Origin: an uncultured Eubacteriales bacterium
GTDB taxonomy: Bacteria; Bacillota; Clostridia; Peptostreptococcales; Anaerovoracaceae
Direction: 5' to 3'
Assembly: GCA_900315895.1 (NCBI GenBank)
Contig: ONAY01000007.1
Coordinates: forward strand, 1 to 56,929
DNA length: 56,929 nt
Part shown: piece by piece, positions 1-56,929 of the stretch
Numbering within the stretch: the first letter of the stretch is position 1
How the letters are laid out: each line of letters begins with the position of its first letter
Translations under genes and position numbers: made by a program
The notes under the pieces: generated by a model
Databases searched by the model: none
The model's input: the letters and a program-made list of their open reading frames with translations, nothing else
Told to the model about the DNA's origin: nothing

Positions 1-667
1 CGGCGTAGGAGTAGGTCCCGGGGATCCGGAGCTTTTGAGCCTGAAGGCCGTGAGAGTCATAAAAGAGAGCGACGTCATAGCTTTTCCGGGAAAGACACCT
101 GCTGAGTCCTATGCCTATGAGATCGCCCTTAAGGCGGTACCGGAAATCGGATCCAAAGAGGTGATCCCACTCAAATGGACCATGACGAAGGATCCTGCGG
201 AACTTAAGAGGATGTATCGGAGGGCTGCAGATATGATCGAATCACATCTGGAAGAGGGTAGATCCGTGAGCTTCCTCACCATCGGAGACGTATCCATATA
301 CTCGACCTTTATCTATGTGATGAAAGAGGTGTCTGAAGACGGATACGAGGTGGAGATGGTCCCGGGAATAACGTCCTTCTCCGCATCAGCATCTCGCCTG
401 GGCGTGAGCCTTACGGAACATCAGGAGATGCTGCACGTTCTGCCGGCAAACTATGGAAATGTGGGAGATCTGCCCGGCACCATGGTACTGATGAAGCCGG
501 GAAAAGACCTGAGAGAGATCAAAAAATCCGTAAGTGAAGCAGGCCGCACAGCTGTGATGATAGAGAAGTGTGGTCTTCCCGGCGAAAAGATCTATGGCTC
601 CCTGGAAGAGATCCCCGATGAGGGGGAATATCTGTCCACTGTGATCGTATTCGACCGCAAAAGATAA
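1..667 (+). CDS. cbiL: Cobalt-precorrin-2 C20-methyltransferase, 5' end missing
   Basis: The reading frame is open from base 2, so the gene starts left of the window; 221 residues are visible. The beginning carries the glycine-rich GVGVGPGDPE loop of the tetrapyrrole methylase fold. Further on, a GDVSIYSTF segment and a VPGITSFSASA segment are typical of CbiL/CobI rather than of other corrin methylases. The family transfers a methyl group from S-adenosylmethionine to C20 of (cobalt-)precorrin-2 in cobalamin synthesis. The anaerobic lifestyle and cbiA nearby favour the early-cobalt-insertion route; this is inference. A TTG at 35 is not the start because homology runs upstream of it. A strong terminator follows 44 bases after the stop, so this is probably the last gene of a cobalamin operon lying mostly outside the window. 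Confidence 0.88.
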   Translation, partial: GVGVGPGDPELLSLKAVRVIKESDVIAFPGKTPAESYAYEIALKAVPEIGSKEVIPLKWTMTKDPAELKRMYRRAADMIESHLEEGRSVSFLTIGDVSIYSTFIYVMKEVSEDGYEVEMVPGITSFSASASRLGVSLTEHQEMLHVLPANYGNVGDLPGTMVLMKPGKDLREIKKSVSEAGRTAVMIEKCGLPGEKIYGSLEEIPDEGEYLSTVIVFDRKR

Positions 668-710
668 AGTTTCATCTATGATCTGACATAAGTGCATGAG
701 TTTTTTTATG

Positions 711-735
711 AGAACTGCTCCGGCAGTTCTTTTTT
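711..735 (+). terminator. Rho-independent terminator after cbiL
   Basis: Perfect 8-bp stem (AGAACTGC / GCAGTTCT) with a TCCG tetraloop, followed at once by five T. It ends the cobalamin operon and separates it from the double-cubane reductase genes. Confidence 0.9.
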
Positions 736-796
736 GCGCCAAAAAACTGTCGGTGAGACGTTTTGCTAATAGCAAGAGAAAAGGTCATAGCTATTT

Positions 797-830
797 TCAA
801 TTGGATTAGAATTCCATTGAATAATAAAAT
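797..830 (+). promoter_or_regulatory. Possible promoter with an imperfect inverted repeat
   Basis: A weak -35 (TTGGAT, 801-806) lies 18 bp from a fair -10 (TAAAAT, 825-830) in an AT-rich stretch. An imperfect palindrome (TTCAATTGGA at 797-806 against TCCATTGAA at 814-822, one bulged base) overlaps the -35 and spacer, where a repressor could bind. The start codon at 880 would follow an untranslated leader of about 43 bases. The match is modest. Confidence 0.35.
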
Positions 831-879
831 AATAACAGTAAGATTTTTGCTACGCCTTTTGAATAAAACGGAGGGAAAT

Positions 880-2151
880 ATGTCAGATTACGTAAAAATG
901 TGGGAAGATCTGGGAATGGATCTTGAGACCCATGACGCTTTATGCCAGGTTCTGCCGACAGCTTTCGGAGACGTTTATCTTTCACAGGAGAATCGTCCTG
1001 AGGGTATGGGATTCTGGGATTTCGTAGTTTCCGAGATCCACGGGATCAGACCGTCAGAGCTTATAGAGGCTCAGAAAAACGGACAGAAGGTTTTCGGAAC
1101 ATTCTGTGTATATGTTCCGGATGAAGTAGTTATCGCAGCCAACGGTATCGTGACAGGACTTTGCGGAGGTTCCCAGTTCTGGGTACCCGGAGGAGAGAAG
1201 GTCCTTCCCAAGAACACATGCCCCCTGATCAAGGCATCTGTGGGCGCCAGACTGGACAGGACATGTCCCTTCTTCAGGATCGCTGATATCTATGTAGGTG
1301 AGAACACCTGCGACGGCAAGAAGAAGGCTTACGAGATCCTTGCTGAGGATGTTCCCATGCACATCATGGACGTTCCCCAGATGAAGAGACCTGAGGACTA
1401 CGACAGATGGGCTCACGAGATCGAGCTCTTCGCAGGTGTGGTAGAGGAGCAGACCGGAAACAAGGTCACCCCCGAGAAACTTGCTGAAGCTATCAAGATC
1501 GTAAACAACAAGAGAAAAGCTCTCAAGAGAGTATACGACGCAAGGAAGGCTGCCAAGCTTCCCATCTCCGGTAAAGATGCTCTTCTTATGATGCAGATCG
1601 CATTCTTCGACGATCCCGTAAGATGCGCAGAAATGTGCAACAAGCTGGCTGATGAGCTTGAGCAGAGGATCAAGGACGGCGTCTCCGTATTCCCCGAAGG
1701 AACAAAAAGGATCATGGTCACAGGAACACCTCTGGCCATTCCCAACTGGAAGCTCCACCACATCATCGAGACCAGCGGAGCAGCTGTTGTCTGCGAAGAG
1801 ATGTGCACAGGAACCAGATATTTCGAGAACCTCGTAGACGAGACTCAGACCACTCTGGAAGGCCAGTACAAGGCTCTTGCCGACAGATACATGAAGAACA
1901 ACTGCGCATGCTTCACCCCCAACCCGGGCAGGATCGACGACATCCTGAGGCTTGCAAAGGAATACAATGTTGATGGAATCATCGACGTCAACCTGAAGTT
2001 CTGCAGCATCTATGACACAGAGGGATTCTTTGTTGAGAGAGCTCTCAAGGAAGCAGGCATCCCCGTTCTCGGCATCGAGACCGACTACACCGATTCCGAC
2101 GCTGAACAGCTCAAGACAAGAGTTGAAGCATTCGTAGAGATGCTTGGTTGA
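880..2151 (+). CDS. Double-cubane-cluster anaerobic reductase (2-hydroxyacyl-CoA dehydratase family)
   Basis: A 423-residue protein of the HgdB/FldC-type 2-hydroxyacyl-CoA dehydratase superfamily, closest in layout to the YjiM/DCCP branch, a single-subunit protein paired with its own activase. Cysteines that could bind iron-sulfur clusters occur at 76, 95, 114, 129 and 144 and again in the C-terminal half (VVCEEMC, NNCACF, KFCS). In the characterised relative, an ATP-driven activase feeds low-potential electrons to a double-cubane [8Fe-9S] cluster that reduces small molecules; the natural substrate is unresolved. ATG 880 is chosen over the longer open frame from 763 because GGAGGG lies 5 bases upstream and the residues before it are low-complexity. 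It forms a cassette with the next two genes. A classic dehydratase subunit is possible, but no second subunit is adjacent. Confidence 0.85.
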   Translation: MSDYVKMWEDLGMDLETHDALCQVLPTAFGDVYLSQENRPEGMGFWDFVVSEIHGIRPSELIEAQKNGQKVFGTFCVYVPDEVVIAANGIVTGLCGGSQFWVPGGEKVLPKNTCPLIKASVGARLDRTCPFFRIADIYVGENTCDGKKKAYEILAEDVPMHIMDVPQMKRPEDYDRWAHEIELFAGVVEEQTGNKVTPEKLAEAIKIVNNKRKALKRVYDARKAAKLPISGKDALLMMQIAFFDDPVRCAEMCNKLADELEQRIKDGVSVFPEGTKRIMVTGTPLAIPNWKLHHIIETSGAAVVCEEMCTGTRYFENLVDETQTTLEGQYKALADRYMKNNCACFTPNPGRIDDILRLAKEYNVDGIIDVNLKFCSIYDTEGFFVERALKEAGIPVLGIETDYTDSDAEQLKTRVEAFVEMLG

Positions 2152-2165
2152 TCTTTCTTTAGAAG

Positions 2166-2453
2166 ATGGAAGAAATAAAGGCTAAGACAAAAGACATCAA
2201 TTATTACATTCTGTTCGAAAATTACACCCACGGACTGGCACTGGAGAAGCTCCTGAAAGAGGAGGGCCTTCGGGCACGCATTGCGCCAACGCCCAGATCC
2301 ATTCAAGGCAAGCTGACCTGCGGAATGTCCCTTCTCGTGTTGGAAGAGGATATTGAGGCGGTAAGAGAGTGCATCGACCGGCACCAGGCAAAGTACTACA
2401 GCATCGTGGAGATGGAGTGCCAGATCAATCCAAACAGAAATGTATTCTGCTGA
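2166..2453 (+). CDS. DUF3343 small protein (putative Se/S carrier-like)
   Basis: A 95-residue protein with the DUF3343 pattern: an N-terminal LFENYTHGLALEK segment, a PTPRSIQGKLTCG segment with the conserved Cys52-Gly53 pair, and an EDIE helix. The family is described as Se/S-carrier-like and is often linked to selenium or sulfur metabolism or to 2-hydroxyacyl-CoA dehydratase-type genes; its biochemical role is not settled. It starts 14 bases after the reductase stop and is followed by a 12-bp hairpin, so it is co-transcribed with the reductase. A second Cys is the last residue. A role in cluster or thiol handling for the reductase is an inference from position only. Confidence 0.75.
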   Translation: MEEIKAKTKDINYYILFENYTHGLALEKLLKEEGLRARIAPTPRSIQGKLTCGMSLLVLEEDIEAVRECIDRHQAKYYSIVEMECQINPNRNVFC

Positions 2454-2458
2454 CCGGA

Positions 2459-2487
2459 ACCCCGAAGGGGAATCACCCCTTCGGGGT
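2459..2487 (+). terminator. Strong hairpin between the DUF3343 gene and the activase (attenuator-like)
   Basis: A perfect 12-bp stem (ACCCCGAAGGGG / CCCCTTCGGGGT, loop AATCA) followed only by CTTGT, not a T-run. It is stronger as an RNA structure than as a terminator. It may partly stop transcription or protect the upstream mRNA, so the activase would be made at a lower level than the reductase. Confidence 0.6.
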
Positions 2488-2513
2488 CTTGTCCGTATAA
2501 CAGGCGAGGACCA

Positions 2514-3272
2514 ATGTATTACATCGGAATAGACATAGGATCCACCAGCGCCAAGACCGCTGTGCTGGATGAAAACAAGAATATAGTTGAACTGTTCTCC
2601 CAGCCCACGGGCTGGAGCAGCGTGGACACCGCGGAATCCATAGGCAGGACCCTTCGTGAAAAAGGGTACATGGTGGAAGACGGAGGAGTGGTATCCACGG
2701 GATACGGAAGGGTAGCCGTTCCGTTCTCCAATAAGACGGTAACGGAGATAACCTGCCATGCAAAGGGCGCGTCACTTGTGTTCGGCATGGAGGATCTCAT
2801 GGTAATCGACATAGGGGGTCAGGATACCAAGGCCATCCTTGTGGAGGGCGGCCTGGTAAGAGATTTCGTAATGAACGATAAGTGCTCCGCAGGTACGGGA
2901 CGATTTCTGGAGGTTATGGCCAACACCCTGGCCATGAGACCGGATGAACTCTGCACGCTGGCAAAACACGGAGGAAACACTTCCATCAGTTCCCTCTGCA
3001 CCGTATTCGCAGAATCCGAAGTCATTTCTCTCATCGGAAGAGGGGAGAAAAAAGAAAACATAGCCTTCGGCGTGGTGGACTCCATCGTAAGGAAGGTGGC
3101 CAGCCAGGCAAGAAGGCTTCAGATAGGCGACAGGCAGGTGGTGCTCACAGGAGGCCTCTGCGAGTGCGACTATATCTGCGACGCCCTGTCAAAAGAGCTT
3201 AACACCAGGGTAATAACCCATAAAAAAGGCAGATACGCCGGCGCCATAGGCGCGGCCTTAAGCGGAATGTAA
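2514..3272 (+). CDS. BadF/HgdC-type activase ATPase for the double-cubane reductase
   Basis: A 252-residue ASKHA-fold ATPase of the 2-hydroxyacyl-CoA dehydratase activase family. The phosphate-1 loop GIDIGSTSAK is at residues 5-14, the DIGGQDTK loop at 99-106, and two cysteines, Cys124 (NDKCSAGTG) and Cys162 (SSLCTVF), are the usual ligands of the [4Fe-4S] cluster bridging the homodimer. Known members hydrolyse ATP to push an electron into the partner protein. Here the partner is the double-cubane reductase two genes upstream. ATG 2514 has a GCGAGGA ribosome site. A bidirectional terminator follows the stop by 2 bases. Confidence 0.88.
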   Translation: MYYIGIDIGSTSAKTAVLDENKNIVELFSQPTGWSSVDTAESIGRTLREKGYMVEDGGVVSTGYGRVAVPFSNKTVTEITCHAKGASLVFGMEDLMVIDIGGQDTKAILVEGGLVRDFVMNDKCSAGTGRFLEVMANTLAMRPDELCTLAKHGGNTSISSLCTVFAESEVISLIGRGEKKENIAFGVVDSIVRKVASQARRLQIGDRQVVLTGGLCECDYICDALSKELNTRVITHKKGRYAGAIGAALSGM

Positions 3273-3274
3273 GA

Positions 3275-3304
3275 AAAAGGCATGATCTCAAGATCATGCC
3301 TTTT
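3275..3304. terminator. Bidirectional terminator between the activase gene and cbiA
   Basis: A perfect 14-bp palindrome (AAAAGGCATGATCT / AGATCATGCCTTTT, loop CA). The flanking A-run and T-run give a U-tail on either strand, so it can stop both the rightward activase transcript and the leftward cbiA transcript. The two convergent stop codons are only 34 bases apart. Confidence 0.9.
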
Positions 3305-3306
3305 GA

Positions 3307-4689
3307 CTATCTATGCTTGTAGTTGAGACAGGCCCGGTAGAAGTTTTTTGCGGCATCTGAAGAGGAGCAGAGGTGGATGTGCGGATAGCCGGCGTAGATG
3401 GTCTCGGTTCCGATGCACTCCTCCCAGGACGTTCCGTTGGGCTTGGTCAGGATGAAGTCATGACCGTTCTCGGTGCTGTCAAAGTGATGGAATTCGTGGA
3501 CAGGGATCTTTTGACCTGCTTTAAAAAGCACGTTGTCCCTGAGAGCCTTCATCTCGGCGTAACCGAATCTCACAAGATGGCCTGTGTTCTCAGAGTCGCC
3601 ATCCAGAATGCCGCAGACCTTGCGGCCGGCGATGGTCTTCTGGACGTACATGAAGCCTCCGCATTCAGCGATGGTGGGAAGGCCGCCTTCCACGGCCTTT
3701 TGGATGCTCGTGAGCATGGAAGTGTTGCCGTTGAGCTCATCCAGGTGAAGCTCAGGGTAACCGCCGCCCAGGTACAGCCCCTGAATGTCTTCGGGAAGGG
3801 CACTGTCCCTCATGGGACTGAATTCAACGATCTCAGCCCCCAGATCCCTAAGAAGGTCCAGGCCGTCCTCGTAGTAGAAGCAGAAGGCTTCGTCCCTGGC
3901 TAAAGCGATCCTTACGTGCTCAGGGAAGGGCTCGGGGCAAATGTCTTCGTATTCGATCTCCTTTGACTGAGACGCAAGCTCCATAAGAGCGTTCATATCG
4001 ATGGTCTCGAGGGCTTTTCGTCCGAGCCGCAGATCTTTTTCTTTTATATCTTCGATCTCATCTGCGGTGATGAGCCCCAGATGTCTGCTTCCCACTGAAC
4101 AGTCCTTCATGGTGGGAAGGTAGCCAAGGGGTCTGATGTCTCCGCCGAACTCCCGGAGGATGACTTCCTTCAGGGGAGCATAGGTCTTCTCAGAGGCACC
4201 GTTCAGGATGACTCCGCGGATGGTGCTGTCGGGCCGGAAACTCCGGAAGCCCTTTATGAGGGCGGGCACCGACATGGCCATGCCCTTGACGTTTACGACC
4301 AGCACGGTAGGGCAGCCGAGAGTTTTGCTCAGGGCATAGCTGGAAGCATCGGTGGACTCCATGGAAAGTCCGTCATAATATCCCATGACCCCTTCAGTCA
4401 CGGATATATCACCCAGGCGGCTGTTCTTGGAGTAGAGATACTTGACAGTATTCTCGTTCAAAAGATACATGTCCAGGTTGGAAGATGGGATGCCCGTCAC
4501 CTTCCTGTGGAACATGGGGTCAATATAGTCAGGCCCGCACTTGAATGAGGCGGGGGAGTGCCCCATCATCTTAAGGGCCTCCAGAATGGCGCAGACCACA
4601 GTGGTCTTGCCGGAATTGCTGGAGGGGGCCGATATCAAAATGCCGTTTATCTTGTCTTTCATCCGAAAAAGCAGTTCCTTTCTTGGCAT
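3307..4689 (-). CDS. cbiA: Cobyrinic acid a,c-diamide synthase
   Basis: A 460-residue protein. The N-terminal dethiobiotin-synthetase-like domain has the P-loop SAPSSNSGKTT near residues 19-29. The C-terminal class I glutamine amidotransferase domain has the nucleophile Cys in AECGGFMY, and a YLGGGYPE segment typical of CbiA/CobB lies between. The enzyme uses glutamine and ATP to amidate the a and c side chains of cob(y)rinate. The start at 4689 has AAAGG a few bases upstream; a second ATG nine codons later is possible. It is the only convincing minus-strand gene in the window and has its own promoter. It belongs to the same pathway as cbiL at the left edge, with the reductase cassette between them. 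Confidence 0.92.
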   Translation of the reverse strand: MPRKELLFRMKDKINGILISAPSSNSGKTTVVCAILEALKMMGHSPASFKCGPDYIDPMFHRKVTGIPSSNLDMYLLNENTVKYLYSKNSRLGDISVTEGVMGYYDGLSMESTDASSYALSKTLGCPTVLVVNVKGMAMSVPALIKGFRSFRPDSTIRGVILNGASEKTYAPLKEVILREFGGDIRPLGYLPTMKDCSVGSRHLGLITADEIEDIKEKDLRLGRKALETIDMNALMELASQSKEIEYEDICPEPFPEHVRIALARDEAFCFYYEDGLDLLRDLGAEIVEFSPMRDSALPEDIQGLYLGGGYPELHLDELNGNTSMLTSIQKAVEGGLPTIAECGGFMYVQKTIAGRKVCGILDGDSENTGHLVRFGYAEMKALRDNVLFKAGQKIPVHEFHHFDSTENGHDFILTKPNGTSWEECIGTETIYAGYPHIHLCSSSDAAKNFYRACLNYKHR

Positions 4690-4705
4690 GCGCCTTTACG
4701 TATTG

Positions 4706-4735
4706 ATTTTATCAAATAAGTGCAAAACACCGCAA
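4706..4735 (-). promoter_or_regulatory. Probable cbiA promoter
   Basis: Read on the minus strand: TTGCGG (-35), 18 bp, then TAAAAT (-10) preceded by TGA, an extended -10. The predicted start of transcription is about 10 bases before the cbiA ATG, so the leader is too short for a riboswitch. Confidence 0.5.
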
Positions 4736-4797
4736 TAGAGTTTCAAAAAAATAGCAAACACATTGGCAACAGGACCATTTAAATCAGATTCCACCTG

Positions 4798-4806
4798 TGA
4801 TAAAAT
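4798..4806 (+). promoter_or_regulatory. Possible extended -10 promoter for the lipoprotein gene
   Basis: TGATAAAAT (TG-n-TAAAAT) without a clear -35 at the right distance. The ATG at 4851 would follow a leader of about 38 bases. It diverges from the cbiA promoter about 65 bases to the left. Confidence 0.45.
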
Positions 4807-4850
4807 ACAAAGGAAAGTATTGATGCTTTATTTAATGAGGAGAGATCGTT

Positions 4851-5705
4851 ATGAAGAAACACATAAGATTTTTTGCTGTAATGTTGATATTCCTTATGGT
4901 ATTTACCCTTGCAGGCTGCGGCGGAACAGGGGGATCCGGCGATTCCGGGGATGCCAATGAGAAACTGGTGGCTCTCAGCGAGGCATTCAACGGACTTGAC
5001 ATGGTAAAACAATACCAGGAATACGACGGATACACTTTTGAAAGTGCAGTAAGCGGTGATACTCTTTCCGTGTCCATGGGCTACGGAGAGGATGTGACCA
5101 CATCCGACTTCATCCTGGAGGGCGACGTTCTGACCCTGGACGGAGGAATGAACTTCCAGAATCTTTATTCAGCCATCGCCGTGGCAACAGCCAAGGCTGT
5201 AATGGACGGTAACGATGAGAAGCTGGCCAGCGCAGCTCTGTCCCATAGTTCAGCTCTTGAGATGACACTTGAGGACAACGGACTTTACATGAACCCGGAC
5301 GAAGAGGTATTCCAGATGGATCTCGCCAAGGAGATGACCCTTATGGATATGTCTGACGTTTACGTTACTCTGGAGGATCTGGGAGAGAGGGACGAGAATG
5401 CGACCTCATACGTAGGACATTCCGGACTCATTTCCTATAGAGTGAACTTAAACGATTACGGCGACAGCGTTCTCATGGTCTCTGAACCCGGTGAACTTAC
5501 AGAGAGGGCCTACAAGTCGCTTCTCAGCCTTGTGGAATTCGCCTACGGCAAGGAAGCCGCAGATGAATTCGCCGCAAAATATCCCGAGATCACAGAAGCA
5601 AGCTTTGATAACTATACTGTCAACATCGATCCTGAGAACGAAGATTATCAGGAGCTGTATGACGATGGGGACAAGGTCCTGGAGCTTGTGATCGCTCAGG
5701 AGTGA
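4851..5705 (+). CDS. Predicted lipoprotein of unknown function
   Basis: A 284-residue protein with a lipoprotein signal: positively charged MKKHIR, a hydrophobic stretch, then the lipobox LAGC with lipidated Cys23, followed by a Gly/Ser-rich linker. The mature part is acidic, with no membrane segment and no motif I recognise. Two halves show beta-rich, hydrophobic-alternating stretches (DVLTLDGGMNFQN; YRVNLNDYGDSVL), like many small secreted Clostridia lipoproteins. GAGGAGA lies just upstream of the ATG. It has its own promoter and a strong terminator, so it is a single-gene unit. Confidence 0.8.
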   Translation: MKKHIRFFAVMLIFLMVFTLAGCGGTGGSGDSGDANEKLVALSEAFNGLDMVKQYQEYDGYTFESAVSGDTLSVSMGYGEDVTTSDFILEGDVLTLDGGMNFQNLYSAIAVATAKAVMDGNDEKLASAALSHSSALEMTLEDNGLYMNPDEEVFQMDLAKEMTLMDMSDVYVTLEDLGERDENATSYVGHSGLISYRVNLNDYGDSVLMVSEPGELTERAYKSLLSLVEFAYGKEAADEFAAKYPEITEASFDNYTVNIDPENEDYQELYDDGDKVLELVIAQE

Positions 5706-5730
5706 TCTTAGCAGCAGAAAAGGAAGAGTG

Positions 5731-5756
5731 AGACCGGCCTCAGGGCCGGTCTTTTC
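5731..5756 (+). terminator. Rho-independent terminator after the lipoprotein gene
   Basis: 9-bp stem AGACCGGCC / GGCCGGTCT with a 4-base loop, followed by TTTCTC. It lies 26 bases after the lipoprotein stop. Confidence 0.85.
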
Positions 5757-5785
5757 TCGGGAAAAAGCCCCGGCCGCTGGATTTT

Positions 5786-5814
5786 TTGCGCAAAATATGG
5801 TATATAAGTATATT
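5786..5814 (+). promoter_or_regulatory. Possible promoter for the small membrane protein and acetyltransferase
   Basis: TTGCGC, 17 bp, TATATT. The -10 is good, the -35 weak. It sits between a terminator and the ATG at 5862, where a promoter is expected. Confidence 0.4.
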
Positions 5815-5861
5815 AGTTTACCTGCTTCCATCATGCGAGGCATAAACGGAGGCTAATAGAT

Positions 5862-6119
5862 ATGAATATCGGAGAGTTTTTCAAAGAAAATCAGTGGACC
5901 ATAGTCCTGGTGGTAGCTATACTGGGTGTGATCTCAGGGATCATCAATACCTTCCTTGGAAAGAAAGGTAAGAATGACCCGTCTGAAGAGACATTCAAAG
6001 TGGTAAGTGAGAAACTGACCAGACCCAGAAAGGGCGGATCCGGCAGATACTCCAAGGCTGCCGACAGCGATATCTACCAGAAGGAGATGGAGAAAGTTGA
6101 GGAAGACCATGTACTGTGA
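5862..6119 (+). CDS. Small single-pass membrane protein, unknown function
   Basis: An 85-residue protein with one predicted membrane helix at about residues 12-32 (TIVLVVAILGVISG core), then a basic, Gly/Ser/Lys-rich cytoplasmic tail ending in an acidic helix. ACGGAGG precedes the ATG. I do not recognise a family. Its end overlaps the start of the acetyltransferase gene by 11 bases, which suggests translational coupling. Confidence 0.65.
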   Translation: MNIGEFFKENQWTIVLVVAILGVISGIINTFLGKKGKNDPSEETFKVVSEKLTRPRKGGSGRYSKAADSDIYQKEMEKVEEDHVL

Positions 6120-6660
6120 GACGGAGGATCTTATCATAAGAGACAGCGTCTTTGAGGATGTGGACCGGTTCTACCAGTGGGAGACACGGCCCGAGGTGAC
6201 CGAGTTTTTCAGCATATCAAAGTACCAGACCAGGGAAGATGTCTACGACAAATTCTTTAAGGATAAGAATGACGAAACAGCTGCTCAGTTCACCATCCTT
6301 TTAAAGAGAGAGGGGGATGATCCTCTTATGATCGGCCGCGTGGTCCTGGGGGATCTCATACCCGGATGGAAGGGGGAGATCTGGAGGATATACATAGCTG
6401 ACAAGTCTCTCAGAAACAGAGGCTACGGCTATCAGGCGCTGAAAGCTGTAATGGACTACATGTTCGGTGAACTTGAGATGGAGAGGGTCTATCTTGACTT
6501 CTATACGGGCAATCCTGCAGAGTTTCTGTATCTCAAGGCAGGATTCACCGAGGAGGGTGTGCTTAGGAGAAACTGCAGGAAGGATGGAGTTCTCCACGAT
6601 GTGCACCTCATGTCCATATTGAGGGAAGAATACGAAAGAATGCGTAAAGCACGCGCATGA
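6109..6660 (+). CDS. GNAT-family N-acetyltransferase (RimJ/RimL-like)
   Basis: A 183-residue protein with the GNAT layout of the RimJ/RimL branch: an N-terminal LIIRDSVFEDVDRFYQW strand-helix, the acetyl-CoA loop RNRGYGYQA, and the C-terminal YLKAGFTEEG segment. The family transfers acetyl groups to protein N-termini or small amines; the substrate cannot be read from sequence. ATG 6109 is preferred to an in-frame TTG at 6097 because GAGGAAG lies right before it. The start overlaps the previous gene by 11 bases. A strong terminator follows. Confidence 0.8.
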   Translation: MYCETEDLIIRDSVFEDVDRFYQWETRPEVTEFFSISKYQTREDVYDKFFKDKNDETAAQFTILLKREGDDPLMIGRVVLGDLIPGWKGEIWRIYIADKSLRNRGYGYQALKAVMDYMFGELEMERVYLDFYTGNPAEFLYLKAGFTEEGVLRRNCRKDGVLHDVHLMSILREEYERMRKARA

Positions 6661-6671
6661 GTAAATGAGAC

Positions 6672-6705
6672 GGCGCGGGCGGAGGAAATACCGCCTGCGC
6701 CTTTT
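6672..6705 (+). terminator. Rho-independent terminator after the acetyltransferase gene
   Basis: 11-bp GC-rich stem GGCGCGGGCGG / CCGCCTGCGCC (one G-U pair) with an 8-base loop, followed by TTTT. Confidence 0.85.
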
Positions 6706-6796
6706 GTAACATATAGGGGGCTCTGGGCGGCGCGCTGATCCTGGGGTTCACGCTTTGGAACGAGATAACGCCTGTGAAAGGGGGGATAAAGGGATC

Positions 6797-7495
6797 ATGA
6801 CATATGTAATTTCGGATCTTCACGGATATCCGCATGAAAGGTTCATGAAGCTGCTGGAGAAGGCGGGCTTCTCGGACCGGGATTTTTTGTACATACTGGG
6901 AGACGTGGTGGACAGGAACGGCGACGGGGGAGTGGAGACTCTCAGGTGGCTCCTGTATCAGGATAATGTACAGCTTATCCTTGGAAACCATGAGGCAATG
7001 CTATTAAGCTGCTCCTTCGTCTTTGACGAGATCCGGGAGGACCTGGAGGAGACCCTCACGGCAGAGAAGATCGGGATACTCCAAACTTATGGTACCAAAG
7101 GAGGAGATGTTACTCTGAAGGCCATGAGGAAACTGAACAAGGAGTCCCGTCAGGACATACTGGATTATCTGAGAGACTGCTCCCTCTACGAGGAGCTGTC
7201 TGTGGGGGGCAAAAGATTCATCCTGGTGCACTCCGGCCTGGGCAATTTCTCTGAGGATAAAGATCTGGAGGATTACACTATCGAGGAGCTCATCTGGACC
7301 TGGCCGAAGATTACGGACGAGTATTACAGAGATGCCATGACGGTTTTCGGTCATACTCCCACCATGGCCTTCGGGGAGGATCACAGAGACCGTATCGTAC
7401 GCACAGCGACGTGGATGGATATAGATATGGGCGCGGGCTTCGGCAGGGAGCCTGTGCTGCTCAGACTGGATGACATGAAAGAATTCAGACTTTGA
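6797..7495 (+). CDS. Calcineurin-like metallophosphoesterase (Ser/Thr phosphatase type)
   Basis: A 232-residue protein with the complete PPP metal-binding set near the N-terminus: SDLHG (residues 5-9), GDVVDRN and GNHE, then late histidines in LVHSG and VFGHTP. It resembles the bacterial PrpA/ApaH-like phosphatases, which hydrolyse phosphoproteins or nucleotide phosphoesters using two metal ions; the substrate is not evident. ATG 6797 is preferred over an upstream in-frame TTG (6755), because the protein then begins directly with the first strand and a purine-rich GGGGGG lies upstream. Confidence 0.82.
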   Translation: MTYVISDLHGYPHERFMKLLEKAGFSDRDFLYILGDVVDRNGDGGVETLRWLLYQDNVQLILGNHEAMLLSCSFVFDEIREDLEETLTAEKIGILQTYGTKGGDVTLKAMRKLNKESRQDILDYLRDCSLYEELSVGGKRFILVHSGLGNFSEDKDLEDYTIEELIWTWPKITDEYYRDAMTVFGHTPTMAFGEDHRDRIVRTATWMDIDMGAGFGREPVLLRLDDMKEFRL

Positions 7496-7523
7496 ATCGA
7501 AATATACTAAGGAGGAAATTAGG

Positions 7524-8192
7524 ATGGACGTGATACAGGCTATCCGTGAAAGACACTCGGTAAGAAATTACCTGGATAAAAAAATAGAGCAGGACAAGAT
7601 CCAGGCTCTCAAGGCTAAGATCGAAGAGGTGAACGGCAAGGGAGACCTTCATCTGCAGCTTCTGGAGGATGCAGGTAAGACCTTTAACAGACTCATGAGC
7701 CGGGCCATGGGCCTTGGAAGTGCGCCCAGCGTCATAGCCTGCGTGGGGCGCGACGATGATACCCTGGACGAGCGCATAGGATACTACGGAGAACAGGTGG
7801 TGCTCCTTGCGCAGGATCTGGGCCTCAACACCTGCTGGGCCGGGACCTACAGCAAGAGCAACGTTCCCTGCGACATAGCTGATGGGGAGCGCCTCTCGAT
7901 AGTCATAGCCATAGGATATGGAAGGAATCAGGGCTCAGCTCACAAGTCCAAGACGCCGGAACAGGTGGCGCCTGATATAGAGAGCGCACCGGAGTGGTTC
8001 AAGTTCGGTGTTGAGATGGCACTTCTTGCACCTACGGCCATCAACCAGCAGAAGTTCCAGATAAGGCTGGACGAGAAGGGCGAGGTGGAGTTCAACGATA
8101 AGGGAGGAGTCCTCAGCAAGATCGATCTCGGCATAGTCAAGTACCACTTTGAGGCCGGGGCAGACCATATAAGAGCGGTAGACGGAAAATGA
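7524..8192 (+). CDS. Nitroreductase-family flavoprotein (TM1586-like)
   Basis: A 222-residue protein starting with the nitroreductase signature IRERHSVRNYLDKKI, in which RHSVR contacts FMN phosphate. The mid region has GYYGEQVVLLAQDLGLNTCW, and a second half-domain has ALLAPTAINQQK. It resembles the TM nitroreductase subgroup, in which two half-domains sit in one chain. It should use FMN and NAD(P)H to reduce nitro, quinone or other electrophilic compounds; the substrate is unknown. AAGGAGG sits about 10 bases before the ATG. The stop is followed by a strong terminator. Confidence 0.85.
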   Translation: MDVIQAIRERHSVRNYLDKKIEQDKIQALKAKIEEVNGKGDLHLQLLEDAGKTFNRLMSRAMGLGSAPSVIACVGRDDDTLDERIGYYGEQVVLLAQDLGLNTCWAGTYSKSNVPCDIADGERLSIVIAIGYGRNQGSAHKSKTPEQVAPDIESAPEWFKFGVEMALLAPTAINQQKFQIRLDEKGEVEFNDKGGVLSKIDLGIVKYHFEAGADHIRAVDGK

Positions 8193-8200
8193 TGCTTACA

Positions 8201-8232
8201 CCCCCGAATTTTATATGTCGGGGGTTGATTTT
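8201..8232 (+). terminator. Terminator after the nitroreductase gene
   Basis: 7-bp stem CCCCCGA / TCGGGGG with a 10-base loop, followed by TTGATTTT. The T-rich tail doubles as the -35 region of the riboswitch promoter. Confidence 0.75.
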
Positions 8233-8253
8233 GTATTCTGCAGGTGATATATT
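8225..8253 (+). promoter_or_regulatory. Promoter of the cobalamin riboswitch RNA
   Basis: TTGATT (8225-8230), 17 bp, TATATT (8248-8253) with an extended -10 TGA. The transcript would start near 8260, just before the aptamer. Confidence 0.7.
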
Positions 8254-8272
8254 CAAGATGACAAGTGGATAT

Positions 8273-8436
8273 CATCCATGTTCCGCAAGAGTGCTTATTG
8301 CGGTGAAAATGGAACCGGGTGCGAATCCCGGGCGGTCCCGCCACTGTGATGACGTTGCCTGGACTACATGCCATTGAGGTAAACCTTGAGAAGGCGTCCG
8401 GGTTTGAGAGTCTTAGCCAGGAGACATGCATGGATG
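8273..8436 (+). ncRNA. Cobalamin riboswitch aptamer (class I, AdoCbl type)
   Basis: The diagnostic core is present: GGAACCGGGTGCGAATCC, then GCGGTCCCGCCACTGTGA, and the B12-box-like AGCCAGGAGACATGCA near the 3' end. The ends close with a perfect 8-bp helix, CATCCATG (8273-8280) with CATGGATG (8429-8436). The RNA binds adenosylcobalamin and normally shuts off B12 synthesis or transport genes. Here the leader runs into a terminator at 8502 and a second one at 8597, then a new promoter at 8648 before the Cys-rich protein gene. Which gene it regulates, if any, is therefore unclear. Confidence 0.92.
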
Positions 8437-8501
8437 AGAGATCAGACTGTGTCGGTGAAACACGGATGGATCATAATATTTCTCCTAAACAGCGAAAACG
8501 G

Positions 8502-8534
8502 GCTGCGGAAGTTGATGCCGCAGCATATTTTTTT
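8502..8534 (+). terminator. Riboswitch terminator
   Basis: Stem GCTGCGG (8502-8508) / CCGCAGC (8518-8524), 9-base loop, then ATATTTTTTT. Its position 66 bases after the aptamer fits the ligand-controlled terminator of the expression platform. Confidence 0.85.
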
Positions 8535-8552
8535 GCGAAACGCTTTTCATCC

Positions 8553-8582
8553 CGCGGAGGGGAGAGGGGTCTCCCTTCCGCG
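8553..8582 (+). other. GC-rich hairpin in the riboswitch leader
   Basis: 13-bp stem CGCGGAGGGGAGA / TCTCCCTTCCGCG (one G-U pair, loop GGGG), without a T-run. It sits between the two terminators. It could protect the RNA end or be a remnant of a larger regulatory structure. Confidence 0.6.
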
Positions 8583-8596
8583 ATCCATCCCCCCTT

Positions 8597-8629
8597 GGCC
8601 CTTCAGGAAACCGTGAGAGGGTCTTTTTT
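8597..8629 (+). terminator. Second terminator in the riboswitch leader
   Basis: Stem GGCCCTTCA / TGAGAGGGTC with one bulge and a G-U pair, followed by six T. With the terminator at 8502 it forms a tandem stop. No gene lies between them. Confidence 0.7.
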
Positions 8630-8647
8630 GTAGGAAGGTGTAGCGGG

Positions 8648-8676
8648 TTGATAAATTCATCCCGGTCTGATATATT
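8648..8676 (+). promoter_or_regulatory. Second promoter, directly upstream of the Cys-rich protein gene
   Basis: TTGATA (8648-8653), exactly 17 bp, TATATT (8671-8676) with extended -10 TGA. It matches consensus better than the riboswitch promoter. The ATG at 8697 follows after 20 bases with AAGGAGG between. It can drive the gene pair independently of cobalamin. Confidence 0.72.
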
Positions 8677-8696
8677 TTAATTAAGGAGGCGGCAAA

Positions 8697-8993
8697 ATGA
8701 GCGAGAGGACTATAACAACTGAGAATTACAAGTTTTTCCAGCATAAGGACTGTGAATTCTTCCCCTGTCACAAGACTGAGCATCCGGAGGACTTCAACTG
8801 TCTGTTTTGCTACTGCCCGCTGTACGCACTGGGCGACAGATGCGGAGGCAATTTCAAATACACCGAGGGCGGATTCAAGGATTGCTCCGGCTGCAAACTG
8901 CCTCATGTGAGAAAGAATTATTCCTATGTGATAGGGAAGTATTCAGAGATCCTGGAGGTGGTCAAAAAGAACACCTCGGGCAAGGAGGAATAG
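8697..8993 (+). CDS. Cysteine-rich small-domain protein
   Basis: A 98-residue protein with eight cysteines at 19, 24, 35, 38, 40, 49, 63 and 66 in the order typical of the Cys-rich small domain family (PF04071-like), including FNCLFCYCPLY and DCSGCKLPH. The cysteines very likely bind metal. The function is not known to me; members of this family often lie among cobalamin-synthesis genes, which fits the riboswitch upstream. AAGGAGG precedes the ATG. The CYTH gene begins 2 bases after the stop, so the two are one transcription unit. Confidence 0.8.
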   Translation: MSERTITTENYKFFQHKDCEFFPCHKTEHPEDFNCLFCYCPLYALGDRCGGNFKYTEGGFKDCSGCKLPHVRKNYSYVIGKYSEILEVVKKNTSGKEE

Positions 8994-8995
8994 GA

Positions 8996-9655
8996 TTGGA
9001 GATAGAATTCAAATACCAGGCCACGGTGGACCAGGGGTCAGAACTCATCAGTGACCTCAGCAAAAAATACGGGTCCGAGGTGAGGATCCTGCCCATGGAT
9101 GCGGTTTATTACGACACTGAGGACAGGGCCCTCCGGGACATACACGTTGTCTACAGGATCAGGACTGAGGGCGACCAGACGGTGCTTACCGTTAAATACG
9201 GCAAGGGCTCCGACAAGGCCACAAAGGGACTTTACAGGAGACAGGAGGAAAACATCCCGGTCCCCGCAGATTTCAAGGATAAGCCCGGTATCGATGTGCT
9301 GGAGGATATCCCCGTATACAAAGAGATGGACAAGGCCGTAGGAGGGCAGTACTCAGATCTTATGGGAGTCATGCTTCCCCTGAAGAAGCTGGTTCCTGTT
9401 ATGGATATGAAGTTCACCAGACGGGAGCTGGATGTTCCGGTAGGTAATAACGGAGGATCGGCTACGGTGTCCTATGATAATGGTTTCATATCTGCCGGAG
9501 GCAAACAAGAACCCATCTCTGAGGTGGAGATCGAACTTAAGGAGGGATCTGAGGCTGAACTTACTGAGTTCAGTGAAGAAATTGCCCTGAAGTACAGCTT
9601 AAGTCCCGGATTAAAGAGCAAATATGCCCGGGGAATCAAACTTTTAAACGAATAA
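8996..9655 (+). CDS. CYTH-domain protein (triphosphate tunnel metalloenzyme)
   Basis: A 219-residue protein. The CYTH hallmark E-x-E-x-K (EIEFK) lies at the very N-terminus only if translation begins at the TTG at 8996, which has AGGAGG 7 bases upstream; the longer frame from 8807 overlaps the Cys-rich gene and is rejected. Later strands carry further charged tunnel residues (VVYRIRTEGD, LTVKYGKG, SEVEIELKEG). The fold binds triphosphates with divalent metal; members are inorganic triphosphatases, thiamine triphosphatases or class IV adenylate cyclases. Which activity applies cannot be decided here. The gene is translationally linked to the Cys-rich protein and ends at a terminator. Confidence 0.8.
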   Translation: MEIEFKYQATVDQGSELISDLSKKYGSEVRILPMDAVYYDTEDRALRDIHVVYRIRTEGDQTVLTVKYGKGSDKATKGLYRRQEENIPVPADFKDKPGIDVLEDIPVYKEMDKAVGGQYSDLMGVMLPLKKLVPVMDMKFTRRELDVPVGNNGGSATVSYDNGFISAGGKQEPISEVEIELKEGSEAELTEFSEEIALKYSLSPGLKSKYARGIKLLNE

Positions 9656-9669
9656 TCAACTGAAATCAG

Positions 9670-9709
9670 GAGCAATGACCCAAAAAGTCATTGCTCTTTA
9701 TGATTTTTT
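9670..9709 (+). terminator. Rho-independent terminator before tig
   Basis: 10-bp perfect stem GAGCAATGAC / GTCATTGCTC with a 7-base loop, followed by TTTATGATTTTTT. Confidence 0.9.
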
Positions 9710-9741
9710 GGTGAAAATTGATTAATTCCCGGGCTGGTCGC

Positions 9742-9770
9742 TTTACTTTACAAGTTCTTTGAGATATAAT
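9742..9770 (+). promoter_or_regulatory. tig-clpP-clpX-lon promoter
   Basis: TTTACT, 17 bp, perfect -10 TATAAT (9765-9770). It lies between a terminator and tig. I see no CtsR- or CIRCE-type heat-shock operator near it. Confidence 0.7.
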
Positions 9771-9831
9771 AGACCCCAAATAATGGCTAAATTTGCCCTT
9801 AAAGCGATCATCAGGAGGAATTAAGATCACT

Positions 9832-11148
9832 ATGAAAACAAATTTTATTTCTAGAGAAGACAACAAGGTTAAGTTTTCGATGGAGTTCTCAGCTGAGGAA
9901 TTCGAAAATGCTCAGATAGAAGCGTACAAGAAGAACAAAGATCAGTTCACTATCGACGGATTCAGAAAAGGTAAGGCTCCCAGAACCATCATCGAGAGAC
10001 ACTATGGAGAAGGCGTATTCTTTGAGGATGCTTTGGACGAACTCTTCAGAGAAAACTATGTCAAGGCTCTGGACGAACTTGACCTTGAGGTTATAGACAG
10101 CCCCGCAGCTGAATTCACACAGCTCAAGAAGGGTGAAGGATTCACCGCTACCATCACCGTACCCGTATTCCCGGAGATCGTAGTCAAGGATTACAAGGGA
10201 GTAGAGGTAGAGAAGAAGGAAGGCAAAGTTGACGAGAAGGATGTTGACCAGGATATCGAGAACATCAGGAAGAGAAATGCCAGAATGGTATCCGTTGACA
10301 GAAAGGCCGAGACAGGCGATACAGTTTACTTTGACTATGCAGGCTTCGTAGGAGACGAGCAGTTCCAGGGCGGCACAGCAGAGAAGCAGACTCTGAAGCT
10401 TGGTTCCGGAATGTTCATTCCCGGTTTCGAAGAGGAACTGGTAGGCGTCAAGGCTGACGAGGACAGAGACGTTCACGTAACATTCCCCGAGGATTATCAG
10501 GCTGAAAATCTGGCTGGCAAGGACGCAGTATTCCACTGCCACATCCACGAGGTAAGAGAAGAACAGCTTCCCGACGTTGATGATGATCTTGCAAAGGATG
10601 CTACTGAATATGAGACTCTTGAAGAGCTGAAGGAAGCTACAAGAAAGAGACTTCAGGAAGCTGCCGAGAAGAACGCTGAGAATCAGATGAAGGATGAGGC
10701 CGCTGAGAAGGTCATGGCCGCAAACGAGTTTGAGATCCCTGCAGTGATGGTCAATGACGAACTGGACAGATCCATCAATGACTTCGCACAGCAGATGGCA
10801 TACTCCGGACTGAATCTTGACATGTACTTCAAGTACACCAACTCCAACATGGAGCAGCTGAGAGACCAGATCAGACCCGACGCAGAGAAGTCAGTGAAGC
10901 TCAGAATAATCCTTCAGAATATCGCAAGACTTGAAGGCCTTAAGTGCACAGAGGAAGACCTGAATTCTGAACTTGAATTCATGGCTAAACAGTACAACAC
11001 CGACCCTGCAGAAGTCAGAAAGATGCTTGGAGAAGACAGCATCGTATACTTCAAGAAGGACATCCAGGCCAAGAAGGCTATGGATCTCATCTACAGCGAG
11101 GCTAAAAAGGTCGAGAAGGCTGCAGAAGCAAAAGAAGAGGATAAATAA
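9832..11148 (+). CDS. tig: Trigger factor (ribosome-associated chaperone, prolyl isomerase)
   Basis: A 438-residue protein with the usual three parts. The N-terminal ribosome-binding domain has the signature FRKGKAPR near residue 44. The FKBP-type peptidyl-prolyl isomerase domain is around 150-245 ([26 protein letters not shown]). A long helical C-terminal chaperone domain follows, rich in Glu/Lys. It binds nascent chains at the exit tunnel. ATG 9832 is chosen because an upstream in-frame extension would add unrelated residues; AGGAGG lies 13 bases before it, slightly far. The stop overlaps the clpP start by one base. Confidence 0.95.
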
Positions 11149-11729
11149 TGAACCTTATACCATACGTTGTGGAGCAGACCCCGCAGGGCGAACGCTCCTA
11201 TGACATCTATTCCAGACTCCTTAAGGACAGGATAATCTTCATCGGCGGAGAGATCACAGAGGAACTCTCCAGTGCCGTTGTGGCTCAGCTCCTGTTCCTT
11301 GAGGCGGAGGATCCGGACAAGGATATCTGCATGTACATCAACAGCCCGGGAGGCTCTGTCTCCGCCGGGCTTGCGATCTATGACACGATGAAATACATCA
11401 AGCCGGAGATATCCACCATCGCCATCGGTATGGCCGCCAGCATGGGAGCATTTCTCCTGCTGGCCGGCACCAAGGGCAAGAGATATTCTCTTCCCAACGC
11501 CGAGATCATGATCCACCAGCCCTTAGGGGGAGCCCAGGGCCAGGCAGAGGATATCAGGATACAGGCAGATCATATCCTTAAGATCAGGGAGAAACTGAAT
11601 GCCATGATATCCGAAAACACCGGAAGACCCATAGAAGAGGTGGAGAAGGATACGGACAGAGATAACTTTATGACCGCCGAAGAAGCCGTGAAGTACGGAC
11701 TGATCGACGAAGTCATAACTTCAAGGTAG
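11148..11729 (+). CDS. clpP: ATP-dependent Clp protease proteolytic subunit
   Basis: A 193-residue serine protease with the intact catalytic triad Ser98 (GMAASMGAF), His123 (IMIHQPLGG) and Asp172 (DTDRDNF), numbered as in the E. coli enzyme. It forms two heptameric rings and degrades proteins unfolded by ClpX or other Clp ATPases. It starts within the tig stop (TAATG) and clpX follows 13 bases later, so all three are made together. Confidence 0.97.
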
Positions 11730-11742
11730 ACTGAGGAGAAGC

Positions 11743-12999
11743 ATGAGTCAGAGAGATCACAACAACACGAGAGAGATGCACTGCAGTTTTTGCGGAAGGC
11801 CCAGAAGCGAAGTAAGAAAGCTCATCATGGGACCCAACGTGAATATTTGCGATGACTGTATCAAAACATGCATGGACATCCTGGAAGAAGAGGAGACCTT
11901 AAACAAGCCTTTAAAGAGCGCAGAACCCATCAGTAAGGTACCGACTCCCGAGGAGATGACAGCCGCCCTTTCTCAGTACGTCATCGAACAGGACGAGGCT
12001 AAGAAGGCCCTGGCTGTGGCAGTCTACAACCACTACAAAAGGATCAGAAACCTGGATATGGAAGGGGACGTGGAGCTTCAGAAGTCCAATATCGTTCTGA
12101 TCGGACCCACAGGATCCGGCAAAACACTTCTGGCCCAGACTCTGGCTAAGGTGCTGGACGTTCCCTTCGCCATAGCCGACGCCACCTCACTCACAGAGGC
12201 GGGCTACGTGGGAGAGGATGTGGAGAATATCCTCTTGAGGCTGATCCAGGCCGCCGACTGGGATGTGGAGAAGGCCCAGAGAGGCATAATTTATGTGGAC
12301 GAGATAGATAAGATCGCCCGCAAATCCGAAAACGTTTCCATTACAAGGGACGTATCCGGCGAAGGCGTGCAGCAGGCCCTCCTCAAGATACTTGAGGGTA
12401 CTGTGGCCAACGTGCCTCCTCAGGGAGGAAGGAAGCATCCCCAGCAGGAGTTTATCCCGGTGGATACCACCAATATACTGTTCATCTGCGGAGGAGCCTT
12501 CGACGGACTGGATAAGATAATCCAGAGAAGAATGAACACTAAAGTCATGGGCTTCAATTCTCAGGTAGCCAAGACAGAGGAAGATAACAAGGTGCTTCAG
12601 GAGGTTCAGCCCGAAGATCTTCTCAAGTTTGGGCTCATCCCCGAACTTATCGGAAGACTTCCGGTGGTAGTATCCCTGGATCCTCTTTCAAAGGAGGCTC
12701 TCATCAAGATACTCACCGAGCCCAAGAATGCACTGGTCAAACAGTATGAGACACTGTTCAAGATGGACGGCGTTGAACTGGAGATGACCGACAAGGCTCT
12801 GGAGAGGATAGCCGAGAAGGCTGCAGAGAGGAAGACCGGCGCCAGAGGTCTCAGATCCATTACCGAGAAACTTATGACCGACATCATGTACGAGATACCT
12901 TCCAACAAGGATATCAAGAAGGTCATAATCACGGACTCCACCGTAGACGGAGGAGAACCGGAGATCATTCTCAAAAGCGGCGAGACCAAGACCGCCTGA
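11743..12999 (+). CDS. clpX: ATP-dependent Clp protease unfoldase ClpX
   Basis: A 418-residue AAA+ protein. The N-terminal zinc-binding domain has Cys14, Cys17, Cys36 and Cys39. Walker A GPTGSGKT is at 121-128, Walker B in [11 protein letters not shown], and a C-terminal D2 small domain carries the sensor-2 GARGLR. It recognises degradation tags, unfolds the substrate and feeds it to ClpP. GAGGAGA precedes the ATG. Confidence 0.97.
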
Positions 13000-13023
13000 A
13001 TATAGAACAATAGGAAGACAGTA

Positions 13024-15336
13024 ATGACAGATATTAATATGATGCCTTGCATCCCTCTGAGAGGGCTCATAGCCTTCCCGGGGACCATACTTCATTTTGA
13101 CATAGGAAGAGAGAAGTCTGTGAAAGCGCTGGAGGCAGCCATGTCCGGCGACAAGCTTCTTTTCCTGTCCGCTCAGAAGGACGAAAACATCCTGATACCT
13201 CAGGTAAAGGATTTCTATGAGATCGGTACCGTGGTGAGAGTCAAGCAGATGCTCAAGATCCAGGGTGACGGAGTGAGAGTTCTGGTGGACGGACTTTATC
13301 GTGCCAAGATATCTTCTGTTATAACAGTGGACCCGTATTTCATGGTGGAAACAGAGGAGCTGAAAGATGTTCCGGCTGACCCTGCAGAGCCTGAGACTCA
13401 GGCCCTCATGAGGCTCGCACAGTATTCCTTCGACGAATATGCGGATCTTGCTGAGATCAAGCAGGATATTCCGGATATGGTGAACAACATCAAGGATCCG
13501 GGAGTTTTTTGCGATACCATAGCCCTCAATCTCAACGTTAAGATCGAGGAGAAGCAAAACGTTCTTGAAGCTCTGGATCAGAAGGAAAGACTGGGTGTCT
13601 TAAACAGGATAATCGCCCAGGAGAACGAGATCTTAAGACTTGAGATAGATCTGAACGAAAAGGTCCAGGACAGCATCAAGAAGAACCAGAAGGAATACTT
13701 CCTTCACGAGCAGATGAAGGCTATTCAGGACGAGCTTGGATTCGGAGAGGAAGCTCAGGCTGAGGCTTCCAGATGGCTGGAGGCTCTGAACAAGATCGAT
13801 CTTGAGGATAAGTACAAGGAAAAGGTGAGACTGGAGATATCCAAGTTCACGAAGATGGGACAGAACTCCGCCGATGCGGCGGTGATCAGGAATTACATCG
13901 AGACCATCATCGGACTTCCCTGGAGCAAGTCTTCAAAGACCAATTCAGACCTGAAGAAGGCCGAGAATATTTTGAACGAGGATCACTATGGCCTGGAGAA
14001 GGTCAAGGAGAGGATCCTTGAGTATCTGGCGGTCATCCACCTGAATAAGGCCATCAAAGGCCCCATCATCTGCCTTGTAGGCCCTCCGGGAGTCGGCAAG
14101 ACATCTATCGCAAGATCCATCGCCCGCGCCACGGGAAGAGAGTTCACAAGAATGTCTCTTGGCGGCGTGAGAGATGAGGCCGAGATAAGGGGACACAGAA
14201 GAACATACATCGGGGCTATCCCCGGAAGGATCATAACCAACATCAAGGACTGCGGAGTGAACAATCCGGTATTCCTTTTCGATGAAGTGGACAAGATAGG
14301 CGCGGATTTTAAGGGAGATCCGGCAGACGCTCTTCTGGAAGTGCTGGACCCCGAACAGAACAGGGATTTCACCGACCACTTTCTGGACATACCCTTCGAT
14401 CTTTCGAAGGTCATGTTCATAACAACTGCCAATACCACGGATACCATCCCCAGACCTCTTCTGGATCGTATGGAAGTGATCCAGCTTTCCGGTTATACCG
14501 AGGATGAGAAGGTCAAGATAGCAGAGAATTTCCTGATCAAGAAGCAGCTCAAGGCCAATGGACTGAAACCTGCCAACTTCAGTATGTCAGAGAATGCTTT
14601 AAGAGACCTCATCAATTACTACACCAGAGAGTCTGGTGTGAGAAATCTTGAAAGGGAGATCGGCAATCTGGCAAGAAAGGTGGCAAGAAAGATCGTCCAG
14701 AAGCAGGGCAAATCCTTCAGGATCACCTCAGGAAACCTCAGTTCATATCTGGGTAAGAAGAGATATCACTTCGACCTGGCGGAAGGTCAGGCAGAAGTAG
14801 GAACTGTTACAGGCATGGCATGGACACAGGTGGGAGGCGAGACTCTTACCATCGAGACCCAGGCAGTTCCGGGAACCGGCAAGATACAGCTCACGGGACA
14901 GCTTGGCGAGGTCATGCAGGAATCCGCTCAGGCGGCCATAACCTATATCAGATCCATCGCAGGAGAGTACAGCATAGAGAAGGACTTCTACAAGAACATG
15001 GACATCCACGTACATGTTCCCGAGGGAGCGGTCCCCAAGGACGGCCCCTCTGCAGGAGTTACGATGTTTACTTCTGTAATGTCCGCGCTCACTGAGACCC
15101 CTGTGAGAAAAGATGTAGCCATGACCGGTGAGATAACCCTGAGGGGCAAGGTCCTGCCGGTGGGAGGCATCAAGGAAAAGGTTCTTGCCGCATACAGAGC
15201 AGGCATCAGGACCATCCTTCTTCCCAAGGACAATGAACGTGATGTGGATGATATACCGCAAAACATCAGAAAGCAGATAGATTTCATTTATCTCACCCAT
15301 GCCAGAGAGACTCTGGAGCATGCTTTTGACAAGTGA
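13024..15336 (+). CDS. lon: ATP-dependent Lon protease
   Basis: A 770-residue protein: N-terminal substrate-binding domain and coiled coil (about 1-300), AAA+ module with Walker A GPPGVGKT at 353-360 and Walker B in FLFDEVDKI, and a C-terminal protease domain with nucleophile Ser676 in KDGPSAGVT and the partner Lys in GIKEK. It degrades misfolded and regulatory proteins. It begins 24 bases after clpX, and engB starts one base after its stop. Confidence 0.97.
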   Translation: MTDINMMPCIPLRGLIAFPGTILHFDIGREKSVKALEAAMSGDKLLFLSAQKDENILIPQVKDFYEIGTVVRVKQMLKIQGDGVRVLVDGLYRAKISSVITVDPYFMVETEELKDVPADPAEPETQALMRLAQYSFDEYADLAEIKQDIPDMVNNIKDPGVFCDTIALNLNVKIEEKQNVLEALDQKERLGVLNRIIAQENEILRLEIDLNEKVQDSIKKNQKEYFLHEQMKAIQDELGFGEEAQAEASRWLEALNKIDLEDKYKEKVRLEISKFTKMGQNSADAAVIRNYIETIIGLPWSKSSKTNSDLKKAENILNEDHYGLEKVKERILEYLAVIHLNKAIKGPIICLVGPPGVGKTSIARSIARATGREFTRMSLGGVRDEAEIRGHRRTYIGAIPGRIITNIKDCGVNNPVFLFDEVDKIGADFKGDPADALLEVLDPEQNRDFTDHFLDIPFDLSKVMFITTANTTDTIPRPLLDRMEVIQLSGYTEDEKVKIAENFLIKKQLKANGLKPANFSMSENALRDLINYYTRESGVRNLEREIGNLARKVARKIVQKQGKSFRITSGNLSSYLGKKRYHFDLAEGQAEVGTVTGMAWTQVGGETLTIETQAVPGTGKIQLTGQLGEVMQESAQAAITYIRSIAGEYSIEKDFYKNMDIHVHVPEGAVPKDGPSAGVTMFTSVMSALTETPVRKDVAMTGEITLRGKVLPVGGIKEKVLAAYRAGIRTILLPKDNERDVDDIPQNIRKQIDFIYLTHARETLEHAFDK

Positions 15337-15337
15337 A

Positions 15338-15928
15338 ATGAGAATAATAAAATCTGAACTGGAATGCGTGGCTGCAAAAAAACAGCAGTATCCGGAACCG
15401 GATGTGCCTGAGATCGCCTTCGTGGGAAGATCCAACGTGGGGAAGAGCTCTCTTTTGAACCTGATAACGGGAAGGAAGAGTCTGGCCAGAGTTTCAGGCA
15501 ATCCGGGAAAGACGCGCACCATAAACTTTTACAGAATAAATGATTCCTTCAGGATAGTGGACCTGCCCGGCTACGGCTATGCTAAAGCGGCGAAGAATGT
15601 AACCAAGGACTGGGGCAGGATGATGGAGGAATATTTTGAGACAAGACCTAACCTTAGGACGGTGGTCCAGCTTGTGGACTGCAGGCATGAACCTTCCGCC
15701 CAGGACAGGCAGATGTTCGAGTATCTTAAATACTACGAATTGGACAGGATCGTGGTGCTCACGAAAACGGACAAGATTTCCAGGTCTGAGCTCAATAAGA
15801 ACACCGCTGTCATAAAGAGGATCCTGGAGCTTGATGAACATCACTCGGTGGTACCGGTCTCCGCTTTGAAGAGGACAGGTGAAGACCTGCTTCTCAAGGA
15901 GATCGAAAGGGTGCTTGGAGAGGAATGA
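15338..15928 (+). CDS. engB: Ribosome biogenesis GTPase EngB/YsxC
   Basis: A 196-residue TRAFAC GTPase with G1 GRSNVGKS, the G2 threonine in KTRTINF, G3 DLPGYGYAK and G4 TKTDK. It acts in late assembly of the 50S subunit. The start at 15338, one base after the lon stop, gives the usual N-terminus; the open frame extends further up but overlaps lon. There is no clear ribosome site of its own, so translation is probably coupled to lon, the standard arrangement in Firmicutes. Confidence 0.93.
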   Translation: MRIIKSELECVAAKKQQYPEPDVPEIAFVGRSNVGKSSLLNLITGRKSLARVSGNPGKTRTINFYRINDSFRIVDLPGYGYAKAAKNVTKDWGRMMEEYFETRPNLRTVVQLVDCRHEPSAQDRQMFEYLKYYELDRIVVLTKTDKISRSELNKNTAVIKRILELDEHHSVVPVSALKRTGEDLLLKEIERVLGEE

Positions 15929-15935
15929 TCGAAGA

Positions 15936-16280
15936 ATGGGCCTTTATAAGTTTGGAAAGAGAATAAAGGCGATACCGAAGATGCTTAAGGACAAGAAGGT
16001 CCCCTGGACCAAGAAGGCCCTGTTGATCTTCGGAATCATCTATCTGTTCCTTCCGGTGGACTTGATACCTCCGGTATTGTTCCCGCTGGGCTTTGTGGAT
16101 GATCTTGTACTATGGGTCTACATAATCTGGCATCTCTCCGATACTTTGGATCAGTATGCAGATTACGTCGAGGAAGGTGACCTTTCCCGCAACTATAAGG
16201 GAAAGGATCTTGTTGAAGACGTCACATTCGACGTCAAAGAAGATAATAATGAGGATGAGGAGAGCGGGCAATGGACGTAA
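15936..16280 (+). CDS. YkvA-type DUF1232 small membrane protein
   Basis: A 114-residue protein with the DUF1232 core: a basic amphipathic start, then KKALLIFGIIYLFLPVDLIP and GFVDDLVLWVY, the hydrophobic PxDLIP...G..DD pattern of the family, and an acidic tail. The function of the family is unknown. The ATG at 15936 lies 7 bases after engB; the longer frame from 15879 overlaps engB. Its end overlaps hpt by 10 bases. Confidence 0.8.
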   Translation: MGLYKFGKRIKAIPKMLKDKKVPWTKKALLIFGIIYLFLPVDLIPPVLFPLGFVDDLVLWVYIIWHLSDTLDQYADYVEEGDLSRNYKGKDLVEDVTFDVKEDNNEDEESGQWT

Positions 16281-16795
16281 CAGTCGGAAGAGTTCTTTTC
16301 TCTGAAGAAGAGATTAGAAAGAGAGCAAAAGAAGTAGCTGAACAGATCAACGAGGACTATAAGGGGGAACCGGTATATCTGGTGGTGACCTTAAGGGGAG
16401 CCCTCGTTTGGATGGCAGATGTCATGAAGAACATCAATCTCGAGACAGAGATCGATTTCATCGTGGCTTCCAGCTACAGCGGAACGGATTCCACCGGCGT
16501 GGTGACCATCAAGAAAGACATCGAGGGAGATGTGACCGGAAAGAACGTCATCATAGTCGAGGATATAGTGGATACAGGCACGACCCTTTCCAAGCTTCTG
16601 GGCTATTTCAGAGGCAAGGGCGCAAAGTCTGTTGAGATCTGCTCCATGCTCAGCAAACCTTCCAGACGCAAGGTCGATATCGAACCCAAGTACAATGGAT
16701 TCGTCATCGATGACATGTTCGTCATAGGCTACGGACTGGATTACGAACAGAGATTCCGTAATCTTCCGTTTGTTGGAATAGCGGAGCTTAAGTAG
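16271..16795 (+). CDS. hpt: Hypoxanthine phosphoribosyltransferase
   Basis: A 174-residue type I phosphoribosyltransferase with the PRPP-binding loop VIIVEDIVDTGTTLS and the early LRGALVWMADV segment. It salvages hypoxanthine (and usually guanine) to IMP/GMP with PRPP. It overlaps the DUF1232 gene by 10 bases; the PHP gene follows 2 bases after the stop. Confidence 0.93.
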   Translation: MDVTVGRVLFSEEEIRKRAKEVAEQINEDYKGEPVYLVVTLRGALVWMADVMKNINLETEIDFIVASSYSGTDSTGVVTIKKDIEGDVTGKNVIIVEDIVDTGTTLSKLLGYFRGKGAKSVEICSMLSKPSRRKVDIEPKYNGFVIDDMFVIGYGLDYEQRFRNLPFVGIAELK

Positions 16796-16797
16796 AC

Positions 16798-17607
16798 ATG
16801 GACACATATAAATGCAATTATCACATGCATTCATATTATTCCGATGGCGTCTTAAGTCCTGCTGAACTTGCAAAAAAGTTCTGTGACGAGGAGTATGACG
16901 TCATATCCCTTACGGATCATGACGGTATAGAGGGCGTAAAAGAGTTTCTCGAAAGCTGCGAGGGCCTTGGTATACGCGGAGTTGCAGGAATAGAGTTCGA
17001 CACCAAACTGGAAAATGAGGGAGTGGAATACGAGCTCCATATTTTGGGCTACGGTTTCGATCCCGATAACGAAGAACTCAATTCAGTCTGCTCACGTCTC
17101 AAGGAGATCCGGCACGAGAGGAATGAGAGGCTTTTCGCAGCCCTGAACCAAATGGGATTCGGTCTCGATCTGGAAGAGATGGAGGAAAGGTCTAAAGGAG
17201 GGTATGTAGGAAAACCGGATATTGCAAGGGAGCTTGTCAGGAAAGGTCTTTTGAGTGAGCCCAGGGAGGCTTTCACTGAGAAGGTGTTCGAGCGCCCTGA
17301 GATCAGAAGCATCAGGAAGGAGAAGCTCTCCTCCCGGGAGGCGATCAGATTGATAAGTGAGGCAGGAGGCACAGCCTTTCTTGCTCACCCGGCGAAGATC
17401 AGAGAAATAAGGGGCGAAAGAGGAAGCGAGGAGTTTTTCGAGGAATTGGAAGGGATAATCGTCGCACTGAAAAAATTGGGCCTGAAAGGCATGGAGTGCA
17501 TATATCCCATCAATACGGAAGAAGAGAAATTCAGATTTATACAGCTGGCAGGAAAATATCACCTGCACATTTCTTCCGGCACTGACTTTCACGGAGACGG
17601 CATGTAG
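16798..17607 (+). CDS. PHP-domain phosphoesterase (TrpH/YciV-like), short at its C-terminus
   Basis: A 269-residue PHP protein with the metal-binding motifs in order: HMHSYYSDG, TDHDG, a Glu in GIEFD, HAP-type LAHPAK, and the last SGTDFHG. Relatives hydrolyse 3',5'-bisphosphonucleotides or trim RNA 5' ends. The protein stops only three residues after the last metal-binding His (FHGDGM), while most relatives continue for about 15 residues in a KP...LG segment. No frameshifted continuation is visible downstream. Activity is likely since all ligands remain. Confidence 0.82.
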   Translation: MDTYKCNYHMHSYYSDGVLSPAELAKKFCDEEYDVISLTDHDGIEGVKEFLESCEGLGIRGVAGIEFDTKLENEGVEYELHILGYGFDPDNEELNSVCSRLKEIRHERNERLFAALNQMGFGLDLEEMEERSKGGYVGKPDIARELVRKGLLSEPREAFTEKVFERPEIRSIRKEKLSSREAIRLISEAGGTAFLAHPAKIREIRGERGSEEFFEELEGIIVALKKLGLKGMECIYPINTEEEKFRFIQLAGKYHLHISSGTDFHGDGM

Positions 17608-17653
17608 GACTTTTTAGCAAAGACATTACTTTTTTTAGGAGGTAGCAGGCAAG

Positions 17654-18202
17654 ATGATTTTTGATTTAAAAAAAGTAGTAGCGTCAGTCAGGACAGATGA
17701 TGAATTTAAGGCAGCGCTGAGATCGGATGCGAAGGTGATCTTCCTTCAGAACACATCCATCACAAATGCCGATGAACAGATCAGACTCGCCCATGATTAC
17801 GGCAAGACTGTTTTCATCCATACGGATTTCATGGAGGGAATAGGAAAGGATAAGGCGGGTCTCCAGTATTTGAGAAAACTTGGATGCGACGGAATGCTCT
17901 CCACGAGGACAGGGATGATCCGTCACGGTAAGGATGTAGGTCTTTTGACCGTACAGAGGTTCTTCATCGTGGATACACATTCAGTTGACACCGCCATCGA
18001 TTCCATTAAGATAGGGAAGCCGGACTTTGTTGAGATCATGCCCGGCGTCATCGAAAAGACCATAAAGAGATTCGCTTCTGAAGTTGATACACCGGTGATC
18101 GCCGGAGGTCTCATCAACAAGACCGAGGAAGTGGATCAGGCACTCAGTTCCGGAGCTGTTGCCGTTTCAACCGGTCAGAGTTCGCTTTGGAACTATAGAT
18201 AA
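17654..18202 (+). CDS. glpP: GlpP-type glycerol-3-phosphate-responsive antiterminator
   Basis: A 182-residue protein matching the GlpP family: VIFLQNTSITNADE, HTDFMEGIGKDKAGLQYL, RFFIVDTHSVDTA, DFVEIMPGVIEKTI and PVIAGGLINKTEEV. It is a TIM-barrel-like RNA-binding regulator that, with glycerol 3-phosphate, lets transcription pass terminators ahead of glp genes in Bacillus. No glpF, glpK or glpD is in the window, so its targets lie elsewhere. AGGAGG lies 11 bases before the ATG. A beta-CASP protein gene follows 19 bases after its stop. Confidence 0.88.
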   Translation: MIFDLKKVVASVRTDDEFKAALRSDAKVIFLQNTSITNADEQIRLAHDYGKTVFIHTDFMEGIGKDKAGLQYLRKLGCDGMLSTRTGMIRHGKDVGLLTVQRFFIVDTHSVDTAIDSIKIGKPDFVEIMPGVIEKTIKRFASEVDTPVIAGGLINKTEEVDQALSSGAVAVSTGQSSLWNYR

Positions 18203-18221
18203 GTATTTTGGAGGATGTTTA

Positions 18222-19871
18222 ATGAAGATCAAGTTTTGCGGAGCCACCATTGGGGTGACTGGATCGTGCCATCTCATATCCACAGATAGACACATGGTAC
18301 TTCTGGATTGCGGCCAGTTCCAGGGAAACAAGGAAATGGACGCCCTCAACTATGAGGACTTCCCCTTTGATCCCAAAGCGGTGGAATGTGTGGTATTGAG
18401 CCATGCACACATCGATCATTGCGGCAGGCTTCCGCTCCTCGTAAAGAGAGGATTCAAGGGCGAGATCTACTGCACAGATGCTACGGCGGATCTTTTGAGC
18501 GTAATGCTTCTGGACTCAGCCTACATCCATGAAAAGGATGCAGAGTGGCAGACCAAGAAGAATGCCCGTACAGCCAAGCCGGCAGTGGAGCCCCTGTACA
18601 CCATAAAGGATGCGGAGGAAGCTCTTAAGCACGTAAGACCCATACTCTACGATCAGCTGGTGGAGATCAATGACGAGATGAAGATCGTCTTCAACGATGC
18701 GGGACACATTCTGGGTTCCGCCATCACGGAGATCTGGGTAACAGAGGGAGACAGCACTTCCAAGATCGTCTTCTCCGGTGACCTGGGCGTAAAGGACAGA
18801 CCGATACTCAGGGACCCCAAAAAGATCAAGAAGGCTGATTACCTGATTATGGAATCCACCTACGGCAACAGGCTTCACCCGGAAAACTCGACTTCGATAG
18901 ACAGACTTATAGAAATAACTCTTGATACGGTGAAGCGCGGCGGAAGCGTGATCATTCCCGCCTTTGCGGTAGGTCGTACCCAGGAGCTCATCTACGAGTT
19001 CAACATGTTCTATGAGCATCATCCGGAGTATTCCGAGATACTGGACAAGATCAACGTTTACGTGGACAGCCCCATGGCTACTACAGCCACTGAAGTCTTC
19101 AGAAAGAATGCTCAGGTGTTTGACGACGAGACCAAGGAGTACATACTTTCCGGCGACAATCCTCTGGACTTCAAGAACCTGAAGTTCACCAGGAGCACTG
19201 AAGAGTCACAGGCTCTAAATACAGACAAGACTCCGAAGATCATAATCAGTGCTTCCGGAATGTGCGAAGCCGGCCGAATCAGACACCATCTGAAGCATAA
19301 CCTCTGGGACCCCAAGAACAGCATAGTTTTCGTGGGATATCAGGCAGAAGGAACTCTGGGACGAGCAATAATCGACGGAGCCACCGAAGTCAAGCTCTTC
19401 GGTGAGACCGTTCTTGTGAAGGCTGAGATCCACAATCTGGAAGGATTCTCAGGCCACGCAGACCAGGCTGGACTTCTGGATTGGCTCAGCGGATTCCAGA
19501 AGATCCCCAAGAAGATCTTCCTGGTCCACGGTGAGGAACAGTCCAAGATCGACTTTGCCAAGAAGGTCCAGGAGGAACTGGGACTCTCCACAACGCCTAT
19601 CTTCAACAACTGCGAATTCGAACTGGAGAACGGAGAACTGGTCTCCACAGACGAGGTAATCAAGGAAGCCATCGTAGACAAGGAAGGCCTTGAGGCCATC
19701 AGAGAGAGGATCAAGACCATCGAAGCAGGAGTTCAGAACATCCTTGCTCAGACGGATTCCGCCGTAAACTCTGATAAGATCACTCCCGAAAGGATGAAGG
19801 AGATCAACAATATCATCCTGGAGCTGGAGAAGGCTTCAATGAATCTGGGATCAGTTGTAACCAAAGAGTAA
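18222..19871 (+). CDS. Metallo-beta-lactamase/beta-CASP protein (RNase J/CPSF-like)
   Basis: A 549-residue protein. The MBL signature HAHIDHCG puts ligands at His61, His63, Asp65 and His66; later motifs are DAGHILGSA, SGDLG, the beta-CASP motif B SPMATTATE region, SASGMCEAGR, and the C-terminal SGHADQ with the last His. This set matches prokaryotic CPSF-like and YsiC-type exo/endoribonucleases. A C-terminal helical extension (about 90 residues) is unlike the KH or RNase J tails. ATG 18222 follows GGAGG; the longer frame from 18159 overlaps glpP. Confidence 0.88.
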   Translation: MKIKFCGATIGVTGSCHLISTDRHMVLLDCGQFQGNKEMDALNYEDFPFDPKAVECVVLSHAHIDHCGRLPLLVKRGFKGEIYCTDATADLLSVMLLDSAYIHEKDAEWQTKKNARTAKPAVEPLYTIKDAEEALKHVRPILYDQLVEINDEMKIVFNDAGHILGSAITEIWVTEGDSTSKIVFSGDLGVKDRPILRDPKKIKKADYLIMESTYGNRLHPENSTSIDRLIEITLDTVKRGGSVIIPAFAVGRTQELIYEFNMFYEHHPEYSEILDKINVYVDSPMATTATEVFRKNAQVFDDETKEYILSGDNPLDFKNLKFTRSTEESQALNTDKTPKIIISASGMCEAGRIRHHLKHNLWDPKNSIVFVGYQAEGTLGRAIIDGATEVKLFGETVLVKAEIHNLEGFSGHADQAGLLDWLSGFQKIPKKIFLVHGEEQSKIDFAKKVQEELGLSTTPIFNNCEFELENGELVSTDEVIKEAIVDKEGLEAIRERIKTIEAGVQNILAQTDSAVNSDKITPERMKEINNIILELEKASMNLGSVVTKE

Positions 19872-19883
19872 GGGGAGATAATT

Positions 19884-20501
19884 ATGAAGGACGCTATCAT
19901 CATCGGCATAGCCGGCGGCACCGGCTGCGGCAAGAGCACAATGATCAGAAAGATCAAGGAAGAGTTCAACGACGAGATATCTATCCTTAGTCACGATTTC
20001 TATTATAAGCAGCATAATGATATAACCTTCGAGGAGCGCAAGAAGATCAACTATGACCATCCCAACGCCTTCGATACGGATATCATGATTCAGCACATCA
20101 AAGAGCTGGCCAAGGGCAATCCCATCGAAAGACCCGTATATGATTTCACCATTCATAACAGAGTGGATGAGACGGTGAGGGTGGAGCCCGCCAGAGTAAT
20201 AGTCGTAGAAGGGATCCTGATCTTCGAAAACAAGGAGCTGAGAGATCTGTGCGACATAAAGGTATACATCGATACCGATGCCGATGTCAGGATAATCAGA
20301 AGGATCTTGAGGGATGTGAACGAGAGAGGAAGAACTCTGGACAACATAGTCCAGCAGTATCTGACCACAGTTAAGCCCATGCACGATGAGTTCGTGGAGC
20401 CCTCCAAGAGGTACGCCGACATAATCGTACCAGAAGGAGGCTTCAACAAGGTGGCTCTGGACATGCTGAACGAGAGGATACATGCTCTTCTGAGAGACTG
20501 A
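19884..20501 (+). CDS. udk: Uridine kinase
   Basis: A 205-residue P-loop kinase with Walker A GGTGCGKST at residues 10-18, the substrate loop SHDFYYKQH, DHPNAFD, and the lid RILRDVNERGR. It phosphorylates uridine and cytidine with ATP or GTP for pyrimidine salvage. It sits 12 bases after the MBL gene and is closed by a strong terminator, so glpP, the MBL gene and udk may be one unit. Confidence 0.94.
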   Translation: MKDAIIIGIAGGTGCGKSTMIRKIKEEFNDEISILSHDFYYKQHNDITFEERKKINYDHPNAFDTDIMIQHIKELAKGNPIERPVYDFTIHNRVDETVRVEPARVIVVEGILIFENKELRDLCDIKVYIDTDADVRIIRRILRDVNERGRTLDNIVQQYLTTVKPMHDEFVEPSKRYADIIVPEGGFNKVALDMLNERIHALLRD

Positions 20502-20521
20502 GCGTCATGACATAGTTACGG

Positions 20522-20551
20522 AACTGCAGGCAAAAACACCTGCAGTTTTTT
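20522..20551 (+). terminator. Rho-independent terminator after udk
   Basis: Perfect 9-bp stem AACTGCAGG / CCTGCAGTT with an 8-base loop, followed by T4. Confidence 0.9.
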
Positions 20552-20599
20552 GTTGCTGTAAACAGCGGCGCAAAAAATGGCAACACGAGGGAGGCATAC

Positions 20600-20653
20600 T
20601 TGCCAAATTGGCAATGGAGCAATATGCTCAAGAGGAATAAAATTACGGTAATT
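20600..20653 (+). promoter_or_regulatory. Cluster of three perfect palindromes upstream of a phage-type regulator gene
   Basis: Three perfect inverted repeats follow one another: TTGCCA-AAT-TGGCAA (20600-20614), GAGCA-ATA-TGCTC (20617-20629) and AATTAC-G-GTAATT (20641-20653). A further ATGGCAA half-site is at about 20577. They are 48 bases from the ATG at 20701. The first has a 15-base two-fold operator shape. I see no other gene in the 200 bases between udk and 20701. Confidence 0.55.
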
Positions 20654-20700
20654 GAATATTGCTTTGCTTAGAATCGAGTGATCGGAGAAAGGGAGAGATT

Positions 20701-21105
20701 ATGAATGATTTTCAGCAGCTTAAGGACAGGAACTTTGTGCTTCCGCAGACAGTTTACCGTCAGGCTTTGTATGCCATCAAAGACCTGGACAGACTGAGAA
20801 AGAAACTGGAATATCTCAGGTCTGAGGCCTACGATATCAAGGGAAGAGACCCCAACGATATAGTGGGACAGAGCGGATATGTTTCAGATAGAATGGCGGA
20901 TAAGGCGGTGGAGATAGCCTCTACCCAGGCCAGGATAAAAGCCATAGAGGACGCCTTCCAGACCATCCCCTTCGAATACCGAGATGGCATAGAGGACAAG
21001 CTTGTGTACGATGTGCCATACGATCTGGGACACTCCATAAACACCTGGAAGAAGTATCAGCAGAGACTGATATTCAGGGTGGCAGTGAACCTCAGGATCA
21101 TTTAA
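20701..21105 (+). CDS. Small protein resembling phage RinA/ArpU-type regulators
   Basis: A 134-residue protein with an N-terminal LPQTVYRQALYAIKD helix, a coiled-coil middle, and a C-terminal basic segment (NTWKKYQQRLIFRVA) that looks like a helix-turn-helix end. This layout recalls small proteins found in clostridial prophages, related to late-gene regulators. The family call is from memory and tentative. ATG 20701 follows GGGAGAG. No other phage gene is nearby, so it may be a lone domesticated gene or a remnant. It lies directly before the Tad pilus locus. Confidence 0.5.
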   Translation: MNDFQQLKDRNFVLPQTVYRQALYAIKDLDRLRKKLEYLRSEAYDIKGRDPNDIVGQSGYVSDRMADKAVEIASTQARIKAIEDAFQTIPFEYRDGIEDKLVYDVPYDLGHSINTWKKYQQRLIFRVAVNLRII

Positions 21106-21200
21106 ATTGTTCCTCAAAAAATGCAATCTATTTTTGAAAATGGGCTGAAAAGGATGTTTTGACGTGATATGATGATATCAAGTTAAAGACTAAAGGAGAG

Positions 21201-21226
21201 AAACGCGGGCGTAAGGTCCGCGTTTT
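21201..21226 (+). terminator. Hairpin with short T-run before the Tad locus
   Basis: 8-bp stem AAACGCGG / CCGCGTTT with a 9-base loop, then TG. It may end the regulator transcript, or form a leader structure for the pilus operon since it lies only 11 bases before the tadZ start codon. Confidence 0.5.
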
Positions 21227-21236
21227 GTCATATGCC

Positions 21237-22112
21237 ATGAAGATCAAGATATGTTTGTCAGAGGAGGAACTGGGCTTAAGGCTTGCGAAAAGGTTTTCGG
21301 AACTTTCGCCGGGGATCCAGACGGAGGTGTGCTCCAAGGTAAAAGGTGAGTACGACTTCGTTATAAAGGATCGTGACCTGAAGGATATTTTCCCTGTTTC
21401 AGAGGCTTTGGACAGAATGGAAGACGAGTACTTCAAAAGAACGGGAAAAAGGCTCCAGAGATCAAATAAAGGCCCCAGAGGCCTTTTTCTTTTTACATCC
21501 GGTACGGGAGGAAGCGGGCTCACGGCAGTGGCCTTTACCTTTGCAAGGCACATTGCCGGCAAACTAAATGAGAAGGTGCTGTTCATCGATACTGATTCCT
21601 GGGGCCCCCTGGATTATCTGGAAGCCGGAAGCGAAGTAAAGCCGAGCTCAAGGGAGCTTATGTACAAGATCAGGACGGGATCTGAAACGGATCTCAGCCG
21701 CTATATATCAAGGGACAGGTACGGCCCGGAAGTTATCACGGTGAAAGATCCATCCAAAGATGAGCTCCTTGGGATCCTGGAGGCTTCAGACTGCAGATTC
21801 GGAGTGATCTCCGGCAGGTCCATACCCATAAAAGGGTCGGCCAGGATAGAAGTGGTCAACGAATGGGATAAAAGGAACCCGCCACGGGACCCGGAGTCAG
21901 ACCTCAGGATCTCTAACAAGGGTTCCATGGTACCTGAGGACCCGGAGTCCTTTATTTCTGAAGGCGGTAGAGTGAAGATCGATATGTCAGGGGACTTTGC
22001 CCTGGCAGTGAGGAAAGTGTTCAGGGAGGTCATAGACAGCTATGGTTACGGAAGACCTGAAAAAAGCAGTCCTGGAGGATGCAAGGAAGGCCATGATGGA
22101 GGATCACGATGA
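21237..22112 (+). CDS. tadZ: TadZ/CpaE-like pilus ATPase with degenerate P-loop
   Basis: A 291-residue MinD/ParA-fold protein at the head of the Tad locus. The N-terminal ~75 residues form a receiver-like atypical domain (IKICLSEEELGLRL). The P-loop reads SGTGGSGLTAVA where active MinD proteins have KGGxGKT, so the Walker lysines are missing. The second strand FIDTDSWG retains the Walker B Asp. Family members locate the pilus machine at the cell pole and are often poor ATPases. ATG 21237 has no good ribosome site; it overlaps tadA by 71 bases. Confidence 0.75.
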   Translation: MKIKICLSEEELGLRLAKRFSELSPGIQTEVCSKVKGEYDFVIKDRDLKDIFPVSEALDRMEDEYFKRTGKRLQRSNKGPRGLFLFTSGTGGSGLTAVAFTFARHIAGKLNEKVLFIDTDSWGPLDYLEAGSEVKPSSRELMYKIRTGSETDLSRYISRDRYGPEVITVKDPSKDELLGILEASDCRFGVISGRSIPIKGSARIEVVNEWDKRNPPRDPESDLRISNKGSMVPEDPESFISEGGRVKIDMSGDFALAVRKVFREVIDSYGYGRPEKSSPGGCKEGHDGGSR

Positions 22113-23259
22113 TCCTAAGTCTGTCATAATTGAAACTGTCTTTCGAAAAGACGAAGCCCGGGAGCTTGGATGGGAGGAACTGGATGAGCTTATCCAGAGC
22201 ACCTATCTTATGACCAGGGGAAAGCTGGGGATACTGGATCCTCTTGCGGAGGACGAGGATGTGACCGAGATAATGGTCAACGGCAAGGACAGTATTTTTT
22301 ACGAGAAGAACGGCCGGATCGAAAGGTATGGACTGAGTTTCAATACCACGGAAGATCTGGAGGATGTCATGAGAAACATAGCAGGAAGTGTCCACAGAGA
22401 GATAAATGAGCTGAATCCCATAGTGGATGCGAGGCTGGAGGATGGTTCCCGAGTGAACGGGGTATACAAAAATATTGCTCTGAACGGCCCCATCCTCACC
22501 ATAAGGAAATTCTCCGGAAAGTACATCACCATGGATGATCTTGTGGGAAACGGGACAGTTACAGACAGGCAGGCAGAATTTCTCAGAGCACTGGTGGAAT
22601 CAGGCTACAATCTCTTTATCTCCGGAGGCACGTCATCAGGCAAGACCACCCTCCTGAATGCTCTTTCGGACTATATCCCGAAAGAGGAGAGGGTGATCGT
22701 GATCGAAGATTCCATGGAACTGAAACTCAGTCACATCGAAAACATAGTTCACATGGAGTGCAGGAACGCAAACTCCCGGGGGAAAGGTCTTGTTACCATG
22801 GCTGATCTGATCAAGACCAGCTTAAGGATGCGTCCGGACAGGATCATAGTGGGAGAGGTCAGAGGAGGAGAGGTAGTGGATATGCTTCAAGCGATGAACA
22901 CCGGCCACTCAGGCTCCATGTCCACGGGACACGGTAATTCTACGGAAGGTATGCTCAAAAGACTGGAGTCCATGTATCTAATGTCTGTGCCCCTTAACGT
23001 GGACGCCATCAGAGCTCAGATAGCAGAAGGGGTGGATGTTTTGATCCATCTGGAGCGTGACAGATACGGAAAGAGGCGCATAGTGGAGATGAAGGAATTA
23101 CTTGGCTATGAAAATGGAGAATTCGCCTTAAACAACCTGATGCTGAATGGTAGAGGAATGAAGGACCTGAGAAAGGCAGAGGAAAGGAGCTCGAGGCATG
23201 TGGAAATTCTTCGCCGGGGCACCGGCAGTTGGATTGTTCCTGGGGAAACTGTATTTTGA
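22042..23259 (+). CDS. tadA: TadA/CpaF secretion ATPase
   Basis: A 405-residue type II/IV secretion ATPase. Walker A GGTSSGKTT is at 195-203, the Asp-box around VIEDSMELKL, Walker B RPDRIIVGEVRG, and the His-box HSGSMSTGHGNS. It powers assembly of the Flp pilus, probably as a hexamer on the cytoplasmic face. The start lies inside tadZ with GGGAGG about 11 bases upstream. Confidence 0.92.
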   Translation: MVTEDLKKAVLEDARKAMMEDHDDPKSVIIETVFRKDEARELGWEELDELIQSTYLMTRGKLGILDPLAEDEDVTEIMVNGKDSIFYEKNGRIERYGLSFNTTEDLEDVMRNIAGSVHREINELNPIVDARLEDGSRVNGVYKNIALNGPILTIRKFSGKYITMDDLVGNGTVTDRQAEFLRALVESGYNLFISGGTSSGKTTLLNALSDYIPKEERVIVIEDSMELKLSHIENIVHMECRNANSRGKGLVTMADLIKTSLRMRPDRIIVGEVRGGEVVDMLQAMNTGHSGSMSTGHGNSTEGMLKRLESMYLMSVPLNVDAIRAQIAEGVDVLIHLERDRYGKRRIVEMKELLGYENGEFALNNLMLNGRGMKDLRKAEERSSRHVEILRRGTGSWIVPGETVF

Positions 23260-23902
23260 CAGCTTGATCGCAGGTGCGGCTCTTACGGTCCTTTTGCTCC
23301 TTCTTTATCCATATTTCAGAAGGATGGAGGATGAAAAGGCCAAAAGGGAACTGCTCATACAGTTCAAGGATCTGCTTTATTCTCTGGCAGCCTCGTTTTC
23401 GGTGGGAAGGAGCATGAGACAGGCCCTGAAGGAGTCTCTGGATTTCTGGGGCAACACCTACGGAGAAAAGGACCGCATAGTTATGGAGGTCAGAAGGATG
23501 ATAAGGGGAATGGAGGATGCTAATGAGACTGACGTAACGGTGCTCAGGGACTTTGCTGAGCGGTCGGGATTGAGAGATATAATGGATTTCGTAAATGTCT
23601 ATGAGAGCAGCAAGTCCACAGGTGCGGACATGGGAAGAGCCATAGCCCGTGCCACAGGAGTGATCGCTGACAGGATAGATATGGACAGGGAATTAAAATC
23701 GATGATGGCTGCAAAGCTTTCGGAGGGAAGAATAGTGGGTCTCGCCCCGGTGGCGCTGGTGCTGGCCATGAGAGTGTTTGCGCCGGGCTATATGGAGCCT
23801 ATGTACTCAACTGCTTCAGGTGCCATGGCAGCCTTGATATCGCTGTCCCTTTCGGGGGTCGCGATCTTCATGACAGAAAGGATAAACAGAGTTGATTTTT
23901 GA
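23198..23902 (+). CDS. tadB: TadB inner-membrane platform protein
   Basis: A 234-residue membrane protein: two N-terminal helices (about 8-40), a cytoplasmic GspF-type domain with the FSVGRSMRQAL motif, and two C-terminal helices (about 175-225). With TadC it makes the membrane platform of the pilus. It starts inside tadA (62-base overlap) and overlaps tadC. Confidence 0.85.
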   Translation: MWKFFAGAPAVGLFLGKLYFDSLIAGAALTVLLLLLYPYFRRMEDEKAKRELLIQFKDLLYSLAASFSVGRSMRQALKESLDFWGNTYGEKDRIVMEVRRMIRGMEDANETDVTVLRDFAERSGLRDIMDFVNVYESSKSTGADMGRAIARATGVIADRIDMDRELKSMMAAKLSEGRIVGLAPVALVLAMRVFAPGYMEPMYSTASGAMAALISLSLSGVAIFMTERINRVDF

Positions 23903-24404
23903 GGCCGGCAGTAAAAAGAAAGAAAAAGAGAGGCGACAGAGGGAAAAACAGGATATCGTCATGGAGCTTCCGGGGTTTTTGGATCAGGTGCTGCTTTTGA
24001 TGGACTCGGGGCTGATCTTAAGAGACGCTTTCATGAAGGTGGCGAAAGAGTATGAGACCGTGCCTGCGAGGGACAGAGGATTCTTCAGGGGAAGAGTCCT
24101 GGATATAGCTTTGAACTCAAGAAGGACCGGCGATGATGTTATAGCGCTGTTTTATGATTTTTCCTGCAGGACGGATGTGAAGGAACTGAAGAAGGCAGGG
24201 AATTTTTTGTATGAAAACAGAAACCGCGGCACTGAGATCTGGGACAGGCTTTCGGAGTTATCTGAGGGCCTGTGGCAGGAGAGAAAAAGATTGTGCCTGG
24301 AAAGGATGCGCATAGCCGAGACAAAGATGAGCTTTCCGCTGGGCATCATGCTCATCTCGCTGATACTTATGACATCAGCCCCTGCGATCATGCAGATTAC
24401 ATAG
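23892..24404 (+). CDS. tadC: TadC-like platform protein, short form
   Basis: A 170-residue protein with one GspF-type domain (PGFLDQVLLLMDSGLILRDAF, then ETKMSFPLG) and one C-terminal membrane helix ending in PAIMQIT. Usual TadC proteins are near 300 residues with N-terminal helices; here they are absent. The TTG at 23892 is the only start that keeps the full charged N-terminus; it overlaps tadB by 11 bases. An internal ATG at residue 24 is possible. Confidence 0.75.
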   Translation: MIFEAGSKKKEKERRQREKQDIVMELPGFLDQVLLLMDSGLILRDAFMKVAKEYETVPARDRGFFRGRVLDIALNSRRTGDDVIALFYDFSCRTDVKELKKAGNFLYENRNRGTEIWDRLSELSEGLWQERKRLCLERMRIAETKMSFPLGIMLISLILMTSAPAIMQIT

Positions 24405-24421
24405 AAAAGGAGGTATTGGAA

Positions 24422-24571
24422 ATGAAAAGGTTATTCAACAAGAGGGGGATGGAGATGGTCCAGGTGGCCATACTTGTGGCTATAGCTGTGGCCCTTGGAC
24501 TCATCTTCAAATCTCAGATCACGGACTTCGTGAACGATACGTTTTCTTCGCTCAATAAAGCGAGGTTCTGA
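24422..24571 (+). CDS. flp: Flp1-like type IVb pilin
   Basis: A 49-residue pilin: basic leader MKRLFNKRG, then a membrane helix MEMVQVAILVAIAVALGLIF and a short polar tail. AAGGAGG lies 10 bases before the ATG, the best ribosome site in the locus, as expected for the major subunit. A Gly9-Met10-Glu11 junction resembles a prepilin-peptidase site. It was too short for routine ORF calling. Confidence 0.8.
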   Translation: MKRLFNKRGMEMVQVAILVAIAVALGLIFKSQITDFVNDTFSSLNKARF

Positions 24572-24726
24572 TGAAGATCGTTGAAGCTGCGCTGACGGTT
24601 CCCATGACTATCCTGATCATGGTCAGTCTCATTGGGCTGATGATGACGTTCTATACGGCCCTCACGGATCAGGTGACGGAACACGATGCGTACAGAGCGA
24701 GGACTTATGAGACGATGGAGATCTGA
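24571..24726 (+). CDS. 51-residue TadE-like pseudopilin
   Basis: MKIVEAALTVPM followed by a membrane helix (TILIMVSLIGLMM) and a polar tail. The EAALTVP start matches the N-terminus of TadE-type pseudopilins. Its ATG overlaps the flp stop (TGATG), and its end overlaps the next gene, so it is embedded in the pilus operon. Real translation is likely because of this coupling and the TadE-like signature. Confidence 0.65.
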   Translation: MKIVEAALTVPMTILIMVSLIGLMMTFYTALTDQVTEHDAYRARTYETMEI

Positions 24727-25918
24727 TAAAAGAGGCTCATATGTAGTCTATCTTGCAATGTTTCTTTCTGGAATGCTGATACTGGCAGGAGCTGTGATAA
24801 ATGCCTCCCATAAGGTGGCGGTGGATTCTGCGGTAAAGAGCCTGGGAAATGTGTGGGCAGGAAGCATAACCGCTGAGTATGACACTGAACTAAGGGACAG
24901 ATACGGATTGTACGGGTTTTTTGCAAATGAGATTCTGGTCAAGGATAAACTCTCCCTGTACTCCGGTTATTCCTTTGGGGATAAAAAATACATCGATGTA
25001 TCTTCGATCAGGTGTGAGCTTGATGGTTATGAACTCTCAGACCCGGAAAACTTCAGGAGACAGGCAGGAGACTGCATGAAAAAACTGTGGAGACCTTTGA
25101 GGGAGACCCCTTATGAGGAAGATGAGATGGAAGGGGCCTCGCACAGGTATATATCCGCAGACTGGATACTGGACGCTTTGCCGTCACATTCTTATAAAGG
25201 AGGGTCAATTGGGGCAGACGGGCTGAACAGCATACTTGAGATCCCTTATATTTTCCTTGTCTTCAAGGATCATGTGGACGATAGAGATCTTGGAAAAACA
25301 TTTTTTAATAATGAGGTGGAATACATAATCTCAGGAAAGCCGGATGACGAGAAGGCAAGAAGAGCCGTTTACAGAAGGTTGTTGTTGGAAAGAAACGGGC
25401 TGAATCTTGTGTATCTCTATTCCTGCTCTGAAAAAAGGGACCTGGCTCTGGAAGCCGCAGAACTGATAACTCCCGGACCGGAGGCGGTTCTGACTCAGGC
25501 CTTGATACTTGAGACCTGGGCACTTCTTGAAGCCAGGAATGACCTGGCCCTCCTTTACGATGGAGAGAGAGTCCCGTTGATAAAAGGAGATGCCAACTGG
25601 GCTCTCAGCATCGAAAACGCCTTAGCTGTGGAGGAGGGAAATGCGGAAGATCAGGAGTTAGACACTGATCAGCCGGAAAAGAATTATGTAAGACCTCAGT
25701 GCGTCGAAGGACAGGATTACAAGGATCATCTCACGACGCTGCTCATCGCAATGCCCGAAAGGACCCGCCTTTTGAGGATGATGGACCTCATTCAGATCAA
25801 TATGAAATACACCTACTGTGGGAGTTTCCTATTTTCAGACTATTATACAGGGGTTGAGTATATCATGACGGTCAATGGTGTTGACTATGGATTTAAAAAC
25901 AGTTATCAGGGCAAATAA
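24707..25918 (+). CDS. Tad locus DUF5702-like protein (TadG-like)
   Basis: A 403-residue protein with an N-terminal membrane anchor preceded by basic residues (RSDKRGSYVVYLAMFLSG) and a large extracytoplasmic part starting with HKVAVDSAVKSLGN and EYDTELRDRYGLYGFF, a typical pattern of DUF5702 proteins of clostridial tad loci. This corresponds in place to TadG-type minor pilins. ATG 24707 is preferred over 24686 because GAGGA lies just before it. It overlaps both neighbours (24726 and 25875). Confidence 0.72.
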   Translation: MRRWRSDKRGSYVVYLAMFLSGMLILAGAVINASHKVAVDSAVKSLGNVWAGSITAEYDTELRDRYGLYGFFANEILVKDKLSLYSGYSFGDKKYIDVSSIRCELDGYELSDPENFRRQAGDCMKKLWRPLRETPYEEDEMEGASHRYISADWILDALPSHSYKGGSIGADGLNSILEIPYIFLVFKDHVDDRDLGKTFFNNEVEYIISGKPDDEKARRAVYRRLLLERNGLNLVYLYSCSEKRDLALEAAELITPGPEAVLTQALILETWALLEARNDLALLYDGERVPLIKGDANWALSIENALAVEEGNAEDQELDTDQPEKNYVRPQCVEGQDYKDHLTTLLIAMPERTRLLRMMDLIQINMKYTYCGSFLFSDYYTGVEYIMTVNGVDYGFKNSYQGK

Positions 25919-26483
25919 AAAGGGAAGTTATATACTGGAAGCTGCCATGGCTCTTCCGGTTTTTATCATCTGCTTCGTCTCCATCGCGCTTGTCATACTT
26001 ATCATATCCAGATGTGAAAACATAGTTTTCGTTGCCAGTGAGAAGTCATGTAAGCTGGACGAGACAGCACCCCTCATACTTACCAATATCCGGGATGAGT
26101 CTTACGATCTTAAACATTTCAGGTATATGTTTTCTGAAAAGGGGATCGATGATCTGATACTCATGGACACTCAGACAAAAATGGACGTGACGGATCCCAT
26201 TGGAATAGATGGGAGGATAGTGTTCAGAATGAAGGTGCTGTCCAGGGCGAGGACCGGAAAGACAGAGACCACAGGGCCACTTCCTGAAGAAGAATTCATG
26301 GGCTCCGGAAGGTCCGTTGAGGTGGTGATCTTCCCTAAGTACGGATACAGATACCATGTAAAGAACTGCAGATATGTGGTTCAGGAGTATGAGGGTGAGG
26401 AGGTGAAACTTGTAATGCAGCTTAAGGATGCGGAACTCAAGGGATACAGTCCCTGTCTGGTATGTGGAGGGGGTGATGGATAA
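25875..26483 (+). CDS. TadE-like minor pilin with C-terminal H/Cys cluster
   Basis: A 202-residue protein. KKGSYILEAAMALPVF and the membrane helix to about residue 45 are TadE-like. The C-terminal third has His161-x3-Cys165 and Cys194-x2-Cys197 (YSPCLVC), a zinc-finger-like spacing of the kind seen in nuclease-linked and Ada-like small domains. Combining this with a pseudopilin is unusual. The start overlaps the previous gene by 44 bases. Confidence 0.7.
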   Translation: MVLTMDLKTVIRANKKGSYILEAAMALPVFIICFVSIALVILIISRCENIVFVASEKSCKLDETAPLILTNIRDESYDLKHFRYMFSEKGIDDLILMDTQTKMDVTDPIGIDGRIVFRMKVLSRARTGKTETTGPLPEEEFMGSGRSVEVVIFPKYGYRYHVKNCRYVVQEYEGEEVKLVMQLKDAELKGYSPCLVCGGGDG

Positions 26484-26982
26484 CAGAAGAATGGCGGACA
26501 TGAGCCGCTTTCACAGTTCGGTCATCGGGGCCATTGTGTCCGGCTCTTCGGAGGCCGTGGTCCCGGTATCCACCATACGTACGGAGGAGGGACTTCTTGG
26601 AATATATGACCTTAAGGGTCAGCGCGAGATCGGGACCATTATGTTTGATGCCCGGGAGGTGCTCACCATTACGGGAAGGATCATGGAAAGACTTGATAAA
26701 TTAAAGGATATCCTGATCTTTCCCGAGGACATAGTGCTGAATGAAAAGGTCATATTTCTGGAGGAGGAGACCGGAGAAATACGATTCTTGATCATTCCCT
26801 TCCACGGTAAGACCTCAGAAAAGGAAAATGTGGCTTCACTTATGGAAAGGCTGAAGGTCACAACGGATGAGAAGGGTGCAGATTACCTGGAGATATTCAG
26901 ACAAGAATACTTGAAACGGAATTACAGCATCTACGGTCTTCTTGCCCTTTTAGAGGATATGAAAAGAGAAGCCGGCTCTTGA
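26476..26982 (+). CDS. DUF6382-like protein of the Tad locus
   Basis: A 168-residue protein resembling the N-terminal DUF6382 domain (IFPEDIVLNEKVIFL, EIRFLIIPF) that usually precedes an FHA domain in clostridial Tad loci. Here the FHA part is absent. The ATG at 26476 follows GGAGGGGG by 5 bases; the frame extends upstream but overlaps the previous gene. Function unknown; in other loci its partner FHA domain may sense phosphorylation. Confidence 0.6.
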   Translation: MDNRRMADMSRFHSSVIGAIVSGSSEAVVPVSTIRTEEGLLGIYDLKGQREIGTIMFDAREVLTITGRIMERLDKLKDILIFPEDIVLNEKVIFLEEETGEIRFLIIPFHGKTSEKENVASLMERLKVTTDEKGADYLEIFRQEYLKRNYSIYGLLALLEDMKREAGS

Positions 26983-27014
26983 AAATTAAGGGCTCATGGA
27001 ATATAATCGTGGGC

Positions 27015-29027
27015 ATGAAAGACATAATTATCGCAAAAAACGCAGGTTTCTGCTTCGGTGTGAAACGTGCCATAGACAAGACAGAAGCTGTTCTTGATGA
27101 GAAGGGTAAAGTCCTTATCTGCGGCTCCCTTATCCACAACAGATCGGTGACAGATGACATAGTTCAAAGAGGAGGCCGGATAATCCACTCTCTTGATGAA
27201 GCCGGCATCGGTGACACGGTCATCGTCAGATCTCACGGAGAGGGTGAGGAGTTCTATAAGGATGCGGAAAAGAGAGGCATCAAGTTGATCGATGCCACCT
27301 GTCCCTTCGTGGAAAGGATCCACAAGCTTGTACGTGAGGCGGAGAACGAAGGATGGAACGTGGTCATCGTAGGAGACAGAGATCACGCTGAGGTAAAGGG
27401 CACCGGCGGATGGTGCAGGAAGTCCATCATAGTAAACTCTTATGAAGAGGCTCTGGAAGTACAGGATGACGATCTTTTCGTAGTTTGTCAGACAACGATC
27501 ATCAAGGATGTCCTTGATGATGTCTCGAGAGCATTCACAGAAAACAACAAAAGATTCAAGGTCGAAAACACCATCTGCAATGCCACCACACTGCGTCAGG
27601 AAAGCACTTCAGAACTGGCTGAAAAATGTGACATGGTACTTGTTATCGGCGACAGATCAAGCTCCAATACACAAAAACTATTCAGCATCGCAAAAAATGT
27701 CTCAAAAAATGTTTTCCTCATTGAAAAAATCGCAGATTTACCGTTGCAAGAAATAAAAAAGTGTAATAAAATAGGTGTAACTGCGGGTGCGTCTACTCCG
27801 CAGAGGCTAATTAAGGAGGTTATTTCGACCATGAATAACGAAAATGAAAAATCAATGGAGGAACTCCTGGCGGAGGAACATTACGACCTGAACGCTCAAA
27901 TGCGTCTTCCCAGACTCCATGAAGTTGTTAACGGAACTGTTCACCAGGTTACTGAAAAGGGCATCATCGTTGACATGGGATACAAGAAAGACGGCTTGAT
28001 CCCAAAAGAAGAAGTAACTTTGGAAGGAGATCAGAAGTTAACAGACTTATTCAAGGTCGGCGACGAGATACAGGCCAAAGTGATCAAGACAGATGACGGA
28101 GAAGGCGTCATCACACTTTCTAAGAAGAGACTTGAGCAGAATGCAAACTGGAACGAGATCGTTGAAGCATTCGAGAACAAGACAGTTCTTAACGTAAAGG
28201 TAGTTCGCAAGGTCAATGGCGGCGTGATCGCTACATACAAGGAAGTAAGTGGATTCATTCCTCTTTCTCAGCTTTCTGACAAGTATGTAGAGGACGCTGA
28301 AGAGTTCATCGGACAGGAATTTGACGTAAAGGTCACCAGGATCGATCAGAGAAGAAACAGAGCAGTCTTCTCCCACAAGGTCATCGCACAGGAAGAGAAG
28401 CAGCAGAGACTTGACGCCATCTGGAACACACTTTCAGAGGGAGACATCGTTGAGGGTAAGGTCATGAGATTCACAGACTACGGTGCATTCGTAGATCTGG
28501 GCGGAATCGACGGACTTCTCCACATCTCTGAGATCTCCTGGGGCAAGCTTAAGCATCCTCAGGAAGTCCTTTCCATTGGCGACACCATCAGAGTCAAGAT
28601 CCTTGGCATGAACCGCGAGAAGGGCAAGATCTCTCTTGGCCTCAAGCAGTGCACACCGGAGCCCTGGACAGTCATCTATGACAAGTATCAGGTTGGACAG
28701 GAAGTCGAAGGAAAAGTAGTCCAGATCAAGGAATACGGCGCATTCGTAGAACTCGAACCCGGACTTGACGGACTTGTTCACATATCCGAAGTTGCTCACA
28801 AGAGAGTTAAGGACATCGCTGAAGAGCTTCAGCTTGGTCAGACTGTTAAGGCTAAGATCCTTGACATCGATCCCGAGAGAAAGAGAATCAGCCTTTCCAT
28901 CAAGCAGACCACAGAGCCCGAAGAAGAACTGGACGAAGAGGTCGCTGAGGAAGAAGCTCCCGAAGTCGAAGAACCTGCAGTAGAGGAAGCTGTTCAGGAA
29001 GAGAAGACTGAGGAAGTCGAAGAGTAA
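27015..29027 (+). CDS. ispH: IspH (HMB-PP reductase) fused to ribosomal protein S1-type domains
   Basis: A 670-residue fusion typical of Clostridia. Residues 1-272 are IspH, the last step of the MEP isoprenoid pathway, with the [4Fe-4S] ligands Cys13 (GFCFGV), Cys96 (DATCPF) and Cys188 (NTICNATT). Residues 273-645 hold four S1 RNA-binding repeats (starting near LHEVVNG, KTVLNVK, EGDIVEG, VGQEVEG), then an acidic Glu-rich tail. ATG 27015 is chosen; a TTG at 26979 overlapping the previous stop is an alternative. The join at Met273 (27831) carries its own ribosome site and a plausible promoter, see findings. Codon use at 27720-27830 is AT-rich against its surroundings. Confidence 0.93.
   Translation: MKDIIIAKNAGFCFGVKRAIDKTEAVLDEKGKVLICGSLIHNRSVTDDIVQRGGRIIHSLDEAGIGDTVIVRSHGEGEEFYKDAEKRGIKLIDATCPFVERIHKLVREAENEGWNVVIVGDRDHAEVKGTGGWCRKSIIVNSYEEALEVQDDDLFVVCQTTIIKDVLDDVSRAFTENNKRFKVENTICNATTLRQESTSELAEKCDMVLVIGDRSSSNTQKLFSIAKNVSKNVFLIEKIADLPLQEIKKCNKIGVTAGASTPQRLIKEVISTMNNENEKSMEELLAEEHYDLNAQMRLPRLHEVVNGTVHQVTEKGIIVDMGYKKDGLIPKEEVTLEGDQKLTDLFKVGDEIQAKVIKTDDGEGVITLSKKRLEQNANWNEIVEAFENKTVLNVKVVRKVNGGVIATYKEVSGFIPLSQLSDKYVEDAEEFIGQEFDVKVTRIDQRRNRAVFSHKVIAQEEKQQRLDAIWNTLSEGDIVEGKVMRFTDYGAFVDLGGIDGLLHISEISWGKLKHPQEVLSIGDTIRVKILGMNREKGKISLGLKQCTPEPWTVIYDKYQVGQEVEGKVVQIKEYGAFVELEPGLDGLVHISEVAHKRVKDIAEELQLGQTVKAKILDIDPERKRISLSIKQTTEPEEELDEEVAEEEAPEVEEPAVEEAVQEEKTEEVEE
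27744..27772 (+). promoter_or_regulatory. Candidate internal promoter inside the IspH coding region
   Basis: TTGCAA, 17 bp, TAAAAT (27767-27772), in a short AT-rich patch. It would start transcription about 50 bases ahead of the internal AAGGAGG (27813-27819) and ATG 27831, which begins the S1 part. Confidence 0.45.
27813..27833 (+). promoter_or_regulatory. Internal ribosome binding site at the IspH/S1 junction
   Basis: Perfect Shine-Dalgarno AAGGAGG, 11 bases before an in-frame ATG (27831) that begins the S1 half. The codons that carry it (AAG GAG GTT) could have been avoided, so this site may make free S1 in addition to the fusion. Confidence 0.6.
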
Positions 29028-29049
29028 ACAATAAAGGAATCTTTATCGG

Positions 29050-29078
29050 AAGACCCGGTGATATCATCGGGTCTTTTG
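29050..29078 (+). terminator. Rho-independent terminator after the IspH-S1 gene
   Basis: 8-bp stem AAGACCCG / CGGGTCTT with a 10-base loop, then TTGTT. Confidence 0.85.
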
Positions 29079-29103
29079 TTATGCTTAAAACCGGAGAATA
29101 CAC

Positions 29104-29433
29104 ATGAACACAAAAGCACTGGGAATAAAAGGAGAAGACATGGCTTCTGTCGTACTCATGGAGAAGGGTTATGACATCATAGCCAGAAATTATGTGACCC
29201 GTATTGGAGAAATAGACATAATTGCCAAAAAGGGAGAGACGCTGATTTTTTGCGAGGTCAAGACCAGGTTATCGGACAGCCAGGGAAAGGGCCGGGAAGC
29301 GGTGGATCAAAGGAAACAGGAAAAGATCAGAAGGTGCGCGGAGATATTTCTTATGAGTACCTGGATCCCTTACGAGTACTGCGAATTCCATGTGATCGAG
29401 ATCAGCATCGACCACCTGGAAGCCTGTTTTTAG
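29104..29433 (+). CDS. YraN family endonuclease-like protein (UPF0102)
   Basis: A 109-residue protein with the PD-(D/E)xK-like core of the family: GEIDIIAKKGETLIFCEVKTR (Glu, Asp, Glu, Lys), an N-terminal GIKGEDMAS helix and a conserved RKQEKIRRCAE helix. Function unproven, linked to DNA uptake and recombination genes. It lies 10 bases before comM. Confidence 0.88.
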   Translation: MNTKALGIKGEDMASVVLMEKGYDIIARNYVTRIGEIDIIAKKGETLIFCEVKTRLSDSQGKGREAVDQRKQEKIRRCAEIFLMSTWIPYEYCEFHVIEISIDHLEACF

Positions 29434-29443
29434 GGAGGCAGCC

Positions 29444-30976
29444 ATGCTTGAGATAGTTAAGACTGCCTCATTCATAGGCATGGAGGCTATAGAAGTGACC
29501 TGTGAGGTGGATTCCCAGAGAGGACTTCCGGCCTTCCACGTGGTGGGCCTGGGGGATGCGGCTGTAAAGGAAGCCGGTGACAGAGTCCGGGCTGCCGTGG
29601 TCAACGGAGGTTACGATTATCCAAAAGGCAGGGTGACGGTCAATCTTTATCCCGCATGGATCAGAAAAAAAGGCAGTCACTTCGATCTTCCCATAGCCAT
29701 GGGAATACTGGCTGTGACAGGAGCTATCGGGAAAGGAAAGCTGAAAGGTAAGGCTTTCATGGGTGAATTGTCTCTTGAGGGAAAACTCATTCCGGTGAGA
29801 GGGATCCTGCCCATGCTTCGAGGGCTCAGCGAAGATGTTCGTGAAGTATTCGTTCCTAAGGGCAATGCCGAAGAGGCCGCACTGTGCCTGAGAGGCACCG
29901 GGAAGGAAGTGGTATCGGCAGAAGACCTGAAAGAGGTCGTGGCAAGTGTGAATTCCAGAGAGCCCTGTTACTACAGGTACAGCGGAGATCGTGACAGTCC
30001 GGAATACTTGCTTGACTACAGCGATGTTAAGGGACTATGGGCCGCGAAGGATGCCATAGTTACCGCAGTATCAGGAGGTCATGGACTGATTATGATAGGG
30101 CCGCCCGGATCAGGGAAGACCATGCTTGCGGAGAGGATACCCACCATCCTTCCTCCCATGAGCCCTGATGAACAGTTGGAGACCTCCATGATCTACTCCA
30201 TAAGAGGTGGATTGAAGGACGGGACTCCACTGATCAGGGAAAGACCCTTCGTAAGGATCACTCCGGCCATGACCGGAGTGAACATACTGGGAGGGGGAGG
30301 AGAGCCACTTCCCGGGGAGATATCCATGGCCCACAACGGGGTATTTTTTATGGACGAATTTCTTGAGTTCGACCGAAACAAGATAGAGGCTCTCAGAAAG
30401 CCCCTGGAGGAAAAAAGCATCGTAATGATAAGAAGGGGCATGAAATACGTGTATCCTGCGGATGTGATATTCATAGCTGCCAGCAATCCCTGCAAGTGCG
30501 GATATTTCGGCGATTCGGAGAAGGAGTGCAGATGCACCCCCTATGAGCTTGAGGCGTATAGGTCAAAGTTATCAGGTCCCTTGGCGGACAGGATAGATAT
30601 GGCCGTTTCCATACAGAGAGTGCACTATGACGATCTGTCTGAGGCTCAGTCCGATGACAGCCGTGCTATGAAGGAGAAAGTCATGAGAGCCTTAGATGCA
30701 CAGGAGCGGCGTTTTCGTGGAACGGGTATCAAAAGAAACGCTCTCATGAACGAAAATCAGGTGAGAGAGTTTTGTCCCATCGGAAGGGAAGAGAGAGCCT
30801 TTCTTGAAAAGATATACAGAAAATTCAGCCTGAGCCCGAGAAGATATTATAAGCTTCTTAAGATCGCAAGGACCGCTTCAGACGTGGCCGGAAAGAAGGA
30901 CATAGATATAGCCAGCCTTAACACAGCAGCGGGATACACTGAATATCTGAACAGTTACGGTAAATATGGAGATTAG
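29444..30976 (+). CDS. comM: YifB/ComM family Mg-chelatase-like AAA+ ATPase
   Basis: A 510-residue protein: an N-terminal Lon-protease-like fold (LEIVKTASFIGMEAIEV; GLPAFHVVGLGD), AAA+ core with GPPGSGKTMLAER and a FMDEFLEF Walker B, and a C-terminal Cys-rich CKCGYFGDSEKECRC loop. In competent bacteria ComM is a helicase that helps integrate transforming DNA. The stop of comM lies just before the DUF5688 gene, with dprA one gene further. Confidence 0.92.
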   Translation: MLEIVKTASFIGMEAIEVTCEVDSQRGLPAFHVVGLGDAAVKEAGDRVRAAVVNGGYDYPKGRVTVNLYPAWIRKKGSHFDLPIAMGILAVTGAIGKGKLKGKAFMGELSLEGKLIPVRGILPMLRGLSEDVREVFVPKGNAEEAALCLRGTGKEVVSAEDLKEVVASVNSREPCYYRYSGDRDSPEYLLDYSDVKGLWAAKDAIVTAVSGGHGLIMIGPPGSGKTMLAERIPTILPPMSPDEQLETSMIYSIRGGLKDGTPLIRERPFVRITPAMTGVNILGGGGEPLPGEISMAHNGVFFMDEFLEFDRNKIEALRKPLEEKSIVMIRRGMKYVYPADVIFIAASNPCKCGYFGDSEKECRCTPYELEAYRSKLSGPLADRIDMAVSIQRVHYDDLSEAQSDDSRAMKEKVMRALDAQERRFRGTGIKRNALMNENQVREFCPIGREERAFLEKIYRKFSLSPRRYYKLLKIARTASDVAGKKDIDIASLNTAAGYTEYLNSYGKYGD

Positions 30977-30986
30977 GAGAGAACCG

Positions 30987-31925
30987 ATGAACATAAATGA
31001 ATTTTTTGACAGTCTGCCCATATATGTGGAGTCGGCTTTGAGAGACCATGGCATCACTGACGTGGAAGTTGAGAGGACCATGGTCACAAAGAGCAACGAT
31101 ACGCTCCTTCACGGGCTTCTTCTTAAGAAAAAGGGACTGGACATTTGCCCGACCTACTATATGGAGGATTTTTATGAATTATTCGGAGAGATCGGCGGCC
31201 TCGAGCTTGCTGCACGGGAAATGGTCAGATCCTATATAATCACCGGAAATCCGAGATTCCCGGACCTTACAAAGGAGCTTGACAAGCTTCTGGATAAACT
31301 GGGATTCAGATTATTGGATGCTGAACGCAACAGGGAATTTCTGGAAGAGGTACCTTACAGAAGGATGTGCGGAGACCTGGTGATGATAGCAGATGTCAGG
31401 TTGGGTCCCGATGAAGAATGGAGGACCATATTAACAAAAGAACTCTTGGAAAGATACGATTTCACAGAGGATCAGATATTCGATAAGGCCCTTGAAAACG
31501 CAGCAAAATGCGAGCCGCCGGTCCTTACGGTAATTGAAGAGGAGCTGAATGGGGGCGCGGTGGATCTGATGAACGAAAGAAGAGAAGATTTCCCAAAAGA
31601 CAAGGTATACGTACTGTCCAATGCCGGCCGAAGACTGGGGGCAGGAGTCATTTTTTATCCTGGGGTAGCGGAAATGGTGGCCCACATGATAGGAAGGTAT
31701 ACCATAATACCAAGTTCTATACATGAAGTGATCCTTATCCCGGATTCTCTGGACATTCCATACGAAGCCATGCAGACGATGCTCAGGGAGGCTAATGATT
31801 TTTATGTGGATAAGAAGGAAGTTTTGTCCGACCGTCTTATGAGAGTGGATGAAGCTGGGGCAATAAGCCCTGTAGATGTTGATGACTATATAGCAGAAAA
31901 GGTATCCGAGGAAGCATGGCAGTAA
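30987..31925 (+). CDS. DUF5688 family protein
   Basis: A 312-residue protein with the DUF5688 pattern: VERTMVTKSNDTLLHGLLLK near the start, PTYYMEDFYELF, and the C-terminal KVYVLSNAGRRLGAGVIFYP, RYTIIPSSIHEVILIPD. Function unknown; the family is abundant in Lachnospiraceae. ATG 30987 has AGGAGA upstream. It lies between comM and dprA, sharing a 10-base overlap with dprA. Confidence 0.82.
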   Translation: MNINEFFDSLPIYVESALRDHGITDVEVERTMVTKSNDTLLHGLLLKKKGLDICPTYYMEDFYELFGEIGGLELAAREMVRSYIITGNPRFPDLTKELDKLLDKLGFRLLDAERNREFLEEVPYRRMCGDLVMIADVRLGPDEEWRTILTKELLERYDFTEDQIFDKALENAAKCEPPVLTVIEEELNGGAVDLMNERREDFPKDKVYVLSNAGRRLGAGVIFYPGVAEMVAHMIGRYTIIPSSIHEVILIPDSLDIPYEAMQTMLREANDFYVDKKEVLSDRLMRVDEAGAISPVDVDDYIAEKVSEEAWQ

Positions 31926-32767
31926 TTACTAAGACTGACAGATCCTACCCCGAGAAACTCCTTGATATAAAAGATCCTCCTGCAAGGCTGTACCTCAGGG
32001 GAAGAGAGGAGCTTTTAAGCAGAAGGTCCATCGCGATCGTTGGATCCAGAAAGTGCAGCGAATACGGCAAGATAGTAGCTATGAAGATAGCCACAGAAGC
32101 GGTGGATAACGGGTTTTGTGTCATAAGCGGCATGGCTCTTGGTATCGACAATTTTGCCCATAGAGGAGCGCTTAAGGCGGGAGGAGACACCATTGCAGTG
32201 CTGGGTACTGGCATAGATGTGTGCTACCCGAGGCAGCACAGGGATCTGTACGAGAGGATAGGGAAGGAAGGCCTTCTTGTGACGGAACAGGAGGCAGGAA
32301 CAGGTCCCTTAAGATATACCTTTCCCTTGAGAAACAGGATAATCGCAGGACTTTCTGAAGCGGTCATAGTGGTGGAGGCCAGGGCAGACAGCGGTTCCCT
32401 CATAACTGCAGAACTTGCCATGGAACAGAACAGGCATGTTTTTGCGGTACCGGGGAACATCACCAGCATGTTCAGCCTCGGGACCAACAGGCTGATCTCA
32501 GAAGGGGCGCAAATAGTATCGGTCATAGATGATATCTTCTACGAACTTGGAGTGGAACCCAGACTGAGGGAAGATGACCTTACTGAACTGGGTAAGGACG
32601 AGATATTGATATACAGCCTGGTGAAGGAAAACGGAGAGATGCCCATAGACATGCTTTGCTTTAAGACCGGAAAAGATTTCGTGACGGTGAACACCATTGT
32701 CTCTGCATTGGAAATGAAGGGCTTCGTGGACTACAGGATGGGCAAGGTGATGTCCATAAAGTTCTGA
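31916..32767 (+). CDS. dprA: DprA (DNA-processing protein, Smf family)
   Basis: A 283-residue protein with the Rossmann-like fold: GSRKCSEYG, ISGMALGIDNFAHRGAL, RNRIIAGLS, PGNITS, and a C-terminal winged-helix-like DML domain. It loads RecA on single-stranded DNA taken up in transformation. Compared with many DprA proteins the N-terminal SAM-like domain is absent (the protein begins at ITKTDRSYP). The gene overlaps the previous one by 10 bases. Confidence 0.92.
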   Translation: MAVITKTDRSYPEKLLDIKDPPARLYLRGREELLSRRSIAIVGSRKCSEYGKIVAMKIATEAVDNGFCVISGMALGIDNFAHRGALKAGGDTIAVLGTGIDVCYPRQHRDLYERIGKEGLLVTEQEAGTGPLRYTFPLRNRIIAGLSEAVIVVEARADSGSLITAELAMEQNRHVFAVPGNITSMFSLGTNRLISEGAQIVSVIDDIFYELGVEPRLREDDLTELGKDEILIYSLVKENGEMPIDMLCFKTGKDFVTVNTIVSALEMKGFVDYRMGKVMSIKF

Positions 32768-32790
32768 ATAAGGGCATTTTGGGTGATGAC

Positions 32791-32820
32791 TTGTACCAGG
32801 GACTCACTGAGTGTTATAAT
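32791..32820 (+). promoter_or_regulatory. Promoter of the M19 dipeptidase gene
   Basis: TTGTAC, 18 bp, perfect TATAAT (32815-32820) with extended -10 TGT. It separates the dipeptidase from dprA although no terminator lies between. Confidence 0.6.
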
Positions 32821-32852
32821 CCAGAGGAAAGAAGCATCAGGAGGTGTACAAG

Positions 32853-33782
32853 ATGATAAAGATGTTTGATCTGCATGCAGACCTTGCCCTTGCTATCCAG
32901 GGCCACAAAAACGAGTTCAGTCAGGCTGTGCTCAAGAATTACTGGCTTCCCATCTGGCAGAAGAGCGGAATAGGCTGGACCGCAGCCGCCAGCTACTTCG
33001 AGGGAACTGAAGACTGGGACTGCATGAAGGATACCATTCTCTTGGTAAAAAATGATATCCGTGAATCAGGACTTAAGCAGATACTGACTGCGGAGGATCT
33101 CAATGAAGAGGATCCGTGCACCACAGTCATCATGACAATAGAAGGAATGTGCGGTATCCGGCAGGATCCCGAGGAGTCCGTAAGATGGATGTATGAGCAG
33201 GGCAATCGTATAGGATCTCTATGCTGGAACGATGAAAACGCCCTTGCTACCGGAAATGACGGAGACCCTGCAAGAGGATTGACTTCCATGGGCAAGGCCG
33301 TAATAAAAGAAATGAACAGGCTTCACATGTTAGTTGATGTATCTCATGCTAATGAGAAAACATTCTGGGATATACTTGAGGCATCTGAACTTCCGCTTAT
33401 CGCCACCCACTCCAACTGCAAGAGAAAGTGCTTCGTGACCAGAAATCTCACGGATCAGCAGATGCAGGCTCTTGCAGAAAGAGGGGGGCTGATCGGAATG
33501 AATTCCTGTGAGGAGTTCATCAGCGAGGATCCGGACCTTCAGGACGCAGATCATCTGGCAGAGCACGTGGCCTACATGGCCGATCTTATCGGAGTGGAGC
33601 ATCTGGCATGCGGCTTCGATTTCGGTGGGTATTACTACCCGGAAGACACCGGAAAGGACCTCTTCGGCCCCTGGCAGGCTCAGAATTTCATTGAAGCATT
33701 AGAGAGAAAGGGTTTCAGTGAGAAGGAGATCAAAGCCATAGCATACGGCAACACCTTCGAGCTTCTGAGGAAGTATCTGTAA
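32853..33782 (+). CDS. Membrane dipeptidase (peptidase M19) family protein
   Basis: A 309-residue TIM-barrel metallohydrolase: FDLHADLAL (His-x-Asp), TIEG Glu, DVSHANE and ATHSNCK histidines, and GFDFGG near the C-terminus. Family members cleave dipeptides with metal help. No signal peptide, so it acts in the cytoplasm. ATG 32853 with AGGAGG 8 bases before; a GTG nine bases earlier is not needed. It sits alone between dprA and topA with its own promoter and terminator. Confidence 0.88.
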   Translation: MIKMFDLHADLALAIQGHKNEFSQAVLKNYWLPIWQKSGIGWTAAASYFEGTEDWDCMKDTILLVKNDIRESGLKQILTAEDLNEEDPCTTVIMTIEGMCGIRQDPEESVRWMYEQGNRIGSLCWNDENALATGNDGDPARGLTSMGKAVIKEMNRLHMLVDVSHANEKTFWDILEASELPLIATHSNCKRKCFVTRNLTDQQMQALAERGGLIGMNSCEEFISEDPDLQDADHLAEHVAYMADLIGVEHLACGFDFGGYYYPEDTGKDLFGPWQAQNFIEALERKGFSEKEIKAIAYGNTFELLRKYL

Positions 33783-33821
33783 GAGGATTTGAAGCCTCGT
33801 AAAAAAATTTTTTGAACCTTA

Positions 33822-33872
33822 AAGGGATGTTTCTGAGACAGTTATACTGTCTCAGAACCGTCCCTTTTTTTG
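33822..33872 (+). terminator. Long terminator after the M19 gene
   Basis: Inner perfect 11-bp stem TTCTGAGACAG / CTGTCTCAGAA (loop TTATA) extended by outer pairs AAAGGGA / TCCCTTT, then a T-run. Confidence 0.88.
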
Positions 33873-33903
33873 GCGTGGAACAATGGCAGAATAAAATTTT
33901 TTC

Positions 33904-33932
33904 TTGCCAAAACAAAAGTTTACTACTATTAT
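33904..33932 (+). promoter_or_regulatory. topA promoter
   Basis: TTGCCA, 17 bp, TATTAT; both boxes 5 of 6. The ATG at 33965 is about 26 bases after the expected start, with GGAGG between. Confidence 0.75.
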
Positions 33933-33964
33933 ATGTCCTTGTAAGAACACAGCATGGAGGAATC

Positions 33965-36028
33965 ATGTCAAAGAAACTTGTTATAGTCGAGTCGCCGGCC
34001 AAGGCGCACACAATTGGAAAGTATCTGGGTTCAACCTATAAAGTCAAAGCTTCGGTGGGTCACGTAAGAGATCTTCCTAAGAGCAGACTGGGAATCGATA
34101 TCGATAATGATTTCGAGCCGGAATACATAAATATAAGAGGAAAGGGAGACCTTATAAAAGAACTGAAGAAGGAAGCTTCCGAGGCAGATAAGGTATTCCT
34201 CGCAACGGACCCTGATCGTGAGGGCGAGTCCATTTCATGGCATCTCTGCCAGATCCTGGGACTGGATCCCAAGGATCCTGTAAGGGTGACCTTCAACGAG
34301 ATCACAAAGGATGTCATAAAGGAAGCCATCAAATCCCCCAGACCCATCGATCAGGACCTGGTGGATTCTCAGCAGGCAAGAAGAGAAGTGGACAGACTGG
34401 TGGGATACATGGTAAGCCCCATCCTCTGGAAGAAGGTCAAGAGGGGAGCATCCGGCGGAAGAGTTCAGTCGGCAGTACTGAAGCTCATCTGCGACAGAGA
34501 GAAGACAATAAAGGACTTCGTGCCCCAGGAGTACTGGAACATATCGGTGCTCTTTGATACGGATCCGGAATTTGAAGGAAAGGTCCAGCTCTTTAAGGAC
34601 GAGAAGCTGGTAGTCCCCAATGAAGAAGCAGCCAACAAGGTAGAAAGCGACTTAAACAGCGGGAAGTATCAGGTGTCATCGGTGACTTCAAAAGTGAAGT
34701 CAGTCTCGCCCTTCAATCCCTTCACCACCAGCACCCTCCAGCAGGATGCATCAATAAAGCTGGGATTCACAACCACCAAGACCATGTCTGTCGCCCAGAG
34801 GCTCTACGAGGGGATCAACGTCCCGGGAAGGGGCACCATGGGTCTCATCACATACATGAGAACGGACTCCACCAGGATCTCAGAGGAGGCGAAGAAGGCC
34901 GCATACGCATTCATAGCCGATAACTACGGCAAGGAATACACTTCCGGAAGAAACAGTGCGGTGAGCAAGAATGCTCAGGACGCTCATGAAGCCATCAGGC
35001 CTGCAAATGTTTTCATCCTGCCCGATGAACTCAAGGATCTTGATAAGGATCAGTATAAATTATACAAGCTGATCTGGGAAAGGTTCGTGGCAAGCCGCAT
35101 GGCGCCTGCAAAGTTCGATACCAAGCAGGTGGAGATAAAGAACGGAGACTACACAATTAAGGCCAGCGGATCCAAGCGAATCTTCGACGGATTCCAGAAG
35201 GTATACGCCACAAACAACGACGAGGAAAGAGACAAGATCCTTCCTGAACTCAATGAAGGGGACGTACTGGAGAATGGTCAGGTGAAGAAGGAACAGAAAT
35301 TCACAGAACCGCCCCAGAGATACACTGAAGCCAGCCTTGTAAAGGAGATGGAGCAAAAGAATATAGGCAGACCTTCCACCTATGCATCCACTGTTGCACT
35401 GCTTCTCGACAGAAAATACATATCCAGAATGAGGGGAAAGAAGACCCTGCAGCCCACAGATCTTGGATTTACTGTAATAGGATTTATGGAAACCTATTTC
35501 AATGACATCACAGACTCAGGCTTCACATCCCAAATGGAGGATAAACTCGATGCCATCGGAGGAGAAGGTGTGAACTGGAAGCAGGTCCTCCGCGATTTCT
35601 ATGGTCCCTTCAAGGCGGAACTTGACAAGGCCACTGAAGCAGAAAGGATCCAGCAGAAGGACGTTCCCGCCCTGGACGATAAGGGAAACCCCATTCTTTG
35701 CGATATTTGTCAGCGTCCCATGCTGATCAAATCAGGCAGATTCGGAGACTTTATGGCCTGCTCCGGCTTCCCGGAGTGCAAAAATACCAAGCCCATCCTT
35801 AAATCCATTGGTGTAAAATGTCCGGAATGTGGTAATGAAATAGTCAGACGCCGGGGAAAAAGCGGGAAGACCTTCTATGGCTGCTCAAACTATCCCAAAT
35901 GCAAGGTGTCTTTCTGGTACAAGCCGGTGAACAAGAAGTGTCCTAAGTGCCAATCTCTTTTAGTAGAAAAACACCTAAAGAACACAAAACTGGCATGTTC
36001 CAATGATAAATGTGATTATAAAGAATAA
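33965..36028 (+). CDS. topA: DNA topoisomerase I
   Basis: A 687-residue type IA topoisomerase: TOPRIM domain (KLVIVESPAKAHTIGKYL; TDPDREGE), catalytic Tyr in GLITYMRTDSTR, and a C-terminal zinc-ribbon tail with several CxxC pairs (CDICQRP, CPECGNE, CSNYPKC, CPKC). It relaxes negative supercoils by single-strand passage. The longer open frame from 33812 is not used; ATG 33965 follows GGAGGA and gives the standard N-terminus. Confidence 0.96.
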   Translation: MSKKLVIVESPAKAHTIGKYLGSTYKVKASVGHVRDLPKSRLGIDIDNDFEPEYINIRGKGDLIKELKKEASEADKVFLATDPDREGESISWHLCQILGLDPKDPVRVTFNEITKDVIKEAIKSPRPIDQDLVDSQQARREVDRLVGYMVSPILWKKVKRGASGGRVQSAVLKLICDREKTIKDFVPQEYWNISVLFDTDPEFEGKVQLFKDEKLVVPNEEAANKVESDLNSGKYQVSSVTSKVKSVSPFNPFTTSTLQQDASIKLGFTTTKTMSVAQRLYEGINVPGRGTMGLITYMRTDSTRISEEAKKAAYAFIADNYGKEYTSGRNSAVSKNAQDAHEAIRPANVFILPDELKDLDKDQYKLYKLIWERFVASRMAPAKFDTKQVEIKNGDYTIKASGSKRIFDGFQKVYATNNDEERDKILPELNEGDVLENGQVKKEQKFTEPPQRYTEASLVKEMEQKNIGRPSTYASTVALLLDRKYISRMRGKKTLQPTDLGFTVIGFMETYFNDITDSGFTSQMEDKLDAIGGEGVNWKQVLRDFYGPFKAELDKATEAERIQQKDVPALDDKGNPILCDICQRPMLIKSGRFGDFMACSGFPECKNTKPILKSIGVKCPECGNEIVRRRGKSGKTFYGCSNYPKCKVSFWYKPVNKKCPKCQSLLVEKHLKNTKLACSNDKCDYKE

Positions 36029-36049
36029 TTTGGGGAGGAATGTTTAGTA

Positions 36050-36619
36050 ATGGACAATAAGATCAGTTTCCATGCAACGACCATCTGTGCCGTAAGGCGT
36101 GGCCCCGATGATCTGGCTATCGCCGGCGACGGCCAGGTGACCATGGGCGAGACCGCCATTATGAAGAACGGTGCAAAAAAAGTTCGCAAAATATACAGAG
36201 GACAGGTGCTTTCCGGATTCGCAGGCTCCGTGGCCGATGCATTTTCGCTTACAGAGAAATTCGAGAGCAAGCTGGATGAACACTCCGGCAATCTTAAGAA
36301 AGCTGCAGTGGACCTTGCACAGATGTGGAGATCCGACAGAGGAATGAGGAACCTTGAAGCCCTTATGATCGTAATGGACAGGGAAAGCCTTCTGGTGATC
36401 TCCGGTAACGGAGAGGTCATCGAGCCCGACCAGCCCTTCGTTGCCATCGGATCAGGCGGAAACTACGCCTATGCAGCTGCCAACGCCCTCTATAACCACA
36501 CAGATATGAAGGCGGACGAGATCGCCCATGAGGCTCTCAGGATCGCCAGCTCCATCTGCGTATACACCAATGACAACATCACAGTTCTGAAACTTGACGA
36601 AGAAGGAGGAGAAAAATAA
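36050..36619 (+). CDS. hslV: HslV (ClpQ) protease subunit
   Basis: A 189-residue N-terminal-nucleophile protease. The mature Thr is in [10 protein letters not shown] (Thr10/Thr11), so a short 9-residue MDNKISFHA leader precedes it; Firmicutes relatives also carry an SFHATTI start. Later [18 protein letters not shown] and [10 protein letters not shown] are HslV signatures. It forms a two-ring core opened by HslU. Its stop overlaps the hslU start (TAATG). Confidence 0.94.
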
Positions 36620-38046
36620 TGGGAAGCAAATTTTTTTCAATGACTCCGAAAGAGATAGTCAATGAACTGGACAAATATATCATCGGTCAGGGAGAAGCCA
36701 AAAAATCAGTGGCCATAGCCCTCAGGACCAGATACAGAAGATCCCTTCTTTCAGAGGAAATGAGGGAGGAGATCACACCCAAGAACATCCTGATGATGGG
36801 ACCCACCGGCTGCGGTAAAACAGAGATCGCAAGGCGTCTCGCTAAGCTCATGGACGCACCCTTCGTCAAGGTGGAAGCCACCAAGTTCACTGAGGTGGGC
36901 TACGTTGGAAGAGACGTTGATTCCATGGTTAGAGACCTGGTAGAGGCCTCCATGAGAGTCACCAAGCAGTCAAAGCTTGAAGAAAAGTACGAGGTTGCCG
37001 ATCAGATCGCAGAAGAGAAGATCGTGGAAGCCATAATTCCCGGAAAAAAGAAGAAGGTAGGGGAGAAGAAGAGCCCCTTCGACTTCATCATGAATTCCGG
37101 CGGATACCAGAGCCAGAAACAGCAGTATATCGATCAGCAGAACGAAGCTGCCAAGAATGAGGACAATGACATTGAGATGGCCAGAGAACAGGTCAGGTCT
37201 CAGCTGAGAGCAGGCCTTCTCGAGGACCAGTACATCGAGATCGACGTTGTCGCCCAGCCCAAGGGCAATCAGCTTGACATGTCCAACGAGGGAATGACCA
37301 TAGCCATAGGCAACATCTTCGGAGGAGACATGCCTCAGAAGACCAGAAAGAAGAGCTGCAAGGTCTCCGAAGCCAGGAAGATCCTGAGAGAACAGGAAGC
37401 CAACAAGCTCATCGACATGGACCAGGTCACCGACGAGGCAGTGGCCAATGCTGAGCAGAACGGCATCATCTTCATCGATGAGATCGACAAGATCGCATCC
37501 GGCGGAAGGATGGTATCCGGAGCTGACGTGTCCAGAGAGGGCGTTCAGAGAGACATCCTTCCCATAGTTGAAGGGTCCGTCATCAATACCAAGTATGGTC
37601 CGGTAAAGACCGACCACATCCTCTTCATCGGTGCAGGAGCCTTCTCCGTATCCAAGCCCACAGACCTGATACCGGAACTTCAGGGAAGATTCCCCATCAG
37701 AGTGACCCTGGACAGCCTTACAAAGGACGATTTCGTGAAGATCCTCACACAGCCCCAGAACGCTCTTACCAAGCAGCACAAGGCCCTTCTTGAGACAGAA
37801 GGAGTAGAGCTGGAGTTCACAGAGGATGGTATCGACGAGATCGCTACCATTTCATACCTTATGAATGAGCAGACCGAGAACATCGGCGCCAGACGACTTC
37901 ATACGGTAATGGAAAGGCTTCTTGAGGACGTTTCATTCAACGTTCCAAACGAAGATACCAAGCATATCCTTATAGACGAGGAATATGTGAAGGCAAGATT
38001 CAAGGATACCATCGACGCCGAGGATCTTGACAGATTCATCCTTTGA
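36619..38046 (+). CDS. hslU: HslU (ClpY) ATPase subunit
   Basis: A 475-residue AAA+ unfoldase: Walker A GPTGCGKT at 61-68, the GYVGRDV pore loop, an inserted I domain (about 110-240, charged) and Walker B IIFIDEIDKIA. It binds HslV and feeds unfolded protein. It overlaps hslV by one base; hflX follows. Confidence 0.95.
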   Translation: MGSKFFSMTPKEIVNELDKYIIGQGEAKKSVAIALRTRYRRSLLSEEMREEITPKNILMMGPTGCGKTEIARRLAKLMDAPFVKVEATKFTEVGYVGRDVDSMVRDLVEASMRVTKQSKLEEKYEVADQIAEEKIVEAIIPGKKKKVGEKKSPFDFIMNSGGYQSQKQQYIDQQNEAAKNEDNDIEMAREQVRSQLRAGLLEDQYIEIDVVAQPKGNQLDMSNEGMTIAIGNIFGGDMPQKTRKKSCKVSEARKILREQEANKLIDMDQVTDEAVANAEQNGIIFIDEIDKIASGGRMVSGADVSREGVQRDILPIVEGSVINTKYGPVKTDHILFIGAGAFSVSKPTDLIPELQGRFPIRVTLDSLTKDDFVKILTQPQNALTKQHKALLETEGVELEFTEDGIDEIATISYLMNEQTENIGARRLHTVMERLLEDVSFNVPNEDTKHILIDEEYVKARFKDTIDAEDLDRFIL

Positions 38047-38063
38047 TCATTAACGGACGGAAT

Positions 38064-39359
38064 ATGATAAAATTCAACGAACAGAATGAAGTCATAAGAG
38101 AAGAATACAATGCTATCCTCGTCGGGGTGGAGCTCGGCGAGGATATTTCCTATTCCATGGAAGAGCTTAAAGGCCTGTGCGAGGCGGCTTCAGTGAACCC
38201 CCTCTGCACGATGGTGCAAAAAATGGAGAGCCCGAACTCTGCAACTCTCATTGGAAAAGGAAAGGTGGAAGAGCTTAAGGAAGCTGCGGAAAACATGGAG
38301 GCAGACCTTATAGTCTTCAATGACGAACTCACCGGCATGCAGCTCAGAAACCTGGAAGAAGCCACGGGAGTGAAAGTCATAGACAGAGTCATACTGATCC
38401 TGGATGTTTTCTCCGACAGAGCCACCTCCAAGGAAGGCAAGCTCCAGGTGGAACTTGCCCAGCTCAAGTACAGGCTGCCCAGACTCACAGGCTTCGGAAG
38501 ATCCCTTTCCAGGCTGGGAGGAGGTATCGGTACCAGAGGCCCCGGTGAGAAAAAACTGGAGACAGACCGCCGCCACATAGAGAGAAGGATCTATGACATA
38601 AAGTCTGAATTAAAGAGCATAGAGGGGACGAGAGGCGTACAGAAGAAGCAGAGGGAAAAGAACGATATCCCTGTGGTCTGCATCGTCGGCTACACCAACT
38701 CCGGAAAGTCCGCCCTCATGAACAACGTTATCCGTAAGTTCGACAATTCTTCGGAAACAGAGGGCAGGGAAGTGTTCGAGAAGAACATGCTCTTTGCAAC
38801 CCTTGATACCTACAGGAGAAGGATAGACCTGGATCCAAGCCACAGCTTCATACTGGTGGATACCATAGGCTTCGTATCCAGACTGCCACATCTTTTGGTG
38901 GAGGCCTTCAAATCCACCCTGGAGATAGTGACGGAAGCAGACCTGCTTCTCGACGTGGTGGATCTTACCGCCAATGACTTTGACATGCACGTAAAGGTCA
39001 CAGAAAAGGTGCTGAAGGAGATAGGCGCAGAAGACAAAGAGATGATAACCTGCTATAATAAGACCGACCTGCTCGACAGAAGCAGCCTGGATGCCCTGAA
39101 TTTTACAGGGAAGAACAGCTTCCTGATCTCCGCCAAGTATGACCGCGGAGTGGACGAGCTTCTTGGGGAAGTCAAGAAGAGACTTTTCAGAGACAGGGTA
39201 GAGGTCAGGTATCTTGTACCTTTTTCAAGAGGCGCAGCCACATCAGGAATCCGCAAGGATTCGGAAGTAAAGTCTGTGGAATACGTGGAAGAGGGCACTC
39301 TCATAACCTGTGAGATCCCGGAAAAGTACCGCTCTAGATACGAGGAGTTTGAGATATGA
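38064..39359 (+). CDS. hflX: HflX ribosome-associated GTPase
   Basis: A 431-residue protein with the N-terminal HflX domain (SATLIGKGKVEEL; FNDELTGMQLRNLEE), the linker with RLGGGIGTRGPGE, and a GTPase domain with G1 GYTNSGKS, FATLDT and DTIGFVSRLP. It splits stalled ribosomes under stress. ATG 38064 is preferred over a TTG at 38043. In many Firmicutes codY follows hslU; here hflX takes that place. Confidence 0.92.
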   Translation: MIKFNEQNEVIREEYNAILVGVELGEDISYSMEELKGLCEAASVNPLCTMVQKMESPNSATLIGKGKVEELKEAAENMEADLIVFNDELTGMQLRNLEEATGVKVIDRVILILDVFSDRATSKEGKLQVELAQLKYRLPRLTGFGRSLSRLGGGIGTRGPGEKKLETDRRHIERRIYDIKSELKSIEGTRGVQKKQREKNDIPVVCIVGYTNSGKSALMNNVIRKFDNSSETEGREVFEKNMLFATLDTYRRRIDLDPSHSFILVDTIGFVSRLPHLLVEAFKSTLEIVTEADLLLDVVDLTANDFDMHVKVTEKVLKEIGAEDKEMITCYNKTDLLDRSSLDALNFTGKNSFLISAKYDRGVDELLGEVKKRLFRDRVEVRYLVPFSRGAATSGIRKDSEVKSVEYVEEGTLITCEIPEKYRSRYEEFEI

Positions 39360-39985
39360 AGCTCTACAGCACCGTGCTTAAAGAAGCTAAGGCTGAACAG
39401 ATCATACAAAAATCCAGATTCATCTGCCACGTAAAGCCCGTAAGTTCCAGGGAGGAGGCTGAAGATTTCATCGCCTCCATAAGAAAAGAACACAGGGAGG
39501 CCACCCACAATGTCCCTGCCATGATCATCGGTGATAAGATGCAGACAATGTGGTCCTCAGATGACAGTGAGCCCCAGGGCACAGCGGGCGCACCTGTAAT
39601 GAATCTTTTGAGCTCCATGGGCCTCACCAACCTGTGCGTGGTCATCACCAGATATTTCGGCGGCATCAAGCTGGGCACAGGCGGACTGGCAAGGGCATAT
39701 TCGTCCACCGCAAAGCTCGGCCTGGAGGAAGCCGGAGTGGGCGGAGCCTACGAAATGTCCGTGATCACTTACCGGCTGGATTACAGCACTTACGGGAGAC
39801 TGCAAAAGATACAAAACGGATCTTTTGATATTCTCGGGGCAGAATTTGGAGAAAATGTTGATGTGGAGCTTTCCTGTGACAGCGAGAAAGAGGCAGAAAT
39901 ACTGGGCTTTCTCAAGGATCTCACAGGGGGAAAAGGGAAAGTTTTAAAAATCGTAAAAAAAATCTTGACAAAACAGGAGACTTAA
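39356..39985 (+). CDS. YigZ/IMPACT family protein
   Basis: A 209-residue protein with the IMPACT signature (ATHNVPAMIIGD, SDDSEPQGTAGAPV, YFGGIKLGTGGL) and a C-terminal YigZ domain. It may act in translation control; the exact activity is unknown. Its ATG lies within the end of hflX (4-base overlap). The tRNA promoter -35 sits inside its last codons. Confidence 0.9.
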   Translation: MKLYSTVLKEAKAEQIIQKSRFICHVKPVSSREEAEDFIASIRKEHREATHNVPAMIIGDKMQTMWSSDDSEPQGTAGAPVMNLLSSMGLTNLCVVITRYFGGIKLGTGGLARAYSSTAKLGLEEAGVGGAYEMSVITYRLDYSTYGRLQKIQNGSFDILGAEFGENVDVELSCDSEKEAEILGFLKDLTGGKGKVLKIVKKILTKQET

Positions 39986-39993
39986 TATATATT
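39965..39993 (+). promoter_or_regulatory. Promoter of the tRNA gene cluster
   Basis: Consensus TTGACA (39965-39970), exactly 17 bp, TATATT (39988-39993). The -35 overlaps the last codons of the yigZ gene, the first tRNA starts about 40 bases downstream. Confidence 0.85.
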
Positions 39994-40040
39994 TATAAAG
40001 TGCGTCAGGCGAGTTCAAGTTTCGTCCTTCGTGCATATGC

Positions 40041-40117
40041 GGCCAAGTAGTTCAGTTGGTTAGAATGCCAGCCTGTCACGCTGGAGGTCGTCAGTTCGAG
40101 CCTGATCTTGGTCGCCA
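40041..40117 (+). tRNA. tRNA-Asp (GTC)
   Basis: 77 bases with encoded CCA; acceptor GGCCAAG / CTTGGTC with G73; anticodon GTC at 40075-40077. First gene of the cluster. Confidence 0.96.
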
Positions 40118-40125
40118 TTTCACAC

Positions 40126-40200
40126 GCTGGTGTGGCTCAACGGTAGAGCAGCTGATTTGTAATCAGCAGGTTGGGGGTTCGATTCCCTCCACCAGCTCCA
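40126..40200 (+). tRNA. tRNA-Thr (TGT)
   Basis: 75 bases with encoded CCA; acceptor GCTGGTG / CACCAGC; anticodon loop TTTGTAA. Confidence 0.96.
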
Positions 40201-40208
40201 AACAATGT

Positions 40209-40282
<74 letters not shown>

Positions 40283-40286
40283 CTGT

Positions 40287-40371
40287 CGAGGGATTCCCGA
40301 GTGGCCAAAGGGGGCGGACTGTAAATCCGTTAGCTGAGCTTTCGATGGTTCGAATCCATCTCCCTCGACCA
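40287..40371 (+). tRNA. tRNA-Tyr (GTA), with an unusual C1:G72 pair
   Basis: 85 bases with encoded CCA and a long variable arm; anticodon loop CTGTAAA. The acceptor stem is CGAGGGA / TCCCTCG with A73, so the first pair is C1:G72, whereas most bacterial tRNA-Tyr have G1:C72. Confidence 0.94.
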
Positions 40372-40398
40372 ATTTTTCAAAACTTAATATCTATACAT

Positions 40399-40473
40399 GC
40401 GGAAGTGGCTCAGGGGTAGAGCATCGCCTTGCCAAGGCGAGGGTCGCGGGTCCGAATCCCGTCTTCCGCTCCA
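40399..40473 (+). tRNA. tRNA-Gly (GCC)
   Basis: 75 bases with encoded CCA; acceptor GCGGAAG / CTTCCGC; anticodon loop TTGCCAA. A second glycine isoacceptor in the cluster. Confidence 0.96.
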
Positions 40474-40489
40474 TTTTTTTAAAAAGTGT

Positions 40490-40566
40490 GGGCTCGTAGC
40501 TCAGCTGGATAGAGCAACGGCCTTCTAAGCCGTGTGCCTTGGGTTCGAATCCCAACGGGCTCACCA
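40490..40566 (+). tRNA. tRNA-Arg (TCT)
   Basis: 77 bases with encoded CCA; acceptor GGGCTCG / CGGGCTC with two wobble pairs; anticodon loop CTTCTAA. It reads AGA/AGG, the arginine codons this genome favours. Confidence 0.95.
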
Positions 40567-40604
40567 CATTTTTTTAAACTATTAAGAGGTTTGGGGAATA
40601 TCGT

Positions 40605-40679
40605 TGGGGTATAGCCAAGCGGTAAGGCAACGGGTTTTGATCCCGTCATTCGTAAGTTCGAATCTTGCTACCCCAGCCA
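40605..40679 (+). tRNA. tRNA-Gln (TTG)
   Basis: 75 bases with encoded CCA; acceptor TGGGGTA / TACCCCA; anticodon loop TTTTGAT. Confidence 0.95.
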
Positions 40680-40690
40680 ATTTTTTATAA

Positions 40691-40766
40691 GACCCATTAG
40701 CTCAGTCGGCAGAGCACTTGACTTTTAATCAAGGTGTCCCGAGTTCGAATCTCGGATGGGTCACCA
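40691..40766 (+). tRNA. tRNA-Lys (TTT)
   Basis: 76 bases with encoded CCA; acceptor GACCCAT / ATGGGTC; anticodon loop CTTTTAA. Confidence 0.96.
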
Positions 40767-40790
40767 TTTTTTAAGGGAGAACCTTACGAT

Positions 40791-40879
<89 letters not shown>

Positions 40880-40928
40880 TCATCCGCGATCGGTCATAGG
40901 CAATGCCGTTTATATAGAGATTGCGAAG

Positions 40929-40970
40929 TGATTTTCGGGTTATGCGGCAGAACTGCATAACACGAAATCA
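40929..40970 (+). other. Long hairpin in the spacer between the two tRNA-Ser genes
   Basis: The 99-base spacer 40880-40978 is the longest in the cluster. It holds TGATTTTCG-G-GTTATGC pairing with GCATAAC-A-CGAAATCA around a 9-base loop (one bulge, one mismatch). There is no T-run, so it is not a terminator. It could guide RNA processing or be a remnant. Confidence 0.55.
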
Positions 40971-40978
40971 GCAAGCAA

Positions 40979-41070
40979 GGAGAAGTACTCAAGTGGCTGA
41001 AGAGGACGGTTTGCTAAACCGTTAGTGTTCGTTAAGGGCAGCATGGGTTCGAATCCCATCTTCTCCGCCA
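40979..41070 (+). tRNA. tRNA-Ser (GCT)
   Basis: 92 bases with encoded CCA and a long variable arm; acceptor GGAGAAG / CTTCTCC; anticodon loop TTGCTAA. Confidence 0.96.
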
Positions 41071-41076
41071 TAATTT

Positions 41077-41152
41077 AGGGGTATAGCTCAGTTGGTAGAG
41101 CAGCGGTCTCCAAAACCGCGTGTCGAGGGTTCGAATCCTTCTGCCCCTGCCA
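41077..41152 (+). tRNA. tRNA-Trp (CCA)
   Basis: 76 bases with encoded CCA end; acceptor AGGGGTA / TGCCCCT (one mismatch-like wobble); anticodon loop CTCCAAA. Confidence 0.95.
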
Positions 41153-41175
41153 GTTTTTAAAAATCATTTCCCCGC

Positions 41176-41204
41176 TTGACAATGTCAACTTCGGTCATTA
41201 TAAT
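41176..41204 (+). promoter_or_regulatory. Perfect-consensus promoter inside the tRNA cluster
   Basis: TTGACA (41176-41181), 17 bp, TATAAT (41199-41204): all twelve bases match consensus. It lies 18 bases before tRNA-Pro and drives tRNA-Pro, the CAT tRNA and tRNA-Phe. Confidence 0.92.
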
Positions 41205-41221
41205 GAAATAGTTGCCGATGA

Positions 41222-41298
41222 CGGGGTGTAGCGCAGCTTGGTAGCGCAACTGGTTTGGGACCAGTGGGCCGCAGGTTCGAATCCTGTCACCCCGACCA
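41222..41298 (+). tRNA. tRNA-Pro (TGG)
   Basis: 77 bases with encoded CCA; acceptor CGGGGTG / CACCCCG; anticodon loop TTTGGGA. Confidence 0.96.
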
Positions 41299-41309
41299 GT
41301 TCAGAATTT

Positions 41310-41385
41310 GGGCCTCTAGCTCAGTGGTTAGAGCATCCGGCTCATAACCGGCAGGTCCCGGGTTCAAATCCCTGGAGGCCCACCA
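41310..41385 (+). tRNA. tRNA with anticodon CAT (elongator Met or lysidine-type Ile)
   Basis: 76 bases with encoded CCA; acceptor GGGCCTC / GAGGCCC fully paired, so it is not the initiator. Anticodon loop CTCATAA. The D-arm and GGCTCATAACC anticodon arm resemble tRNA-Ile2, whose C34 is changed to lysidine, but an elongator Met cannot be excluded by eye. Confidence 0.93.
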
Positions 41386-41403
41386 TTTAATCAGAAAGAA
41401 TGT

Positions 41404-41479
41404 GCCCAGTTAGCTCAGTTGGTAGAGCAGGGGACTGAAAATCCCCGTGTCTCTGGTTCGATTCCGGAACTGGGCACCA
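41404..41479 (+). tRNA. tRNA-Phe (GAA)
   Basis: 76 bases with encoded CCA; acceptor GCCCAGT / ACTGGGC; anticodon loop CTGAAAA. Last gene of the cluster. Confidence 0.96.
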
Positions 41480-41485
41480 TTTCTT

Positions 41486-41514
41486 CCGGCGATCCTTTTG
41501 GATCGCCGGTTTTT
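41486..41514 (+). terminator. Terminator of the tRNA cluster
   Basis: Perfect 10-bp stem CCGGCGATCC / GGATCGCCGG with loop TTTT, followed by TTTTT; 6 bases after tRNA-Phe. Confidence 0.95.
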
Positions 41515-41594
41515 CTTTTCTCTCCTTATCAGTCCTTTTATCAACATATTGGTATTCAGTCAGACTTTCGTCTTTTCATTCCACTATATCCTTA

Positions 41595-41623
41595 TTGAAA
41601 ACATCCCGCCTCCGTGGTATATT
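41595..41623 (+). promoter_or_regulatory. Promoter of the glycan O-acyltransferase pair
   Basis: TTGAAA, 17 bp, TATATT with extended -10 TGG; both boxes 5 of 6. The start codon at 41654 follows after 30 bases, with GGAGG at 41644-41648. Confidence 0.8.
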
Positions 41624-41653
41624 TTTCATGAAGATTTTTTTACGGAGGATGTT

Positions 41654-43090
41654 TTGGTATTCTCAAGTTCAGTATTTTTAATGGCGTTCCTTCCGGTGAC
41701 GCTTTTAATATATTTTCTTACGCCGGCGAAGTTCGTCAGGGCGAGAAATGCGGTGCTTCTCATAGCCAGTCTCGTGTTCTATGGATGGGGTGAGCCTAAG
41801 TATATCCTGATAATGATCATTTCGATCATATCAAACTATGTGCTTGCGATCCTCATCGGAAGAGCCAAGGAAAGAGCCTCAATGGGAACTGCGCAGGCTT
41901 ATCTTGTGCTGGACATATTTGTCAACCTGGGGCTTCTGGGCTTCTTTAAGTACGCGGATTTTTTGATCGATACTGTGAATTCCCTTTTCGGAAGCGGTCT
42001 GTCACTTCTTGGAATTGCTCTTCCCATAGGGATCAGTTTCTACACCTTCCAGACAATGTCTTACGTCATCGACGTGTACAGGGGAAAGGTGGGGGTCCAG
42101 AAGGACTTCGTGACCTTAGCTTGCTACGTAGCGCTTTTCCCCCAGCTCATCGCCGGTCCCATAGTCAGATATTCTGATTGTGAGAGAGCTCTCAAGGCCA
42201 GGACTTCTGACCCGGAAAGGGTGACGGAGGGCATCAGGAGATTCGTATTCGGATTCGCCAAGAAGATCCTCATAGCCAATCAGATGGCCCAGGTATGGGA
42301 GGAGATCTACGGCATGAAGGAGGCGTACACGGATATTAGTGCTGGCCTGGCCTGGATGGGTGCCATAGCCTTCACCTTCCAGATATATTTCGACTTCAGC
42401 GGCTACTCCGACATGGCCATAGGGCTGGGCAAGATATTCGGATTCGACTATCTGGAGAACTTCAATTATCCTTACATCTCTTCCACCATAACCGAATTCT
42501 GGAGAAGGTGGCACATGAGCCTTTCCTCATGGTTCAGAGATTATGTATATATTCCTCTGGGAGGAAACAGGAAGGGGCTTCTGAGGCAGCTCATTAATAT
42601 AGCCATCGTCTGGGCCCTTACAGGGCTCTGGCACGGCGCCAGCTGGAACTTCGTGCTCTGGGGAGTATACTACGGCATACTTCTCATAATAGAGAAGCTC
42701 TTCCTTCTGAAGGTCCTGGACAGGATCCCCGGGAAGCTGGCCTTCATAAAGCACGTCTACGCACTGTTCCTGGTGACCCTGGGATGGGTGCTCTTCAAGA
42801 TCACCGACTTCGGGGAACTTATGGAGTTCGTGGGCTGCATGTTCGGAAAAGGCTCGGCTCAGCCTTTGGAGTTCAGCTACTATCTGTCCTCCTACTGGCC
42901 GCTGTTTGTGGTGGCAGCCATCTGCTCCACACCCGTTGTCAAGAAGATATGGACCGGTATTCTCGGGAAGCTCCGCGGAGGTCTTGCTGCGGACATACTG
43001 GAGACTGCAGTCCTTGCAATATTGTTTATAGTTTCGGTAGCCTTCCTGGTAAGCGGAAGCTACAACCCGTTCCTTTATTTCAGGTTCTGA
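41654..43090 (+). CDS. MBOAT-family O-acyltransferase (AlgI/DltB-like)
   Basis: A 478-residue polytopic membrane protein of the MBOAT family, AlgI branch: N-terminal VFSSSVFLMAFLPV, PIGISFYTFQTMSY, QLIAGPIVRY, FWRRWHMSLSSWFRDY, and the catalytic His in LTGLWHGASWNF. It should move an acyl group, likely acetyl, across the membrane to a surface polymer. The start is the TTG at 41654 with GGAGG 5 bases before; the longer frame runs back through the tRNA-Phe gene and is rejected. It forms a pair with the DHHW gene, one base after its stop. Confidence 0.88.
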   Translation: MVFSSSVFLMAFLPVTLLIYFLTPAKFVRARNAVLLIASLVFYGWGEPKYILIMIISIISNYVLAILIGRAKERASMGTAQAYLVLDIFVNLGLLGFFKYADFLIDTVNSLFGSGLSLLGIALPIGISFYTFQTMSYVIDVYRGKVGVQKDFVTLACYVALFPQLIAGPIVRYSDCERALKARTSDPERVTEGIRRFVFGFAKKILIANQMAQVWEEIYGMKEAYTDISAGLAWMGAIAFTFQIYFDFSGYSDMAIGLGKIFGFDYLENFNYPYISSTITEFWRRWHMSLSSWFRDYVYIPLGGNRKGLLRQLINIAIVWALTGLWHGASWNFVLWGVYYGILLIIEKLFLLKVLDRIPGKLAFIKHVYALFLVTLGWVLFKITDFGELMEFVGCMFGKGSAQPLEFSYYLSSYWPLFVVAAICSTPVVKKIWTGILGKLRGGLAADILETAVLAILFIVSVAFLVSGSYNPFLYFRF

Positions 43091-43091
43091 T

Positions 43092-44213
43092 ATGAGCGCA
43101 AAAGATCCAAAGAAAAACATAATACTGATGGTATCCGCCGTGCTCATCATCGCCTTCCTGTCTCTGGGCACACTGATCCTTCCGGATAGGGAGAAGTCTG
43201 ACAACGAGAACAGATACCTGGCGCAGGCACCCGACTTTGATATCGGGGATATTCTGAGCGGTGAATTCGAAGAGGATTCGGAAAAATACCTGACGGATCA
43301 GATTATAGGCCGCGAGCAGTGGATAAGCGTGTATTCCAATATTCTGAAGCTGGGGCTTCGGAAGGACATAAACGGTGTATATCTTCTGAAGGACGGAGTC
43401 CTTGCTGAGAGGACCACACCATGGGAGTTCGACAGGAACACGTTCCGGGGGAATCTGGATAATGTGGCGCTTCTTCGGGATGATCTGAAGGGACGGATCC
43501 CGGTGGACGTGATGCTTGTGCCATCTGCGTCTTTTGTGAACAGAGATGCTTACAACATGAGCACCAACTTCCCTGAGGAGCCCTGTTTCTCTCAGGCTGA
43601 GGATGCGCTGGGAGAAAGCCTGATCCTCCTGAAGGACCGGATGGAGCCTGACATGTACTATAAGACGGATCACCACTGGAACATGGAGGGGGCCATGAAC
43701 GCCGCATCCGTCTATCTGGACAGGGCCGGGCTGAAAGCCGATCTTCCGGAGCTTGTGACAGTTTCCGAGGACTTCCGCGGGACCCTTTATTCCAAGATAC
43801 TCATTAACGGCGATAGGACCGATGACATCCTGCTTCCCGCAGGATGGGAAGATGACGGGACGAAACTCATTGCCGACGGCGAGGAGTTCGATTCCATATA
43901 TTTCAAGGACAGACTGGAACAGAAGGACCAGTACGAGGTGTATCTCGGCGGAAACTACGGAAGAGCAGACATTGTGCCTGAGGACGGTGACGGGAAGCCA
44001 TCCCTTCTGATAGTGAAGGACTCCTATGCCAATTCCTTCGTGCCTGCTGTTCTTAACGACTTCTCAAAGATCACTCTGATCGATCCCAGATACTACAGGG
44101 GCTCAGTTGAGGACCTGGCATCAAGTGAGGGATATGACAGAGTCCTGGTGCTTTTCAGCACTGTCAATTTCAGTCAGCAGAAGCTGGAACTTACGAAGAG
44201 TCTTCTGGGGTGA
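43092..44213 (+). CDS. DHHW-family (AlgX/AlgJ-like) glycan acetylation partner
   Basis: A 373-residue protein with one N-terminal membrane anchor (about 10-30) and an extracytoplasmic domain containing KTDHHWNMEGA, the DHHW motif, and a late LIVKDSYANSFVP with the SGNH-type serine. In alginate systems AlgJ/AlgX act with AlgI to acetylate the polymer. Pairing with the MBOAT gene indicates the same division of labour here; the glycan target is unknown. Confidence 0.85.
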   Translation: MSAKDPKKNIILMVSAVLIIAFLSLGTLILPDREKSDNENRYLAQAPDFDIGDILSGEFEEDSEKYLTDQIIGREQWISVYSNILKLGLRKDINGVYLLKDGVLAERTTPWEFDRNTFRGNLDNVALLRDDLKGRIPVDVMLVPSASFVNRDAYNMSTNFPEEPCFSQAEDALGESLILLKDRMEPDMYYKTDHHWNMEGAMNAASVYLDRAGLKADLPELVTVSEDFRGTLYSKILINGDRTDDILLPAGWEDDGTKLIADGEEFDSIYFKDRLEQKDQYEVYLGGNYGRADIVPEDGDGKPSLLIVKDSYANSFVPAVLNDFSKITLIDPRYYRGSVEDLASSEGYDRVLVLFSTVNFSQQKLELTKSLLG

Positions 44214-44218
44214 CGGAC

Positions 44219-44560
44219 ATGGAAAAGAAGAATGAACTGGGCACCATCAAGGTTGCAGAGTATGCATTTGAAAAGCTTGTAAAGGATGCAGTGGCCATGA
44301 CCGGAGACAAGGAGACCATTGCGCCGGGCAGGAACAGCATCGTGATCGATGAGGATGATCTGGAGCTAAAGATAGAGTTCAACGTTATCCATCGGTTCGG
44401 CGCCAGCATGTATTTTGCGTCACAGACGGTGCTGAGCTATCTGGAGGAGAACCTCAAGAGGCTGAAGCTGGGCAAGGCCGTTAAGATCACCATGCGGATC
44501 GTAGGCATCAGGACCAAAAAGATCACCAAACAGAACATAGAATATTCAGTGGAGTTTTAG
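44219..44560 (+). CDS. Small Asp23/Gls24-like protein
   Basis: A 113-residue protein with LGTIKVAEYAFEKLVKDAV at the start and an alternating beta-rich middle (LELKIEFNVIHRFG) similar in outline to Asp23/Gls24 (YloU-type) proteins. In Bacillus, yloU lies in the same region as recG. The similarity is weak. ATG 44219 is used; a GTG at 44210 overlapping the previous stop is an alternative. recG begins 2 bases later. Confidence 0.5.
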   Translation: MEKKNELGTIKVAEYAFEKLVKDAVAMTGDKETIAPGRNSIVIDEDDLELKIEFNVIHRFGASMYFASQTVLSYLEENLKRLKLGKAVKITMRIVGIRTKKITKQNIEYSVEF

Positions 44561-44562
44561 GA

Positions 44563-46605
44563 TTGGAACTCAGGGACAGCATCACATCCTTAAAGGGGGT
44601 AGGCGACAAAAAAGCCGCCCTGCTGGAAAAACTGAATATAAGGACAGTCAGAGACCTGATATACACATTTCCGAGAAAATATGAGGATAGAAGACATGTC
44701 ACCAAGATCATCCAGGCGCCTCAGGAGGAGGACGTCCTTCTTGAAGTGACTGTATCTTCAGTGAAGCAGCCGGGGCCATATTTCCGAAAGGCCCCGCTTA
44801 AAGTTTTTTGCGAGGACGATTCGGGATCGGTGGAGGTCTTGTTCTTCAACGCAAAATACCTGTCCCGCTACTTCTACAGAGGCCAGGAGCTGACGCTCTA
44901 CGGCAAGATATCCTTCAATAACGGAAGGCGCCAGATGGCTCATCCGGAGTTCCACAAGAGGGGCGACAAGGACGACCTTAGAGGATTGTTCCCGGTATAT
45001 CCTCTTACGGAGGGGATCTCCCAGGCTCAGATGAGGAGCCTTCAGCTTCAGGCGCTGCCATATCACTCCCTTATATCAGAGTGGCTTCCGGAAAGGATAG
45101 TTGACGAAAACAATCTCTGCCCGCCTTCATATGCGGTGACCAACATTCATTTCCCGAAGGAGGAGAGGAGGGCTCTGGAGGGCCGGTACAGACTTGTGTT
45201 TGAGGAGCTCCTCATCCTGCAGACAGGACTTTTCTATATCAAAAACGGCGTAAAGACCAACTCCAAGGGAGTTAAGCTCAAGAAATCCGTTAAGGTAGAC
45301 CAGTTTCTGAACAGCCTGGGATTCAAGCTGACTCCCGGGCAGGAGAGAGCCTTCAGAGAAGTGGAAAAAGACCTGGAGGACGGACAGCCCATGAACAGGC
45401 TGGTCCAGGGAGACGTGGGATCCGGCAAGACCGCAGTGTCGGAACTTGCCATGTTTAAGACCGTTAAATGCGGCTTTCAGGCGGTCATGATGGCCCCGAC
45501 GGAACTTCTTGCGAAACAGCACATAAAGACCCTTAAAAAGGATTTTGAGCCATTTGGGATCAGGTGCGAGCTTCTTTCCGGGGGCATGAAGCAGAAGGAG
45601 AGGGCGGCTCTTCTTTCGGATCTTGAAAAGGGTGATGTACAGATCCTCGTAGGCACCCACGCCCTGATCCAGCCGGATGTGAAGTTCCACAAGCTGGGCC
45701 TGGTGGTCACAGACGAGCAGCACAGATTCGGAGTGGAGCAGAGGAACCTTCTTACAGAGAAGGGAGAAGACCCCAACGTGCTGGTAATGACGGCCACCCC
45801 CATACCCAGGACTCTGGCAGTGATCCTCTACGGAGACCTGGATATCTCCGTGATAGATACCCTGCCTGAAGGAAGAAAGCCTGTAAGGACATTCCTGAGG
45901 TACGATGAATCCAGGGGAAAGATTTACGATTTCGTACGCGACAAGGTCAAAGAAGGCCGTCAGGCCTTCGTGGTGGCGCCTCTCATCGAGGAGTCAGATG
46001 CATTAAATGTGAGATCGGCGGAGGAGATCTATGAAGAGCTCTCCGCAAAATATCCCGACCTGAGAGTAGGCCTGGTCCACGGCGCCATGAAGCAGAAAGA
46101 CAAGGACGACATTATGATCCGCTTCAGGGATGGAGATATAGACGTCCTCGTGTCCACGGTGGTCATAGAAGTGGGCATAGACGTGCCCAATGCATCTGTA
46201 ATGGTCATCGAGAACAGCGAGCGTTTCGGCCTGGCTCAGCTTCATCAGTTGAGAGGAAGGGTAGGCAGAGGAAGTCAGCAGTCGTACTGTATCCTGGTCA
46301 GCTCCTCCAAGAGCGGAGTCGCACAGAAGAGAAACGAGATAATGGTCAGCACCAATGACGGCTTCGTCATCGCCGAGGAGGACCTGAAGCTCAGGGGACC
46401 CGGCGAGATCTTCGGCACCAGGCAGCACGGCATACCTGAACTGAACGTGGCGGACCTTGTGAGGAACGCAGACATACTGGAAAAAGTCAGGGGCATAGCT
46501 CAGGATATCATAGACAGGGATCCGGGACTCAGTGAACCGGAGGACCTGGAACTTAGAGAAAGGATAAAGAGGCTTTTCGGGGAGAACATCTCTCTGAACC
46601 TTTAA
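44563..46605 (+). CDS. recG: ATP-dependent DNA helicase RecG
   Basis: A 680-residue SF2 helicase: N-terminal wedge domain (LKGVGDKKAALLEKL; TFPRKYEDR), Walker A GDVGSGKT, motif II DEQHRFG, TATPIPRTLA, and motif VI GRVGRGSQQSYC. It remodels stalled forks and recombination intermediates. The TTG at 44563 is the start, with GGAG upstream; no ATG is suitable. rsmD follows 6 bases after the stop. Confidence 0.95.
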   Translation: MELRDSITSLKGVGDKKAALLEKLNIRTVRDLIYTFPRKYEDRRHVTKIIQAPQEEDVLLEVTVSSVKQPGPYFRKAPLKVFCEDDSGSVEVLFFNAKYLSRYFYRGQELTLYGKISFNNGRRQMAHPEFHKRGDKDDLRGLFPVYPLTEGISQAQMRSLQLQALPYHSLISEWLPERIVDENNLCPPSYAVTNIHFPKEERRALEGRYRLVFEELLILQTGLFYIKNGVKTNSKGVKLKKSVKVDQFLNSLGFKLTPGQERAFREVEKDLEDGQPMNRLVQGDVGSGKTAVSELAMFKTVKCGFQAVMMAPTELLAKQHIKTLKKDFEPFGIRCELLSGGMKQKERAALLSDLEKGDVQILVGTHALIQPDVKFHKLGLVVTDEQHRFGVEQRNLLTEKGEDPNVLVMTATPIPRTLAVILYGDLDISVIDTLPEGRKPVRTFLRYDESRGKIYDFVRDKVKEGRQAFVVAPLIEESDALNVRSAEEIYEELSAKYPDLRVGLVHGAMKQKDKDDIMIRFRDGDIDVLVSTVVIEVGIDVPNASVMVIENSERFGLAQLHQLRGRVGRGSQQSYCILVSSSKSGVAQKRNEIMVSTNDGFVIAEEDLKLRGPGEIFGTRQHGIPELNVADLVRNADILEKVRGIAQDIIDRDPGLSEPEDLELRERIKRLFGENISLNL

Positions 46606-46611
46606 AGAGAC

Positions 46612-47178
46612 ATGAGGATAGTAGCGGGAGAATTCAAGGGAAGAAGGATAGAGACCCCTAAGGGATACGATGTAAGGCCTACAACCGAGAAGGTGAAGGA
46701 GGCTCTGTTCAGCATGCTCAGCAACCTTATGGAGGACAGCACGTGCTGCGACCTGTTTTCGGGGACCGGCAATCTGGGGCTGGAGGCCATATCAAGAGGG
46801 GCTGAGCGCTGTATTTTTTGCGATAATTCAGGAGAGAGCGTAAGGCTCATCAGGAAGAATATAGAATACTGCAGGGCGACTGATCGGGCGGTACTCATAC
46901 CGGGAGGCTTCGAGAAGTGTCTCAAAAAGATGGATGAAGAGGGCCTGAAGGCAGATATTTTCTTCCTGGATCCACCTTATAGGGAAGGTCTCTACGAAAG
47001 GTGTCTTGAACTCATAAGGGACCTGGAGCTTTTGAAGGAGGGCGGTGTCATCGTATGCGAGCACGCAAGAAATGACAGCTTCCCGGGTGTTTTTTGCGGC
47101 TTTGGGAAGTATAAAGAGAAAAACTACGGTTCCATAACGCTTTCTCTGTACGCCACCAAAAGTAGTTGTTCAGAATAG
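46612..47178 (+). CDS. rsmD: 16S rRNA (guanine966-N2)-methyltransferase
   Basis: A 188-residue methyltransferase: MRIVAGEFKGRRIETPKG start, RPTTEKVKEALF, the SAM-binding DLFSGTGNLGLEA, and the catalytic LDPPY. It methylates G966 of 16S rRNA. coaD, its usual follower, is 8.9 kb away. Confidence 0.93.
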   Translation: MRIVAGEFKGRRIETPKGYDVRPTTEKVKEALFSMLSNLMEDSTCCDLFSGTGNLGLEAISRGAERCIFCDNSGESVRLIRKNIEYCRATDRAVLIPGGFEKCLKKMDEEGLKADIFFLDPPYREGLYERCLELIRDLELLKEGGVIVCEHARNDSFPGVFCGFGKYKEKNYGSITLSLYATKSSCSE

Positions 47179-47194
47179 GTATATGTGTTATAAT
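47166..47194 (+). promoter_or_regulatory. Promoter of the surface-glycan cassette
   Basis: TTGTTC, 17 bp, perfect TATAAT (47189-47194) with extended -10 TGT. It overlaps the end of rsmD and precedes the glycosyltransferase ATG at 47234. Confidence 0.65.
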
Positions 47195-47233
47195 TTAATA
47201 TCTTTAATTGTGCGTTGAATTATTGAGTGTTCT

Positions 47234-48307
47234 ATGAATATTTTGTTCGTATCGTGCGGGAATGCGGATTACGACGGACGCCTGAGAGAACTGTTGAAGG
47301 TATCCAGAGAACTGGGCGAAGTCACCTGCTATTCCTACGGGTCAGAGAGTCTTTTCCCGGGACATCATGTCTATGGAGATGACGTTGGCTATATAAAATT
47401 CATCAGGAATGTGTGCCGCGAAGCAAAGAAATGTGACGCGGATGTTGTGTTTGTAGATAACCGCAGAGCCACCATACCTGCCATGCTGATCAATTGGAAG
47501 AAAAAAGCTTTTCTCATCCTGGACTGCAGAGAGTTGTATGAGGCCAGCCAGTTCACGGAACTATATAACAAGTTCGGGTGTTGGGCTGAAAAAACCTGCG
47601 CAAGGAAGGCAGACGTCCTGATCTGTGCCAATTCTTTCAGAGCGGACTACATGGAGAAAAAATGGAAGGTCAGACGTCCTCTTGTGTTTGAAAACATAAG
47701 AAGACTGGAATACGACGAAGACAAGATAGATGATGCAGCCGCACTGATAGACCCGGTCCTCGGTGGCGATGAGATACGTATTGTATCAACTTACGGCTGC
47801 AGCATCGACCGGACCAATGATGTTTTGGTGAGAAACATCAATAAGATACAGGGGAACGTCAGGTTGTTCCTCGTCGGGACGTCAAGCAAGGAAGACGAGG
47901 AAACCATAAGAGGTATCATTAAAGATCAGGGTGCTGAGGATAAGGTCGTCATATTAAGACAAATGAATCAGACAGAACTGAAATATCTCTTAAGCAGATC
48001 CCATATAGGCGTAGTCAACTACAACCGAAAGGATCTGAACAACGAGTACTGCGCCTCCGGCAAGATATACGAATTTCTTTTCGAGGGCCTGCCCGTAATC
48101 ACCACATCCAATCCGCCTCTGAAAAAAATCTGCGAGGAGTATGGGGTTGGGGAATCCGATGATGAGTATTTTAACGGTATAAACCGACTAATTGAGAGTT
48201 ACGATAAATATAAGGCGTGTGCTGAGGCCTTTGCTGAAAGCCACGATGTAAGCGACAGCAACCTGGAATTGTACGAGAGCTTAAAAGGGGAGTTAGCAGC
48301 ATTATGA
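47234..48307 (+). CDS. Glycosyltransferase (GT4-like)
   Basis: A 357-residue protein with a GT-B-like two-domain layout: N-terminal MNILFVSCGNADYDGRLREL, and a C-terminal nucleotide-sugar domain ending in SGKIYEFLFEGLPVITT with the E-x7-E-like region. It should add a sugar to a lipid-linked glycan intermediate; the sugar cannot be told. No signal or membrane segment. First gene of the cassette; it overlaps the Wzy gene by 4 bases. Confidence 0.8.
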   Translation: MNILFVSCGNADYDGRLRELLKVSRELGEVTCYSYGSESLFPGHHVYGDDVGYIKFIRNVCREAKKCDADVVFVDNRRATIPAMLINWKKKAFLILDCRELYEASQFTELYNKFGCWAEKTCARKADVLICANSFRADYMEKKWKVRRPLVFENIRRLEYDEDKIDDAAALIDPVLGGDEIRIVSTYGCSIDRTNDVLVRNINKIQGNVRLFLVGTSSKEDEETIRGIIKDQGAEDKVVILRQMNQTELKYLLSRSHIGVVNYNRKDLNNEYCASGKIYEFLFEGLPVITTSNPPLKKICEEYGVGESDDEYFNGINRLIESYDKYKACAEAFAESHDVSDSNLELYESLKGELAAL

Positions 48308-49758
48308 AATTAACATTCAATTACAAAAAGATTCTGGCGGCCGTTGGGGCATTCCTGTTCATTTCGCCAGACCTCAACATTATTGAGTCGATTCTGACAT
48401 ACTGCGGAATTGGGAATCATGACGTGGTGAAGTATGCAGCCATTGCCATATTCGCGATCATGGATCTTCTTTTGGTAATAGCCTTCTTCAAGGCCAAGCC
48501 CAGCCGCAGAATGTTCATAGTACTGATCATCTTTAACGTGATCTATATTTTGCCTCAGGTCCTGAACAGAGACGCCACTGCCATTATGCAGTATTGCCTG
48601 TTTACGGTACCCACCACTGTGGCGACCATCATGCTTACTGGAGATGAGGAGATACATAAACTGTTCTTCAAGTATCTGGGGATCTTGGTGAAGGTCGCTC
48701 TTATTGCGGCACTTCTTTACATCTATCTTCTCTACTTCGGCACTAACCGCAGAGAAAACGGTATGCTGATAATCGAGAATATGAGCTATGGAGACATGGC
48801 GTATCTGTTCGTTTCCGGTTTTATTGTCTCCCTCCTGGAGGTAATGGAGGAAAAGAGCAAGATTGGGTATTTTGCTTTAGTGGTATTCTCACTGGCTGTC
48901 CTTTTTGCAGGTGCCAGATCCGCCATTCTCTGCATAGTCGGCGCACTGATCCTTCATTGGCTCATGCTGTTCATCTCAAGGCCAGAGAAGAAAAAGTATC
49001 TCAAAATGCTCATCGTTACAGCCCTGACGGCAGCCACGCTTGTGGGAGGAATGTATATCCTGCCTGAAGGGTCGAGGTTTGATCTTGTAAACATTGACAT
49101 CAGTACCATCGAATTTGATGATCCATCCGAAGCCTTGATATTTGAGAACAGATATACCCACTCTAGGATCAACGGGGTCGCGGTACTGTATGTCCCCACC
49201 GGTAAAGAGATGAGCATATATGATGCTTTCTACAAGGAAGTTGTCAAGAATGACAGAACGAAGAAGGAAACCGAGGAGATCCTCCGTGAGGATATAAAGA
49301 ACCGTACCGGTGAATACATAATCGTTCTCAACGAAGATGACTGGGAATACGGTTGCTATTATTCTCTGCCCAACTACAGGACATTCCTTTGGAAAGCAGC
49401 GAAGGCAGAATACAAAAAGAATCCCATTTTCGGAAACGGTCCGCTGTATTTCAAGAATAAATACTCCGGATACTTCCCACACAACATCTTCCTGGAAGCC
49501 ATGACAGACTTCGGAATCGTGGGAACGGTCCTGCTTGCGTTGCTTGCATTGTTCTGCTTCATCAAAGGAATGGCGTACTTCTGGAAGAAGAAGGAGTCCA
49601 CCGTGCTCAGGATGAACGTACTGTTGTTCTCCAAGATGCCGAGATATTTGTTGTACACCACCTTGTACAGCACTGCTTCTCTGGCAATGACCGTAATCTA
49701 TTATCTAACGCTGGGATGGCTGGCTAAGGATGAGAAACAAGATAAGGAAACTGCTTGA
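48304..49758 (+). CDS. O-antigen-polymerase-like membrane protein (Wzy-like)
   Basis: A 484-residue protein with about ten membrane helices, a cluster at 12-250, a large external loop at about 255-395 and final helices after 400. PHNIFLEAMTDFGIVG in the late part is the conserved patch of Wzy/WaaL-type proteins. It would polymerise repeat units outside the membrane. Family sequence similarity is low by nature; context supports the call. Overlaps the flippase gene by 29 bases. Confidence 0.7.
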   Translation: MKLTFNYKKILAAVGAFLFISPDLNIIESILTYCGIGNHDVVKYAAIAIFAIMDLLLVIAFFKAKPSRRMFIVLIIFNVIYILPQVLNRDATAIMQYCLFTVPTTVATIMLTGDEEIHKLFFKYLGILVKVALIAALLYIYLLYFGTNRRENGMLIIENMSYGDMAYLFVSGFIVSLLEVMEEKSKIGYFALVVFSLAVLFAGARSAILCIVGALILHWLMLFISRPEKKKYLKMLIVTALTAATLVGGMYILPEGSRFDLVNIDISTIEFDDPSEALIFENRYTHSRINGVAVLYVPTGKEMSIYDAFYKEVVKNDRTKKETEEILREDIKNRTGEYIIVLNEDDWEYGCYYSLPNYRTFLWKAAKAEYKKNPIFGNGPLYFKNKYSGYFPHNIFLEAMTDFGIVGTVLLALLALFCFIKGMAYFWKKKESTVLRMNVLLFSKMPRYLLYTTLYSTASLAMTVIYYLTLGWLAKDEKQDKETA

Positions 49759-51184
49759 CAAATACAATAGCCTGCCTGTGCAGGCCAAAGCCGGCTTTTG
49801 GTTTCTAGTCTGCACCGTTGTGCAAAGATCCATCACGATAATAACGACACCGATATTCACACGAATGCTTTCAGAGCCTGAATACGGTGAATACGGTGTC
49901 TTTATCTCGTGGATGGGCATATTGTCGTGCTTTGTCACGATGTTCATTTTTTCCGGAATCTACCCGCAGGCCATAGTGAAACATGAAGAGGAGAAGGACG
50001 TATACTCTTCATCGATGCAAGGATTGACAATAACCCTTGTCATTTTCTGGTGCATTATTTATCTTTTAGGGCGCACTTTCTGGAATGACATTTTCTTTCT
50101 GAACACCATTGAATTGATTGCCATGTTCGTGGTGATGTGGGGCAATGCTGCATTCGGATTCTGGTCCGCAGAAAAAAGGATAGCTTACAAGTACAAGTCT
50201 CTGCTGGCTGTCACTCTTACTGAAGCCATAATGCAGCCTGTGCTCAGCATAGTCCTGATATCATATTTCCCCAATAAGGTCAACGGCCTGGTCTGGGGAA
50301 TAGCCATAGCAAATCTGGTCTGCTATTCGCCGCTTTTCGTATCCCAGATGCTGAAGGGAAAGCAGTTCTTTTCGAGCAAAATATGGAAGTATTCTCTGGG
50401 ACTGGCCATACCTTTGATCCCTCACTATCTATCCTCAGTGGTGCTGAACAGCTCTGACAGGATCATGATTCAGAAGATAGTTGGAGAGGGACCTGCGGGA
50501 ATATATAACCTTGCATATACAATTTCGATCTGTGGAACCATAATAAATCAGGCTCTCCTTCAGACCATTCAGCCCTGGGTATATACCAAGATCAAGGAGG
50601 AACGGTACGAAGACTTAAAGAGGGTGGTATATCCTGCCTTGATCGTCATTGGATGCGTTAACCTTCTGGTAATTCTTATATCGCCTGAACTTATCAAGAT
50701 ATTCGCTCCACCGGCCTATTACGATGCGGTCTGGGTAATGCCGCCAATATCGTTGAGCGTTTATTACATGTTCACATTCAACCTGTTCGCATGCTTCGAG
50801 TTTTACTTCGAGAAGCCCGGTTATGTATCTGCGGCCACATTTACAGGCGCCGGCCTGAACGTGGTTTTGAATTACATATTCATCAAGATGTTCGGATACG
50901 TTGCTGCAGGTTATACGACACTCATATGTTACTTCGTGTTCTGCGTGGCACACTACTGCTTCATGCGGATCATCCTTAAGCAGGAAAATATCACTGAGAA
51001 GGTGTACAGCCTGAAGGTGCTCACACTTATTTCAGTGGCAGTGACGGCATGCGGTTTTGTCATCATGTTGACATATAATTACCCGTATGTCAGATATGGC
51101 CTGATCGCAGTGGTCCTCATAGCTTGCCTGATAGAAAGAAAGAGGATCAAGGGGTACGTGCTGAGAATAATGGGACGTGAATGA
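49730..51184 (+). CDS. Wzx-like polysaccharide flippase (MOP superfamily)
   Basis: A 484-residue protein with about 12-14 membrane helices. The N-terminal AGFWFLVCTVVQRSITIIT and TPIFTRMLSEPEYGEYGVF are typical of the RfbX/MATE-like flippases. It moves the lipid-linked repeat unit across the membrane. It starts inside the Wzy gene and is followed by licD. Confidence 0.85.
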   Translation: MRNKIRKLLDKYNSLPVQAKAGFWFLVCTVVQRSITIITTPIFTRMLSEPEYGEYGVFISWMGILSCFVTMFIFSGIYPQAIVKHEEEKDVYSSSMQGLTITLVIFWCIIYLLGRTFWNDIFFLNTIELIAMFVVMWGNAAFGFWSAEKRIAYKYKSLLAVTLTEAIMQPVLSIVLISYFPNKVNGLVWGIAIANLVCYSPLFVSQMLKGKQFFSSKIWKYSLGLAIPLIPHYLSSVVLNSSDRIMIQKIVGEGPAGIYNLAYTISICGTIINQALLQTIQPWVYTKIKEERYEDLKRVVYPALIVIGCVNLLVILISPELIKIFAPPAYYDAVWVMPPISLSVYYMFTFNLFACFEFYFEKPGYVSAATFTGAGLNVVLNYIFIKMFGYVAAGYTTLICYFVFCVAHYCFMRIILKQENITEKVYSLKVLTLISVAVTACGFVIMLTYNYPYVRYGLIAVVLIACLIERKRIKGYVLRIMGRE

Positions 51185-51198
51185 GGAAAGGAACCATC

Positions 51199-52002
51199 AT
51201 GAGAGAAGTAAGTTCTGATGAACAGAAAAAGGTCCTCCTGGATATACTGATCGATATCGACAGAGTCTGCCGGGAAAATGATATCGGCTATTCCATCGCT
51301 TATGGCACTTTGCTGGGAGCGGTGAGACACGGTGGTTTTATCCCTTGGGATGATGATATAGATATTATCGTTACCAGGGAAGACTACACCAAAATGAAAA
51401 GGATCATGAATGATAAACTGAACGATGATCACTATTTCGTTTGTGTCGAAGATGAAAAAAGGTTTTCAGCGCCTCTGGCAAAAGTAATCGACAAGAATAC
51501 GGTGCTGGTTCAGCAGGGGCATTATTCCGATAGGATGGATCTTGGGATTTACATCGATATTTTTACTTATGACTTCATTCCCAACGATTTAGAAAAGAGA
51601 AACAAGGTATACAAAAAATCTGTTTTCCTGCAGAATCTCTGGACCTTTGCGGGAAATAACACGGATAATTACAATAAATTGATCCGTTTTGCAAGGAGCA
51701 TTGCCAACAAGACCAGCATTGCGAGACGCACAGCTCTGTATATGCATAAGTGGGCGGAGAAATTGGATCATGACAGCGACTTAATGTCACCGCTGACATA
51801 TGGAAATTTGGTAAGAGAGAGGGACCTCATGGAATATCGTGACCTGGTTGACTTGGCTGAATACAAGTTCGAAGGCCATAAATTCCTGGGGATAAGAGAT
51901 TACGATAAATATCTGACCTTGTGGTATGGCGACTACATGAAACTGCCGCCTGAGAATGAGCGGGTCAGTGGACATGACACATTGGTATACTGGAAAGAGT
52001 AA
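51199..52002 (+). CDS. LicD-family phosphotransferase
   Basis: A 267-residue protein with the LicD signature YGTLLGAVRHGGFIPWDDDID. LicD enzymes transfer phosphocholine or similar phosphorylated groups from a CDP carrier to glycans. ATG 51199 follows AAAGGA and gives the usual N-terminus; an ATG at 51181 overlapping the previous stop is an alternative. It lies directly before a nucleotidyltransferase fusion that could make the CDP-bound donor. Confidence 0.88.
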   Translation: MREVSSDEQKKVLLDILIDIDRVCRENDIGYSIAYGTLLGAVRHGGFIPWDDDIDIIVTREDYTKMKRIMNDKLNDDHYFVCVEDEKRFSAPLAKVIDKNTVLVQQGHYSDRMDLGIYIDIFTYDFIPNDLEKRNKVYKKSVFLQNLWTFAGNNTDNYNKLIRFARSIANKTSIARRTALYMHKWAEKLDHDSDLMSPLTYGNLVRERDLMEYRDLVDLAEYKFEGHKFLGIRDYDKYLTLWYGDYMKLPPENERVSGHDTLVYWKE

Positions 52003-52027
52003 TAGATATTACTGAGAGGTGACTGTA

Positions 52028-53845
52028 ATGCAGGCAATCATTTTAGCAGCAGGCATGGGCAAAAGGTTAAAAGAGCTCACCAAGGACAACACTAAATGCA
52101 TGGTCAAAGTAAACGGAGTGACTCTCATCGATAGGATGCTTCATCAGATCGACGCTCACGACTTATCCAGGATCGTCATCGTTGTGGGATATGAAGGCGG
52201 TAAGCTTATTGACTACATATCCACCCTTGACATTAAAACTCCCATCGTTTTCATAGAGAATCCAATCTATGACAAGACGAACAACATCTATTCCCTGGCA
52301 CTGGCCAAGGAGCAACTCCGTGAAGATGATACACTTCTTTTCGAGTCCGATCTTATCTTTGAGGACGCGGTGCTGGATGAACTTGTCAACGATCCAAGTG
52401 AGACTCTGGCGCTGGTGGATAAATATGAATCCTGGATGGACGGGACATGCGTCAAGCTTTCGGAGGATGATGAAATAGAGGCCTTCATTCCCGGCAAGAA
52501 GTTTAAGTTTTCCGAGATCAAGGACTATTACAAAACAGTCAATATCTACAAGTTCAGCAAAGAATTCTCTGACACATGCTACGTCCCGTTTTTGGACGCA
52601 TACCAGTCCGCACTGGGACTTAATGAGTATTACGAGCAGGTACTTAGGGTTATCACAATGCTGGACACCTCGGGGATCAAGGCGAAACGTCTTACCGGTC
52701 AGAAGTGGTATGAGATCGATGACATCCAGGACCTGGACATCGCTGAATCCATTTTCTCACCGGACGAGGATGAGAGAGTCAAACTTCTTCAGGGCAGATA
52801 TGGCGGATACTGGAGATATCCTAAACTTCTTGATTTCTGCTATCTGGTGAATCCATATTTCCCAAATCAAAAGATGAAAGACGAATTACGTGCCAGCTTT
52901 GATACTTTGCTCACTGAGTATCCCAGCGGCATGAGAGTCAACTCGCTCCTCGCCGCAAAAAACTTCGGAGTGCATCAGGAAAACATCCTGGTGGGAAACG
53001 GAGCTGCAGAGCTCATCAAGTCCCTCATGAGTTTTCTGGACGGACGTACTGGATTCGTCAGGCCCACCTTCGATGAGTATCCCAACAGGTACGATAGAGA
53101 AGAATCAGTGGATTTCATTCCCGATAACAGAGACTATTCATATACTGCGGATGACCTTATGACGTTCTTCGGCGACAAGGATGTTCATAATCTGATCGTG
53201 GTCAACCCCGATAATCCCAGCGGCAACTATATCCCGGTCAAAGATCTTCTCAGGCTTGTGGATTGGGCAGGAGAGAAGAAGATCAGACTTGTTATTGACG
53301 AGTCTTTTGCGGACTTCTCGGATGAACTCAATAACACTTTGATCAGGCAGGATGTTCTGGATGCAAATCCACACCTTTTCGTGATGAAGAGTATCTCGAA
53401 ATCCTACGGTGTGCCGGGACTGCGTTTGGGGGTTCTCGCTTCCGGAGATGAAGAGATCATCGCCCGCATGAAGAAGGACGTGGCCATCTGGAACATAAAC
53501 TCTTTCGGCGAGTTTTACATGCAGATCGAGGAGAAGTATAAGAAGGACTACGAGGCGGCTTTAGTAAAGATCAGAGCTGAACGCGCAAGATTCCAGGACG
53601 AATTGGCAAAGATCAATGGCGTGCGCGTAATTCCCTCACAGGCCAATTATGTCATGGTAGAGTTGGAGGAATACATTTCCCCCAAGGAGCTGCTTAAAAA
53701 GTTACTCATCAAGTATGAATTGCTGATCAAGGAACTGACGACAAAAACCAACGGGAGAAATTATCTGCGCCTTGCAGTCAGGAATAATGTGGATAACGAT
53801 GTGCTCATCAAGGCACTGAAAGAAGAATTGGGTGAGCGGGACTAA
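52028..53845 (+). CDS. Fusion of a LicC-like cytidylyltransferase and a CobD/HisC-like PLP enzyme
   Basis: A 605-residue protein. Residues 1 to about 235 are a sugar/choline-phosphate nucleotidyltransferase domain (MQAIILAAGMGKRLKEL; TKCMVKVNG; DLIFEDA), like LicC. Residues from about 245 to the end are a fold-type I PLP enzyme with VGNGAAELIK, NPDNPSGNY, DESFADF and the PLP lysine Lys458 in SISKSYGVPGLRLG, like CobD (threonine-phosphate decarboxylase) or HisC. The fusion suggests one protein makes an amino-alcohol phosphate and loads it on CMP. As I recall, Campylobacter capsule loci have related decarboxylase/cytidylyltransferase pairs for CDP-ethanolamine or CDP-serinol. The substrate here is undetermined. 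ATG 52028 with GAGAGG upstream. Confidence 0.82.
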   Translation: MQAIILAAGMGKRLKELTKDNTKCMVKVNGVTLIDRMLHQIDAHDLSRIVIVVGYEGGKLIDYISTLDIKTPIVFIENPIYDKTNNIYSLALAKEQLREDDTLLFESDLIFEDAVLDELVNDPSETLALVDKYESWMDGTCVKLSEDDEIEAFIPGKKFKFSEIKDYYKTVNIYKFSKEFSDTCYVPFLDAYQSALGLNEYYEQVLRVITMLDTSGIKAKRLTGQKWYEIDDIQDLDIAESIFSPDEDERVKLLQGRYGGYWRYPKLLDFCYLVNPYFPNQKMKDELRASFDTLLTEYPSGMRVNSLLAAKNFGVHQENILVGNGAAELIKSLMSFLDGRTGFVRPTFDEYPNRYDREESVDFIPDNRDYSYTADDLMTFFGDKDVHNLIVVNPDNPSGNYIPVKDLLRLVDWAGEKKIRLVIDESFADFSDELNNTLIRQDVLDANPHLFVMKSISKSYGVPGLRLGVLASGDEEIIARMKKDVAIWNINSFGEFYMQIEEKYKKDYEAALVKIRAERARFQDELAKINGVRVIPSQANYVMVELEEYISPKELLKKLLIKYELLIKELTTKTNGRNYLRLAVRNNVDNDVLIKALKEELGERD

Positions 53846-53846
53846 A

Positions 53847-54926
53847 ATGAAGATCACGATAGTCGGCGGCGGCAACATAGGAACACAGTTTGCTGTGCAT
53901 TGTGCGGAGAAAAAGCATGATGTGACAGTATACACTTCAGCGCCGGATCTTTTCAGCGATATGCTGAGCACCGTTGATGAGTTAGGAAACGTTACGCATG
54001 AAGGAAGGATAGCTTGCGCCACGAAGGATCCGGAGAAAGCGTTTGCAGAAGCTGATTATATAATCATCACGTTGCCGTCCACAATGATGGATAGCATCGC
54101 TGAAACGATTTATCAGTATTCTTCCAAGGAGGCCGTCATAGGCGTTGTGCCCGGGAATGGCGGCAGCGAATGCGCTTTTAAAAGATGCATCGAAAGAGGC
54201 AATGCATTTTTCGAGATAGAACGGGTTCCGGCGATCGCTCGTCTTGTGCAGAAAGGTAAAACAGTCAGATCGACCGGGTATCGAAATGAATTGCACATTG
54301 TCGCAACTCCTTCCGAAAACGCCGGTGAGATCTGTGACGTTATCTCTTCGATATTTGAGATCCCCTGCAGACCGATCTCCAATTATCTCAACTTGACGTT
54401 AACGCCGTCAAATCCCATAGTTCACACCACCAGGCTTTACACCTTGTTTAGAGACTATAAGGAAGGCGTGACATATGAAAGCGTGCCTTTGTTCTATGAA
54501 GGATGGGATGATGCCTCGTCTGAGATGCTCTTGTCCTGTGATGAAGAGGTGCAAAAGATCTGCAAGGCATTGCCGGAAATTGATCTTTCGTCAGTCAAAT
54601 CTTTGAAAGATTACTACGAGAGCTACACTGTTTCAGACATGACTAAAAAGATATCCGGGATCCCTGCCTTTAAGGGGTTATCGACGCCTGCGGTCAAAGT
54701 AGACGGAGGATATATCCCTGATCTGCATTCGAGGTTTTTTACTGCGGATTTCTCTTATGGGCTGACATTGATCAAGCATGTCGCGGATTTTGCGGGAGTC
54801 AGTGTTCCAAACATAGATAAAGTTATGCAATGGTATGAAAACATTGCAATCGAAAAGAAAGCGTTCGCATATTCCAATTACGGAATAAACAGCAAACAGG
54901 ATCTCATAGATTTTTACAACAGATGA
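53847..54926 (+). CDS. Opine (octopine/nopaline) dehydrogenase-like NAD(P) enzyme
   Basis: A 359-residue protein: N-terminal Rossmann fold MKITIVGGGNIGTQFAVHCA (GGGNIG), then PGNGGSECAF, and a C-terminal domain with LNLTLTPSNPIVHTTRL, where the Asn/His region matches the Octopine_DH family. Known members condense an amino acid with a keto acid reductively. In a glycan cassette it might make an opine-like substituent. It starts 1 base after the fusion gene and its stop overlaps wecB. Confidence 0.8.
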   Translation: MKITIVGGGNIGTQFAVHCAEKKHDVTVYTSAPDLFSDMLSTVDELGNVTHEGRIACATKDPEKAFAEADYIIITLPSTMMDSIAETIYQYSSKEAVIGVVPGNGGSECAFKRCIERGNAFFEIERVPAIARLVQKGKTVRSTGYRNELHIVATPSENAGEICDVISSIFEIPCRPISNYLNLTLTPSNPIVHTTRLYTLFRDYKEGVTYESVPLFYEGWDDASSEMLLSCDEEVQKICKALPEIDLSSVKSLKDYYESYTVSDMTKKISGIPAFKGLSTPAVKVDGGYIPDLHSRFFTADFSYGLTLIKHVADFAGVSVPNIDKVMQWYENIAIEKKAFAYSNYGINSKQDLIDFYNR

Positions 54927-56053
54927 TCATGAAAAAGAAAATCCTTACAGTCTTCGGGACGCGTCCCGAAGCCATTAAAATGTGTCCTCTCATCAACGAG
55001 ATGAAAAAGCGCGAAGGCCTTGAAGTGGTAGTATGCGTCACCGCTCAACACCGTCAGATGCTGGATCAGGTCTTGGAGACATTCGGAGTCGTTCCGGATT
55101 ACGACCTGAACATCATGAAGGACCGCCAGACTCTGTTCGACATTACCACCAATATCCTGAACAACATCAAGGCTGTTCTGGATGAGGTCAAACCTGACGT
55201 AGTGCTTGTCCACGGCGATACCAGTACCACATTCGTGACTGCGCTTGCATGCTTCTATTTGCAGATCCCCGTGGGTCACGTGGAAGCCGGCCTCAGGACA
55301 TATGACATTTATTCTCCGTTCCCGGAGGAATTCAACCGTCAGGGTGTGGGGATAATAAGCAAGTATAACTTTGCGCCAACACAGCTGGCGGCGGATCACC
55401 TGATCAAAGAGGGAAAGGATCCTTCAACGATCTATATCACAGGAAATACAGTCATCGATGCCATGCAGCATACGGTGAAGGCCGACTATACCCACCCGGA
55501 ACTGGATTGGGTAGGGGACGGCAAGCTGATATTTATCACTGCTCACAGAAGAGAAAATCTGGGAGAGCCCATGCATCATATGTTCAGGGCCATCAGAAGG
55601 GTCCTCGACGAGCATCCGGAGTGCAAGGCAGTGTATCCAATCCATATGAATCCGGTGGTACGTCAGGCGGCTGAGGAGGAACTGGGAGATTGCGATCAGA
55701 TCCACCTCATTGAACCCATTGAAGTGTTCGATTGCCATAACTTCGAGGCCAGATGTCATCTCTGCCTCACCGATTCAGGTGGCATCCAGGAAGAATGTCC
55801 GTCGTATGGCAGACCGGTTCTGGTAATGAGAAATACCACAGAGAGACCCGAGGGCGTAGAGGCGGGAACCCTTCGTCTGGTGGGGACCGACGAAGAGACC
55901 ATCTACCGCAACTTTAAGGATCTTCTTGAAAATCCGGAGGCCTATGAAGCCATGTCCCACGCCTGTAATCCTTATGGAGACGGCCATGCAAGTGAGCGTA
56001 TAGCGGATATTTTGGAAAAAGGCACTTACGATCCCTGGGTGGCAAAACGGTAA
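54923..56053 (+). CDS. wecB: UDP-N-acetylglucosamine 2-epimerase (non-hydrolysing)
   Basis: A 376-residue protein: KILTVFGTRPEAIKMCPL, HGDTSTTFVTALACFY, GHVEAGLRTYD, FITAHRRENLG, and LTDSGGIQEECPSYGRPVLVMR. It interconverts UDP-GlcNAc and UDP-ManNAc, supplying ManNAc for surface polymers. The ATG overlaps the previous stop; a second ATG lies two codons later. Confidence 0.93.
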   Translation: MIMKKKILTVFGTRPEAIKMCPLINEMKKREGLEVVVCVTAQHRQMLDQVLETFGVVPDYDLNIMKDRQTLFDITTNILNNIKAVLDEVKPDVVLVHGDTSTTFVTALACFYLQIPVGHVEAGLRTYDIYSPFPEEFNRQGVGIISKYNFAPTQLAADHLIKEGKDPSTIYITGNTVIDAMQHTVKADYTHPELDWVGDGKLIFITAHRRENLGEPMHHMFRAIRRVLDEHPECKAVYPIHMNPVVRQAAEEELGDCDQIHLIEPIEVFDCHNFEARCHLCLTDSGGIQEECPSYGRPVLVMRNTTERPEGVEAGTLRLVGTDEETIYRNFKDLLENPEAYEAMSHACNPYGDGHASERIADILEKGTYDPWVAKR

Positions 56054-56055
56054 TC

Positions 56056-56084
56056 TTTACAATAATAGCCGTTTGTGGTAAAAT
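56056..56084 (+). promoter_or_regulatory. coaD promoter
   Basis: TTTACA, 17 bp, TAAAAT with extended -10 TGG, both boxes 5 of 6. It lies immediately after the wecB stop and restores independent expression of coaD beyond the glycan cassette. Confidence 0.78.
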
Positions 56085-56106
56085 ACTGAGGATTATGGAG
56101 GTGGGC

Positions 56107-56592
56107 ATGCATACTAGAGCGCTTTATGCCGGATCCTTTGATCCCATGACATTGGGCCATGTGGACGTTATAAAGAGGGCATCCAAGATCTTTGACGAAC
56201 TTACTGTGCTGGTCACGGTAAATCTTGCCAAGGAATCTCTTTTTTCGTATGAGGAGAGGGAAGAGATGATAAAGGAGGTCCTGGGGGACCTTCCCAATGT
56301 TTCAGTGGACAGATGCGACGGGCTTCTGGCGGATTATGTCAATAGCCACGGATTCGATGTGGTGGTGAGAGGGCTGAGAAACACAGCTGATTTTGACCAG
56401 GAACTGGCCATGGATCAGCTTCACAAGCATCTCTATGATCACTGCGAGACCATCTACATAATTAGTGAGGACAGGTACGGATTCATCAGCTCCAGCATGG
56501 CCAAGCAGGTCATTTCCCTGGGCGGCGACGGAACTGTGCTTGTACCCGAGCCTGTACTTAAGAGAATGAGAATGAAATACGGCCTTGAGTGA
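56107..56592 (+). CDS. coaD: Phosphopantetheine adenylyltransferase
   Basis: A 161-residue protein with AGSFDPMTLGHVDVI (the T/HxGH nucleotide site), VVRGLRNTADFDQEL and the ISSSMAKQV end motif. It makes dephospho-CoA from phosphopantetheine and ATP. ATG 56107 follows GGAGG by 5 bases and fits the family N-terminus better than the upstream ATG at 56095. Confidence 0.94.
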   Translation: MHTRALYAGSFDPMTLGHVDVIKRASKIFDELTVLVTVNLAKESLFSYEEREEMIKEVLGDLPNVSVDRCDGLLADYVNSHGFDVVVRGLRNTADFDQELAMDQLHKHLYDHCETIYIISEDRYGFISSSMAKQVISLGGDGTVLVPEPVLKRMRMKYGLE

Positions 56593-56612
56593 CCGGAAGG
56601 GGGATTTTATCA

Positions 56613-56929
56613 ATGGAAGACACAACGAAAGTTCTGGATCTTCTCGATGAACTGGAGGATCTTTTAGAGGGGGCTACTTCTGTGCCTCTTACAAATAAGA
56701 TAGTGTTGGAGTCAGAGGACCTCTTCGGCATAATCAAGGATATCAGGCTGGCTCTTCCCGACGACATGCAGCAGGCAAAGTGGATCATCGATGAGAGAGA
56801 CAGGATCCTGCGCGAGGGCAAGGACGAATACGGCAAGATGATCAGAGAGGCCAAGAAGCAGGCCGAGTATCTGGTGGATTCGGACGAGATCACCCGCCGC
56901 GCCACCAAGAAGGCAGAGTCCATCATTGA
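56613..56929 (+). CDS. Coiled-coil protein next to coaD, 3' end missing
   Basis: 105 codons from ATG 56613 to the window edge without a stop. It is helical and charged: DLLDELEDLLEGA, then DERDRILREGKDEYGKMIREAKKQAEYL, in the style of the ATP-synthase subunit-B-like proteins that follow coaD in many Clostridia. The real function is unknown. AGGGGG lies 10 bases upstream of the ATG. Confidence 0.7.
   Translation, partial: MEDTTKVLDLLDELEDLLEGATSVPLTNKIVLESEDLFGIIKDIRLALPDDMQQAKWIIDERDRILREGKDEYGKMIREAKKQAEYLVDSDEITRRATKKAESII

Follow-up and report, generated by a model that had tools for sequence, protein, structure and literature searches.

A gene cassette that appears to have been acquired by transfer and to turn phosphoserine into an activated, amine-modified ethanolamine for a surface sugar polymer

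Described systems for small phospho-substituents

In the lic system, a LicD transferase is combined with a CDP-activated small phospho-alcohol, and Asp105 and Asp192 of the cytidylyltransferase LicC, together with an aromatic box, have been named for choline (passages of PMC6697681). The same passages describe PntC-AEPT of Treponema denticola (Tde1415; 6pd1/6pd2), in which an N-terminal LicC-like cytidylyltransferase is joined to a PLP enzyme making its aminoethyl substrate, with LicD-type genes close by, and in which Glu residues of PntC sit where they would contact the amine group of aminoethylphosphonate (AEP) (PMC6697681). For the Campylobacter jejuni capsule, the PLP enzymes Cj1437 and Cj1436 supply (S)-serinol phosphate and ethanolamine phosphate, respectively; in the excerpted account, the amine is amide-linked and then dephosphorylated, and no CDP activation of that amine is described there (PMC11800397).

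Ethanolamine phosphate chemistry also touches on cobamides and polysaccharides. SMUL_1544 of Sulfurospirillum multivorans norcobamide biosynthesis (6oux, entitled 'Structure of SMUL_1544, a decarboxylase') is a stand-alone protein encoded in a cobamide gene cluster, according to the part of PMC7755780 that concerns it. Bacterial polysaccharides are known to contain N-[(R)-1-carboxyethyl]ethanolamine phosphate, which a legend covering Klebsiella capsules and Proteus mirabilis O-polysaccharides names (PMC9630907). Among the literature matches listed, none named genes for N-(carboxyalkyl)phosphoethanolamine-type substituents; none was found that joined opine dehydrogenase with LicD, or any four of the terms cytidylyltransferase, aminotransferase, CDP-ethanolamine, capsule and LicD.

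A glycan island with a seven-gene unit

The locus compared here lies in a stretch of 56,929 nucleotides (the window) from an uncultured Eubacteriales bacterium of the Anaerovoracaceae (contig ONAY01000007.1). A polysaccharide island fills the gap between rsmD and coaD (Table 1), with a GC content of 45.9% vs 49.5% in the remaining window. In five of six congeners (G001-G005), as well as in G008, G010 and G017, rsmD stands immediately 5' of coaD, and in the sixth congener (G006) it is about 1.3 kb away; by gene order, the island is an insertion between the two. A sequence-only reading had picked out three consecutive genes, encoding LicD, a fusion of PLP and cytidylyltransferase domains, and an opine-dehydrogenase-like reductase (ODH), and these stand, as all three ORFs are intact, lie on the plus strand and score above Pfam cut-offs. 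The unit is larger than proposed, however, comprising seven overlapping or closely spaced genes (GT-Wzy-Wzx-LicD-fusion-ODH-WecB, 47234-56053), and both domains of the fusion are present but in another order, the cytidylyltransferase being N-terminal and the PLP domain C-terminal. The LicD start at 51199 has gaggaaagg just upstream; for the fusion, ATG 52028 is preferred, with gagaggtga just upstream, and for ODH, ATG 53847 is preferred over GTG 53832.

Table 1. Features of the island and the predicted roles of its genes.
Feature	Position	Strand	Remarks
Glycan island	47179..56094	+	Fills gap rsmD (46612-47178) / coaD (56095-56592)
Group 1 glycosyltransferase (GT)	47234..48307	+	Pfam PF00534 above cut-off
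Wzy/O-antigen-ligase-like polymerase	48304..49758	+	Pfam PF04932 above cut-off; overlaps GT gene by 4 bp
Wzx-like flippase	49730..51184	+	Pfam PF01943 above cut-off
LicD-family phosphotransferase	51199..52002	+	PF04991; alternative ATG 51181
Fusion, N-terminal half: LicC/PntC-type cytidylyltransferase	52028..52795	+	phmmer; boundary approximate
Fusion, C-terminal half: SMUL_1544-branch PLP domain, predicted L-serine-phosphate decarboxylase	52796..53845	+	Boundary approximate
ODH (opine-dehydrogenase-family reductase)	53847..54926	+	PF02317
WecB-type UDP-GlcNAc 2-epimerase	54923..56053	+	TIGR00236 499 bits vs cut-off 210

The LicD protein matches PF04991 over the full profile (1-227/227; E 8.6e-44, 150.7 bits), above cut-off, and is the sole LicD match in its genome. 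The absence of a choline kinase, proposed earlier from the stretch itself, extends genome-wide, as PF01633 gives 0 matches (genome 87% complete; APH-type kinases left out). A phosphocholine route was rejected on this basis, in agreement with the proposal that the substituent is probably other than phosphocholine. The locus differs from the lic system in its lack of a PF01633 choline kinase, in the predicted de novo synthesis of its substrate and in an extra reductase predicted to act on the amine.

Our main reading, to which we assign a probability of roughly 0.54, is that the cassette makes a modified phosphoethanolamine and attaches it to a glycan. We infer the reactions, the keto acid, the order of steps and the acceptor sugar as follows. 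The PLP half would decarboxylate L-serine O-phosphate, an intermediate of serine biosynthesis, to phosphoethanolamine, which the cytidylyltransferase half would convert with CTP into CDP-ethanolamine, an ethanolamine kinase not being needed. Either before or after this activation, ODH would join the primary amine to an alpha-keto acid (pyruvate is our default guess) and reduce the imine to leave an N-(1-carboxyalkyl) group, and LicD would move the phospho-substituent onto the glycan of the GT, Wzy, Wzx and WecB genes. The route of synthesis, activation and transfer envisaged by the sequence-only reading is supported. From its candidates, namely phosphoethanolamine, phosphoserinol or an opine-like amine, phosphoethanolamine is favoured as the core, but the choice need not be either/or, as ODH would then N-carboxyalkylate that core. 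The predicted product is a substituent of the same kind as N-[(R)-1-carboxyethyl]ethanolamine phosphate, which belongs to P. mirabilis O14; the enterobacterial bearers are unrelated to the window's host, and the comparison is one of product.

The fused enzyme and its predicted substrate

Counted from GTG 52019, the fusion carries NTP_transf_3 at residues 6-125 and Aminotran_1_2 at residues 318-600 (Pfam). For the PLP half, phmmer places SMUL_1544 first by sequence (E 1.8e-45), and with the AlphaFold model of the fusion (mean pLDDT 87.8), 6oux is the best single-domain chain in Foldseek (E 1.5e-27); the top match is the two-domain PntC-AEPT 6pd2, with an rmsd of 21.5, the domains not superposing as one body. 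A midpoint-rooted tree was built from 20 fusion rows and proteins from 15 of the 19 loci of relatives (after removal of those that were unmatched or in minus orientation; Cj1436/Cj1437 left out). In this tree a 99/99 branch unites the fusions with 6oux, whose row is fairly long (1.46), apart from Salmonella CobD 1lc5, HisC 8bj1 and the 15 CobD/HisC-like proteins of the relatives, and all 20 fusion rows fall on one side of a 100/98 branch. Profile scores lie below cut-off for both CobD (TIGR01140, 172.6 bits vs 290.55) and HisC (TIGR01141, 145 bits vs 276.55), and PF00266, to which class V AEP transaminases belong, has no match in the fusion at E <= 0.01. The predicted Schiff-base residue Lys458 (counted from ATG 52028) is invariant in 25/25 aligned fusions.

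Judged by tree and profiles, the PLP half is neither a HisC nor an ordinary CobD enzyme and is a member of an SMUL_1544-type clade. A HisC function was rejected, as the tree sets the domain apart from HisC; activity on histidinol phosphate only, named earlier as an outcome that would speak against the route, is likewise not what its position outside the HisC group suggests. SMUL_1544, the closest solved relative, reportedly converts L-serine phosphate to ethanolamine phosphate, and this product is the one predicted for the fusion, whose PLP half we predict to be an L-serine-phosphate decarboxylase. Unlike its stand-alone relative, it is fused to a cytidylyltransferase and found in glycan loci.

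It is unlikely, in our assessment, that the fusion makes a different CDP-amino alcohol, either CDP-serinol, by transamination of dihydroxyacetone phosphate, or CDP-1-amino-2-propanol, from L-threonine phosphate, with the roles of ODH and LicD unchanged. The capsule enzymes Cj1437 and Cj1436 lend this some weight (excerpts of PMC11800397), and the domain scores higher with the profile of CobD, a threonine-phosphate enzyme, than with that of HisC; yet the CobD score is far under its cut-off, the tree groups the domain with SMUL_1544 instead of CobD, and the AEP operon discussed below points to a bare aminoethyl partner for ODH.

The N-terminal half matches PntC 6pd1 (phmmer E 4.6e-17) and LicC 1jyk (E 1.9e-12). 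Compared with the Asp/Asp pair and Trp box of LicC, a weak test in which we assume which Trp residues form the box, the fusion has Glu/Glu, with one Trp replaced by Tyr and the second aligned position also lacking Trp. Of 79 fusions, 79 retain E109, 78 retain Y205 and 78 retain E206, in GTG numbering (the fusion ORF of L059 was missed in ORF calling, and that of L093 reads as two ORFs). E109 and E206 match the Glu residues placed at the AEP amine in passages of PMC6697681, the match of E206 needing a one-residue shift from the automatic alignment. A clean residue test of choline versus primary amine fails, as Glu also occurs in LicC-like controls (c11; 5/6 in the E109 column, 4/6 in the E206 column) and the AEP-operon cytidylyltransferase of L126 retains LicC-type Trp residues.

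The architecture shared with 6pd2 also brings up a phosphonate enzyme, in which the PLP half would transaminate phosphonoacetaldehyde (or handle phosphonoalanine) and the other half would make CMP-AEP, as in PntC-AEPT; we hold this to be improbable. Of the best 80 (of 542) fusion loci, 9 have PepM or Ppd in the flanks retrieved. In L050 and L051 the fusion lies immediately 3' of Ppd, and L050 also has PepM upstream; the best 80 (of 542) loci yielded no relative of the AEP transaminase of L126, so that the PLP half might transaminate phosphonoacetaldehyde there. In L083, however, the genes after that for a PepM protein are an alcohol-dehydrogenase-like one, identified by eye, and Ppd, an order that suggests a hydroxyethyl product instead of AEP, and the PLP domain of PntC-AEPT is of class V and encoded in a phosphonate cluster (passages of PMC6697681), whereas that of the fusion is CobD/SMUL_1544-like and of class I/II. 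PepM (PF13714) has 0 matches in the window's genome (87% complete) and exceeds its cut-off in only 5/26 ODH genomes and 3/13 genomes with an OCD (ketimine-reductase-family) gene, staying below it in 21 and 10, many of them MAGs. A phosphonate requirement was rejected on these grounds, which also set most searched genomes apart from the T. denticola case.

The reductase, its neighbours and the wider family

ODH carries PF02317 (E 6.9e-31, 107.7 bits; the sole match in its genome) behind a G3P-dehydrogenase-type Rossmann domain (PF01210), and its phmmer matches are octopine dehydrogenase 3c7a (E 1.9e-27) and CENDH 1bg6 (E 1.7e-11). The catalytic residues H198, R301 and D306 (counted from GTG 53832) are kept in 34/34, 33/33 and 33/33 rows with a letter, the check covering His, Arg and Asp without the OcDH Trp278 column and the L056 row being incomplete. 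By these features ODH belongs to the opine dehydrogenase family, and it is predicted to condense an amine with a keto acid reductively. Like octopine dehydrogenase and CENDH, it has a catalytic His and Asp as well as the Arg, but it is predicted to use an amine other than a free amino acid. Relatives encoded in polysaccharide and phosphonate loci show 30-66% identity to the window's ODH.

Among the best 80 of 542 loci (L042 and L056 being in one genome), 27 have ODH in the vicinity of the fusion, adjoining it in 26 of these 27 and as the next gene downstream in 23, and 14 have an OCD gene near the fusion (membership by Pfam for L021 and L093, by clustering for the others). LicD, fusion and ODH come together in 17 of these best 80 (of 542), so the three genes do co-occur in other genomes, a point on which the earlier proposal had hinged. 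No ODH, OCD or ATP-grasp gene was recognised in 38 of the best 80 (of 542), and no LicD-like ORF by HMM in 52 (L059 has one by tblastn), in part because the flanks of many of these loci end at contig ends. For the supply of the precursor L-serine phosphate, SerC is above cut-off in 21 of 24 genomes, those of 23 of the 80 loci and the window's own. An even draw of 391 genomes of the class, with the window's own apart, gave the fusion in 11, ODH in 7 and both in 3, adjacent every time (hypergeometric p 5.5e-4); this draw overlaps the 80 loci, with at least G181, G240, G288, G339 and G410 appearing as L091, L054, L030, L095 and L068. Four of its seven ODH genomes had no fusion at E <= 1e-120, and in G399 no amine supply was recognised.

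The most informative locus, an operon in L126, comprises LicD, ODH, Ppd, AEP transaminase, PepM and a cytidylyltransferase, the fusion being absent from it; its three phosphonate enzymes exceed NCBIfam cut-offs and make up a complete AEP pathway. Its ODH is 48% identical to the window's and groups with 22 fusion-linked ODHs in a set of 23 rows (100/98); L158, from the order of L126, has LicD-ODH-fusion with an ODH 57% identical to that of L126. By the gene content of the operon, the partner of ODH there would be a bare aminoethyl group. The AEP-operon case rests on this single genome. Of 248 genomes from G419's order, five contained ODH, four of them beside a fusion (one fusion cut by a contig end) and the fifth being L126, with no second AEP operon (the ODH of L159, hidden by an antisense ORF in ORF calling, was positioned from this search). 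A search of 398 genomes of the phylum for further AEP-operon ODHs matched only the window's genome and G245.

These neighbourhoods bear on whether ODH serves a separate path, towards an opine-like acid or amino sugar, while the fusion and LicD place plain phosphoethanolamine, which we judge quite unlikely. ODH was found in only 27 of the best 80 (of 542) loci, so the fusion can do without it. Moreover, G189 encodes an ODH with fusion-linked kin (97/88) that has genes for a DegT aminotransferase and an FdtA/acetyltransferase close by, an amino-sugar-like setting, and a fusion is missing from that genome at E <= 1e-120. Also known are alanopine attached to an amino sugar and carboxyethyl-lysine attached to a uronic acid (passages of PMC10609480). 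Against this stand the tight adjacency to the fusion, the recurrence of the same ODH subclade in the L126 AEP-LicD operon, which has no sugar-modifying gene, and the lack of a recognisable ligase for amide linkage of an opine in the window's island. The G189 neighbours and the lack of an AEP transaminase near L050/L051 led us to weigh the modified-phosphoethanolamine model lower and two rivals higher.

A scan of viral contigs gave one relative, on a phage contig. In a wider and tentative reading, the fused enzyme, spread by gene transfer among gut Bacillota and Spirochaetota and also present on that one phage contig, would convert phosphoserine into CDP-ethanolamine, a shared building block whose amine would be diversified by interchangeable neighbours (opine dehydrogenase, ketimine reductase, ATP-grasp ligase, methyltransferase or acetyltransferase) ahead of its transfer to glycans, flagellin or teichoic-type polymers, with the phosphonate route PepM-Ppd-AEPT able to stand in as the supply to one and the same tailoring enzyme. 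If its predicted reactions hold, the cassette would allow a single polypeptide, with no kinase, to turn a central metabolite into CDP-ethanolamine for use on surface glycans, would provide candidate genes for N-(carboxyalkyl)phosphoethanolamine-type substituents, and would offer a sequence marker for the surface chemistry of many rumen and gut bacteria, in which such surface groups likely shape phage and immune recognition.

A seven-gene operon between rsmD and coaD

The three consecutive genes that the sequence-only reading took for LicD, a cytidylyltransferase-PLP fusion and an opine-dehydrogenase-family reductase (ODH) were borne out as intact reading frames, with their families recovered by Pfam. 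They belong to a tightly packed polysaccharide operon of seven genes, GT-Wzy-Wzx-LicD-fusion-ODH-WecB, which is an insertion between rsmD and coaD. In five of six congeners, and in three genomes from other genera of the same family, rsmD lies immediately before coaD, and in the sixth congener it lies ~1.3 kb away; the gap in the window measures 8.9 kb, with a GC content of 45.9% versus 49.5% in the rest of the window. Among the matches listed for 60 relatives, none spanned both halves of the fusion.

Genes of the operon assigned to the proposed route
Gene	Position	Strand	Pfam result
LicD	51199-52002	+	Match across full profile
Fusion, 605 residues	52028-53845	+	MobA/LicC-like nucleotidyltransferase, then class I/II aminotransferase-fold domain
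ODH	53847-54926	+	Octopine_DH

The two halves of the fusion protein

The PLP half finds its best solved relative in 6oux (E 1.8e-45), Salmonella CobD scoring 8.4e-29. A midpoint-rooted tree with 40 rows unites the 20 fusion PLP domains in one group (support 100/98), which shares a 99/99 branch with 6oux; on the opposite side are CobD, HisC and the CobD/HisC-like proteins from the relatives. The domain misses the curated cut-off both for CobD and for HisC. With an AlphaFold model of the fusion (mean pLDDT 87.8), the top Foldseek match was PntC-AEPT (6pd2) at an rmsd of 21.5, so that the two domains are not superposable as one body, and the second was 6oux, titled SMUL_1544, a decarboxylase which we take to convert L-serine phosphate to ethanolamine phosphate. 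Since 21 of the 24 genomes checked, the window's among them, have SerC above cut-off, a precursor for the PLP half is available.

The cytidylyltransferase half is closest to PntC and LicC. In PntC, according to an excerpt of PMC6697681, two Glu are placed to contact the amine of aminoethylphosphonate (AEP); the equivalent positions hold Glu in 79/79 and 78/79 fusions, the second correspondence requiring that the automatic alignment be shifted by one residue, and beside them the fusions have Tyr at the site of the LicC Trp. These residues would favour a small primary amine as substrate, though only weakly, as no clean rule holds for the LicC-like neighbours or for the enzyme of the AEP operon.

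Distribution and neighbours of the fusion

A scan of 84,980 species, one genome each, returned 542 relatives of the fusion. By record title, the best 80 of these (71-85% identity in the best segment, full length in nearly all) come from Lachnospiraceae, Oscillospiraceae/Ruminococcaceae, Erysipelotrichaceae, Coriobacteriales, Saccharofermentans and Treponema, rumen and gut origin being common. When 391 genomes were drawn evenly from the class, a sample partly overlapping the 80 loci, the fusion occurred in 11 besides the window's own genome (E <= 1e-120). A relative 51% identical lies with methyltransferase, oxidoreductase and LicD genes on a phage contig carrying a phage DNA polymerase that matches phrog_262 (IMG/VR IMGVR_UViG_3300025009_000162, L102:4317-9359); the genes run methyltransferase, fusion, GFO/IDH oxidoreductase, alcohol-dehydrogenase-like (judged by eye) and LicD.

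ODH is found in 27 of the 80 loci. It follows the fusion immediately on the same strand in 23 of them, immediately precedes it in 3 and lies four genes upstream in 1; LicD accompanies ODH in 17 of the 27. In the even draw, besides the window's genome, a close ODH occurred in 7 genomes, the fusion in 11 and both in 3, the genes being adjacent in all 3 (p 5.5e-4).

An ornithine cyclodeaminase/ketimine-reductase-family protein (OCD) lies by the fusion in 14 of the 80 loci, once together with ODH, and an ATP-grasp ligase in 2; any of the three is present in 42 loci and all are absent from 38. GNAT acetyltransferases adjoin the fusion in L061 and L086, and a methyltransferase lies immediately 3' of it in L132. 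Such a neighbour was present in 8 of the 11 even-draw fusion genomes (3 ODH, 3 OCD, 1 ATP-grasp, 1 methyltransferase). Other enzymes capable of acting on amines are thus repeatedly found next to the fusion in loci that lack ODH, a pattern that is only suggestive because each family has many other functions. An OCD-family remnant of 136 aa 3' of the fusion (L022:11901-12311) suggests loss of a tailoring gene.

A LicD-like reading frame was absent from 52 of the 80 loci by HMM, tblastn finding one in L059; missing partner or LicD genes are explained in part by contig ends. Some loci have instead sulfatase-family proteins (LtaS-like by reading) or a CDP-glycerol glycerophosphotransferase relative. 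In six (L080, L083, L092, L094, L098, L099) the fusion lies amid repeated genes of this sulfatase family, with a PepM protein bearing two nucleotidyltransferase-type domains, followed in L083 by an alcohol-dehydrogenase-like gene (judged by eye) and Ppd.

Several further neighbours were observed. The gene immediately 3' in L061 (11996-14755) encodes a choline-binding-repeat protein (PF21540), which might bind the fusion product. Flagellin immediately 5' (L063:875-2719) and MptE-like genes 3' (L087 by family call, L095 by clustering) perhaps reflect flagellin glycosylation; a cytidylate-kinase-like gene immediately 5' (L096:9277-9900) possibly serves CTP supply. In L130 (9444-12554) the divergently oriented neighbour encodes a TIR/ThsB-TIR-like protein of 1036 residues that also has beta-propeller-type matches.

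The reductase and the predicted substituent

Among ODH rows with a letter, the active-site His (34/34), Arg (33/33) and Asp (33/33, presumably position 329 of octopine dehydrogenase) are conserved. An excerpt of PMC2924402 describes the octopine dehydrogenase site as a His-Asp dyad with His212 and Arg324.

Genome G419 (locus L126) encodes, in a single operon, LicD-ODH-Ppd-AEP transaminase-PepM-cytidylyltransferase, that is, the whole AEP route with LicD and ODH and no further amine supply inside. Its ODH and 22 fusion-linked ODHs together make up a group of 23 rows (support 100/98); the L126 enzyme is 57% identical to that of G1018 (L158), a member of the same order with the arrangement LicD-ODH-fusion. 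Across this order ODH occurs in 5 of 248 genomes, four adjoining a fusion (one cut by a contig end) and the fifth being the AEP operon. As the same reductase is found with AEP once, in one genome, and with the fusion otherwise, the fusion is most simply read as a source of AEP's phosphate analogue, phosphoethanolamine. In L050 and L051 the fusion might act as a transaminase, since 9 of the 80 loci have PepM or Ppd nearby and none of the 80 yielded a relative of the AEP transaminase found in L126.

Four of the seven even-draw ODH genomes lack the fusion at the threshold used: that of L126, G245, G189 and G399. In G245 the ODH is accompanied by OCD, a TagD-like gene and a PLP enzyme of class V, which may provide the same reductases with a third supply route; the locus (L129:3883-11932) reads LicD-LicD-class V PLP enzyme-OCD-ODH-[TagD-like cytidylyltransferase/GFO/IDH oxidoreductase fusion]-small ORF-Stealth phosphotransferase. 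G189 is a counter-case, with a fusion-type ODH in a different setting, near DegT-aminotransferase and FdtA/acetyltransferase genes that look like amino-sugar genes; at its locus L127 (7749-12598), which has no fusion gene, ODH and Wzx adjoin the FdtA/acetyltransferase fusion and the DegT aminotransferase. No gene for amine supply was identified in G399.

The literature searched yielded no account of this fusion or of an ODH-LicD route. N-[(R)-1-carboxyethyl]ethanolamine phosphate, which we assume to belong to P. mirabilis O14, is of the type predicted here. It is listed in PMC9630907, in a legend and glossary dealing with Klebsiella capsules and P. mirabilis O-polysaccharides; a product of the predicted type therefore occurs naturally. 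In the C. jejuni capsule, by contrast, PLP enzymes produce ethanolamine-P and serinol-P that are linked through amide bonds, as an excerpt of PMC11800397 states. The observation itself holds and the synthesis-activation-transfer route proposed from sequence is broadly right, all of its reactions being predicted, and the substituent is most likely an N-carboxyalkylated phosphoethanolamine derived from phosphoserine.
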